From NCBI GenBank assembly GCA_950295325.1, contig OX485808.1, positions 16,636,527 through 16,700,526 on the forward strand: DNA of 64,000 bases, given 5' to 3'. Every line of letters begins with the position of its first letter. Position 1 is the stretch's first letter. This DNA is from Polytrichum commune (taxonomy: Eukaryota > Streptophyta > Polytrichopsida > Polytrichales > Polytrichaceae). The notes below the pieces were generated by a model. It was not told the DNA's origin and did not search any database. It saw only the letters and a program-made list of their open reading frames with translations. Shown here one piece after another: positions 1 to 64,000 of this stretch. Position numbers and translations under genes: made by a program.

Positions 1-339
1 TCACTCCAAGGTCTTGGTCTTGGTCTAAAGTGCAACAAAAGAACATATACAAGAATTTGACACACCCAAGCTAGGGCTAGGCTTGTTAAAGAAGCATTGA
101 TAGGTGCTTAGAATTGAAGGAGCGGGTCGACCCGGCCGAACAGCGGGTAACCCGCGATCTGGCTTCCTTTCTTGTCAACCGTCTCCGCCTTTGCTCCATG
201 GTTCCATACTAGCAAGCACCATCGTCGCTCCTCCTCCGCCATCGCCCCCGCCTATCCGTCCTCCTCTCCCACTGCGCCCCCGTCTCCCCTACCAGGTACC
301 TCGCCCTTAACTCCTTTGCCTCTCTGGAAGCTTTTGTTT
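1..339. other. No gene seen
   Basis: Window-edge DNA. Short open frames here are proline/serine-rich readings of C-rich sequence and have no recognisable domain. The C+T-rich stretch at 190-300 runs into the tandem repeat that follows. Confidence 0.5.
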
Positions 340-1720
340 GACTCTCTTTGGTGCCCTGTAGCTCCTAGTTTGCTTTTTCCTCTGATTTTCCTCGTTCCTT
401 CTTCAGCCGCCAGGTTGGTTGCTCGATCGCTCTTCCCTGGGGATTTGCGATTGTAGGAGTGTGTTATGAGTTGTACTGATGATCCATTTGAGCTTTATTT
501 CGCCCTCTTTCGTGCCCTGTGGCTCCTGTTTACGCCTTTTTTCCTCTGTTATTCTCGATCCTCCTTCAACCGCCAGTTTGCTCGCTCGCTCGTCCCCGGG
601 GGATTCACGATTGTTGGGATGTGGAGTGAGTTGTACGGGTGATCCATTTGAGCTTTATTTCAGGCTCTTTGCTGCGCTCTAGCTCTTGCTTCGCCATTTT
701 CCTCTGTTTTTTTCTCGCTCCTTCTCCACCCGGCAGGTTGGTTGCTCTCTCGTTCTCGGGGATTTGTGATTGTTGGGATGTGAATGACTTGTATTGGTGA
801 TGCATTTGAGCTTTATGTCGGGCTCTTTGGTGCCCTGTAGCTCCTGCCTCATCCATTCCTCCGTTTCTCTTCTCTGTTTTTTCTCCCTTCTGCAACCAGC
901 AGTCAGGTTTGGTTGGTTGGTTGGTTGCCACCGCGGATTGGCATTCGTTGTGGATGTAAACGATTCGCATTGGTGTTCCATCTAAACTTTATTTCACCTT
1001 CCTTGCTGCTTGTGGCTCCTGCTTCACCTTATTCCTTTGTTTTTTTATCGCTTCGGTAAATCGGCAGGTTGGTTGGTCGCTCGTTCCTGGGGATTTCACG
1101 ATCATTGGAATGTGAATGACTTGCATTGGTGCTCTATTAAGCTTTATTTCACTCTCATGGTGCCCTGTAGCTCGTGCTTCAACGTTCGCTCTATTTTTCT
1201 TACTTCTTCTCCACCCGGCAGGTTGGTTGCTCGCCAGCCACCAGGTTTTTGCAATCCTTGTGAATGTGGATGTGAATATGAATGATTAGCATTGGTGCTC
1301 CTTTCAAGATTTATACTACCTTTTTTGGTGCCCTGTAGCTCCTGCTTCCTATTTTTCTCGCTTCTGTATACCGGCAGGTTGGTTGTTTAGTTGCTATTGG
1401 GGATTGGCAATGGTGGTAAATTGTGCGCTATTGGTTATTTCGGGCTTTACTTCACCTTCTTTGGTGCCCTATAGCTCCTCCTCGAGCTTTTCCCCCTTGT
1501 TTCTACTCTGCTTTTCTCGCTTTTTCCGCTTGGTAGCTCGCTGGCGACCTGGGACTCGTGATCGTCGTGAATGTGTTTCCATTGCTGATCGTTTCGGGCT
1601 TTTAATATTTCACCGTCTTTGGTGCCATGTAGCTCTTGCTTACCTTTCATTTTGTACTGTTGCACGTGAATGCAAGCGATTTGCATTTCAAGCTTGATAT
1701 CAACCGCTTTGGCGCCTTGT
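340..1720. repeat. Degenerate ~160-bp tandem repeat upstream of the thiolase gene
   Basis: The phrase GGTGCCCTGTAGCTCCTG recurs near 348, 507, 667, 827, 1000, 1157, 1325, 1459, 1618 and 1707, usually about 160 bases apart. Each copy is followed by a T/C-rich stretch, then CGGCAGGTTGGTTGCTCG, then a segment like GATTTGCGATTGTTGGGATG, then TTGAGCTTTATTTCA. Copies differ by many substitutions and small indels, so the array is old. Its open frames in several phases are by-products of the repeat. It ends about 250 bases before the thiolase start codon and may include its promoter or 5' UTR, which is inference. Confidence 0.85.
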
Positions 1721-1966
1721 AGCTTTGGGTTGGCGGGTTTTATTTATTTATTTCTTGTATTCTATTGGGATCTTCATCCACCGGCAGATGTTTGGGTTTG
1801 TTTTGGGGTCTCTAGAGATTTGGGCTCGTCATGAATGCAATTAATGTGCATGGATTTGAGATGACAAGGCGCGTTATAAGTTTGGTGTGGTAATGTCTCT
1901 TTGCAGCAGGGGCGCCGAATTCAGGATTTCCTAAGATTAAAAAACTGAGAAGCAAGCGACATCATC

Positions 1967-7908
<5,942 letters not shown>

Positions 7909-8965
7909 CCTATCAGGTTAGTCTCGTGATTCATATGTTGTAATATATTCCAGTCTAACAATACTTTTTTTGGTTGTATCATTTGATCAGGTTATGGCAT
8001 TTTATGTATATAATATGCCAAAAACCCATAATTGTGCAGTGTACTTATTGCAAAAGATATTAGTAAGTTCCAGAATTGCATGAAGATCTTCACTATTCTT
8101 ATTGTTCAGATCTGCTGGGTATGTAATGATGAAGCAGTCTTTGCATTTTAACTTGATAGTGTTGGTTGCAGATGATGCGTACCATCAACAATGTTGTGAG
8201 ACAACGAGTTTTTGGTGGGACATTTGCTCCCTTGTTATAGGGAAAATGGTTCCAATATAAGATCTGGTGGAGGACCACTTTAAGCTGCATAACATATTTG
8301 TGATGCTATTGCCTCACTCACAGCCGGCTGCTGTGATTGTACGGCAGCTTGTGGTGGAGTATTTCATGTGGTTTTTCTACTTCTTAGTGTGAATTATATA
8401 ATGGATTCCATATTGGTTCCTTCAGACATATCTCATGTGCACAAATTTTGACATTCCTGTGCTCTTGTATTATCTTCAATCTGGATAAAGGTCTACTCTA
8501 GGAACTTTTGGTTCCCCTCGACCTCCTCATGGTAAATTTAAAGTATCTCTCCTGGTATAAATGTTACTTATCAACATGGCTGATGATGCGCCATCTGTTT
8601 GAGTAAATCATTAACAATTTCTATACTAGCATAAACAAATGATCTTGAATGGCATTCTGCGGAGGTTTCCCGTAATGTCTAAAGAGTTGCTGTGGGGTAT
8701 AAGAGTGTGGATACTGGAAAAGAAAATCGCCTGGCATTCACAAATTGTGTTGAAGAGTTTGAGAAATTCTTCTGAAGCCACCTTGGCCACAATCTGGGTA
8801 TCGAGGCTACTTAGTTACCAAAGAGTTTTGCATTGCAAGAAGTTCTTTTTAATGTGGGGTCGCAGTTGTCCTATTCTTTCTTTACTCTTTTATGCTATTC
8901 CTTGTTTGGCTTTTGGTTGTTTACCACTGAATTGGTAGAGGCCAGTAGTGGATTCTAAAGTGCAA
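7909..8965. other. Thiolase 3' flank, no further gene seen
   Basis: Sequence after the thiolase stop is AT-rich with scattered stops in all frames. It should contain the thiolase 3' UTR, and perhaps a 3' UTR intron (a GTTAGT-type donor follows the stop at about 7918), but I cannot place the polyadenylation site. A 99-codon frame at 8639-8938 has no recognisable domain. Confidence 0.4.
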
Positions 8966-8969
8966 GATA

Positions 8970-9725
8970 AGTTGGGTACGTTGTTTAAACCGATCATCAC
9001 CTTGGTGTTGGCCCTCTGGTTCGAAAGCCACATGCTCATGAAAATGACACGTAAACTGGCCTCATTGATTGATTCTCCCGGCTCGTGCACGACCTGAGTT
9101 TATTGATAGTTAAACCTTAATCTCTGAAGATGTGTTTCTCTAGACACCTGAAATTTATCCTAGTGTTCCAGATGTTGTAAAAATAATTCATCTTCACAAA
9201 TATCACCTGTCCTCATGGTATCTGTTGTGTACGATATGTTCAAACCGATCATCACCTCATTGATTAATTCTGGCCTGATTTTACTGATAGTTAGGTTAGG
9301 CCCTACTAATCTCTGAAAAAGTAGGTATCTCAAATTTACCTGGAGCTTGAGATCAATGTGTTTAGGAGGTAGCAAAAACATTTTGATGTCTTCAACACAA
9401 TCAACCATCATCCGTCCTCATCTTTCATGCAGTCTGCTGTGTAAGATATGTTGTTTAAACCGATCATCACCTTGGTTTTGGCCATCATCATCTGGTTCGA
9501 ATGCACTGGATCTCTATTTCAATCTAGCCTGATTGATTTCTTCTGGCAAGTGCATCACAACCTAAAGTTGCTGGCAGTTAAGGCCTACTTATCTCTGAAG
9601 TTGAAGATGTATGTACCTCAAATTTATCTCGAGCTTGAGATCATTGTGTTTAGGACATTTGTGATGATGTCTTCAACGCAATCAACCATCATTTGTCCTC
9701 ACCATTCATGCAGTCTGTTGATTTG
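8970..9725. repeat. ~215-257-bp tandem repeat, about three copies
   Basis: TTTAAACCGATCATCACC (first T missing in the second copy) recurs near 8985, 9241 and 9455. CTCAAATTTACCTGGAGCTT at about 9328 has a near-copy at about 9616. TCTTCAACACAATCAACCAT at about 9388 recurs near 9669, and a CAGTCTGCTGTG-type block occurs near 9430 and 9712. The array overlaps the 3' end of the 350-aa ORF on the minus strand, so that ORF's last codons and 3' UTR lie in repeat-derived DNA. Confidence 0.8.
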
Positions 9726-10758
9726 TCATGCGGTGAAGAAGGTGGTGATGATGGGGAGAATTAGAACGCCTAGCTGCGGAGAGAGGAGATGCCAAGAAAG
9801 AAGCAGAAGTAGAAGTAGAAGAACAGGGACAACCTTCTTCATTCATAAATCTCTTCTCTTCAACAAGTTCTTGGATCATAAACCTCTGCTCAGCTTGCTG
9901 GATCTCAACTTGCCTCAACCTCTCCTCTAGCCACTCATTCCTGGCTCGAAACCACTCATTCTGTTCCTGCGTCTTTGCGAGACGAACCTCCAGTTCTTGC
10001 ACTTTCGACTGCACCTTCATCCTGTACTCACCATGTGCTTTTGATATCGATGATGCTTCTTGCGACGATATAGACTTCTTAAACCGCTTAATTTGAAGCT
10101 TCGACTTGCAGAAGTTGCATTTCTTTTGGATACCTTGTTGATGCGGACGATGAGGCAGTGCAAGTGCCTTTGTTTGTGGCACGATCCATCCTTTCTTGTT
10201 GATGCCAGATTTCAAAAACTGTGCTGTTGTTGCAACTTCTCCGATCTCCCGAGTGTCCAACATTTGGAACATGTGCCTACACCTTTCAATCTCTTGATCC
10301 TGATCTTGCGAAGTCTTCTTCAACCTCTTCAACCTCTTCAACCTTGTTAAATCATCCGTGTGTTGCTGCTGCTGCTGTTGCTTCTTCCTTGTGGACACGA
10401 TGACCTTGGCAGCAGGTATGATGTTGCTATCCTTTCGGAATTTTAATCCGTCACTTCCGTTGGTCAGTGCTCGAAGGCCATCGGGGATGATGTCAGGGAT
10501 GTAGAATGTGACGTCCTTAGGTTTGGATGTGCAAGGTTTCTTCGTTCTCGGTTCCAACTCCATGGTGCTAATGTTAAGTCCTTGCAGTGGCCTGTCGCCT
10601 CTCGTGTCATCGTTGTTGTTATTATTATATGTGTATGGAGAAATCCTGCTAGTGATCTCTGTGTCTATCTCAGAAAATGTTACCATCCTTAAATCTTCTT
10701 GGCAGGACGTGAGGCCAGGCACATGCAAGACATGTACGTCGCAAGCAATTTTGGCCAA
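9706..10758 (-). CDS. Hypothetical protein with zipper-like coiled coil; possible degenerate bZIP
   Basis: An uninterrupted 350-codon frame, long for this AT-rich DNA. Residues 45-50 are Asn/Asp-rich, 127-132 are poly-Gln, and 140-148 are a Lys/Arg/Leu repeat (LKRLKRLKK). C214 and C217 form a CxxC. Residues 221-240 (LQIKRFKKSISSQEASSISK) sit where a bZIP basic region would. The following 245-305 can be read as heptads with d positions V249, L256, T263, F270, L277 and V284, and an Asn (N267) at a canonical a position. The signature N-x7-R is replaced by Ser and Lys, so specific DNA binding is doubtful. A Ser-rich, His-rich tail ends the protein. It could instead be an unrelated coiled-coil protein or a chance frame. 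No introns are needed. Confidence 0.5.
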   Translation of the reverse strand: MAKIACDVHVLHVPGLTSCQEDLRMVTFSEIDTEITSRISPYTYNNNNNDDTRGDRPLQGLNISTMELEPRTKKPCTSKPKDVTFYIPDIIPDGLRALTNGSDGLKFRKDSNIIPAAKVIVSTRKKQQQQQQHTDDLTRLKRLKRLKKTSQDQDQEIERCRHMFQMLDTREIGEVATTAQFLKSGINKKGWIVPQTKALALPHRPHQQGIQKKCNFCKSKLQIKRFKKSISSQEASSISKAHGEYRMKVQSKVQELEVRLAKTQEQNEWFRARNEWLEERLRQVEIQQAEQRFMIQELVEEKRFMNEEGCPCSSTSTSASFLASPLSAARRSNSPHHHHLLHRMTNQQTA

Positions 10759-10799
10759 ATTTGCAGTTAGTCAAAACCACAAGGATGATGAGCTACATG

Positions 10800-11480
10800 C
10801 AGGCGGACAATCCAAGGTCTCTGCAAGATCTGTCCATCGTCGCTGGCACCAGTAATTGATGCCTCTCTACAAATCTCGAGAGCCAGTTCTTGCGGTTTTT
10901 GCAGGAACCCTACTCGAGTGATCAGGGTTAGTTTGCATCAAAGCCTTCTCTTATAATCTTTCCTGATATTCTTTGCAGTGGTTTGCCCAGGGATGTGATT
11001 TGTCTCATCTCCTGAAAATGTGTAGAAATATGGGCATGCTTCATTTAAGGTGGAACGAAAGAATACGTCAGTTGTGTGTGAATCTACATTTGTGTTTCTG
11101 AGATTTTTTACCCTCTTTCATCAAATTTTTTCCTTCTCTGCGGACAAGTCAAGGTCTCTGCAAGATCTGTCCAGCCTCTTTACAAAGTTTGAGCTAGTTC
11201 TTGCAGTTTTTTTGCGGGAACCCTACTTGAGTACTTAATTAGGGCTCGTTTGCATTTAATCCTCCTATTACAACCTTTTTGAGATTCATTTCACCAGTGC
11301 CCAGGATGTACGATTTCATCATTTCCCGAAATTGCGTAGAAACATAAATGCTTCACGGTGGACTAGATTAGAACATGTCGGTTGTGTGAATCTCCAACTA
11401 TGTTCTCCAGTTTCCCTCTTTTCATCATATCTGTGCTTTCTTTGGGTCTCCCCTTCTGTAAAAACCCTAATTTGTATTTT
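10800..11480. repeat. ~337-bp tandem duplication upstream of the 350-aa ORF
   Basis: AAGGTCTCTGCAAGATCTGT occurs at 10814 and 11151. It is followed in both copies by AGTTCTTGCGG/AGTTTTTG, GGAACCCTACT(C/T)GAGT, GTTTGCAT, TGCCCAGG, a TTTCATC-type block, GTAGAAA, GCTTCA and GTTGTGTGAATCT. Spacing is 337 bases and the copies are clearly diverged. It lies immediately 5' of the 350-aa ORF on the minus strand, so promoter sequence may be duplicated. Confidence 0.8.
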
Positions 11481-11830
11481 TTGCAATTCCTCAGTTTCTA
11501 CAAAGACTAAATCAATCTTCATAGAAGTACAGATCAATACACTCTTCAACTTCTTCAACATCTTCAACTTCTTAGAGTTTCCTCATGCATGTGCCCTGTT
11601 GAAAACCTAATGTTTCATTTTGCCACTCACATTCCAGGGAATCGGAAGGAGTATCAACTTTCAGTAGAAGATGAAGTTAATGCAGATGCTGCCCTTTGGA
11701 GACCAAAGGTTGCGGTGCTCTTTTCTTGGTGACTCTTCAACCTTGCTATTTCCAGCTAACATCTTTAAAATTCATTGCTTTTCAAGCCAAAAAATGAATT
11801 GAAGCAGTCAGTCAGGTATGCGGCCCTACT

Positions 11831-12155
11831 GTGGGCACTTCCAACTCTGTTGACAATTTGGGCTGTTGGATCCGATTGGGAATTGTCGACTCATCCAGTT
11901 AGCAATTGTGACTCCTGAAGTTTCTTATGTCAAGTTTTGAAATGGAGTTGAGATGTAAATGTTACAAGAGGTCAAAGTAAAGACTCTCTGTCCCTTCAAG
12001 TGATCACATAGGCCCTCCCAATATTTAAACTATTGAACCTTGAATGGTGTCTATATTTTAGGCACATAGTCTAATCTCATCTGCAACCCATGTTCTTTTT
12101 GCTATCCGTTCTTAACTAGAAGCCTTGCCAGATACCACACAAAACATAGGTGTCT
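11831..12155. repeat. Dispersed repeat family 1, copy A
   Basis: Starts GGGCACTTCCAACTCTG and carries TGGAGTTGAGATG, GAGGTCAAAGTAAAGA, TCACATAGGCCCTCCCAA, TATTGAACC, a TTTTAGGCACATAGTCTAA block and CATAGGTGTC at its end. The same ordered blocks recur at least eight more times in the window. Confidence 0.75.
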
Positions 12156-12169
12156 GATTTGGTAGCCGA

Positions 12170-12480
12170 AGCCACAACTACTCTTACTTCATTAGGTAGA
12201 ATATAGGGCATAGATGAGATTGGTTGTGCTGGTTGTAATTTACTTTCTTGGTTCTGTTTTTGTTCCATAGTTACTACACGGCACCAGGATAGAACTTGAA
12301 GGCCAAAGCATGGGAGGGGTTTTGTAAGAGGCAACTATTCCTAGACAAACTTAACACTAGAATCCATCATTTCTTTTGTCTCCACTGTCCAAACAATTGA
12401 GGTCAATTCCAGACTTCAACTACAACTACACCTTGTGTAAGTGCTTTAAATTGTAGTTTGTGGTTGAAGGTGGACCTGAA
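12170..12480. repeat. Dispersed repeat shared with thiolase intron 12 (copy 2)
   Basis: Shares GGTTGTAATTTACTTTCTTG, GTTCTGTTTTTGTTCC, GGCACCAGGATAGAA, AAAGCATGGGAGGGG and GTAAGAGGCAACTA with 7430-7600, in the same order and strand. AACTACAACTACACC near its end faces GTAGTTGTG-type words at the start. Confidence 0.65.
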
Positions 12481-12607
12481 CCACCACCATAAGTACTGTT
12501 TTCACCACTTCATATATAAGCATAAAAACAGTCAACTTGTACATCCGAATCGCCCACGAGCGGATTCATACCGGTGCCCTTCACAGGTCTCAGGTTCGAA
12601 TCCCCCA

Positions 12608-12680
12608 GCCGTCCTAGCTCAGTTGGTAGAGCGCAAGGCTCTTAACCTTGTGGTCCAGGGTTCGAGCCCCTGGGGTGGCG
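12608..12680 (+). tRNA. tRNA-Lys (anticodon CTT), copy 1
   Basis: 73 nt folding as a full cloverleaf. The acceptor stem is GCCGTCC/GGGTGGC with two G-U pairs. The anticodon stem is CAAGG/CCTTG around loop CTCTTAA, giving anticodon CTT. The T stem is CAGGG/CCCTG around TTCGAGC. A and B boxes are intact. A short T run (TTTTT) follows about 12 bases downstream as a possible Pol III stop. Confidence 0.95.
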
Positions 12681-12890
12681 ACAGTGGTCATTTTTGTCCA
12701 GCCTGAAACTACTATTTTTGTATGGCCTATTTGTGAATTTTGTCTTGGACATCCTTTCCCAAGCCTAATTTTTATTTATTAGAACAAGCAATTCTACCAT
12801 GAGAGGATACGGCAAGTCATCTTGTATATCTGAATCCCCCACGAGCGGGAGGTCTGGGGCCCTTAGCAGGTCTCGGGTTCGAGTCCCCCA

Positions 12891-12963
12891 GCCGTCCTAG
12901 CTCAGTTGGTAGAGCGCAAGGCTCTTAACCTTGTGGTCCAGGGTTCGAGCCCCTGGGGTGGCG
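12891..12963 (+). tRNA. tRNA-Lys (anticodon CTT), copy 2
   Basis: Identical 73-nt body to the copy 283 bases upstream, with the same stems and CTT anticodon. It is followed at about 12971 by a run of eight T, a strong Pol III terminator. Confidence 0.95.
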
Positions 12964-13159
12964 ACACGTGGTTTTTTTTCGTCCAACCTGGAACTACTAT
13001 TTTTGTATGGCCTATTCGTGAATTTTGTCTTGGACATCCTTTGCCAAGCCTAATGTTTCTTTATTAGAAGAACCAACTCTACCATGAGAGGATATGGCTA
13101 ATCTGTTGAGGGGTTCCTACGTTGTTGTCTGACCGATTGAGGATTAATGTGTCATTGTC

Positions 13160-13640
13160 TAACTTATTGAACTCTATGAGCTTCCAAAGCTCAAAATCAT
13201 GTTTGATTGTTGTGTGAGCTCCAATGAGCTTCCAAAGTTCAAATTCATGTTTGATTGTTGCGTGAGCTCAAATGAGCTTCCAAAGTTCAAAATCTTGCTT
13301 GATTGTTGCGTGAGCTCAAATGAGCTTCCAAAGTTCAAATTCTTGCTTGATTGTTGCGTGAGCTCAAATGAGCTTCCAAAGTTCAAATTCTTGCTTGATT
13401 GTTGCGTGAGCTCAATGAGCTTCCAAAGTTCAAAATCTTGCTTGATTGTTGCGTGAGCTCAATGAGCTTCCAAAGTTCAAAATCTTGCTTGATTGTTGCG
13501 TGAGCTCAATGAGCTTCCAAAGTTCAAAATCTTGCTTGATTGTTGCGTGAGCTCAAATGAGCTTCCAAAGTTCAAAATCTTGCTTGATTGTTGCGTGAGC
13601 TCAAATGAGCTTCCAAAGTTCCAAATCTTGCTTGATTGTT
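13160..13640. repeat. 48/49-bp minisatellite, about ten copies
   Basis: The unit contains AATGAGCTTCCAAAGTTCAA, then AATCTTGCTTGATTGTTGCG, then TGAGCTC. Copies are nearly identical and vary by one base in length (CAAATGAG or CAATGAG). Since 48 is divisible by three, long false open frames arise on both strands. Confidence 0.95.
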
Positions 13641-13648
13641 GCTTGAAT

Positions 13649-15796
13649 CACTAGTAGGAAAGCCTAAACTTTGACGTGGGCAAAATGCAAAGGTTTCATT
13701 GTGATTAAATGGGGAAAAATTGCACAGAATGGGTGGCCCATCCATTTCGATGTTACTGAAACGTCTTGTGTTTGTAAGTTACCAAAAAATCATGGAAAAT
13801 TGGAAATTGAACTTGTTTTGATTTTGGGCATTGAAATGAGACAATGCACGAGTAGGAGAAGCGGAACTTTCCACTGGGTTACCAAAAACTCATATTAATT
13901 AAGCTCGTGCCAGAAATTGTATCTGAAATTTATTAATCTTCCAATCATAGAAGTATAAAAAGGTAATTCAACCCTTTCAACATCAAAAATTAGTTTCAAT
14001 AAACCAGAGACACACTTGCCAAGATAGAGAAGAGAAGGTCAACAAACATTTACTGCTATTTGTTATAAATACATATTCATGGGGAGCACAAACCCTTGAA
14101 ATACAAATTGGAAAGGGACAAATGTTGTCACCTTTCCAATTACCTATATGAATGACTAAGTGGATTTGATAAGAAATTTACTACTGTACATAACTCCAAA
14201 CTGTTGCTGCCCTTAATCCAACGGTTGAAATTACATCATGGGCGCAAGCACAGTCAAGTATACAACTCCATTGCCTTTATAGGATTAAGTGAAAGTGATT
14301 CAAAAGTATATACTAGCTTTGAATTTGTGAAGGAAAAAGTCATATTATTGGAAAACACATTGATCTACAAAGCCAAGCAATTTATTTTGACAAATTTTTT
14401 TTCATGGAAAGTCTACATATTTTTAGAAGATGGTGCCAGTGGTGTGCAAGTAGATATATTGAACATGTATTTGCCTAAAATTTGTTTAAACATTTATAAA
14501 ATTACATAAAATTGACGTTTTTCTACAAATTTCTTTAATGATACCCTCAAGTTTATGATGAATTCAAAGAATATAACCAAAAATTCCAACTTCAAAATAT
14601 TTAAGGTCATGAGATCTACATCTAAAACTAGATTTGGCTATTACCTTTTGAGTAGTACTTTTTGTATAAGTTTTGAAGATCTCTTCTTGATATTTTATTT
14701 TTAAGTACCTAACACAATAATAGAGGGCAACATGAAAAAATTCAATTTAAACAACACTTTGCTACTTATTTAGGCATTTGAACAAAAAAAGAATAGTTTT
14801 AAGATACCCACTCACAATTAGTGTGAGATGATTAGCAAATTCAAATAGTGTCTATAGCCACCTACTTGTAATTTTTGGAGCTCACATGGATAAGTGTTCA
14901 TTGTCAAAGTGAAGATTCTCTTTTTCATTGAATGATCATATAGGATCCCCTTAGTTATGTTGATTATTGCGTCTAAATTGATTAGCATATTTTGAGCACA
15001 TAGTCCAATATATTTTCAGCACGTGTGTTTTGGTTCTTAGATTCACACCCACCCATACACCACTCAAATATAGGTGTTCGTTTGAGATCAGAAACTCAAT
15101 CAGACACATCTACCTTATTCTCATAAGGAATATGCCCAACAAAAAAGAAATAACCTAAACCTAGAGTTTACCATAAAAACTCCACATGGCATCAAAAAAA
15201 CAAACAAACACTGCCACCACCTCAATATTCTCATGGCTACCACACCAATTCCCTTGAAATATTATCAAAGAGGAGAGGGGAAGCGATTAAAATTCCGGTT
15301 TTTTCTACATGCTGCAGGAGAAGCACCCAAACCCTTGCACATGCCGTTGAGTAAGTAGCTGAAAAAGTTGAGGTTTATGAGGTTGATCTAGTGCTACCAA
15401 ATCCTACTTGCACGCAAAGTCCAAAGAATTTATGTCTAAGAAGCTGGACAACAAACGATGAGATTTGTAACCTAGGGTTTGAAATCTAGAAGGAAGAGCA
15501 AGGAGCTAGCAAGAGTCCGAGAGAGAATGGGAATGAGAGCAACACATGGCTCGTGGATGTGATGACATGGCACTACTCCACACTGCCACATGGTAGCATA
15601 TTTATGTTTCTTTTTTTGTTTGTAGTGATTAGCTCCTCAAATGAATGTGTACAACAAGTATACATGAAAATTTCGGTCACATAGACAAATGAATATTTAT
15701 GAATCCATTTAATGTGCTCTACATCTTGGTCTGTTACACTATGTTCAATGGGTTTGTTGTAAAGTCTCATTTAAAGTTCTAGGTTGTGTAGTAGTG
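13649..15796. mobile_element. Putative non-autonomous CACTA-like element inserted in the minisatellite
   Basis: The minisatellite stops at 13648 and one more diverged unit appears at 15798-15850. The ~2.15 kb between begins CACTAGTAGGAAAGCC and ends with a sequence whose complement reads CACTACTACACAACCT. The ends agree at 16 of the first 24 positions and both start CACTA, the hallmark of plant CACTA (En/Spm) elements. The flanking triplets (AAT and AGT) do not match perfectly as a 3-bp duplication. No transposase is visible inside. A fragment of dispersed family 1 lies within it at 14903-15080. Confidence 0.4.
14903..15080. repeat. Dispersed repeat family 1, copy B (partial)
   Basis: Carries TGTCAAAGTGAAGATTCTC, ATAGGATCCCCTTAGTTATG, TTTTGAGCACATAGTCCAAT and CACTCAAATATAGGTGTTC, the 3' half of family 1. 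It lies within the CACTA-like insertion. Confidence 0.75.
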
Positions 15797-15797
15797 A

Positions 15798-15850
15798 GTG
15801 TTGCCTGAACTCAATGAGCTTCCAAAGTTCAAAATGCTGCTTGAATGTTG
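15798..15850. repeat. Orphan unit of the 48-bp minisatellite
   Basis: GTTGCCTGAACTCAATGAGC, then TTCCAAAGTTCAAAATGCTG, match the 13160-13640 unit with a few changes. This is the evidence that the intervening DNA was inserted into, or grew within, the array. Confidence 0.8.
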
Positions 15851-16303
15851 CAAATGGAGACTCTATGTTCACAACTTCTCTAGAGCTTTTAACAAGCTTC
15901 ACCCATCACGTTCTGCCCAACTGTTTCATTATACTGAACCTTTGTAGGGAATATTTGTGTTTCAAATTTTGCATTGACATCTTGATCAAACAGGGCTCTA
16001 CAACACCCACCCCCCACCCTCCTAAGTTCATGTCATATTGATGCAATTTGTGTCTTGTTCAAACCATGTTTAAACTGTTATTGGGGTGTCTATTGTGACA
16101 TAAATTGCCAAAGCAATTGACACAGCATCCTTGTTCTTGTACAAGTGACACCCAACCCAACTTCTTGGAAGATGGGGTAGATTCTACTAGTCAATTGGCC
16201 CATCGTATTCTGAATTAGTGAAGTGGCAAAACTAGACAGAGGTTCTCCCGAACAAAAGCTGCAATCTCAACCCTAAGGAGGGTTCTCAGACAAAATGGTT
16301 CTG
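15851..16303. other. No gene seen
   Basis: Spacer between the orphan minisatellite unit and the tRNA-Ala gene. Contains a C-rich run (CACCCACCCCCCACCCTCC near 16005). No coding or RNA signal recognised. Confidence 0.4.
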
Positions 16304-16376
16304 TGGAGATGCGGGGTATCGATCCCCGTACCTCTCGCATGCTAAGCGAGCGCTCTACCATCTGAGCTACATCCCC
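16304..16376 (-). tRNA. tRNA-Ala (anticodon AGC)
   Basis: 73 nt on the minus strand. The acceptor stem is GGGGATG/CATCTCC, with discriminator A. The anticodon stem is CTCGC/GCGAG around TTAGCAT, giving AGC. The D arm (GCTCAGATGGTAGAGC) and T loop are intact. A TTTT run follows about ten bases past the 3' end on the minus strand. Confidence 0.95.
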
Positions 16377-17069
16377 GGGTGCGTAGTTCTTTCTCGGGAA
16401 CAGTGGAGCAGTCAAATCCCAGGAAAGCTTCACATGCCTTGGTGACATGCATTGCACAACTGAAAGTTCATATCGTAAGCAAAATGGAGGAAGCAAATGA
16501 CTATGCGAAACCCAGATAAGCAGATTTCAATCTAAGTGATGATATTGCCATCCGACGAACATTCTTCCGGCAAGACCTGCTGGATGCAATTGTAGTTCCC
16601 ATCTGCAGAGGAAAATTGGACAAAGCATGTGGGTTGAATTCGAGAGTGAATCGGGTACTCGACGTTTTAGTACTAAGACAAGTGCAGTGCAACTCTTCCT
16701 AGTATCATGGAGTCAGGGTTGATTGCATGAGAGGTAACTTTCTAAACACCTATCCTTCAAGATGCCCACGGCGACATGTGATAAAATTGAAACTCGACAA
16801 TGCACAATGCGATGAAATTGAAACTGGACAATGCACAATGTGAAGAAATTGAAACTATACAATGTGCTTCCATTAAAGAATCTGTACATCAGCAATGTCC
16901 AGCTTTAAACGACATGCTGGAAAGTAGTTAGTTCTGCACACATGATCCATTGGAATCCCTACACTGGCTAATTGCGGTTACACCAACTTCCAGGCCTACT
17001 TTGGTGGTTTCTTGCTCCTACCATAAAAGCTGTAGAGATTCTCTGTTTGGATTGACACATTCGTATCCC

Positions 17070-20000
17070 TCAAACAAGTGCTGAGATTGCACCCCAAGAT
17101 GACTCCAAGCGCATGAGGTGCAGACGCTCAAGAAATGGTTGTAACAGCTCCTCTTCGCGCATGGGGGCAAGTGCCATGCATATGCTTAACTCCTGTACAG
17201 CCTCACCGTAACGTCTGCCATGCCAGATGAGGTTTAGTACTATCAACAAAAAATAATATATGACAGAATCTATGATCTCAAATGCTTACCCTTGGCATGT
17301 GTGCATGTAAGGCACTTTATATAATAGGGGAAGGGATAGTGTTGCATCACTGAACTTTCTGAGAGGGAGAAAAACAATAATCGAGTGAACCATTTTTGCC
17401 ATGATGCCTACGAAAATCATCCTCAAAGCCGGTAACACATCATGGTATATACACTAGCTCAGGACACATACGCACAGATATATGCACCAGCTCAGGATAT
17501 ACCCGTGCGTGTTCACAAATAGGGTTCATGAAGCACTTTTTAGACCTAGGGTATACAGAACTTACCGGCTGTGATACAGAAGTAAGCCATGTTCTTTCCG
17601 TAGGGCCCAATTGTGAGGCTCCAACAGTAGCAATCGTTCTGATGCCATTACTGCTAAGCTGCGATAGAACATGCCCATTTCAGCAATTTTGTGATTAGGG
17701 ATTAGTCTTATGAGATTATACAAAATCAATTACATAAATAGCTGCAACAATAAGTAAATGTCTGGTTTATTCCACAACAGATGAACATTTTGATTTCTTT
17801 TAAATGAAAATGGGAAGTCAACTGATGGCAATCATGGAATTTGGTCCATGCACATTCACCCAAGAATAGACACCAACCATTCTCTGTAGCTCATTAAGGT
17901 CCTATTATCTCTATTTCATGAAAAAATAAGGAGTGAATGTTTGTCCTGTGCAGTTTTGACGTCTCTTGATCTTCTGACACAAGCAGTTCCTCTGTTAGAG
18001 CCAACTTCCTGCCCTAGATATGAGAAGTTCAACCGAATTTGAGTTCAGAAGGCCAATGTACCAGAGATCTTCGTGTCTCAACAGTGACCCCACTGGAAGG
18101 TCTGTGAGGCTGAGTAGGCCACTGGGATCCATAATAGCTGTCTGCAATGGTGTGGCCGGAGTAAGACCTGGTCGTGCCTTTGCTGCCCTCTTCCAGTATG
18201 CTTTCTGAGGCATATACAATTCTCATCAGAATCCAGAGAGTAGACAAAGTCATTTATTGTCATTCAGATATGTATCCTTGGCTTATTCAGGAACCCTTCC
18301 ATGACAAGAGACTGTAAGTGAGTGACGAAAATATCCTTCCTTTTCTCTAGAGAATTTATTCATGCATGGGGTGAACCTTTACTTACTGTCAAACCTTTGT
18401 TATTCTGTACCAGAATATAAATGTTATGACCTAGAAGACAAAGCACACTACAGGTATTTTGGAAGTACTCAAGAATTATCTTACTTACCTTCAAGTTCTT
18501 GAGAATCATGCCAAGGATGTCCCTGTTGGATGATGGTTTTAATGTTCTCACAACTGAAAGGTCCAATATGGAATCATCTGAGGTCGCAGAACAATCTCTC
18601 GGTGATGAGGTTATTGAAGGAAGCTGTTCAGAGTCTTCAAACATCCAACTCCTCCCGCTTTTGCACGGCTCAAACACCATCTGAGTATCCACAGAAACAA
18701 ACAGAGAGATTGTCAGCTGTTGTCAGTAATTCTAGGGCCAGGTTGCTACTGGCTGTTTACATGCTGTACTAGAATTAAACAGAAAAGAGAAAAGAGCCAC
18801 AATGAGCAGAGATTAACAGCTCTTTTATATCAAAGAAATTGCTCAACAATAAAAGACCTGTGCAGAGTCCTCAAGAAGAGGCCAAACAAGAAAGGACCCC
18901 CGAACAGCAGCACCCTCCATCTTCACACCCAACCTCCGACAAACCTCCATATAAATAACACCCAGGAGTATCCCTGCCATATGAAAAAAGTCTTATGAGG
19001 ATGACTACTGCGGAACGGAAAAAGTGACCCTGTGACACAACCCGACATTAACTTTGATATTCTACTTATCTGAGGAGGTACTGCATCTCGTCAGCAATAT
19101 TCTGTTCTACTGGTGTAACAATGAAATTTGTGGTAGGTACCCGAAGTAAATCGATTCATTTAGCTACAAATTAAAAAGATCGAATTGTGTGTATGAGAAA
19201 TGCATTTGCAGTATGATATAATAGACAAAGTGGTCCCATAAACTATAGTTGAATCTGATTTAAGATAAGCATACGCAAAACGACAAACTCCCGCAACACC
19301 ACATTGTATCATGTTCTCACCTGTGCCAGATCCAAGAGTCAACACATGGTCCACATACGAGCGTAAAGGATCACTAGAGGAATGTGTTCGCTTCAACTCT
19401 CGGATCTTGAAGAGCACGGAGTTTACTGCTTTTAGAATTTGCAGTGGTCGCCTCCTATCTCCATGTTCAATTAACTGAGCTTCTACCTCCTTTACGAGAG
19501 CATCGAACTTCTCCATCCAAGCAGCAACGCTCAAAACCCCTAATGATATACTATCCCCATCCACATTGGGTATGACCCTTGTTGATGTTGAGGGAGTAGA
19601 GGAAGTGGAAGTCTCATTTTGAATAGCAAGTATGTCCTTCTCTTTGTTTAAGAATCTGAAGGCCTGGTCCTCGGCTGAAATCAGCAGAGCACCCTGCAGA
19701 AGGTAGAAAGAAATTAGATAATGCATGACCAGCTCATGTGTGGGAGTGATTAGCAAAATGCAAAGTCCTTTCATCGACACAAGCTTCAGCACATGGCCAG
19801 AAACACCCTCGTATACAGCCGTCTTTGACTTCTTGCCAACGGTTGTTGGAATGAATCCTTTCCTGTGAGGCAGGGGCTGGGAGTGTTAGTTTGAGCATCA
19901 CATGAAAAAATAAGTATAATCATTATGAGAGTTGTTAATAATGCAGAATTGTAGATTTCAAAGAGACTAGCAACTGCGTGTTGCTATAAGGAACGGCCAT

Positions 20001-21283
20001 GCTAACCCAGACTGCGCTGAAGAGATCAATTCCCCTGAAATGACAGATGTTAAAAGCGAAATTTAGAATGTATTCTATATGCGAATTTATGAGCCACATG
20101 GGAGAAGCGTCAACAAAAATCTGTTATCCGTCTTCTCCAGAGCTCTTCGGGAACCCTGAAAACTCGGGAAAATCTCTTTAGTCGCAGAACCGCACTTGCT
20201 TTCCACTACCGTCCCCAGGGTTGATATTGGCGGCGTTCCTGTCGTTTCAAATTCGACCCACTCCGACATCACTCTAAAAGGAACACGAAAGAAAACTTAC
20301 AAAACAAAACACGAATGGTAGAGTTCGGCACCTTGGCAAGAGAAACAGCGTCATCGCACTTTCGGTGGCTTACTTCCGCAATGAACGCCTGCCTTGCGAG
20401 GACCATCATCTGCACAGACACAAGTCCCAAAGCGAGTTATAAATATGTCACAATGCAAATCGAAAGACGCTATACTCAAACCATTCAATCTCGATACAAC
20501 TATCGAATTAAGAACTTCTGATTGGAATAGATGCCTATACACTGCAAATCGGGTCCATTGAGACATCGAAAGGGATTGAGGATAAAGTCGCCAATACTAC
20601 TAAGCACGGTGAACAAAATATATCTTGATAAATCAATACAGATTGACACGATTACATCTACTGGAAAATATTTAGTAAATTAAGAAGGATTTGAGGACAA
20701 AAGAGCAGCACGCGATTATTCATGTTCAGCACAGTTCATGATTCATAAACACTTACCTCACTGTCGTTTTGAGTCTTCACTGCACCGGAACTCATGCTCT
20801 CTCCAGAGCATACATAATTTCCGTATATCTTTCCTACTCTCCTCGCCGAAACCTTTTTTGCGCTTGCAGACTTAAATCTGTTGTTGAACCTGGTGAACCA
20901 AAAGCGAGCATAATTTAAACGCAAAGTTGAATCATGGCAGCAGAAACTATCCACAAGACAGCTGTCCGAGTTTATAGTGTGGAGGATGATGATGCGCGTG
21001 ACTAGTTACAGCATAAAGTTTCAAAAGATTGATGACCTATCCTGCTTAAGTTGTGAACCAGCAATCAGGACACGGTAAGTCTTACATTAAGACAGTATGA
21101 TTGTCGATTATAGGAGTGACATTAAACTGGAAACGGTTACATCTCATAGAGAAAAGCTTACCATGGACGAACAGACGAATTTTCACGCCTTTCCAAGCTT
21201 GATATCAAGCAACGAGATATACCAGCACCTGAAGGTGACTCTGCGGACAGCTTTCCACACAAGACACTACTGCTTGTGGCCAT
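17070..21283 (-). CDS. SirB1/Transglut_core2-domain protein, probably plastid-targeted, 9 exons
   Basis: Exons in transcript order: 21283-21162, 20889-20757, 20409-20332, 19693-19321, 18973-18858, 18680-18489, 18204-18062, 17658-17566 and 17214-17070. They total 1395 nt (464 aa plus stop) and every phase fits. Most donors are GTAAG-like; those after 20332 (GTGCCG) and 18062 (GTACAT) are weaker. The Ser/Arg-rich start (MATSSSVLCGKLSAES) looks like a transit peptide. The core matches the plant Transglut_core2 family as I remember it: GALLISAEDQAF at about 112, VKEVEAQLIEHGDRR, GVIYMEVCRRLGV at about 239, SNRDILGMILKNL, WKRAAKARPG and a TPR-like C-terminus (MASERLLLLEPHNWALRKEH, then YGEAVQELSICMALAP). 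Family members act in plastids; the reaction is not established and this domain often lacks transglutaminase activity. A 62-codon frame at 20272-20087 inside intron 3 was left out because exons 3 and 4 join cleanly without it. Confidence 0.88.
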
Positions 21284-22823
21284 CTTAGCCAACTTCTCTA
21301 TGGAGATTTCTATCTTAGCCCACAAATCTGGAAATAGCTTTCCAAATCCAATGACTTCTCGGTATTTCACTGAGTAGAGCGTCCTCGTAATGCATGAATT
21401 CTCTTACGTCCTGCACAATATCCTACCTGCTCCAAGAAACAGGTTTACGTGAGTATTCTTAAGGCAACACACACGCACAAGACAACAATGCACTTAAGAA
21501 GCGTGTAAAGCTGTCGCAACTAGAATCTGATACTGTAAAAGGCTACTCGAGTAGAAACTATTGTTGACATTCACGAGATATATCAAGGACCAGATACGAA
21601 AGTCGCGGGTAATTTCACACGGCTGACCGCCATCTGAATACTTATTCGACGACAAATTTGTTGCAGATAACGAGGCGACCGACCATAGGCGATTGTCTTT
21701 AGGAGGTACCTTAAAATCCACTAGCTTCTATGCCTCCAGACAGTGTACAACAATAAGTTCCTCTCGAAGGAAGGTCGTACTAATGTTTTTTCAGCCTCCC
21801 GAGAAACGCGGCGATGAAAATCACATATCAAGAACTGATATCGTTTCACTTTTGAGAGAGCAAGACAGTGGCATTTTACTTACGTCACGACGTCCTGCGA
21901 CTCAACTACGTGCAGCATATTCCAATAAACCATACTGCTGACGTAGGATAGTTCGGGTATCATTCCATAATCTCACAAAAATTCTTCTACTGTGTGTCGG
22001 CATGTCTGTCTGTAACTAGGGGCAACGCTGGCCCGACAACTTCCCCATCCACGCTAATGCACGATTGGATTGCTTCACTATTCACGCTTCCAACTACATA
22101 ATACAGATTTCCATATCTCGAGGGAAAAAACATTTAAAATGACTGCTTATGAAGTATCTTGGAATCATTAATACATACAAGAAATTTTAAATACAATTTC
22201 TTACCCGTCTCGAACAAATCAAACAGAGGTAGATTGTTATTGCCGTAATTTCCTTTACCGGGAGGTTGCACAAGCGAGATTCGCAACTTCAACAGAATAA
22301 AGAGGAAAACAATGCAAATCTCAGTCGCCACTCCACCACGCAGAGGGCTCCAATGTATGGAGCACTAACATTATCTGCAGCGAAAACTCCTAGACTACAA
22401 TTGCAAGGTCCTCACCCATTCCACTATGGGAAGGAAGGCCAAATTTCACAATTGATGACCTTTGATCTCCCTGGACACTGGCCTGAGACACAGATGCTAC
22501 AAACGACAATAAGCAATTTTCAACTCACGCAAGAATACCTGACATGCAACAAATATAGTTAAATTCCATTTTCCATTCTCGACGGGCAGACGGCCGGAGG
22601 ATGTATTCTCCCAAATAGGAGACCGAGAAAACACCAAAGAATAGTAAGGAGGAGCGCAATTGCTAACTGAACACGATGGGTATCTAAATGGATATAATAC
22701 CACTGGCGCAAACATCGAGGCAAACAGAGTAGTAAGAGCTGACAATAATGACGAGGACGGTGGCCACCACTATTTCTTCTGACTATGAGAAACAGAACAA
22801 AGACAATAAGAGCGACTTCTCCG
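21284..22823. other. 5' flank of the Transglut_core2 gene, no certain exon
   Basis: Probably holds the promoter and 5' UTR of the gene below. Exon-like islands on the minus strand occur near 22270-22205 (acceptor after TTCTGTTGAAG, donor GTAAGA) and 21940-21885 (donor GTAAGT). I could not chain them into one reading frame, so they may be 5' UTR exons or coincidence. Confidence 0.3.
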
Positions 22824-23207
22824 TTATTTTTTAGTTGAGAAATGTAGCACCGACGAGCGCGGCGACGACGACGACGACGACCCCGATGACGAACACACAT
22901 TGAACGAAGTGAACAAATTTTTAGCAACAGCAGGAATCCTGGAGTCTGGAGGAGTAAAGACGTACAAGTGCGCTGTACAGAAGCGTGAGCGGCAGCAATC
23001 GAAGCAAGAAGAGGCCGAGGATGATGTTTGCAGCACTTCGAATTTCAAAAGCTCCAGGGGAAAGAGGGCAGAACGAGAGTTAGGCAAAATTGGGGTCGAA
23101 AGAAAGACCGAAGGATGAAGGAGACGAAGGAATGAGTTGGAAAGCGAGGCTTTATGAAGGCGTGGAGGTGGAGTGGTGATGATGATGGAAACGAGGGAGG
23201 CCGCCAT
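22824..23207 (-). CDS. Possible short gene or alternative first exon (low confidence)
   Basis: An ATG at 23207 opens a 127-codon frame starting MAASLVSIIITTPPPRLHKA. It is rich in Ser and Leu with a poly-Ser stretch encoded by TCG/TCT repeats, and resembles a plastid transit peptide. It lies on the same strand 1.9 kb upstream of the Transglut_core2 start codon. It could be an alternative first exon, an upstream leader, a separate small gene or a chance frame. I could not find exons that join it in phase. Confidence 0.25.
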   Translation of the reverse strand: MAASLVSIIITTPPPRLHKASLSNSFLRLLHPSVFLSTPILPNSRSALFPLELLKFEVLQTSSSASSCFDCCRSRFCTAHLYVFTPPDSRIPAVAKNLFTSFNVCSSSGSSSSSSPRSSVLHFSTKK

Positions 23208-23462
23208 AGCTATGGAAGCTCGTCTGGCTTGGCGGGCTCGTCTTGACAAGCCAGTTCCCCTTGCCTGTCTGTTACATCTTGGGAACTTATGGGGAACGCG
23301 TGCAGAACCTGTTGGGATCGCGCCATAAAGATGAAAGTACCACACATACAGTAGACCTATGGGGTTTTTTCTTCCTTTGAAGTTATTGTTTAACCTCGGA
23401 TTCTCAGTAGGATAGGTGGCCATCATAATCATAATAATATACAACGTCGGCCAATCCGACAT

Positions 23463-24072
23463 GTATTTCAGCCCCTTGGCCCTACCCTGCTCAAGGATCC
23501 CATTGATCCAGGGTGTGGTTTACTGCCTATCTTATTGTGAGTGAGCTCTTGGTTTTTCCGTCAAGTAGAGAGACGATTTCACAGCGTCATTTATTATTAT
23601 TTTCCATAATTAGTTTTGTTGGGGTCCCAACCGGTATTGGACTCGCATTGTTGAGTTGCCCTAGTATGTATAATGTTAACTGGTATCTCAAATTGGAATT
23701 TAATGTTCATAAAAGTTCAAAATTTGGGGTCTAAAATCCACTTAAAGCTTTAAAATATATACCAATCAATGCAACAATATCATAACACTCGTCATGTTAA
23801 ACATGACTATCATTTTGTAAGGATGGCCCAGTACAAGAGGGGGAGTATGTTTAAAAACCCCAATACCAACACGATATTGGTCCCAACTCGCACCCCATGT
23901 GGTGAGGACACATAAAAACAAGTGGTAAATGTGAGTGTCGTGGTGGGATCATGGTTGGATTGGAAGTGTGCTTAGTGTCAAAATAAGTATAAGTTCTACA
24001 AAAACATATTGCAATAAATGTGATAAGTGAGACTAAATCTAATATGCTTTGTGTAAGTTATGTGGTCTTATT
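23463..24072. other. No gene seen; start of the repeat-rich desert
   Basis: Base composition turns AT-rich and codon-like structure disappears. A segment at 23925-23990 (GTGTGCTTAGTGTCAAAA) resembles 29945-29990. Confidence 0.4.
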
Positions 24073-24374
24073 GTGGATACTTCCAACTCCATGTACGGTT
24101 TTGGCTATAGACTCAAATTGGAGATTGTCACATTCGATCAACATTTGCAAACTGTGAAGAATACCATTTTCAAGTTTCAAACGTAAACTTCATCTGTACA
24201 AAACAAATTTAAGTTTCTTTAACCCATCACACAAGCCCTTTTAAATGAGTTATTTATTCGATGTAGAAGGACATCTATATGTTGAACACATTATTCAATC
24301 TTATTGTGACACTTGTCTTTTTGGTGTTTTTTCTTCACTACAACCTTGCATATACCACTCAAATATAGGTGTCC
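24073..24374. repeat. Dispersed repeat family 1, copy C
   Basis: Begins GGATACTTCCAACTCCATG, contains CAAATTGGAGATTGTCAC and ACACATTATTCAATCT, and ends ATATACCACTCAAATATAGG followed by TGTCC. The central half is more diverged than in copies D and F. Confidence 0.7.
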
Positions 24375-27300
24375 AACTAAGAAGGGAGACCGTTGAATGC
24401 CCACATACCGTAACCCTTTCAGTTATGGTAGGCCCATTTTTTATCTCCCCCCCCCCCCCCCCAAATGTTTTGATACATAGAGTCCACTAAAGCTGTGAAG
24501 TTCATTCCGCATGATGGGAAAAGTAAGTTAAAAGGACACGAATTTGGGTTCCTTGACAAGGTACTGATTGTACTCAAGTATTTGTCTCCCAATTGTCAGA
24601 AATAGGCCGATTGGGAGAGCATCTTGCCTTTGAGAAATATTGGTAATTTCAAAACTTGAAAATAAATCACGATTTTCTTGTTAAACGTTGTGACGTCGAT
24701 TTCCAAGACCTGTGAAAAAACACATGACAAAGTAGTACCACGTTTGTACTACACTTGCTTGAAATTGTTTATGGGTAATGGAAATGAGTATGCCTGCATT
24801 ACTTATTACCAAGAAGATGATCCGAGATGACCCTAAACTACCGGGTGATAATGAAGAGATACCCATTTCCGAATGGAGTGGTTAGCGGTTTGATTCCCAT
24901 TGTGAAATCTTCTACTTACTTGACCGGGGGAGGGGGGGGAACTAGCTAGATAGTTAAGAAGCCAAGAGCCCACCCACTGTAAGATAGGTAGTGAACCTCA
25001 CCCTGCACCATGAGGGTTCTTGAGCACGGTAGGGCCCACATGCTCAAATTCACGTCGGATTGCAAGAAGTTGGTTGTTTATTTATTTACCAAGCAGACTG
25101 ACATAGAATGAGCAATAATGGGTTGCCGAAGGGGCTCACAAGGTCTCTTCTAGAGCCCCGGCCTCTTGGAAGGTGCAACGACCAAAGTGGCCGAACCATG
25201 GCTTTCCCGTGCCTTGGAAAAAGGGGAGCGTACTTTCAAGACTTATATGTAGTGCCTTTTTATTTAGGGTTTAGCCTTTTGCTTCATAATGATATGACAA
25301 GATTTGCGGATGATTCTCCAAAGCTTTGGAAATGTTTGGACTCATTAGCCACACATGAAGTCTACGAGTTAGTTTCCTTTTCTTTTTCTTCTATCTTTGT
25401 TTTTCTTTGTGCACAAGAGATGTCCATCACTACTTATTCATAGTTTAGATGCAAGAAGTAATGTTCCTCCTTCAACTTGAGTTTCCACTCCATTTTTAAA
25501 ATGACCATGATAATAGGTACAGATTGTACATGAGCCCGTTTGCTACAAGTCTTAGGTTCATAAAAGCATATTTTAACTAGGGTGTTGTTAAAATTAGGTG
25601 GCATAGCTTTTATACGGGAATCAATTCAAGTTGTTTATATATAAGAATGTGCATGTAGAAGCCAACTAGGTACGGAGAACGCACATACACTATTCATCCA
25701 CTTGATGATGGTCCCGTGGGCACATGAATGATGAATATATTCATTTTGGTCTTGAACATTTCATATTGATGTCACCAAAGTTATAAGTTCAGTTTGTAAT
25801 GCAAATCCATTTTTCCTCCCCAACTGACAATTGGGTAGTGGTGCGCTCTTGCCTAAACACCCAATCCATGCACTTAGTATCACAGGGGAGGGGAGGGGAG
25901 GGGAGGGGAGGGACAGAAGTCCTCCACATGGTGTTGAAAATTCTGTATACTTCTTGTTTGGCCTCTTTGGGTTGTTGAGGTACTTCAAGCCTAGGATGTT
26001 TTAGTGAAATTTATAACCATTTATAAACAATTGATGATGACTTATAACAATCGAATGGAAAACATGAGACCTTCTATGATTTCTCACACAATCATAAATA
26101 TGATTCTCATATGGTGGCATAAGTTAGCATAAAGTGGACAATGTCAAACATTGCTCAAGTAATGAGTTGTGTTTTTTGAAAGTAGATCAAATTGAATAGC
26201 ACATAGCAGCATTCAAAGCAACGGTTGAATTCTCTTTCCATTTGTATAGGTAAGCCCCACAAACTGATTATTACAAGGCTTGGGAAGATACTACTTGGTA
26301 GGCCACTAAAAGTACGGCTAAAAAATACCATATTCCACATGGTCCTGAACCACATGGAAATGTTCAAGATTGTGGAGGTTATTGTCTCACCGCCATCTGT
26401 TTGAGTCATTCCTTTGTATTACCTTGAACACTGAAGGTCTCATATGCCCGTACGTTATAATTTTATATTGTTGTAGGTGGACTGGAGAGGACAACTGCCA
26501 TTGCACACCAACTTCAATCTCCAATTTTGATGAATTTGGAATCGGATAGGTCTACGTACAATTGAGCTAGCACAAACTGAAGATTATTTCAAAACCCACC
26601 GAATTTAGTTCCAAAACTGAGTAATATTATGCATTATGCAGAGCCATTAAAAGGAATAGTCGGCAATTAACACCTTATGTGTTGGTCAATATCAAAATTT
26701 CAAGTGCAAGCCAACATATAATACATAATATCCAACCTCTATGCAAACCTTGCTTAGAGATTCCTTCCAATATTTTGTATAATCCGTCCTCCATCACCAA
26801 CTCTCCTCTCTATTTTTCCCTCTTATCTCCCAGGCCTCAAGAGAACATACGAAGACATTTAAAAATGTTTTTTTCTTATTTTATTTTATAAATGATCTCG
26901 CCTAAAAATGAACCCATTTTTCAATCACGTGTTTCCAATTCAAACATACATACATGTGTACGTGTCATACATGAGATATTGGGAGATTTGGATTCTAAAC
27001 TTTGAAAGCTTTTCATTCAAATGCATATCGATTGGTATCATTGCACACATGTTAACACTTGTTGTTATATAAGGTTGTGTTACTATCGCTTTCTTTTCGA
27101 AGGTGATTGGGAAGCTCTATGAAGCCATTCCAACTACTAAGCAAGAGCAAGGTCGGTTCGTCATACACAAAATGATTTGTGAATTAGGGAAACACAATTG
27201 AGTTGATGGTTCAAACTAGGTAATTGAAGATTTTTTGACTTGGAGTTAGTAGGGGGGTACTAATTATGAGTCGTTTATGCCCTATACCTCTCTTACATCT

Positions 27301-27894
27301 TGATCACATTTTCTCATAAGTGACATTTTCACCAACATCAACCAATATAGTTTCCAATAATTATTCAAGCATGTTGATTTTTGAGATGCTACGCTTCTGA
27401 ATATTGTTGAGGACTATTGCATAGACAATAGAACGTATGCCAATGCCTTCAAAGGTTTGTCCCCTTTACAAAATGTTGTAAACTTGTATTACTAACCCTA
27501 TAAAAGTTGAGTATGGTATTATAGTTTTCCACACAATGCAACTTTCATTTTGCAAAACATCAATATGCAAGAGAAATGTAAGACTTCAAAGTCATCAAGA
27601 CCCACTAAGGTACCCATGTAGTGGAATCTTCATTGGAAACCTACATGATGTGCATGAGTCATTATGAAAATAACCCTATATATGAGAATTTTATAGAGAA
27701 ACAAATGTGTACATGCTTGTGATAGGTTAGAAAATATACTCGTGTATTTATATCAAGCTTGTCAATTTACTGTTGGAAATGCCTTCACTACAAATCCAAA
27801 ATACACCTCATGAAATGAAGAGGCCTTTATTACATGTACCATCCACTTTGCCTTTCCAATGAGAAAGGTCATTGAGCACTTTTTCATTCATAGT
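24375..27894. other. Gene desert, no coding sequence recognised
   Basis: AT-rich DNA with short non-homologous frames. Simple sequence includes a C16 tract at 24447-24462 and five GGGGA units near 25886-25911. A 111-codon frame at 25108-25443 has no domain I recognise. Confidence 0.4.
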
Positions 27895-28350
27895 ATGTAA
27901 CTAAATGATTACATCAAACAAACAAACAAAGACAAGAGGAAAATAACTCAGCCACAATCTGGAGAGCAAAACACTAGGGAGCCAACGAGCATTCCAAAAG
28001 CCTCCAACTTGTGAAAGCCTTTAGTTTTGTAAAATCCTAGAACGTACATGCAAACCCTAACATGAATGAACATAATAGTCATTGGGGACAATTACCATAT
28101 GACAACAATGTGTGGAAATGTAATTTGGACGAAACTAACACATCTATTATCAGTTTCTTCACTAAACCATAGAGCCCCCTTTTGCACGTCTACCTTTGCT
28201 TCAAAATCATTAATAGCCCTTATAAATGTACACACTTGAGAAAAATAATACCTTTTGCCTTATGTATACTATGTATGTTGATGCCTCAAATAATACCCCT
28301 TCTTACACACGCAATTGTTTGTATGTGGTATGAAGAGATCACTCCACGTA
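27895..28350 (+). repeat. Dispersed repeat family 2, copy 1
   Basis: Shares ATTACATCAAACAAACAAAC, AAAGCCTCCAACTTG, CATTGGGGACAATTACCATA, TTGATGCCTCAAATAATACC and TTTGTATGTGGTATGAAGAG with 35500-35755. An inverted partial copy lies at 36118-36265. It runs directly into family 1 copy D, so the two may be parts of one larger element. Confidence 0.75.
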
Positions 28351-28353
28351 TCG

Positions 28354-28640
28354 TACGCACTTCCAACTCCACATAAACTTCCAGTTGTTGGATCAACTTA
28401 GGCAGTGTCTCATTTGGTTAGCAATTGCAAATCTACAACTTGCCATTCAAGTTTTTGAATTGGAGTTGAGATGCAAAATCGTAAGAATCCAAAATGATCA
28501 CATACACCTTCATAATTGTGCTAACTACTAAACTTGAAATGGTGTTTATATTTTGAGCACATAGTCCAATCTCATCAAGACACATGTCTTTGTGGTGTCT
28601 ATTTTTAAGAACAAACTTGCATATACCACTCCAATATAAG
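28354..28640. repeat. Dispersed repeat family 1, copy D
   Basis: Starts CGCACTTCCAACTCCACA. Contains GTTAGCAATTGCAAATC, AATTGGAGTTGAGATGCAAA, ATGATCACATACACC, ATGGTGTTTATATTTTGAGC, CATAGTCCAATCTCAT and a final ATACCACTCCAATATAAGG. Nearly full length (about 290 bases). Confidence 0.8.
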
Positions 28641-29672
28641 GCCCACGCCCCGATCACACCAACCTTTCCGTCCGCTTCCAGCCGTGAATTTGATAAGGAT
28701 TAGGTTGAGAAACAGATGTCAGACAGATGGTGCCATAAGTGGTCAGTGTTTTCAACCCCTCATTTGGACACCTGTATTTGATCGGTTTGTGGTTTGGTGT
28801 GGCTCTTAGACCACATACCAAAAAGAATATGTTCAAAAGAGATTGGATTGTGTGCTCCAAGTATGATAACTATTGTAAGACTAGTAGTCAACAAAGGAAG
28901 GGGGGGGGGACCTATATGACAATCTAATGAGCATGAGGATCTTCACTTTGATAATAAAGAAGATATTCACATGAGCTTTTAAAATTATGAGGAAAGTGGA
29001 TTTACTTAACACAACATTATTAAGCAAGTACATGATGGTCTCTTTCCAAAGAAAGAGGCTACCATCAAGAAAACTGTGTTAATTTACAGTTGTTTGTCGT
29101 AAAGTTCACAATACATAACATGAATTGTTTCTTAATCATAGAATACCCATAATATAAGTTGGTCGGCACCTCGCAGCCACATGCCGCCTCCTAATTTGCC
29201 CACCTTATGCATAAAAATCAAGCATGTCATAGCTCGGTGAATAGCACTTCTCATTATGAAGGATGGTGGGTGTAGTTTGACTGTTGCAAAGGTGACTAAC
29301 CCAAATACCATCCATGCGACAACTAAACCACCATGTATTGCTCACCCACCGAATTAAAGCAGCTGCATCACCAATTAGGAACCCAAAAATAAGTGTCCGA
29401 TTAAGAAAAACTAACCAAAATTAGCCTCATCTACCTTATGTTAAATGTGTGTTTTGGCTAGTGAGAAGAAGTAAGCATTTGAGACCCATCTAGCTTGAAT
29501 GCTATGGAGGGAGACGCGGGCCACGTCATGAGCATCATCACATGCCATCCATGTGCCGGTTATGAGTCCGGCCGCATAAAGGGCCGGCACATGACCGTAT
29601 GATAATCGTCATGTCTACAAGTTGGTATTGGAATCGGGGGGCAAGGCCATGTGCACCTTCATAGTAGACGTA
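28641..29672. other. No gene seen
   Basis: AT-rich spacer between two family 1 copies with a G9 run near 28901. No coding or RNA gene recognised. Confidence 0.4.
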
Positions 29673-29950
29673 CGGGCACTTCAACTCCACATACCCCTAC
29701 ACTTTGGGCCGTCGGATGGGATCGAAGTGTCTCATGATTCATCCGGTGAGCAATTGTGAATGATGACGATTGTTGTTTCAAGTGTTAGAATCGGAGTTGA
29801 GATGCTATATATATATATATATATAAAGTGATTTTTTTTCTTTTTTTTCTTCTCTTTAAGTGGTCTCATACGCCCATTCAATTGTGTTAACTATTGAGCT
29901 TAAAATGATATTTTTATTTTGAGCATATAGTCCAATCTCATTGTAATCAG
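29673..29950. repeat. Dispersed repeat family 1, copy E, with internal (AT)n
   Basis: Starts CGGGCACTTCAACTCCACA, then GTGAGCAATTGTGAATG, TCGGAGTTGAGATGC, an (AT)n tract at 29806-29824, a T-rich stretch, and TTTTGAGCATATAGTCCAA. It lacks the ATACCACTCAAATATAGG end. Confidence 0.75.
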
Positions 29951-30830
29951 GTCCCAGGGAGTGCGCTTAGTGTTAAAAGTCAGGTATAACATGTGTGCGT
30001 CACCTCCAATTTAATACACCTATATAAAGATTTATTTCATTAAAAAAGAATACACATACATATACATATACATATATATGGAAAAGAAGCCTAAAATATG
30101 TATGCATGCTCAAAGTAAATTAAAAAAACAAAATCCTCACATACGTATACAATGAAAAACATGGTCTGAAAAATAGGCCTAAATTTGTTCACTTTAAATA
30201 ATACTTATTTATCATTGATTGAATACTTAAACATTTTTTCATATGTAGGATGTAACTCATACAAGTTTTTTTTCTACTACAAAAGTTATTGTAGCTAGTG
30301 CAACAATAGTTTCTAAGTCTACCATGATATGATATGTCAAGTCATAAGTCCATAGTGATCCTTGATTTTTTTGGTACCAACACAATCCAATCTCCATATG
30401 AGATGGTTGATCCAACAAATCAACTGGTTCTTTATATTCAACCCACCAATTAGCAAATTTTCTACGCAATCTATAAGCCCTCCTTAAATACCAAGTTTTG
30501 ATGGTCAATGCTTTTGATTTGCTTGGCCTTCCTCTTTGTTTACAATTCTTATCACATTAAAAATGGGCTATGTATATTTACGAGATCGACCAAAGTAATA
30601 CCTTGAGCTCATGTCTATTTTGTAAGCCTTCTCACAATTAATACCCATTTTGTTCACTCATGTGGTTCCATGTGGGATATTGAAGTGCACCCCATGGGAT
30701 GCACGTGTCTATTTAGTGTATGTTTTTAACTATAAAACCTTGATGTATACCACTGGAATATGGGCATCTGCATAAGATTAGTACATTGGATTGAGATCCG
30801 CTCACCTTATAAGGTATGTGATCTTCTTGT
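29951..30830. other. No gene seen
   Basis: AT-rich with several ATACATATAC runs near 30055. An 83-codon frame at 30257-30508 (-) has no recognised domain. A partial family 1 end (TGTATACCACTGGAATATGG) lies near 30745. Confidence 0.4.
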
Positions 30831-31140
30831 TGGCACTTCCCAACTCATTGAACGATGTTGAATGTTGGATCAAATAAGAAATTGTTCATCCATTTAGCAA
30901 CTACAAACCATGCAGTTTGTCATTTTAAGTCCCAAAATCAGGGTTAAGATTCAAAAGGTATAGGAGGTCAAAGTAAGATTTTCTTTCTCTTCTAACAATC
31001 ACATAGACCTTACTAATTATGTTACAATTGAACCGAAATTGGTTAGCATATTTTGAGCGGGTAGGCCATTCTCATTGTGAGACAAGTTTTTGTTGGTGTT
31101 AGTTGTTAACAACAAGCCTTATTACATACCACTCCTTAGG
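30831..31140. repeat. Dispersed repeat family 1, copy F
   Basis: Starts TGGCACTTCCCAACTCATTG. Contains TGTTGGATCAAATAAGAAAT, TTTAGCAACTACAAACC, GGAGGTCAAAGTAAGATTTT, ATCACATAGACCTTACTAAT, ATTTTGAGCGGGTAGGCCA and TACATACCACTCC. Nearly full length. Confidence 0.8.
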
Positions 31141-31804
31141 TGGGTAACTCCAATCATCCTTGAAACTACATGAAAAAGGTAGGGTCATTCTTATTCCTTG
31201 GAGCTGATTAATATAACATTCTTAGTTCTAAGATAGGGTTGAAAATGATCAAAAGTGTAGGTATAATTATGATAGAATGGGTTAATAAAGGAAGTAGTAA
31301 AGAAATTGGTAACTCTATGTTAGAATTGGATATTGGCTAGCCTAAGTAGATGGATGACATGACTTGGATGTAGTATCCTCTTATTGTGGATGAATACTTC
31401 AAATGAGATAGTACAATACTTCACAAAATTGTTCCAGTGTTGGAAAAATTTACCTTTGATTACATTTAGATGGCACCAAGCATAAGCAAATGGCCATGTG
31501 TAAGTTCCAATTAACTTCTAATGCAAGTTAAGAGGCCACAAGTAAAAAACAATGGCATGCAAAAGCACACATGCACAATAATTATAAGTTCAAAGCCAAA
31601 TAAATCAATGGAGCAATTTTGTGAGTGCATTGTGTACAAGAACTGCTTTGTTGTAGAGTTGTGCATATTGATTAGACTTATACTCTTGCCATGTAGAGCT
31701 GTGCAATATTGATTAGACTCAAACTCTTGCTGCAAAGTTGTGTGTACACACCATTTCTTTTGATTTTCTTTGTACTTTGAAGTCCCTGCTCCCAAGTAGA
31801 AAAG
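31141..31804. other. No gene seen
   Basis: AT-rich flank of the transposase relic. Any terminal inverted repeat of that element should lie here, but I could not identify one. Confidence 0.35.
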
Positions 31805-32400
31805 ATGGTTTGTCCATTATCTTCTCAAAAGAAATCATATGTCATTTCCATGTTGCATAGAGGGGTTGGTGTTAGAGAAGTGTCAAGGAATTTGCATGTA
31901 GGTGTTCGACCTATACATAGGCTTTGAAAGAAATTTGTTTCTACTATAGAATTATCACATGGAGGTAGACCAAGAAAATTGTCTCCTACAATGGAACGGT
32001 CTTGTGTGTTGGATATGACTAGAGGGAAGCTTAATTTGTTGTAGAGGCTACAAAAAATGTGCAAGAGGCATTTGGGATGCAAGTGTGTGTTGAAACAGTG
32101 AGACGTGCTTTGCGTAGAAGTGGTTTACAATCACAAGTGAAGCAAAAAAAACCACGTCTCTCAATCAAGAATGTCAAAGCACGTTTAGACTTTGCAAGAG
32201 CCCATTTAGATTGGACTATAGATGGCCCACCCAAATACCACTCATTAGAACATAGGTCTTCAATCAAGGAAGAGAGTGACCACATAAGGTTCGCGTTTCT
32301 TGCAATCAAACATTATGTGTATGCGCACATGCACTTGTGGAGGGAGTAAGGCAAAATGAAAGCATCCCATCATGTATCCATCTCACACCGAAAACGTCAT
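31805..32400 (+). pseudogene. Tc1/mariner-type transposase relic
   Basis: From an ATG at 31805 the frame reads SSQKKSYVISMLHRG and VREVSRNLHVGVR, like the first helix-turn-helix of Tc1 transposases, then SHGGRPRKLSP (the GRPR linker). After a frame change near 32040 it continues VCVETVRRALRRSGLQSQVK, QKKPRLSIKNVKARL and DFARAHLDWTID. That is the second HTH and the run into the first catalytic block. Stops, a frame change and loss of the DDE catalytic region make it inactive. Traces persist to about 32400. Typical plant mariner-like elements look different, so its origin is of interest. Confidence 0.8.
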
Positions 32401-34460
32401 GTTGGAGGGGCCGAAATGATGATGCCAACCTCATATGGGTAAAATGACACGCAAGGCCACTTGAGATGGGCATGGGAAAACTATGGCGAAATGTATGGCA
32501 ATTGATTGTTTTCAAGAGACGGAAAGAGGCCCACCACATGGAGCAAGGATGAAGAGCTTAGAGGATACTCTATTCCCGACAAAATTGAGTTCGTCTTCCT
32601 ACAAGTGTTGCCACATGTCATGTTCACAATGGTTAGGATTCATCTCTATCCCACGTGGAAATTACATTCCTGCACTAGTGAAGATGAAATAGAGTGCCAT
32701 ATGTGGTATCCTCATTGATTTAGCTTTCACACATATCCAAGCCTTGGAAATAGAGTCATATTTCCATGATATTAATCCCCTTTCGCCTTCACTTACATGC
32801 GGACATCGGGTTGTAATTTTTTTTACAAAAAACAAAGATGGGTGAGGTACCAACTCTTTTTTGGGGGGAGAGAAAGTGTACGAATAATTTTCAAAGAAGT
32901 GGTTAAGGGCAAGGTGTGGATAGTATCTTTCTTTCTTTTTCATTGTCTAAATCCTATACATGGGGGGGGGACACTCTTCATTGAGAGTGGAATCCATGTG
33001 TGTGCATGATCCCTAATGAAAACATTTGTAACCAAGAAGAACACTATACAAAATCTATACACTTTCTCTATACAATATGACTATCTCAAGTCTGTATATA
33101 AGAATTCTGAAATCTTAGAATTGATTGCCTCAATCATGTATACAATATAAGCATTTGGGAAGAAAATAAATAGATGTCCTTTTTATATATGTCTTAAATC
33201 CTTTTTATTAACAAAGTCAATGAAGTATGACACGGGGATGACAAATATTGTTTCCTTGATGTTCGGGATTACAAGTCATATTTGGATGAAATAAACTCCT
33301 ATTGTGAGAAATTCTAAGGGGGCACTTCAGGTACATGTAGACCAAAATATGATTAAATACCCTATGGTACACCTATATGCCATGTGACACCATTCATACT
33401 ACAGTGAGTGCACTCCCTAAGCTCCATGTTGAGCTCCAATCTTCAATATTCATTGGCTATGTTCATGATTCTTCCGCCCCCTCATCCATCCTCCTTTCCC
33501 CTCATCCATCCTCATTTCATGTTCAACCTTGCTCGTGGGGGGCCCTTGGATCTACCCTACTCAAATATTTTTGTTAATTGGAGACAACCTTCTTGAAGGC
33601 ATCTCAAGCTTTATATCAACTCAAAGCAAGGATGTTATTTTCTACACACATTGATATCATTCAATAAATATGTGTGACCGAGTCGTTAGTGTTGTATCAA
33701 TGATGAATATCTCAATGTAAATAAAATTAGACGTGGTATAAATTATACCCTAAGGGTAGCTCCACCATATAGTCCAATGAATACGTCCACACCGGTGTGG
33801 AGCTGCACATACCACCTTGTACGTTGATAAGCACAGGCCACTAACTCACAATATTGCAAACTCATTTGGAGTATTTACTCTCCTACATAATTGGACTCTA
33901 CAAATCAAAGCTTTTCCCCACATCTTCAAGCATTCCTCAAAGCCAACAGTCTCAATCTCCTAGAGGCCACATCCAATGTGACCATAGATGTGTTCAAAGC
34001 ATCTCTTGGCAATGATAGTTAAATCCATGATGCCAAAAATAAATGAATAAATAATGTCGAGTGAAGAAACAACCCCCCAATCATAGTTGAATCCATACAC
34101 AATCCATGCAGACGACAACGTTGTTGTGGGCCCACCGTTAACATGCCAAGTTGTGCCACATGTGGGACATTGAGCCATATGCAAAGCATGAATCGCCTAG
34201 GTGCCATGACAATTCCCATATGCCGGATGTCGTTTGTAGGATACCATGGAGATGCTCTAACCTCGCCTTCATGGGCTTCTTCAATTCCATGAAATCAAAG
34301 AGGACGAAATGTAATTCCTCCTAGCACAACACTAAATTGAACATTGGGATACTTCATATGAGTCATTATATCTTGAATGAGAACAAAGTATTCCTTTGAG
34401 TCATAGTAGATCCAGCACAAGAAAGGTACTTGCCTTATGAAATGATTAGCGCACTTAAAT
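32401..34460. other. No gene seen
   Basis: Possibly the decayed remainder of the transposase at its start, then AT-rich DNA. A GC-rich palindrome CCACACCGGTGTGG lies near 33788. CTCATCCATCCTCCTTTCCC is repeated near 33480. Confidence 0.35.
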
Positions 34461-34534
34461 GATCATAATTATGATTATGATTATGATTATGATCATAATT
34501 GTAATTTGCAAATCATAATCATAATCATAATTCG
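34461..34534. repeat. (TTATGA)n-type AT-rich microsatellite with inverted halves
   Basis: ATGATTATGATTATGATTAT on the left and AATCATAATCATAATCATAA on the right are complementary and separated by about 20 bases, so the tract can fold back on itself. Confidence 0.85.
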
Positions 34535-34768
34535 TCACTTTTGCAAATATCAAACTACACCCACCATCCACCATAACGAGGAGTGTTATTCACCAAGCTA
34601 TGACACACTGATTTTCGTGCATGAGGTAGGCAAATCAGGAGGCGGCATGTGGCTTCGAGGTGCCAACCAACTTGTATTGTGGGTATTCTATAATGAAATA
34701 ACAATTTGGCAACATTTTATCTTACATGTGACCACTTTAGAGACATGACGCAACCAATGCATCCAACA

Positions 34769-34920
34769 TATAGTTCAATGTTGTGTAAGTGGAACATCAA
34801 TAGTAGATTCTACATGGGTCATGCCAATGAATACCATGTTGGATGCCAATATTGGTATTCATTGGCATGACCCATATAGAATCTACTATTGATGTTCCAC
34901 TTACACAACATTGAACTATA
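34769..34920. repeat. 68-bp near-perfect inverted repeat (long hairpin)
   Basis: The left arm 34769-34836 begins TATAGTTCAATGTTGTGTAA. The right arm 34853-34920 is its reverse complement, with one mismatch seen (CTACATGGG against CTATATGGG). The loop is 16 bases. In addition, GCATCCAACA just left of the hairpin (34759-34768) is complementary to TGTTGGATGC in the loop (34837-34846). It could be a young fold-back element or the source of a long hairpin RNA. Confidence 0.95.
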
Positions 34921-35399
34921 AAAGACTCCCCCCCCCCACCATAACACCACCTTGGGAAGTAAAAATCTTTGACTCCGGAGCCTAAATCAATACCTTCCTC
35001 AACTCCAATTTCAACGATTTCAAATTCTTTGGTTATGATTCACAGCTGCTAACATGCTCAAGCTTCTAAAGCTTAAATCCATCAATTGGATGATTCCACA
35101 TAGCTAAAGGTGTCGACATTAGCCTCCATCTACGTTCCAAGTGTTGTATCTCATTTGTGCATGTGGAGGGTAGTCATTGTAGACCTTGAAAGGTGAAAAT
35201 GACTTCCATTATGCAACAACACATACATGGGATGAATCCCATCATGCTCAAAAGCTTCCGTGATGCGTACCAATAATGAGGTGCTTTACAACTCTTTGAA
35301 GTGGCGGAGGTTTATCACAAAAGGTGGTGAAGAGCTCCCAATCACATTCCCATCACACCATTGGCATTTCTTGCTCAATACTGCACTTTCAAGTAACAA

Positions 35400-35755
35400 T
35401 AATAGTTTCTAGAGGGTGGCCTCTTTGTCGGAAACCTAAATGAAGTATGTGGGTAACTAAGGAAAACAATTTCCTATATACAAGAAAATTATAGAGTGTA
35501 ACTCAACGATTGCATCAACAAACAAAGCCAAGAGCATAACAATTTAACCACAATCCAAAGTGCAAAACTCGAGGGACCCGATGAGCGCTCCAAAAGCCTC
35601 TAGTTTGAAAATTTCTAGAACCCAAATCCAAACCCTAACAAGAATGAGCAGGTTAGTCGTTGGGGACAATTACCATGTGACTATGCTAATGCCTCAAAAA
35701 ATACCAAATCTTACACTCACGTTAGTTTGTATGTGGTATGAAGAGTCCATCCCTC
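35400..35755 (+). repeat. Dispersed repeat family 2, copy 2
   Basis: Carries CGATTGCATCAACAAACAAA, CGCTCCAAAAGCCTCTAG, GTTGGGGACAATTACCATGT, CTAATGCCTCAAAAAATACC and TTTGTATGTGGTATGAAGAG, in the order seen at 27895-28350 but about 90 bases shorter. Confidence 0.75.
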
Positions 35756-36117
35756 GTGTAATAATCAATCATTTAAGACTCACAAGGGTCTCCAAGAAGT
35801 CTTTATTAAAACCCAATATGAATAACTTTGTAGTCATTTCAAATTGCACTATATGCCATATAAACATACCGGGAAATCAAATAACAATTATGCCATTTGA
35901 TATGAATAAAATCTCACATACTAAATACTGTAGTGAATTTGAGGTAATGTTTGTTTTTGGACATATATTTCATTCATACTAGAATTGCCTTAGACGTTCT
36001 TTGTTTGTGCGTTAGACATGCTCAAGACACTCCTAACGGGCTCCTAATTCTAACATACTCCTAGTTTGTTACCTTGAATCAAAGAAATTGACCCCAAGCT
36101 CTTGTTCCCGGGGGGTG

Positions 36118-36265
36118 GGACTCTTCATACCATGAATGAATTAACATGAGTGTAAGAAGGGGTATTGTTAGAGGCATCAGCGTACATGGTATACATAAGG
36201 TAGAGGTATTATGTTTCTCTAGTGTGTACATCCAAAAAGGCTATTAAGAAATTTGAAATAAAGCT
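36118..36265 (-). repeat. Dispersed repeat family 2, inverted partial copy
   Basis: GACTCTTCATACCATGAATG, then GTGTAAGAAGGGGTATTGTT, GAGGCATCAGCGTACATGGT and ATACATAAGGTAGAGG are the reverse complement of the 3' part of the copy at 28180-28345. Confidence 0.75.
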
Positions 36266-36926
36266 AGGTATACGAAAGATCTAAAAGTGTACACAAATGG
36301 CACTTAGTTTTAGTATCCTTAAGAATATCTTCCATTTAAATATGAAAATGTAAACAAATGGCACTTGCCATTGGTATGCATCTTCCTCTTGCATACTAAA
36401 GCACATAACTATCATCTCAAGTATCCCAATATGCTACGCTAGATGTCATAAAGTAAGTTTTCCACTTTTGGAAGTTACTAATGTTGATGAATAGTATCAT
36501 GTTCTTAATTAGTGTACATGACACTTTTAGACCTCTAGGCATCTAGTTTAGATTGTTCGCCAACAGTGTGTGTGATACTAAATACCATAAATGATGTAGT
36601 GTGGTCGACACTATTCGCCATTGATTTACATTACATGCCTCACAACACCAGTTCGCCACCACAAAGAGTGTCACATGACACTCGGTGTTACATGACGAGT
36701 CACGAAGACTACCATTGTTAGCATGGCACACCAATTTTAGTGCACACATACTTTAGTATAGATGATACTAAGTGTTCTATAATCGATCACAGTAATCATA
36801 TGAAAGTTTCAAAGTGTAAGAATCAGGCACACATATTTTATACAAGCCAGTCATCCCATAATCAAAGTGATGAGGAGAATGATCTCTCATTCATGTTGGT
36901 GCTAAAACACTGATGTTGAGGGCCGG
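36266..36926. other. No gene seen
   Basis: AT-rich spacer. A short motif (AAATGGCACTT) recurs near 36296 and 36357. No coding or RNA gene recognised. Confidence 0.35.
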
Positions 36927-37511
36927 TCTACACCATGGACCATGATGTCGGACTATGGAAGATTGCATTTTTCCATGGTCCAACTTCATAGTCCAACTTT
37001 CGTGGTCCAATTTCTTAAAAAAAACAATTTACAAAGCCTTGGGACCCCTCACTAGGTGTAAACCAAACATGGACCAAGAGGAATGACCATGCACCAAAAA
37101 GGGAATGTGTTGATATATCTATATCTATATATATATATATATATATCCAAAAGGAGCAGTTTTGAGGGGGGGAAAAGGTTTGACCATTCTCTTGTCTTCT
37201 CTTGTCTTCTCTTGTCTTCATCTTCTCTTCCTCAAAAAAAATATTTAAATTTTATTATAACAATATTTTTTTGCCATGGGCCCTTGCTTTTTTTCTACAA
37301 GAGCACCTCATTTCCGTCTCCCACAACGAAACCCATTGTACCATGTCAATGGATAATGTTGTACTTAACATATGTCTTTTGGAGACCTTGAACTCCATGG
37401 TCACTCTAACAATTTTTCCTTGGTGTAAACCAAAGTGATCCCGGGACGAGTTCAACAACCAATCACAAATTTTAGAGGACCTTGGGACGACTTCATGGTC
37501 CATGGTGTAAA
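36927..37511. mobile_element. MITE-like element with ~24-bp terminal inverted repeats
   Basis: The left end GTCTACACCATGGACCATGA and the right end, complement GTTTACACCATGGACCATGA, agree at 19 of 20 positions. Subterminal copies of GGTGTAAACCAAA occur near 37058 and 37422. Inside are an (AT)n tract (37118-37147) and CTTGTCTTCT repeated near 37190. About 585 bp and no coding capacity. No clean target-site duplication was seen. Confidence 0.65.
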
Positions 37512-40500
37512 CAACCGCTAATTCTCCTTTCAACCCAATTATCCCTTCAACCCCTAAATGACCGTGCCCTTTCCCAGCAAATCTTGGTCCAAAAACGAGC
37601 ATTGTTTTTGACGCATTGTTGGTGGCAGTCTAAGGACAACACACGGATTTCAACCGTAAGTTTGGGCAAGCCTCATGTCATTAAGCACGCTCAACAATTT
37701 CTTCCCGTTCACAAATGTAGGATTTGTGGAAACTTTAAACAGTCTTATGTGATACACTTAGAATAATAACGAACCCTCACAACATGAGCTCCAATGAACT
37801 ACACTATATATGATATTTAGTGTCACAAGGCATTTTACGTCACAATGGTAACTTTTCGGATGACACTTCTTATGAATAAGTGAACAAATATCGTCACGGG
37901 TGATGGATGAGCTCATCCGTTGGCCAAAACCCTACCTTCTCTTGTCAGCAACTTGTGATGAAATGTTGTCGTGGATGGTTAAAATTTGGATGAGAAAATC
38001 ACTTGGAAAATAACAGTAATTGCAACACTTATAAATCTATAATCTCCCCCACCCAAAACATTTACAAGGAATGACAAATAATGTTGGGTTCACATTTAGT
38101 GTTGGTGACACTATGTTGCGGTTTACATTTAGGATTGAACAAGACGATTAGAATTGGTGACACTAAATATCATAGTTAGTGTTGTTATTTTATGGAAAGT
38201 CCACATGAACCGTGGCATTGTGCATTAAACGGTAGTTCTAGATTCTAGGGTAGGGAGACAAGTGGGATGTTGGTGATTCTTGGAGGGAGGGCCCCATTGT
38301 ATATTGGGTGGTTGTCCTCTATAGTTCCTACGTTTTTGTCGACTATGAAAGGTACATGCAATCCAACACAAAGTATTTTTGTTCAACAAATTTGAAAGAT
38401 CATAACGCTCTTGATACTTCACAATGGCCATGCTAGGACTAGACACATGTACATGACATCAAAACTCAAAATAAAAGCCACTAACAAGGGATTGACTACC
38501 GCGTGTCCATAATCAAAGTTTATGACAATTTTTAGGGAAACAAATTGAGCCCAGTTGAATCTTGATATACAGTGATAGAATATTTTTTTGATGGGGACAT
38601 ACATGTTGTGTATAAGAGTTTTAAAGCCATACAAGATTAGATATAAATTTAGCTCCCCCGAGATGTTCCAATATTGACTCCAAACCAAACATGTGGTTGC
38701 ATAGACTGCCATCGACAAAGATCTTTGTAAAAGTTTCTATGACGGTTACGAATTTGCTAGTGGCCCTACCAAGAAAAGCATCAAAACAAGTTTTGGACAC
38801 ACAAATAATGGGGCATTCCAATGTACGCTATCCAAGGACTGCCAACGACAACACCAACAACTATCCTCTATGTTTGAGCCATGCTTTCAAGTTCGGATAA
38901 TGCTAATTTTTGCACAACTAGGTAAACTGGTCGGCCCCTTGTACAAACCTGGGTTCCATCTAAGGTACCGAGGCCTTGGGTGCAACACATGTCCATTCGT
39001 GACACCCACTTTGGCTCCCTAACATGAACCTAGCTAGCATGTTCACTGCATGCCTCCAAGCTACTCGAAGCTACGTGAGTAGCTGGAGTGCAAGGGAGCA
39101 TGCACACATGAGTAGACCCCTCTACTTAACATCGAAAGACCCAAATTGTAGATGACCTTTTTGGTTTTCCCCTAAACTCAGACAAACTTTGTTTGCACTG
39201 AAATTCAGTTGCTTCGACTCGACTTATGTTCACTAATCTACAATATTTTTCTACTATTCTTTTGACACTTTTAACGATTTGAAATTTGCAAAAAATACTC
39301 GAAATGTGACACTTCAAAGCTCCAATATCTTAGTGTGCATTTCAAAGCATATTTGCTCACCAACTCCCAAAAGCATTCAACATTGAATCTAAGAGGCAAA
39401 CAATTTCTTTTATTTTCCAAAAACAGATTTTGACAAACATAAAAATCAACGTTTTCCCAAAAAAATCCTTTTTAAATTCTTAAAAAATACATTTTGTAAA
39501 CTCTAGTATTTTATGAAATAATATATTTTCCATCAAAGCCACCTAGGTAGGATAGCAACCTTTTATCAATCAAACAACATGTTAGTTATCATAAATAAAC
39601 TTATTTCCATAGTGCTATGTACATGATTCTAGATAATGTGAATTAAGTATTATGTATCACTCGATTTTTACTCAAAGGAATGTAAACAAGTAATTTTGGT
39701 GAATCTTGCAATAAGTTCATTTTCCTTTCATTCTATTCTAGAAAGCACGTCATGGGGAATATGTGAAGGTGGATGGGCCTTGATTACTAATGATATGTTT
39801 TCCAACTAGCCCACTTCTTCTAGGATAATATGGAACACACAACAAGTACAAGATGGGTAGCAAAGTCTAATTTGAAGCCTATAGCCACATATGAATACAA
39901 TCCTAGCTCTTCAATACGGTATGTTTAGGAAATGAGAAACCATCGTATTATTGAGGTGTCACATATTCAAGCAGTGGACGGAGGAGATCAAGGGAGGAGG
40001 GTTACATCGGTCAAATCCGACGGTCGAGAAAGCACAGGCAACGTGGCCTCACTAGAAGCCAGAAGCTGCTTTCATCGCCCATAGACTTCTTCTCGATAAT
40101 ATGACATTTTGGACCTCTTTGTCATGATAACGAGGTACTTCATGAAAACACACACTAGATATTTTGTCACATATACACAATAAATATCCTTTCAAATGCA
40201 TTTCTATACAAGTATGCAAATTTCTCTCATGAAATCTATATGAACTTGAAGAAAGAATTAATAACTCGCTGATGTTGCCACTTCACATTAGCAACATGTA
40301 TCTTATTAAGGTTATCCTATATGGCATGCATTTCCATAATGTTTGCAAGAGTAAAGTCTAAGGTATTGAGGCCTTAAAGCGACACTTTAAGAAACTTTTG
40401 TTGTTTCATGAAGGTTAAGTAGCTTGGAAGTTTTTCAAAAAACAAAAAAAAAACAAAAAAAAGGTTCATAGGCAACCTACATAACTTTGCAAAGGCGTCT

Positions 40501-41238
40501 TAAGGATAAAGCCTTTTACTCTTCATTGAGGGGGTTTATTGATGTTGGACTACTATGTGAGAACCACCACAAAATCAACCTTATTGGGGGTGAGGATCTT
40601 CTATTAGGTGTTTTCCCCCTTTTGTGGATCAATTCTTACATTGCCTCGTCGAGGGGATAGATCCTCGATTAGTCATTGTGATTGGCCAAAGTTGATGCTC
40701 TTTTTAGAAGTGTTCTTTGCATCCTTAATACACCACTATTATGAAAAGGCATAAGTGGTGCTATGATATACTTCATTGCTTTTAACAATGACTTAATTGA
40801 TGGCACCGTTGCACCTTGTCGAAGGCTTAGGATCAAAAACAAGTATCACCAAAAGGAAGTTGTTACTTTAAGGCCTTATTTCCTTAATGGGTTATCCATA
40901 AAAAAAATGTAGCTCATAATTGAGCATCTGCCAATTTCACAACGGGTACATGTCTCTCATCAACATCTAAAGAGTCCAAGGGCTCTACATTAAGGTCAAA
41001 ACTAGGTGGCTTTATTCTCTGTCCCAAGGCCATATCAACTAGCTCTAACATGCAATATTCAGCTTCAATGATGTCTTCACCTTCCATTATCAAATGCTCA
41101 TAACTTTGCCAATACAACTTGGACTTGGACAACACTACCACCAAAAGAAGTGAAATTTCAAGAGTTTACAAACAATATTCAAATCAAAGAAATATGATAA
41201 ATATTGAGTTCAAAATACTTGAGAACATATTATGCACC
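37512..41238. other. Gene desert, no coding sequence recognised
   Basis: AT-rich DNA with no domain recognised in any frame. A 76-codon frame on the minus strand (40914-41144) contains PPSFDLNVEPLD, a DLNxxP-like motif resembling an EAR motif, but nothing else supports a gene. A1-rich runs occur near 40440. Confidence 0.35.
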
Positions 41239-41270
41239 TTGGTTTAGGGTTTAGGGTTTAGAGTTTAGGT
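41239..41270. repeat. Interstitial telomere-type repeat (TTTAGGG)n
   Basis: GGTTTAGGGTTTAGGGTTTA followed by GAGTTTAGG, about four units of the plant telomere repeat with one variant. Such short tracts are common at repaired breaks or in promoters. Confidence 0.85.
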
Positions 41271-41644
41271 GAAAACTACTGCAAAAGAGACAAAAGCTAA
41301 TGAGTCTCTTGATTAAGTTTTGAGATAGAGAACCTAGTCCACATGTTTTAACATCAATTTACATTTAAATTTCTTTTATCCAGATTTCATATGTGAAAGT
41401 GACATAATCTTAAATTAACTATGTACTTACACATGTGTGGGACCTGCCATATACGCATTCATTACCTCTATAATATGACTTTTAGGGGGGTGGGGATCCA
41501 AGGGTGTTGTATTAACAATATCACAGTCGTAGAGATTGATTTCACTTAGAAAGTTTGGTCTACAAAAGTTTTGTCTTGATATTGAGGTTGTCGTATTATC
41601 AAGTGTTGGATTAAAGAGGTCGAACTATATTTTATTCATATTTA

Positions 41645-41837
41645 AAGTGAAGATTCTCATGCTCATTAAATGGTCATATAGATCCCCCCCTCCCCCAATT
41701 ATGTTGATTAATTATTGAACCTAAGATGGTTATAAAATTTTGAACACATGTTCCAATCTTTCAAACACGTGTCGTTTTTAACATTTATTCTTAAGCCAAA
41801 TTTGACCACATACAATACCACTCAAATATAGGTGTTC
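41645..41837. repeat. Dispersed repeat family 1, copy G (partial)
   Basis: AAAGTGAAGATTCTCATGC, then TGGTCATATAGATCCCCCC, TTATTGAACCTAAGATGG, ACACATGTTCCAATCTT and ACCACTCAAATATAGGTGTT. Confidence 0.75.
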
Positions 41838-42180
41838 AATTGACACAAGTGACCGAATAAGGCACGCCTAGGTTGGCACTTTTTGTTGGAGGATAACCCA
41901 GCGCTTAGGGGCTTACTGGCGATTAGCCTACTACCCACCCTATCCACACGTAGCCACGTCGGATAGGGGTGGTCCTCCGAGATTGCAGGAGGCGGGCGCC
42001 ACCTCAGCAGATTTCCGTGCTGACTCATCGGTCCACCTTTGACTGGATGTGTGCACCGACACGTGCCGCTACAGCAGTGGTTGCTGAGAAGCTCATTGCT
42101 AAGAAACTGCTGCTATCCAGAGAATTGCAATAAACGAGGATTGCTAGGCTACGTAGACCCCGAGGTGTGTTGGACATCTA

Positions 42181-42593
42181 AGGTAGAAATACCATAACCC
42201 ATGGAAAATAAGGCAATTCGCATTGAACATCTGGTCTCACAATCATGAGATAATTTTCCAATATAGACGAGAAGGATTCATGAAGAATGCAAGTTGTTGT
42301 CCTAATACAAAAAAAATGATATAAAATTTTAAAGTGGAAAGTTGTCCAACCCTCTATTCGTTCATTAGATTCTCCCTACACCGAACACGGTAATCCGCAT
42401 TTCCATACATAACATCGCCTAAATCGGTTACCTCATGAGTACATTAACACTTGACTCCCATTGGCTACACTAAGTGTACATGCATTGAAGTTGCCGCTGA
42501 GTCATGATCTGTTTTAGAAATGGCACTTCACCGTGATGACAGCGGTCTAGTGCACAGCTAGAGGGTGGTTCATGGGTTATGGTATTTCTACCT
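42181..42593. mobile_element. 413-bp MITE with perfect 24-bp inverted ends and TA flanks
   Basis: The element begins AGGTAGAAATACCATAACCC and ends with the complement, GGGTTATGGTATTTCTACCT. It is flanked by TA on both sides (42179-42180 and 42594-42595). A TA target duplication and short inverted ends fit a Tc1/mariner-type (Stowaway-like) MITE. No coding capacity. The perfect ends suggest recent movement. Confidence 0.8.
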
Positions 42594-42774
42594 TATTTGG
42601 TCGTTTTCCATGTTCTCCAACTTCTGCCAAGTAGATTTACACAACAAAAATTGTGTTGCATTTAACAAAATCTACGACGAAACATATGCAAAAATCAGAT
42701 TGGAATTCGAACTCCCCTTATTTAGTTAGGGTTATTAGAAGTGCATGTGTGTTGATTTCTTAACCGGATACATT

Positions 42775-42921
42775 GGTCCTCCCAATCGTGTTCAATGTTG
42801 AATGTAGAGTAGTTTGCGATGTTTGAAGACGTAGTCCAATTCTCTTTTAAACATGTTTATTATTTACGATGCTTTCTCTTCGATCCTCATTGAACCACAT
42901 ACCAATCAAATATAAGGGTCT
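42775..42921. repeat. Dispersed repeat family 1, copy H (partial)
   Basis: TCCTCCCAATCGTGTTCAAT, then GACGTAGTCCAATTCTC, ATTGAACCACATACCAATCA and AAATATAAGGGTC, the diverged 3' half of family 1. Confidence 0.6.
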
Positions 42922-43414
42922 AATGAAGAGAAGGGACCACTTAAGACCCATCTACCTTATGTGAGATCGGCGCACATATATGGCTATATGGTGTACATAA
43001 GACATTTTGAAATGGAAATTCAAGGGAAAGTGCCTAGTACATTAACAATGGGGTTGACACCTACATAAAGAAATAGGTCTCCATGGCTTCTAAGTAATCA
43101 TCCTTCATGCTCCCAACAAAGTGAAATGTTGGGGAGCTTTTTTTAGATGACGGGTTTAAAAAATCATTCTAGAATACTTACACATGAGTCATCGTGTGGT
43201 TTCATGCAAGGCCTCGGTGACAAGCAAGTGTCGCCTCATGCGAGAGGCGTTGCAAGGATTCATACATAGTCTATATCACACAACAACATCCTTCAAGGAC
43301 CAAAAGATTGCATGATGCCTCACTTAAGAAAATGTTTAGCATAGAATAGTCACTTTTGGACGGCAAGTATGAATCACGCAAATTGTCGTTTCAAGTTTTA
43401 AGATTAAAGTAAAG

Positions 43415-43575
43415 ATGCAAATAAAGCTTCATAGGTGGTCAAAATTAAGATCATGTTTCTTGTAAGTGATTGCGTAGATCCTTCCAGTCATGTTGATAAT
43501 TAAACCTAAAATGGTGTTTGAACTTTGAGCACACACTCCAATATCATTGTAACACATGTTTGTTTGGTGTCATAT
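43415..43575. repeat. Dispersed repeat family 1, copy I (partial)
   Basis: GATGCAAATAAAGCTTCATA, GGTGGTCAAAATTAAGATC, CGTAGATCCTTCCAGTCATG, AAAATGGTGTTTGAAC, TTTGAGCACACACTCCAAT and ATATCATTGTAACACATGTT. Confidence 0.7.
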
Positions 43576-44628
43576 ACCATTAAAACACAGTTTTAGATTA
43601 CGAAGAGCAAAGAAATAAAGACCGCATACTTTTGTGAAGTGCTAGGGTGACCTCCTTAAGATAATAATATGTTTAAGAAAATCCAATCTCTCCAAGTGGG
43701 TTTTAGGGGTGAGTTCAATTGGAATGTAAAAGCATTTAAGGAATTTTTATATGTAACTTGTGCAACTTAAATCATAGACATTCTTTTATAGTTTGTCCCA
43801 AACAATTCAACACCTAAAGCTTTTTGTCCTCTCCCACACACTTAGTCAATTGTACATGCTTTGGGGATACGCCAATAGATATTAGTTTAAGTTGGGATTT
43901 ATTTTTTTAATGTGGTGGGCTTCTATTGAGTTCAATTTTGTAGTAGTATATGAGTAAGAGCAACATATTTGGCAACCATATCCTTGTTCAGTTGATTAGC
44001 ATGCTTGCCTTAATTTTAAGCATATGACAAGGAGGCAAGGCCACCCCTTTTCACAAATTCTTAACATCAAAGGGTAGATGATCTTTGTGGGATATTGCAT
44101 GCATCACCAAAATGCTTTATGACTGGCTAGGGGGCCCATGTAATATAGAACTCAATTATTGTACCCTTATTTCTCATGATGACCCCTCATGGTGTATGCC
44201 ATGTGTTCTAGGCTCTCATGTACAATTTGATGTACTATAATACATTCTCATGGCTATGTTACTCGCCATTTATTGGTGGTTGAGTGACACAAGAAGTTCA
44301 TGTTCAACGCCAAGTTAGAAGCACCTATAATAGACACTCTAAGCACTATGGCCCCTTATCTAACCTAGAACTTTTAATCAATTCATATTTCGGGAATAAT
44401 TGGTCATGTCACAAGCACAACAACATCGAGATCACATGAATCATAGCATACTGAAATTTCGCATAAATGTTCAAAATCATAAAGTTTATTTGACTTCATT
44501 AGATTAGTATGATAATCAAGTGTGAGCTAGGATGGGGTTTTGCAATTGAGAGCACATGCATGTAGATGATGAGGCAACTACATGCCCTTTTAATCAACTT
44601 ACATCTTTTCACCATACAGAGGTAATAA

Positions 44629-44663
<35 letters not shown>

Positions 44664-45077
44664 AGCCAAATTTGGAGGTATGAATATTGGGTGAAACTTC
44701 ATTATGAAAGATATGGAACTCCATATCAACTTGGTTAAGACTATGCCCACATATAGTAGTGATTTTGGGAAATAAAAACATTGTGTATTACCAATGAAGT
44801 GCCAGGATGCTTCAATTTACAAACAAACACAAACTACTTTGCACATGCCGCACATGTTACCATTTGCTAATTGACTTACCATAGAGTAAATTCTTAGTTC
44901 AACACTTTGAGTGCTGAAAATATAAGTCCATGTAAGATCGGATTTAGTCTTCATCAATGTGGATATATACAGCACATTGCAAAATTCTTCCAGAAAGAAA
45001 TAAAAATTTGTGTTGAACCAGACAACAATCCATAGTATCTGCATGTAAGATGATTGAGTACTTCAGTTTTTGCTGCA
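43576..45077. other. No complete gene seen
   Basis: AT-rich. I searched for upstream mannanase exons to join with the fragment at 45078 and found none that fit. The (TCTA)n microsatellite at 44631-44663 lies here. Confidence 0.4.
44631..44663. repeat. (TCTA)n microsatellite
   Basis: About eight uninterrupted TCTA units. Confidence 0.95.
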
Positions 45078-45167
45078 GACAGTGTTGACAAGAATGAATC
45101 AAATCACCAAAGTGAAGTACCTAAATGACTCCATCATTTTTGGATGGGAGCTTATCAATGAACTCTG
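45078..45167 (+). pseudogene. Exon fragment of a GH5 endo-beta-mannanase
   Basis: After a good acceptor (TTTTTGCTGCAG) the frame reads TVLTRMNQITKVKYLNDS and IIFGWELINEL, then a stop. This matches the plant mannan endo-1,4-beta-mannosidase segment that I remember as VLTRVNTxTxxxYKDDPTIFAWELMNEP, which holds the acid/base Glu of GH5 enzymes. The conserved Pro after NE is replaced by Leu and is followed by TGA. No neighbouring exon is recognisable, so this is a relic of gene duplication or capture. Confidence 0.75.
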
Positions 45168-47421
45168 AGGCTCAGGCAACTATGACACACCCATTCACAA
45201 AACCTCAACAGGATGGAATCAAGGGGATTATTCTGATTTAACACCCAAAGGTCATGCATTTCGATTGTTCTTCAACTTCAATGGCCAATGCTACTTTCCT
45301 TTAGTTAATTACAACTTATTGAATTGGAGTGCTCTATCCATCAAGTTCTGGACATCACCGACATATGCCCACTTGTCTTGACGCAAATCTTCCAGACAAA
45401 CATGCATTTCTCAGGTATAACATAGCCCCTTGTAACCATTCAAGGTGTCGCATCTGAAGAATAGTTGCATCCTCAATGCAAAACACAATTAACAACTCTG
45501 ACGTATAGAATCAATGAATGAGGAGAAACCGATCACTAGTTACAGATGAACTGATTGAGTTTGAGAAATAGCCAGTTGAAGAACAAGACTTCAGAAGAAT
45601 TATTGATCATTTTAGAGGAATTTAGAGAATTTACCTCAAATTAAGAAAGAAAAACCGAAAGATGTCTACATGTAACTGGTTGGACTTGGGAACACTAGGA
45701 TCTCAACGGAATATGCCCAAAATTCTCCCCAGACACTGTATAGAATGGTCCTTTTAAAAACCCAAAACTAGCTAGCCGCATACTTTAGGCACTTCTAACT
45801 TACTTTGGAGCTCCAATAAAACTTCCCTGAAACAGTTTGCATCACTGAGGTCACCCATTGAAAGACCTTGAAAGCACTTGTCATTGTGTACATGTATACC
45901 ATCCTCCCAAACATATTGTCTTCCGTATTACATTTAACAAGGAGATCGTAGGAAACGACATTCCACTGTGTGTTATTGCCTCTTCAGGTTATTGCATACA
46001 TGTGGTCAGCAAGTTGACCACATGTATGCAAACCACCATTGCAGCAACAAAAACATGAAGCATTCAATTGACTCTCACAAAGTACATTGAGTTTCACACA
46101 AAAGAGCGACATGGAGCACACATTCCATGGGCAGCTCCATGCTGTGTTTCTTCACATTGACTGGAATTTACTCACATCTTGTTTAAGGATTTCTTATAGC
46201 AAAAGAATAGGTGTGGCCGGGGGGGGGGGGGGTGGTGAAGAGCCTGAAATCAAAGAACGGTAACCACCATCAACAAATGACAAGTGTGCAATTGATGTAA
46301 GGGAGCATAGATACAGAAACGCATTGCTTAAAAAAGATGGAAAATATATGTCCTAAGTGTACCTCACGAATCACAATAACTCACATATTTGGAGATGGTT
46401 AATATCTTATATCCACTGTTTTCCAATGGTTCCAATCAACTCAAGTTGCCGTGGATAGTAAATCTCACACATCCAAGATGGAGAATCTGCCTTTACCTGA
46501 AATTTAAAATGTACATTTAAATTGTCAATCTACCTCTCTGATTTCATTCTACTTATTCTAAAATAGAATACTTCCCCCATTTCCTCTCAATCTTGGATTC
46601 AGGGTTTCGGGATATGGTGGAAGATCATCTATCAACACAATGAACATGACAAGCAACTCGGGACCAAAGTGATTACCCTACGTCGGGGGCAGTTTTGTGG
46701 ATAATTAAGCAAAATCTGCTGCATGTATCAAGGCTCAAAAACTTCGCGGTATGTGTCCAAGATACAAAAGTATCTTCATTCTTCATGCCTTTAGCTCTTC
46801 CTGAACTGCAGAACTCTCGCATTGATCTTGCATTGACATCTCGTTCTGACTGGATTCCAGGATTAAACTCTTCAACCCAAAGGTATTGAAAATGGCATTG
46901 GGTAAGCAATGACTAACTCGTAGACTTCTGAAGGACCCTTGTCAACCGAGGTTCATTTGGCACAATACCTAGTGCGGCTTAATTCACAACGAATCTTGTC
47001 AGTTATTCAGTGTGGACAAACAGCTATTCACAAGCGTGGACAACAGCTATTCAGATGTGTCCAGGACAGTAGTTGTTAATGGTAGGTTAAAATGATATGG
47101 TTTATCCAGGTAAAGCATATCGGTGACAAATTAATGTCAAACAGGAACTTATACATTCAAATAATGTGCCTTCTGGAGCGTCTACGATTGAAATCAAGAT
47201 GCTTTTCAGGTAGAAAAACACATGAAGAACGCATTTCTCAATTCATGTAAGCTGTCAAGTTTTCCATGTGTAGGCCACAGCTCAAATGAGAAGATAACCC
47301 TTCATACCAGTAACTGCTCGGTGACATGAGATGCTCTCAAAAAATCTTTCCATTGTAGTGAAATTTCTACATTGAAAATACCACAGCCAGAATAGGTCCT
47401 ACTCCACCCATAGAAAATAAC
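45168..47421. other. No gene seen; 3' flank of ribosomal P1 gene
   Basis: Mixed AT-rich DNA with a G14 run at 46219-46232. The direct pair ACATGTATGC/GCATACATGT near 45985-46027 forms a small palindrome. The last few hundred bases probably include the P1 3' UTR. Confidence 0.35.
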
Positions 47422-48823
47422 CTAATCGAACAAGCTGAAGCCCATATCGTCATCACTCTCCTCCTTTGGCTCCTCCTGCAAAGAACAAAACCCATCAGAA
47501 ATCGGCTTCGTGTAGGATATCGTGACCAGACTTCAAGAAGGACATCGTAACTGATGTGAAGAGTAAGCAGATCAGACAGACAAGCCACCATATGTCAAGC
47601 ATACCTTTTTCTCCTCTTCCTTGGGAGCAGCTTCTGCGGCAGCAGCTGCGCCTCCAGCAGATGGCGCAGCGCTCACAGAGACGGCACCGCCTCCTCCTGA
47701 TAACACAGAATACCAATCATGAATGTCAGTATACCAATCATGAATTTCTTAATTTGATACAAATAGTCTCAATCCTTACACTATTCCGCCAGTCAAAATT
47801 GTATGATCGTCCCTTAAACAAGAATATATGAAACCGTAATGTGCACATTTTTTCCCAGCATCCGTAAGATCTCTGTTTAGTCGTTTACCACTTCCGACAT
47901 TGGTGATCAAATCTTCAACGCTCCTCTTCTCGCAAAGCTTGGCGAAAAGACCTGGCCAATAGCCCTCCACTTGAACTCCGGCGGCTTTCACCAAAGTCGC
48001 GATCTTGTCAGCCTGTTGCAAGAAAACAGGATTTTTTTTTAATAACCATGAAACTGAAATTCTCCTTTAAGCAAAGGAGACCAGCCATTGTCGAGCTCCA
48101 ATGTACTATAAATCACGTAACACCAAAAACGAAGGCCATCTTGAGCACTACAAACTCTTTGATCAGATAAAAAGGCAGGATGCTGAAAACCCTAAAACTG
48201 CCGACTGTCAACTTTCGCATTCTCGCATTCTCAGCGGAGAGTCATGCAAAATCTCACAAAACTAATACTTAAGCAGAAACACCCGCTGAAATCCATACGT
48301 GGGAGAATAAGCTTCTCGGCTCTCCAGTCAGAACAATGAAGACACATCCCCACTCTTATGAGGAAACACCGAACAACAAAAAGGACACAAAACCCTAACT
48401 AATCGACATTCCGAGTGTCACTGCAAAGGACTGAACTTCGGGGCCTAAAACATGTTTAACAACATAAGGGTGATCAACAGAACCAAACTAAATCCTGGAA
48501 GCAGGGGACCGAAAGTGAAAATGAACAACAAATAAGCGCATGGAACCCTAAATAGTCGACAATCCCGGCTCCACAAAACCAGAGCTCAAGGGAAAGACGA
48601 TCCTCGAAATCAAGAGTGCTCAACATTCCAGGCTGAAAACCTCGGAACAAAAAGACCGAAAATAAATAGCAAGCAAGAAAACCCTAAAGCGGCAAAATCA
48701 ACAAATGTGGGGATCAAAACCCTAGGTGGAGGTTAGAGAGGAGAGAAGACATACGGTGATTGGGATGCCGTCGTCATGGAGGATGAGGCAGGCGTAGGTG
48801 CAGGCAAGCTCGCCGTTCGACAT
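47422..48823 (-). CDS. RPP1: 60S acidic ribosomal protein P1, 4 exons
   Basis: Stalk protein that pairs with P2 on P0 and recruits elongation factors to the ribosome. Exons in transcript order: 48823-48755, 48012-47889, 47696-47605 and 47475-47422. They total 339 nt (112 aa plus stop), the usual P1 length, with all phases consistent. The N-terminal dimerisation domain begins [19 protein letters not shown] and continues [40 protein letters not shown]. An Ala/Gly-rich hinge follows ([18 protein letters not shown]). An acidic tail ends in the conserved [11 protein letters not shown] that contacts elongation factors. Intron 1 is about 740 bp. The region 5' of the ATG contains GC-rich sequence likely to be promoter. 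Confidence 0.95.
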
Positions 48824-49130
48824 GGTGGCGAATGCGTGAGAGCGTAGCCGCAACGAGGTACAACGGCAGCGGGGGCGAAGAGCTTGGACACCGAAAGAGC
48901 TATGGAGGCTTTCTTGGTTGGTTTAAGGGGCACAACACCACCTCCCCCCAACGGCGGACTTAGGGTTTCCAGTTCCCGGCGTGGAACTGCCTGGTGTGAC
49001 GTGGTATTGGTCCTACGTGGTATTGGTCCTACGTGGCGTTCCATTTGCAGTTCATGGAGCCAGTTCTCATCTTGACAACATCCCAACAATCACTGTAAAG
49101 TGTTTTAAAAGTTAGCTCAATATTCTCGAC

Positions 49131-49647
49131 TAATGCCCCTTCCCCACTTGACATTAGCTAAGCCTAAAAGTGGGTCCTTAAAACTGAGCTTCCGCACCAT
49201 CGACATTATCTAGTGCCGAGCCTAGTTGGCAAATGATGTGGCATGGCTTAAAAGTGGAGGTTTTAAGCTAAAACTACCGACCCTCCCATCGGTACCTAGA
49301 CATGAGGCAAGAAAATAGGACCTCTAAAAGTGTCGCCTCCCGCCCTTGTGATTGGTTGCTTTTAGTCTTAGCTATTAGGCCCCTCGGAGCTCCAATAACA
49401 AAAACCGATGGTAAGTATTAAGGCAGTTGGGGATGGGACAAAAACTATCCAACATTCATTGGTTGGTAGATAAAACAATGACCATGTGTGAAAGCTACTT
49501 AACTAAAACCTACTTGATAATATCCGGAGCAAGTTCTTGTAGGTGCATTGGGTTAGCCGGACGTGTCCGCTATAACCGAGGGAGCTTTACCCGGGTTTTA
49601 GGGAAGTCTTTGGTTATTTGCTAATGTCAAGTGGGGTAGGGGCATAA
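49131..49647. mobile_element. ~517-bp inverted-repeat element upstream of RPP1
   Basis: The left end TAATGCCCCTTCCCCACTTG plus ACATTAGC is the reverse complement of the right end GCTAATGTCAAG plus TGGGGTAGGGGCATAA, with two or three mismatches over 28 bases. No coding capacity. Its right end touches the start of the next inverted-repeat element, so one likely inserted beside or into the other. It lies about 300 bp upstream of the RPP1 start. Confidence 0.7.
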
Positions 49648-50646
49648 GGGCCACTTCACATACGAGCCAAGAGCCGTGACCATGAAATTGTGAGACCCCA
49701 AAAGAAAGTGTCCAAAGGCCGTCCCATGACACCTCCAAATTCATGTAGTGTGGTCACAAACCCTCAAGTGTAGTGTGAACCCATATGTGACCAGGTCCTC
49801 AACCAAATGCTATTTCAATGAATTTCTATTCATGCGGGTCCTCACACATGATAAAATATAATATATCAATGGTTGTGAGTGTTCAGAGTACCATGGTCTC
49901 CCGGTTTTGTGTTAGGCCTACCTCCAAGAGGTGGTTTTTGAAAATAATCCAAGTGACCATAAAACATGATCCATTCAATGCCATGATAGGAATCCATGTA
50001 GACTTTACATCCATCTTGCATTCACATACTTTGTTGGTCCCTCAAGCGTAGTGTGCAGGGCACTTGGACCGGCTTCCCCTTTTCCACCAATGACAGTGCT
50101 TGAAGTGTAATGGTCACGGGCTCTTAGTCTTGTGTGTCCCAAGGCCACTTCACACACGAACCAAGAGCCGTGACCATGTGATTGTGAGAGCCCAAAAGAA
50201 AGTGTCCAAAGGCCGTCCCATGACACCTCCAAAATCATGTAGTGTGGGTCACGGATCCTCAAGTGTATTGTAAAGTCATATGTGAAAGAGTTCTCAACCA
50301 AATGCTATTTTAATGAATTTATATTCATGCGGGGTCCTTCCACATGATAAAATATAATAAACCAACAGTTGTGAGCATTTGGAGTGCCATGGTCTCTCGG
50401 TTTTGTTTTAGGGCTCCCTCCAAGAGGTGGTTTATGAAAATAGTCCAAGTGACCATGAAACATGATCCATCCGATGCCATTGTAGGAATCTATGTAGACT
50501 TTACATCCATCGTCTTGCATTCGTATACTCAATTGGTCCCTGGAGCCAAATGTGAAGAGAACTTGGACATGCTCCCCCTTTTCCACCAATGAGAGTGCTT
50601 AAAGTGAAATGGTCACGGGCCCTCAATCAAGTGTGTGAAGTGGCCC
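49648..50646. mobile_element. Two tandem ~495-bp units bounded by inverted repeats
   Basis: GGCCACTTCACATACGAGCC at 49649 recurs as GGCCACTTCACACACGAACC at 50143, and about 490 following bases are shared, including AACCAAATGCTATTT and CCTCCAAGAGGTGGTTT. The right end (GGTCACGGGCCCTCAATC, then GTGTGTGAAGTGGCCC) is the complement of the left end over about 40 bases. This looks like a MITE-type element duplicated head to tail. Confidence 0.75.
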
Positions 50647-53435
50647 TAATGCCTACATGCCCGTGCCACCCAAAGAGAGGGAATTATCACATACGAGTGT
50701 ACCTCTCATTTATCCAACATAAAAACTTGGCCCCCTATAGGTTTGTTGCCAATTTATCTCAAATGACCTCAAGTACACTAATTTGGCGCCTTTGAAGCTA
50801 ATACCGGTGTCAAATCAACTTTAGAAAGTAACATCCATACTACATCCTACTTTAAGGCTTTTGTTTTGAATGGATGGTAGGTACGCTCATATATGATAAC
50901 TCCCTCTCTCCATGCCACCCATAAAGTTTGTACAAATATTGGATTGGTATATAGGTGAATGCATGGTATTAGTATTCAATGTCAATAATCAACATAAAAA
51001 TACAAGAAGGGCTCAAGAATGAGCCTTTTATGTTATCAATGAACACACTCAACTACCTAATCTCAAAACTATAAGTCCATTGAAATAGTTGTATTTTGTG
51101 GGGATCTCAAGAGGAGAGGAAAAATATAAACATGATTTATTATTTGGGTCAAGTCATTTATTAGCCATGTTGTTACTAAGGTGATTTTACCTAGGTTTGA
51201 ATGTTCTAGGATTGTATATAGACTTGAATGATATCACAACCAAAATTCTCCTCAAATATTCATGCCCGTCTTGTATCAAAGTAATGTGAAACCTTCATAA
51301 TAGATATCTGAACGCTATTAAATAAATAAATAAAATGACACCACTCCAACATTTGGCTCACACCTATGCATGTACCATGTTGCCTTGTCAATTTTGGCAC
51401 AACCTACGTATCATGAGTGTGGGTGCCACAGGTTGTGCAATTGTTGGTTGGAATAATGAAATAGGTTGTGTGGTATGAGAATAGAATCAATTTTGACAAG
51501 GAAAGTGATAACATACAATGGTACGAAGAATTCTCATTAGCCAACAAGAGAGGCAACCCTCTCAAGTTATTGGTCACTTAATTTTTGAGGGTGGGAAGGG
51601 GTTCAAAGAGTTGCATGTTCCCCATTCAAATGCACGACATTTAGGATTTGAAAAACATTTGTGTTTTGTAAGTGGGATGACCAATTCAAAAATGAAGCAA
51701 CACCATAATTCATGCTAGTGGCAACATCGAAGTCATCTTTCTATCTTTCTTAGGTGGGATGAGCATGTGGTTTTGCTCCGAAAACTTAAGAAGCCAATAA
51801 CTGAGAGAATCATTTTAGAATGGTTGTTGGAGATGCTCTTACAACAACCCCCACACCCATTTGAAGGGCACTTTCATTACACACGACCCAAGGGTTGTAA
51901 CATTGTGACTAATGAAACTATAAGTACCTTTGACATTGAATAATGGGCCATGTTCCCTTGGGGGTACATTGGTAAGTTTTGGAGCCCCTTATAGGTTTTA
52001 TAGTAACAACCATTGAGAACTTGGGGTATTGGGTGATGTGGAAGCAATAGACAAGGCTAGAAATTATGGGGATCAAGTTATACTAATTCATGACCACTTA
52101 AATTAAGTCGATATGCATTAAACAATTGAGGTTGTCAATGTAGCAATTATTGTGTATGATTTGTACTTGCATCAGAGTCCAACATTTTCCTTTCTAATTG
52201 CACCCATACCCAGACCATGTCCATCAGCAGCGACCTATGCCCACCCATAGCATGACATGTGCCCACCCATGCCCACCCATGAACAATAATATCGCAGCCA
52301 TGCCCACCCATGCCCACCCAAAACCCAAAACCCATGGGCATGGGCATGGGTATGGGCACCCAATGTAGGGCTCTGACTTGCATGCAATTTGATTTCATTG
52401 TTTTTTGCAAGCTTCCCCTTTAACCTTGGAACAAATCTTGGGAATTTACTTGAGCTAAGTTGATCAACACAATATACATGAGTGCAAGCCTGCAAGGGTG
52501 GGCTAATATCGAATCCTCGTCTCACAGATTAATGCCCAAACAATTGCAAATCATCATTACTTGGTGATCAACGAATGAAAGACAACCATGCTAAGCCCAT
52601 TGACTAAATTGAGGGTTTAAAGGGTTGTCTTAGTGGGCAATAAGGATATTGTAACACGCATGGGTTTTGTGGGTGGGTTGAGCATGTGGACTTGCCCCCA
52701 AAATATGTAGAAAACATGTTATACATGTTATAGTTTATTTTACATCAATCATTTCACGTACTACTCATGTATTAACTATATCTCGTGTGTAGTGCAATGT
52801 GTTTTCTTAGAAACCTAATGTGAGCGCAAAACCATTGTTTCTGTCTAGGAGAACCCACTATGTACATTAGAAGCCACCGTCATTGCTCTTGCTTCATTTT
52901 GTGTAATGCACCGTGTCATGTAGAATGTTGACTACACAATTTGGATCTTCTTTTTTTAATCTATTTTTTGCAAATGCCTAGAGGTGTGTCATGTTTGTTG
53001 TCATCTATAGTATACATAACACACATTCATGACAAGATTGCATTACACAAATCATAGTGAATCACAATAATGTCAATGTAATGCAATTTGTTATTTAACA
53101 ACCCATATGTAGTATGTCACAATGCTATATGGACCATCATCGTGGCACCGTGAGTCAACTAGGCATGTCGTCCCCTTGTCTTACGGGATGAAGACTCCTC
53201 AGATAGATAGAAACTCCGGTCCCTTTTAGGGGCCGGCGTGAATAGAGTGTCCGTTCGTAATGCCAACAACCCGATGCCCACAGGACATGGGGAAGCTGGG
53301 ACAAGACTACTCTCCTCTTTCGAGGATGGACACTATAGTAACCGAGAAACAAATAACATGGGCCGATCATGGCCCACGGGGGTGCATGCCTTTTAAGTAT
53401 AATTAGTGTTTTTGTAATGAGAGTTGAACATCAAG
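50647..53435. other. No gene seen
   Basis: AT-rich DNA. At 52195-52370 the word TGCCCACCCATG is repeated several times and faces ACCCATGGGCATGGGCATGG, so the segment can fold. A GC-richer block at 53155-53370 contains CCGGTCCCTTTTAGGGGCCGG, a near-palindrome. It may be 3' UTR of the adjoining LINE, which is transcribed toward it, but I could not fix that boundary. Confidence 0.35.
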
Positions 53436-53439
53436 TCAT

Positions 53440-53505
53440 GATTCCTCGGTTGGTTGTGGGAGGATGTTTTAGTTAAGACGTTCCGGGTTCGATTCCAGTC
53501 GAGTC
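53440..53505 (+). repeat. tRNA-like Pol III promoter remnant (possible SINE head)
   Basis: GGTTGGTTGTGGGAGG resembles an A box, and GGGTTCGATTCC 30-40 bases later is a good B box. T-arm pairing is imperfect and no cloverleaf forms, so this is not a tRNA gene. It may be the head of a tRNA-derived SINE. Confidence 0.3.
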
Positions 53506-53643
53506 CGTATGATCGTTTAAATGTAAGACGTGACTTGGTCCTGCAAGTGAGTAAAAGGCATGAAATTTGTACCAACCAACCGGCATCAATCCCTCATTCT
53601 GAGCTGTAAATAGATATTAAATATTATATAAGTTTTTTGGGTT

Positions 53644-54381
53644 TTATGGAGGGTCTAAGTTTTGGGGGAGCGGTTGGTGGTTTTCAATTCTCCTCTTATG
53701 GAGGAGGATGGACATGGCATATTGTATTGCAATTGTATTAATATTTTTAAAGGTATTTTTGATGGTAACCATGGGTATTTTGAGATTTTCTTCTAGTATT
53801 TTCATAGATGGGATGTGGGCCGTCGCTCGGGCCCCAGCTGTGATGACAATAAGTGGTTCGATTTTCCATCCTCTGGAAGCGATACTATCAATCAATGGTT
53901 TGTATTTGTTGTTTTTTGCTTCTATTGCTTCTGGGGAGAATCTGTCGTTACAATATGTGAATTCAATAAATTGTATGGTGAGGTTAGGGTCAGTATCAAT
54001 GGGAGGGTCATTTTGATATGACAATCCTTTAACGCAGAGTATATCGGGTCGAAATCTTGCGTTGCAATGACATCTTTGTGTGTTACATGTGCAGGGGAGT
54101 AGCCAATTGGGGACAATATTTTCTTGGGGATTATTATTGAAGGTACCGGCATTCATGAGAGTAAAACATCGGGATTTTTCGGACGAGATTAGGAGCTTCC
54201 TAATTTCTCCGACTGCTTTGTTATGTCTTTTAATTCGTAGTAAGTGTATATGTTGTTGGTTACATTTCAGTAATACATGTAGCCAAGTGTCTGGATCATT
54301 TGAGTTGCATATAGGGCACGTGATAGAGGGGTACCTCTGGTGACCAAAGAACATTTGTTTTCTAGCATTACCCATATATGT
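53644..54381 (-). pseudogene. LINE C-terminal CCHC knuckle and restriction-like (PD-(D/E)XK) segment
   Basis: In frame with the RNase H ORF past one TGA. Counting from the Met at 54375: CPICNSNDPDTWLHVLLKC (20-38) is a C-x2-C-x9-H-x4-C knuckle. A second Cys cluster CTCNTQRCHC lies at 95-104. FRPDILCVKG (108-117), FIEFTYCND (137-144) and KNNKYKPL (154-161), with RGWKIEPLIVITAGARA after, fit the order of a PD-(D/E)XK restriction-like endonuclease as in R2-type LINEs and Dualen. If right, the element carries two endonuclease types. The protein ends QPLPQNLDPP. The assignment of this fold is inference from spacing and motif order. Confidence 0.65.
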
Positions 54382-55944
54382 TCATGTGCGGAATTTAATA
54401 AGGCAGGATTTTTGTTTGTCTATGATTAAGGGATTTGTCCAGAATTCGTTGGACAATTCTTTGTCAATGTCTATATTTTCTGACCATCTACACGTGTTGG
54501 GGGTTTGTGTGGCCATGATTGCTATATTGGTTTCCCTATCATATTTTTTGATTTGTTTTTCTAAGAATCTTACTGGGCCTTTGTCTGGGACGTCTGCCAT
54601 CGAGGCCCAGACGTCCTTTTGATAATAGTACGGGGTGGCGTGGGCATGTTCGTATGGGTGGATGGCAATTCTGTGTTCTAATTCTAACCCGTCTTTTGCT
54701 AGTTTATCCGCTTTTTCATTACCGTCAATGTTGACGTGTGCTCTGACTTTGTATAGTGTGATTGGTTGTGTACGGTTTTGAAGGATTTTTACCATGGAGT
54801 TGAGTGTGGTTTGGTCTGGGTGACTATTATGGAGAGTGGGGTGTTTAATTTGTGTGTTAAGTAGGTATAATACATTTAGACTGTCTGTGAATATGAATGC
54901 GGGTTCATTAGGAAATTGTGCATTGATGATTCTTAGTGTTTTGTGTATAGCCATCATTTCTGCACGTAGTATGTTTTGATGTCCATGGAGTCTTTTGGCG
55001 ATATTTAAACCTTTGGGGCTATAGATACCGTATCCCGCTTTTTCTCTTCTCCATACCCCAGGGGCAATTTCTTTGGGTTTTATGAAGGATCCGTCCGTGT
55101 AGTAGCTAAATTGGGGGTGGAATTTTAGCGGTAAGTTAGTTTGGTAGTTTGGGAGTTGTGGGATGGGGATATTATTGTGTAGGGGTGTGTTTGGGTAGTT
55201 TGATTTAGCCCATTTTTTGCTAGGGTTAACGGTGATGTTCGGAGGGGTGGGTGGTGCGATTTGAGTGTGGCTTTGTAGTATTTGGAGGTTATTTGCTGTG
55301 TCATTTATTAACTTCATTTCTTCGTAGGTACCTATGTTATTATTTTGGTGATGGATACAGAGTATTTGCATGGTAGATGGTTCTTTCCTTGTGATATTGA
55401 GCTCGGGGGGTATTGTCGGTTCTTCATATGTGATTGTGTCAGTAGCGAAATGGGCAATAACATGTGTGTCTGGGAATGGGCCTGTGTGTGGGTTCGAGTT
55501 TTGGTACCAATCAGTGTCTGGGGATATAATTATAGTGATTGTGTAAGGGTCATTTTGGGCCGCCATGCGTGCCCAGTGTATGGCTTGTTGTAGGTCTGTT
55601 GGGTTGTGCGGATGTGCGTATCCGATTCCTTGCCATTTATAGTCAAACACTTTACCTAAGGATCCGAATATTATGTCTCGTGAGAATGGCGAGTAGAATT
55701 GGGTGAATTGTGTAGGACATGTAATTGGGGATGAAAAATATGAGTGGTTAATATTGAATGTTGTAATTAGTAGATCCAATATTTGAGTTGGTATTGTATA
55801 TTGGGCTATTTTGAGTGGGTCGTATTTTGGGATACGGTATTTGTATCTTTGGTATAGCCAAACAATTTCAGTTTCGAATGATTGGGTAGATGGTTCTAGA
55901 CCATGTGTGGTATTTTTGCCAATTGATATTGTTTCCACAGCCAT
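54382..55944 (-). pseudogene. LINE segment with an unassigned domain and RNase H
   Basis: 520 codons. Residues 60-200 form a conserved-looking but unassigned region (FYSPFSRDIIFGSLGKVFDY, IGYAHPHNPTDLQQAIHWAR, TDWYQNSNPHTGPFPDTH). Its pattern loosely recalls adenine-methyltransferase-like domains, but I do not assign it. RNase H spans about 278-420: YYTDGSF (D284), LRAEMMAI (E329), IFTDSLN (D354), and KVRAHVNIDGNEKADKLA (H403, N409, D413). The catalytic set is complete. The frame ends at a TGA in IKFRT*TYMGNAR; the next ORF follows in the same frame two codons later, so the stop fits a CGA to TGA change. Confidence 0.88.
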
Positions 55945-56414
55945 GTTAGTCTAGCTTTCGGGATGGTGATGAGATGCCTTCCATTGTCTTCGTATATGTG
56001 AGCGACATCGAATTGTGTTTGGATGGTATCAGAGTTTGTTTCAATGTCGTTTTCTGGGTTGCATTCACTAATAGAGATATGTGCTAGCGGAATTATTGTG
56101 ATTGGTGTGACGTATCTTGTGTCTCGGTGTTGTTCTGTGGTGAAGTAGGCGTTAATGATGTTTGAAAAATGTTTGTGTTGTCTTTCTGTGTAATATTGGA
56201 TAAGCAGGTTTGTGTTGTGATTGCATATGTTGGCTTCACAATAGGGGTATAGGTCCCTTTGGATTCGCCATTTATTATATGTGTTGTTATTTGTTGTGGT
56301 CCATTGACATAGGTATGACGTGACTGTTCTTTTTATTCCATTGTGGTCATTAGATTGTTTTTGTTTATGATCAAGTATTTTGTGTATGGGGAATTGTCGG
56401 GGGTCTTTAAGCAT
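55896..56414 (-). pseudogene. LINE linker segment, unassigned
   Basis: 172 codons in a third frame, reached through a frame change near 56.4 kb. It includes TSYLCQWTTTNNNTYNKWRI and LIQYYTERQHKHFSNIINAY. I recognise no domain. The following ORF overlaps in a different frame near 55940, so another small indel separates them. Confidence 0.6.
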
Positions 56415-56590
56415 GTTGTTGGGGGGAGGAGGTAGATGGGGGATGGGGATATTAGGGGGTGTACGGGGGCGATCGGTGTGTTAGGTAGGATGTTGTGATT
56501 TCTTATTATATATTTGTTTTTGAGGGTTCTTGTTGGGTGATGTTGTTGGCAAGGTAGGGGGCATTGGTTGCAGGGGGGGTGGCAGAATAA

Positions 56591-57298
56591 TTAATTAGCT
56601 ATATTAAATGCGCTTTGGATAAGTTTAGAAGGAGTGGAGTGGTAGATTTTGAATTCGTCTTTGTTCATTAGAGTGGTACCATTAGGCATGGTAATTTGGT
56701 CTAGTGTGGTTATATTATGTATAAGTAGTTTGTGTAGTAATTTAAGTGAGGTGTTGGAGTTAAGGCCATGTAGCATTTGTGCTTCTTGCATCCATGCAGT
56801 TTCAAGTGAGGATGGGGTTAGTAGGAAGTTATTTATTGTACTTTTTAGATGGACTCCGGCTTTATGTTTGAGCAGGAACAATGTTCTAGTGATGGGTGAT
56901 CTAACACAGTGGTGGTATTTAATGCGAATGATTTCTTGAGAGCCCCCATATTTGGTGAGTATGAATTGTAATAGACCAGTATATATTTTCCCAATTCTTC
57001 CTTTGTCATTGAGGGCATTTTGTAGTTGTTCTCCTATGCATCTTAGATAGGCATTTTGTAGTGAGAATGCTTCGATTCCAAATAGGTTGTGTGGAAGTTG
57101 TGTAGTGATGTTAGATGTGCATTTGGGTATCCCGCAAATCGTTTTGTGGAGTGCTATGATTTTTTTATCTAGTTTTTTCATAGCTGGTATGGAGTAAGGT
57201 ACTGCGTAGAAGCTGTATGCTATTCCAGCGCGTATGACTGTATCTGCCATGTTTATTTTTTGTTTCATAGTAGCTGGACATGTTACAAGGGCTTGACA
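56591..57298 (-). pseudogene. LINE RT thumb/connector segment
   Basis: In frame with the RT core. Begins CQALVTCPATMKQKINMADT and contains GIAYSFYAVPYSIPAMKKLD and IIALHKTICGIPKC, the typical segment after RT in LINEs with RNase H. It ends at a TAA in FNIAN*LFC. Directly after that stop, CHPPCNQCPLPCQQHH (about 56540-56575) is a cluster of Cys and His that might bind zinc. Confidence 0.8.
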
Positions 57299-58021
57299 TT
57301 ATTTGATGACTTTAGCTGTAGTAGTATTTATTTGTGTTTTCCATTTAAGTGACGGTGCAAGGTTTATTCCTAGATACGTGTATGGTTCATGTTGGTTTAA
57401 GACTGGTATAGGTTGATTCATGTAGTTTATATTAGTGGATTGGATTAAGGCTTTAAAGGTTGTGGGGTGAAGTTTGGATTTGTTTGGGCAGCCATTTATT
57501 ACACACTTGGGTATTCCAAGATCCATTCCTGCCCATTTGCAAAATTTGTCTAGTTTGTTTAGTTGTGTTTCTAGTGTTTCTAGTTTATTGGCGATTGCTG
57601 CTAGGTCGTCTGCATATGCTGCTGATGAAATTTTTACTTTAGATGTGCCAAAAGTGTATCCATTATTTCCTTGTTGTAGCCATCTGAGGAGGGATTCTAG
57701 GAATATGATAAATAGATATTGGCTAAGGGTATCACCTTGTATTGTACCTCTTTGAATAGGGATTGGTGAGGTTTTTCCGAAGTGTTCGCCAGTGAATATT
57801 GTTGATGATTGTGAGTATATGTTTCCTATGAGGTTTATGGAATCAGTGGGGTATCCCAGATCTTTCATTATGGCTAAAAGTCTGGCGTGATCAATGGAGC
57901 CAAAGGCATTTTTGAAGTCAATGTAGAGGATATATATATCTTGATTCGTGAGTCTTGGATCTTTAAGCGCTCCGATGAATAATTGAATTTGTCTAGAAGT
58001 GCTTCTCTCTGCTCTGAATCC
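57299..58021 (-). pseudogene. LINE reverse transcriptase catalytic core
   Basis: Continues in frame after the TAA at 58022. GFRAERSTSRQIQLF opens the block. YIDFKNAFGSIDH carries the first catalytic Asp (57917-57919). RGTIQGDTLSQYLF is the conserved loop, and AYADDLA gives the catalytic pair (YADD at 57605-57616). GIPKCVI and YTYLGINLAP are the later RT blocks. All catalytic residues are present. The frame ends at a TAA (57299) which interrupts TAKVIK*CQALV, again apparently a point mutation, since the thumb resumes in the same frame. Confidence 0.92.
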
Positions 58022-60007
58022 TTATTGGCTGTCATGTAATATTTGGTATTTTTCGCCATATGTTGATAGAATAGAGGTTAGTGTACTCGTGTAGAATTTA
58101 TATATGGTGTTAGCGAACGCAATAGATCTGTGGTTTGTTAGTTGTGGTGGGTTTCCTTTTTTGTACAGTAATACTGTTAGGTTGGTTTTCCATGATGCGG
58201 GAATTTGTTTTTGTTTATAACAATGTTTAAAGAATAGGAAGAGTAGTTTGTGGAAGCGTGGAGGCATATTTTTTAGAATTGAATTGGGTATTTTGTCTGG
58301 GCCTGGAGCTTTGTTATTGCTTAGGTTTTTAAGACAAAAGTTGTATGTTTCTTGGTCAAAATACGTGTGTAGGGGGTTGTGGGGTTCTCGTCTCTTATCT
58401 ATTATGTATCCATCTAGGTCATGCCATGGATATTGTCGGACTCCACATGTGCAGTGTAGTGGGTGTGTATTTTGGTATTGGCATGTGGGAACTGTAGGAC
58501 GGTTACTGATGGATTGTTGTGTGTAAATTTCTGATGCGATGTCTTCTGGGTTGGTTAGTATATTGTTTTGTCTATCAATGATGGAGTCCAGGGGTGAGGT
58601 TTCAGTGTTCTTGAAGACTTTCCGGTTTATTTTTTTGGGGTTTTTTTCGTACATTTGTCTGTATTTTGATACGGCCTTTAGAATGCAGTCTTTGGTATAT
58701 TTTGTGGTAATTTTTCTGGATTCTTTATTTGTTTTTTTTGCTATGATTGCTATGGTATTAATCCATTCAGTAGGAGGTGCCGTTGTGCTAGGTGGGTGTG
58801 GGATGTTTGTGTGTTGGTGGCTTCGTATATCGTTTAGGATGGGGTGTGCTTGCCAGAGTGGGTCGTGTTGTGCAATGTATATGGTTTTTCTTATTATGTG
58901 GTATGTGTTGAGGTGTCTTTTCCATTCTCTGGCCAGTTTTCGTGGCAGAAAACCATCTTGTTGTGATGTTCTGCTCGTAAGGTTTGGTAACGGGTCTGCT
59001 TTACATGTTTTTTCAATTATTTCTGAGATTTGGTTTACAATATGGTCAAATGTTGTACAGGCTTTTGCCCATTGATCCGGGCTTAAGTGTTGATGATTTT
59101 CTAGTAATGTGGTAAGGGTTTTTATTTGGGCAGAGTTTTCCTCGAAGAACGTTATGTTGAATTTTTCGATATTTTCTGGTGGTATTGGGTTTAGTATTAT
59201 AGTTGGTGACGTGTTTGTGGGGGGTGGGGATCTGGCTATAAAGGTGTTGTGGGGGATATGTAGGGCAACTGGATAGTGGTCTGAGTTTAGATTCATATTT
59301 GTATTTGTGGTGGAGATGAATTTGTTGTTGTCTGGTGAGTGGATGTAGAATCCATCTATTAGACTTGTTGACGTGGAGTTATAGCCTCCTTGTCTGGAGA
59401 TGCGAGTGTTAGTTGGGATATATTCTAGGTTGAGTGATGTAGTAAATTTTTTCCATTGGTAGTCTTCTTCTTGTAGGGGGGTGTTAACGTTGTTATTTTG
59501 CCTGCCCCTGAATACAATATATCGGTTAAAGTCGCCACATAATGTGTATATGTGATTAGGGTTTATAGTGATTTGATTAATGATTTCGTTCTTAAGGTGT
59601 GGGATGAGGTATATGTCTTCTAAGTGTGTAGGCATATACATATGTATAATTAGCCAAGGTATTAGTGGATGATTGTTTATTTTAATTATTTGTAGGTATG
59701 AGGAGATATTTGCTGGTGTTGGAATTTTGGTAATATTCCCAGGGAATGCATATTTCTTGTGGATAAGTGTTAGTAGGCCTCCTCTTCCGGGTGTATAGGG
59801 CATTATTTGTTGTATGCATCTTGTGAGTGCATGTGTGTTGTTAAAAATAAGTTTAAATTCCGGAAATAGATTTTGTATGTATTTTGTAGATTTGTTTTTA
59901 CAGTTAGTTTGGTTTCTTGGATATGGATGATTGCTGTGTTGTTTAGCGAATTGTTTATTAGGCTTTGTAGGTTTGGCAGTGAGGTGTTTAGTGATGATGC
60001 ATTCCAT
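58022..60007 (-). pseudogene. LINE AP endonuclease (main part) and start of reverse transcriptase
   Basis: Up to residue 50 the frame is antisense-phase noise against the preceding ORF; the real domain starts near residue 50. Endonuclease motifs: PGRGGLLTLIHKKY (74-87), IHMYMP, TLCGDFN (155-161, catalytic D and N), TSLIDGF (215-220) and NSDHYPVALH (241-250, catalytic D243 and H244). A linker follows. From about residue 564 RT block 1-2 appears: NNKAPGPDKIP, IPASWKTNLTVLLYKKG and NHRSIAFANTIYKFY. The frame stops at a TAA inside HDSQ*GFRAER, after which RT continues in the same frame. The stop is therefore a point mutation. Confidence 0.9.
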
Positions 60008-60969
60008 GTTATTATGTTTGTTTCGTGTTCAGTGTCTGTGTTGATTCTTATGGTTGGTGCGGGAGTAACTGGGGGTGGGGGTGGGTGTGAGTATTCGTCT
60101 ATGCTTTCTAGGCATCGAAGTGCTTCAGTGATCAGTTTATTTGGGAGGAAGGGAAATTTGTTTTGAAGGGTGATGGGAGTGGGTGTAGTATTTTGGTTAT
60201 GGATGAATTCATATATTTCTGCGTGTATTGATTTTTTTGGGAGTATTATATCTTGATTGTTTCCTACAAATGTTGTGTAGGGGTGTGGTGTCAATATGTG
60301 CCTTTCGGGGGGGTTGGTGAGGTTAGCTAGTCTGATAATCAATGTGTTGGTCCATATGTCGTTAAAGTGGTAATTTTGGGGTTGGACTAGTATGTTATTA
60401 CATATGTCTACTGAGGGGTGTATGGTGATGACTATAGCATATAGCATATGGGTTAGTGGTGATTGCCTTTGTGTTTGGATGTATTGATGCAGATGTGGGT
60501 GGGTATTTATTGCTTGATGGTGTAGTGGGTGTGTATTTTTTAGTATGGGGGCAAATGTATTTGCTATGTGTTGGTATTCAGGTTGTAATTTTATAGTGTT
60601 TGGGATGAAGTATATGTTGGCTCTTTTTTTGTGTGTAGCAGGGTGTGTATGCAGGATGTTAGGCATTGGTCCGGGGTTGGATTCTATGTCCCCGCATTTT
60701 AGTAATTCTAGTTTGTTAATGAAGTAGTATATGTGGGAGTGAATTATTTTTGGATTTTTCATGTTTATTTTTGGATATGTTGTGATTGTGAATTTAGTTG
60801 TGGTAAAGAGGTTAGGTATATCGGGTGTGGGGTTTTCTATTTGTATGGGTGGGAAGTGTGGTTTTGTATTATTTAGAGATTTTTGGCTTGTTATTGAGTT
60901 AGGTTTCCAGTTATTTATGAAGTGGTATTTGTTATTATTTGTGTGGCGAGGCCGGTAGGCCGAAGCCAT
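59803..60969 (-). pseudogene. LINE N-terminal ORF: leader, 2A-like motif and start of AP endonuclease
   Basis: 388 codons. Residues 1-86 form a basic, Asn-rich leader beginning MASAYRPRH. Residues 87-101 are a 2A-like motif. Residues 102-310 are a linker with no recognised fold and a Pro stretch (PPPPPVTPAP). From about residue 316 the AP endonuclease begins: NIITWNASSL (the N/W start motif) and IIHIQETKL (the catalytic QETK). The frame is then lost and the endonuclease continues in the frame starting upstream of 59850, showing a frameshift. The start ATG lies inside the GGCCTACCGGCC motif that recurs upstream. Confidence 0.85.
60667..60711 (-). other. 2A-like ribosome-skipping motif
   Basis: LELLKCGDIESNPGP at residues 87-101 of the LINE N-terminal ORF. 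It matches the D(V/I)ExNPGP consensus, with a hydrophobic stretch and LLxxG upstream, like active 2A peptides. In other non-LTR elements such N-terminal motifs are known to separate a short leader from the main protein by ribosome skipping between Gly and Pro. Here that would release a 100-residue leader. Activity is inferred from sequence only. Confidence 0.85.
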
Positions 60970-63900
60970 TGTGTTTTTTGGGTGGGGTTGGTATTTTGTA
61001 TGAGGGTTTAATAGGTATTTGATTTTGTGATGGTGTTCGAAGTTAGGGCGGAGTTTATTTTTGGAGCATTTGTTTTGGTATGCTTTGGTGTTTGTTTAGA
61101 GGTGAGGTTGGTAGGTTGAGGTTGTTTTGTTTTTCAGGTTGAGTTTTTGTTTAATGTGCAAATGTAGTTTTGAGTAGGGGTGGTTTTTGGGGAATGGTTT
61201 GTGGTATTGGTGGGTGTTATATTTGGTTACTAGGTGTGTATGGGATTTGTCTTGGAGTACGTGTTCTGTAGTTGTGCGTGGTTTCCATTTGGTTGTGGTA
61301 GGGTTTGGCTTGTGGTGAAGATGGTAGGACAGGGTCATTTTGTAATTGTGGTATGATTTGTATTTTAAGTGGAGGTTGGATTTGGAGTTAGGGCATGGTG
61401 TGCTTTTTGAGCGTAGATTGGGATGTTTTTTAGATAGTGGATGAGGTTCTAGGTTAGGTTGGGTTTCTTGTTTTGAGTGGGTATTATGCTTTGGGCGTTG
61501 TTGTGTATGCACTTTGTTTTTGAGGTAAAGTCTAAGTTTTGAGCGAATTCTATATTTTGGATGAAGTTTATTCTTTGGATGAGAGTTGTGTCTTGGGTGG
61601 GGTCTATGTTTTGGATGAGATATATATTTTGGGTGAGGTTGGGGGTGTTTGTGGGTTGAATGGGTATTGTAGTGTAGGATGGATGTGTTTTCTTCAAGTT
61701 GTTTGGGTAAGATGTGTGTGTTGTAGATTGTTATTACTTTTGGTTTCTCTTCGTTTGTAGATTGGTATTTATGACTTTTATGGCGTGGCCGGTGGGCTAA
61801 AGCCTTTTTGTGTTTGGGTGCAATTTTGTGCTTAGTGCGGGGATGGGGTTGTTTTTTGAAGTAAAGATTTGTGTTAATGTTTTGGTGTGATTTGAGTGTT
61901 TGATATTTGTTTTTGTTGGTTTTTTGGGGTGGAATGAGTATGGGTATGGGGCCGGTAGACCGAGCCCTTCTTAGGTGGTTGTTTGGTGTTTTAGGGGATT
62001 TTTTTTTGAAAGGGGTGAGGTGGTATTGTGGGTTATTGTATTTGTAGTGATATGGTGTGTGTTTGTATGTTTTCTTATTGTTTTTCGTGTTTGATATGGT
62101 TTTTGTTTTGTATATGTGTGTTTTGTATTTTGGATGTGTCCTTTGGTTCTGTTTGTTTGTTTCTTGTGTTTGTCCGTAGGATTTATGTTTAATTTCGGTA
62201 AGGTTTTATATGTATAATGAAGTTTGTATTGTTGTTGAGGTCTATATTTTGTGTGTGGCATTGAGTTTGGGTGGGGTTTGTATTTTGGATGTGTGTAGTA
62301 TATTGTTTGAGTGTTGCCTTTGTGTGTGTGTATAGTAAGGTAGTTGTACTTGTGTTTTATATGGTATTTTGGGTATTGTAGGATATCACGCTTAGTATGA
62401 TAATATCTAGATTTAAAGAGTGTGGGCTTTGTTGTAGGTGTGTATATGGTACTAGGGTGTTGTTGGGTTTCTTTGTTGTTTGATGGTATATCTTTTATTG
62501 CATAAGAGGTGTATTGTGGTTGTAGGGCAGTGTAGATATTTGTATTATAGGAATACAAAAGGATTTCTAATCTCATAGGGGATATAGTAATTGGGTTGAT
62601 GTGTCTTTGTTGGTAAGGGGTGTTGGGTGGTTTATGTCTTGTTATGTTAGCTGTGGTTTTGGTTTTTTGGTATATTTTTGTTTTGTTGATCTTTTCTTTT
62701 ATCTTTTTTTGTTTTTTGTTTTCTTTATTGGCGAGGCCGGTAGGCCGAGCTCGTTCTAGTTTATTACGGTTTTTGTTAATTTTTAACATGGAGGTTGAGT
62801 ATTTTACGTGGTATTTGTGTTTTGGGTTGTAGTATAGTTTTGGGTGGGTTTTGAGGTTTGGGCAAGGTGTGTTTGGTTTAGTGATATCTATTTTTTGATA
62901 TTTTGTGAATATATATTTGGTTGTGGTGGAAGGGTTAGTTGTGGCGGGTGTTATGTTTCTTACTTGTTTGGGTAAGTATATGTATTTTGGATGTGTTTTG
63001 TATGTTGGGTGGGGTTTGTATTTTTGGTGGAGTTTATATGTTTGGCGAGGATTGTATTTTGGGTGTAATATGTATTTTGTGTGGGTTTGTATTTTGGGTG
63101 TGTATATTGTTTCGTTTGAGTTCTGTCTTTGTGCATGCGTGAAGTAAAGTAATTGTATTTATATTTCATATGGTATCATGGCTGGTATGATGGTATCTTT
63201 TATGATAGAATACGGACTTCGTTGTAGGTGTGTGTATGATGTTTGGGTGTGGTCGGGTTTTTGTTTTATTTATTCTTTGGTTTTTTATAATTATGTTTTT
63301 GGTTATAGTGAAAGGGTTAGTTTTGGCGGGTGATATGCTTTTTATTTGTTTGAGTAGGAAGTATGTGTATTTTGGATTAATTGTATGGTATTTGTATTTT
63401 GTTTGAGTATAGTGTTTTGTTTGGGTATTGTATTTTGCTTGAGTATGGTATTCTGATTGAGTATAGTGTTTTTCTTGAGTATGGTATTTTGCTTGAGTAT
63501 GGTGTTTTGTTTGAGTATGATGTGTTGCTTGAGTATGGCATTTTGTTTGTGTATGGTATTTTGTTTGAGTACGGTATTTTTCTTGGGTATGATATTTTGC
63601 TTGGGTATGGTATTTTGCTTGTGTATAGTATTTTGTTTGAGTATGGCATTTTGTTTGAATATGGTATTTTGCTTGAGTATGGTATTTTGTTTGAGTATGA
63701 TATTTTGCTTGGGTACGGTATTTTTCTGGAGTATGGTATTTTGCTTGAGTATGGAATTTGTGTTCGTATAAAGTAGATAACTTGTATTTCATATGGTATT
63801 TTGGACATTGTGGGATACTGTGAGTAGTACGATGGTATCTAGTATTTATTCTAGTATTTATTCTAGGTGTAATAGTATATAGAATACTATGTGTAATACT

Positions 63901-64000
63901 ATGTTTAATACTATGTCTACATATGTGTATGTATCTAAGATAGTATTGAAGTAAATACTTTTGTTTTACCCGGCGATTTGTGGTCAATCCACATTTGGCA
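60970..64000. repeat. Strand-biased direct-repeat region upstream of the LINE (possible repeated 5' region)
   Basis: As in the LINE, the plus strand is G+T rich. GGCCGGTAGGCC, with variants, and flanking GGCGAG/CGAAGCC occurs at 60945, 61782, 61948 and 62730. A CATATGGTATTTTGG...GTTGTAGGTGTGT module occurs near 62360, 63165 and 63800. A GGTTAGTTTTGGCGGGTG-type module occurs near 62935 and 63320. The long open frames here (for example 62789-61971 and 61512-61096) are repetitive Lys/Thr/Asn/His-rich readings with no domain. The region may be the LINE's 5' UTR built of decayed monomers, or an unrelated array. Confidence 0.6.
63395..63770. repeat. 18-bp minisatellite, about twenty copies
   Basis: The unit reads GAGTATGGTATTTTGCTT with variants (GAGTATAGTGTTTTTCTT, GGGTATGATATTTTGCTT). 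As 18 is a multiple of three, every frame stays open and produces long false ORFs on both strands (for example a YHTQAK repeat on minus). Similar 21-24-bp units (TTTTGGATGAG-type) occur at 61545-61645 and 62970-63110. Confidence 0.9.

Follow-up and report, generated by a model that had tools for sequence, protein, structure and literature searches.

A seemingly recently active LINE of a plant, probably a moss, that encodes two predicted endonuclease domains and a PCIF1-like domain in one large protein

The window analysed here is a 64,000-nucleotide stretch of DNA from the genome of a plant that is probably a moss. It carries a decayed copy of an abundant two-ORF LINE on the minus strand, with its 3' end near position 53,201 and its 5' part extending beyond position 64,000. 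The original prediction placed a LINE with a 2A-like motif, an AP endonuclease (APE), a YADD reverse transcriptase (RT), RNase H, a CCHC knuckle and a possible second, restriction-like endonuclease (RLE) at 53,644-60,969. All of these motifs are present on the minus strand, although they are spread over seven stop-to-stop pieces because this copy is broken by frameshifts and stop codons. The prediction did not include a PCIF1-like domain between RT and RNase H, an upstream ORF1, a structured 3' end or the true extent of the element.

Intact relatives in the same genome (given L numbers here) show that the motifs belong to one frame. ORF2 is a single open frame of 2,372-2,924 codons in L001, L002, L003, L004, L005, L007 and L015, with the parts in the same order, and 5 of the 150 scored copies have frames of 2,625-2,924 aa. 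In L001, the motifs are at residues 278 (DIEPNPGP), 535 (QETK), 662 (GDFN), 746 (SDHYP), 1302 (YADD), 2141 (YTDGS), 2402 (CPICN), 2491 (RPDIL) and 2519 (IEFT). This set is far beyond chance, as the same architecture recurs in groups that are about 64% and about 43% identical over ORF2. L001-L003 share 98.7-98.8% of ORF2 residues, suggesting recent activity.

The 5' part of the element within the window (60,730-64,000, minus strand) is an A/C-rich spacer between ORF1 and ORF2 with 18-bp tandem repeats at 63,394-63,759, and is probably mostly untranslated. An ORF1 remnant starts at 64,062, just outside the window. A Pfam search with ORF1 gave nothing for L001 and nothing near a cut-off for L005. 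A 2A/StopGo-like motif, DIESNPGP, lies near the N-terminus of ORF2 (60,667-60,729, minus strand). NPGP is found in 14 of 14 elements that cover this region, and 10 of the 14, the window copy among them, fit the consensus (D/G/N)(V/I)ExNPGP. In the other four (L004, L005, L008 and L015) the Glu is replaced, so StopGo may be weak or lost there.

The APE (exonuclease III-like) domain, at 59,150-60,009 on the minus strand, is split over two frames in this copy. Pfam recognizes the domain in sister families (Exo_endo_phos, PF03372, 1.2e-5 in L007; Exo_endo_phos_2, PF14529, 9.7e-8 in L015; 3.3e-9 in L008), but neither in the window pieces nor in L001, where its identification rests on the alignment with those families. 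QETK, GDFN and NSDH are invariant in an 8-row alignment, although PDB profile hits are weak (E about 0.01). The RT (57,230-58,567, minus strand) is broken by stop codons but is matched by PF00078 (RVT_1) at 8e-22, and matches the L001 RT at 94% by tblastn. The RNase H domain (54,652-55,149, minus strand) is matched by PF00075 at 9e-14, and its D-E-D-H-D residues (D19, E64, D89, H138 and D148) are invariant in 11 of 11 rows.

Between RT and RNase H, at 55,192-55,914 on the minus strand, lies a PCIF1/CAPAM-like methyltransferase-fold domain of about 240 residues, related to the cap-specific m6Am methyltransferase. It is matched by PCIF1_WW (PF12237) at 3.1e-11, its PDB profile hits include PCIF1 entries 6irx (0.004) and 6irv (0.055), and Foldseek ranks 1-6 for its predicted structure are all CAPAM. 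This assignment is not without weakness: the model has low confidence (pLDDT 63.2) and fits CAPAM poorly (rmsd 10-12 A, TM 0.32-0.38), and in the most distant lineage, L015, PF12237 falls below its curated cut-off (27.4 against 31.1 bits). The Asn of the NPPF motif, which is probably the catalytic residue, is His or Phe in 13 of 13 aligned rows and His in 19 of 19 further copies that cover the position, and is thus missing from all 32 copies examined.

The C-terminus of ORF2 (53,647-54,381, minus strand) consists of a CCHC zinc knuckle and a restriction-like (PD-(D/E)XK) endonuclease of R2 type. No Pfam family matches these 245 residues, phmmer with the single sequence finds nothing in the PDB, and the only two hits of the sequence profile with E up to 10 are R2 proteins but are not significant (E 1.9). 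In contrast, a Foldseek search of 350,542 PDB chains with the AlphaFold model (pLDDT 77.7, pTM 0.77) gives only six matches at E<=0.001, all of which are R2 retrotransposon proteins. C22, C25, H35, C40, D113, E140, K156, K159 and Y160 are invariant in 12 of 12 rows. The acidic residues therefore do not vary between copies, and the second endonuclease proposed in the original prediction is supported.

Between L001 and L005, dN/dS is 0.09 for APE, 0.06 for RT, 0.14 for the PCIF1-like domain, 0.06 for RNase H and 0.09 for RLE, indicating purifying selection on these domains. The aligned leader has a dN/dS of 0.58, against 0.06-0.15 in the parts from 2A to RLE other than a 39-codon linker.

The element ends in a conserved structured 3'-terminal RNA (53,212-53,334, minus strand) with an outer stem, internal hairpins and a terminal CCGG hairpin. 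RNAalifold analysis of an 8-row alignment gives 26 pairs, 10 of which have changes on both sides that keep the pair; one pair is broken in 3 of 8 rows and one in 2 of 8. An Rfam search of eight sources found only three tRNAs at gathering level, and the 3' RNA of L008 gave only hits far below the gathering scores. The tail of the window copy is at 53,201-53,211 (minus strand). Of the copies retrieved, 20 of 20 end in GGAGTT(T/A)CTATCTATCT(ATCT)n followed by unrelated flank (compared by eye), which rules against site-specific insertion for the main family. The 3' ends number 215 in the genome, against 0 for the reversed pattern. Some sister families have (TTC)n or other ends, and L014 has a T-run. 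Duplications of 12, 12, 12, 14 and 11 bp flank 5 of 5 copies examined, although only two of the five lie at an independently seen edge of homology and chance 10-mers were also shared in three of the five searches.

In a small RT tree (12 rows, with only R2, L1-like elements of the same genome and one group II intron RT, a very long outgroup branch, for comparison), the RT forms its own clade (100/99), with open forks towards R2 (itself only 68/73) and L1-like rows. It lies outside the clade of three L1-like rows (96/95), but a sister relation to L1 is not excluded. Profile scores do not separate the groups cleanly: among PDB chains the RT scores best with R2 (135.7 to 80.8 bits; L1 80.0 to 79.3), while the L1-like elements of this genome score 98.0-68.8. 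The L1-like L022 scores 153.7 bits with L1 by phmmer, compared with about 80 for the profile of this element, albeit by different methods. Searches of viral contigs with the RLE, RT and PCIF1-like alignments and of prokaryote contigs with the RT alignment yielded 49, 132, 47 and 45 pattern matches, none of which was confirmed as a relative.

By domain content, and without a Dualen sequence for comparison, this is a Dualen/RandI-like LINE in a land plant. Dualen/RandI elements of green algae (Kojima and Fujiwara 2005) also have APE and RLE in one element, RNase H and non-poly(A) simple-repeat 3' tails, with (ATT)n and (CTATTT)n listed for RandI families (PMC4640811; PMC3747384); a 2A leader or PCIF1-like domain is not mentioned in the descriptions consulted. 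R2 elements share the CCHC knuckle and RLE fold, but seem to lack an APE and to insert specifically in rDNA, whereas here an APE is present and insertions lie in unrelated flanks. N-terminal 2A-like sequences precede the LINE protein in elements of sea urchin and other animals (Roulston 2016, PMC4981915; Odon 2013, cited in PMC12846837), for which neither dual endonucleases nor PCIF1-like domains were mentioned in the text consulted. SymbioLINE-Dnmt and KnitGypsy-Dnmt3 (PMC5890265) are likewise retrotransposons that took up a methyltransferase domain kept by purifying selection, but theirs is a cytosine DNMT, in ORF1 of a LINE or in an LTR element, rather than a PCIF1-like domain in ORF2. It is the 2A motif and the PCIF1-like domain that appear to be new in an element of the Dualen/RandI-like kind.

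We conclude with good confidence that the locus is a degenerate copy of an autonomous dual-endonuclease LINE that was seemingly active until recently. Its mode of integration is inferred; no activity was measured. We propose target-primed reverse transcription in which the ORF2 protein binds its structured 3' end, one endonuclease (most likely APE) nicks the first strand and primes synthesis at the tail, the RLE cuts the second strand or the branched intermediate 11-14 nt away, and RNase H removes the template; this division of labour between the nucleases is not shown. More weakly, we infer that the PCIF1-like domain has lost methyl transfer but kept RNA or cap binding and holds the 5' end of the element's own mRNA, and that 2A releases or re-targets a short N-terminal leader. 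It is possible, though tentative, that this is a distinct land-plant LINE lineage in which two endonucleases of different origin are both kept active for a division of labour and a captured cap methyltransferase has become a catalytically dead reader of the element's own capped RNA, all in one protein of about 2,300 residues behind a StopGo leader.

Other readings were considered less likely. The intact frames refute the possibility that APE, RT, PCIF1-like and RLE parts are separate genes or nested insertions, despite the seven pieces of the window copy. That the element is an ordinary APE-only LINE with a degenerate, non-nuclease tail after the CCHC knuckle would fit the lack of sequence-level matches, but is very unlikely given that R2 proteins are the only fold matches at E<=0.001, the invariant putative catalytic residues and the dN/dS of 0.09. 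It is also unlikely, though less easily dismissed, that the RLE is kept for DNA or RNA binding while APE makes both cuts. The unrelated flanks are in keeping with this reading, since most RLE-encoding elements are target-specific (PMC4640811); however, the acidic and lysine residues expected for catalysis, and not only the fold, are invariant. Finally, the resemblance to PCIF1/CAPAM and the purifying selection could point to an active m6Am cap methyltransferase that modifies the element's own mRNA, but the replacement of the presumed catalytic Asn makes this very doubtful.

A natural StopGo motif in a plant element is unusual, as a 2026 survey of viruses reports no evidence of natural use by plant viruses (PMC12846837). 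A conserved PCIF1-like domain without the presumed catalytic Asn would be a new kind of cargo in a LINE, and suggests recognition of the capped 5' end of the RNA. LINEs usually carry one endonuclease, and the identity of the enzyme that makes the second cut in APE-type LINEs appears to be unresolved. Because both endonucleases are here under similar constraint in an element with intact copies, mutating one at a time would address this question.

The minus strand from about 53,200 upward carries a decayed LINE, in which one long reading frame is split into seven stop-to-stop pieces. The 3' end is the (ATCT)n-type tail at about 53,201-53,211, which follows a conserved 123-nt structured end (53,212-53,334). 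An 18-bp tandem repeat of about 20 units (63,394-63,759) is located in the A/C-rich spacer between ORF1 and ORF2. The element runs past the end of the window: an ORF1 remnant, 45% identical over 144 columns to ORF1 of an intact copy, lies at 64,062-64,475 (locus L006) and directly abuts the 3' end of a second element of the same group, so the window copy seems interrupted or truncated there.

Intact copies were identified by searching the genome from which the window derives (407.8 Mb, 64 contigs) with the C-terminal 245 residues. Of 5,403 first-look candidates, 150 were scored, all of which are 88-100% identical (these counts are lower bounds). Five of these 150 have open frames of 2,625-2,924 aa; three of the intact copies (L001, L002, and L003) share 98.7-98.8% of their ORF2 residues, which suggests recent activity. 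Two more distant groups were found through RVT_1 and PF12237 searches, and ten of their loci (L007-L016) were retrieved. Compared to L001 ORF2, the long matches of L007-L013 are about 58-65% identical, with N-terminal pieces of 41-52% (the longest being 816 columns of L008 at 48%), while L014 is fragmentary (45-68%) and L015 and L016 are at about 43%. L007 and L015 have intact frames (2,679 and 2,372 aa, respectively), and the seven intact frames have the same order of domains.

The original prediction of a possible second, restriction-like endonuclease (RLE) was assessed using a 12-row alignment of the C-terminus. C22, C25, H35, and C40 (the knuckle) and D113, E140, K156, K159, and Y160 are invariant, while P112 is replaced in one row (L006). 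The AlphaFold2 model of this region (pLDDT 77.7, pTM 0.77) has a strand-strand-helix-strand core. In a Foldseek comparison with 350,542 PDB chains, 471 matches were found at E<=10, of which six were at E<=0.001: all six are R2 retrotransposon proteins (9nl2, 8gh6, 9dou, 8ibz, 9nl3, and 8iby; E 8.6e-6 to 9.5e-5; TM by query length 0.49-0.57). The sequence profile alone hits only R2 chains, at a non-significant E of 1.9 and in the knuckle region, and the single sequence hits nothing, so it is the fold match and not the sequence match that carries this claim.

Between the reverse transcriptase (RT) and RNase H lies a PCIF1-like domain that was not part of the original prediction. PF12237 matches at 3.1e-11 in the window copy, 3e-10 in L001, 2.6e-12 in L007, and 3e-6 (under the cut-off) in L015. 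A 13-row profile finds zebrafish and human PCIF1 in the PDB (E 0.004 and 0.055), as well as one unrelated chain at 2.8. Although the AlphaFold2 model of this domain is of low confidence (pLDDT 63.2), the top six Foldseek hits are all CAPAM/PCIF1 (four at E<=0.001; rmsd 10-12 A), followed by the adenine N6 methyltransferase RlmJ. The position that aligns with the presumed catalytic Asn of NPPF (based on the alignment with 6irv) is His in 12 and Phe in 1 of 13 rows, and is His in 19 of 19 further copies that cover it (of 20 retrieved). PF12237 was scored for 150 of 697 candidates in the genome, with all 150 over the cut-off, but most of these were not read at this position.

Selection was estimated as Nei-Gojobori dN/dS. 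Between L001 and L005 (also an intact copy), the values are 0.15 for the 2A and N-terminal part, 0.09 for the AP endonuclease (APE), 0.13 for the APE-RT link, 0.06 for RT, 0.09 for the RT-to-PCIF region, 0.14 for the PCIF1-like domain, 0.74 for a 39-codon linker, 0.06 for RNase H, 0.12 for a second linker, and 0.09 for the knuckle-RLE; the leader upstream of 2A has a value of 0.58. L001 against L007 gives APE 0.17, RT 0.07, RT-to-PCIF 0.26, PCIF1-like 0.13, RNase H 0.20, and RLE 0.10, and L005 against L007 gives 0.16, 0.05, 0.16, 0.14, 0.23, and 0.12, respectively, although synonymous sites are near saturation in these comparisons. L007 against L015 gives 0.13 to 0.49 in the same regions (saturated), and L001 and L002 differ too little to be informative. 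Both nucleases and the PCIF1-like domain are therefore maintained.

NPGP stands at the same place in 14 of 14 elements that cover the 2A region (L006, L013, and L014 do not reach it). Ten of these 14 match the consensus (D/G/N)(V/I)ExNPGP (PMC12846837), while L004, L005, L008, and L015 have K, H, or Q in place of E. L016 has two core motifs in one open frame (656-7048), and L015 has a second 2A-like motif upstream of its long frame (1090, 1526). For comparison, six frames of the first 53 kb of the window give 2 NPGP in 105,996 codons, both at tRNA genes. Two tRNA genes with the same score lie 283 bp apart on the plus strand (12,608-12,680 and 12,891-12,963), and a third is on the minus strand (16,304-16,376).

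The pattern of the terminal hairpin occurs 215 times in the genome with up to 2 mismatches, while the reversed pattern occurs 0 times. Twenty copies were retrieved: 20 of 20 end in GGAGTT(T/A)CTATCTATCT(ATCT)n, followed by flanks that differ when compared by eye. Sister families end otherwise, with (TTC)n in L008, L012, and L013, a T-run in L014, and TATC repeats in L007. The 5' side was also retrieved for five copies, and 5 of 5 have a matching word of 12, 12, 12, 14, and 11 bp on both sides. In two of these (copies L046 and L048), the word lies within a few bases of the edge of homology between copies, but in the other three the edge is not independently seen, and chance 10-mers were also shared in three of the five searches. 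The lengths carry an ambiguity of 1-2 bp where the tail and the target share letters. We calculate a full length of about 12.7 kb for the copy on contig C1. When copy L044 is compared to L045 and L046, homology between these copies with nearly identical coding parts stops about 150 nt upstream of the ORF1 frame, apart from 113 nt at 74%, as if the 5' leader had been exchanged. The 3' RNA keeps 26 predicted pairs, 10 of them with changes on both sides; one pair is broken in 3 of 8 rows and one in 2 of 8.

The best PDB chains for the RT profile are R2 (135.7-80.8 bits), followed by human L1 (about 80). The same genome has L1-like LINEs (L020-L023) with APE/RT frames of 1,198-1,573 aa and no meaningful match to the RLE or PCIF1-like profiles; L1-like elements of this genome score 98.0 to 68.8 bits with the RT profile, so similarity alone does not separate the groups. 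As a control, L1-like L022 scores 153.7 with L1 and 67.4 with R2 by phmmer. In a 12-row tree, support is 100/99 for the group studied here, 96/95 for the L1-like group, and 68/73 for R2, with open forks between them and one very long outgroup branch. An L1-like RT match (2e-16) was also observed in a stretch with no listed genes of a 39.8 kb Alicyclobacillus plasmid record (NZ_CP104070.1), perhaps representing eukaryotic contamination. The RNase H is of the D-E-D-H-D kind, unlike the archaeal-type RNase H with R reported for plant L1 (PMC4640811). Elsewhere in the genome, where chlorophyll a/b proteins give 58 matches, 14 LHC genes with the same match score form a tandem array in under 100 kb (contig C5, 1,751,760-1,846,160).

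L1 and RTE have been listed for flowering plants and RandI for green algae (PMC3747384). Judging from titles and the start of abstracts, no paper reporting a PCIF1-like domain in a LINE or a dual-endonuclease LINE in a land plant was found in searches for Dualen, RandI, PCIF1 with retrotransposon terms, PF12237, 2A in LINEs, and a Polytrichum genome, although this is weak evidence of novelty as it does not take in the founding Dualen description (literature consulted: PMC3636483, PMC4640811, PMC8226300, PMC8868631, PMC7824862, PMC4981915, PMC12846837, PMC3747384, and PMC5890265).

The prediction of a dual-endonuclease element stands at the level of sequence, fold, and selection. This element works, most likely, by target-primed reverse transcription with two nucleases available, and the PCIF1-like domain is its most unexpected part.
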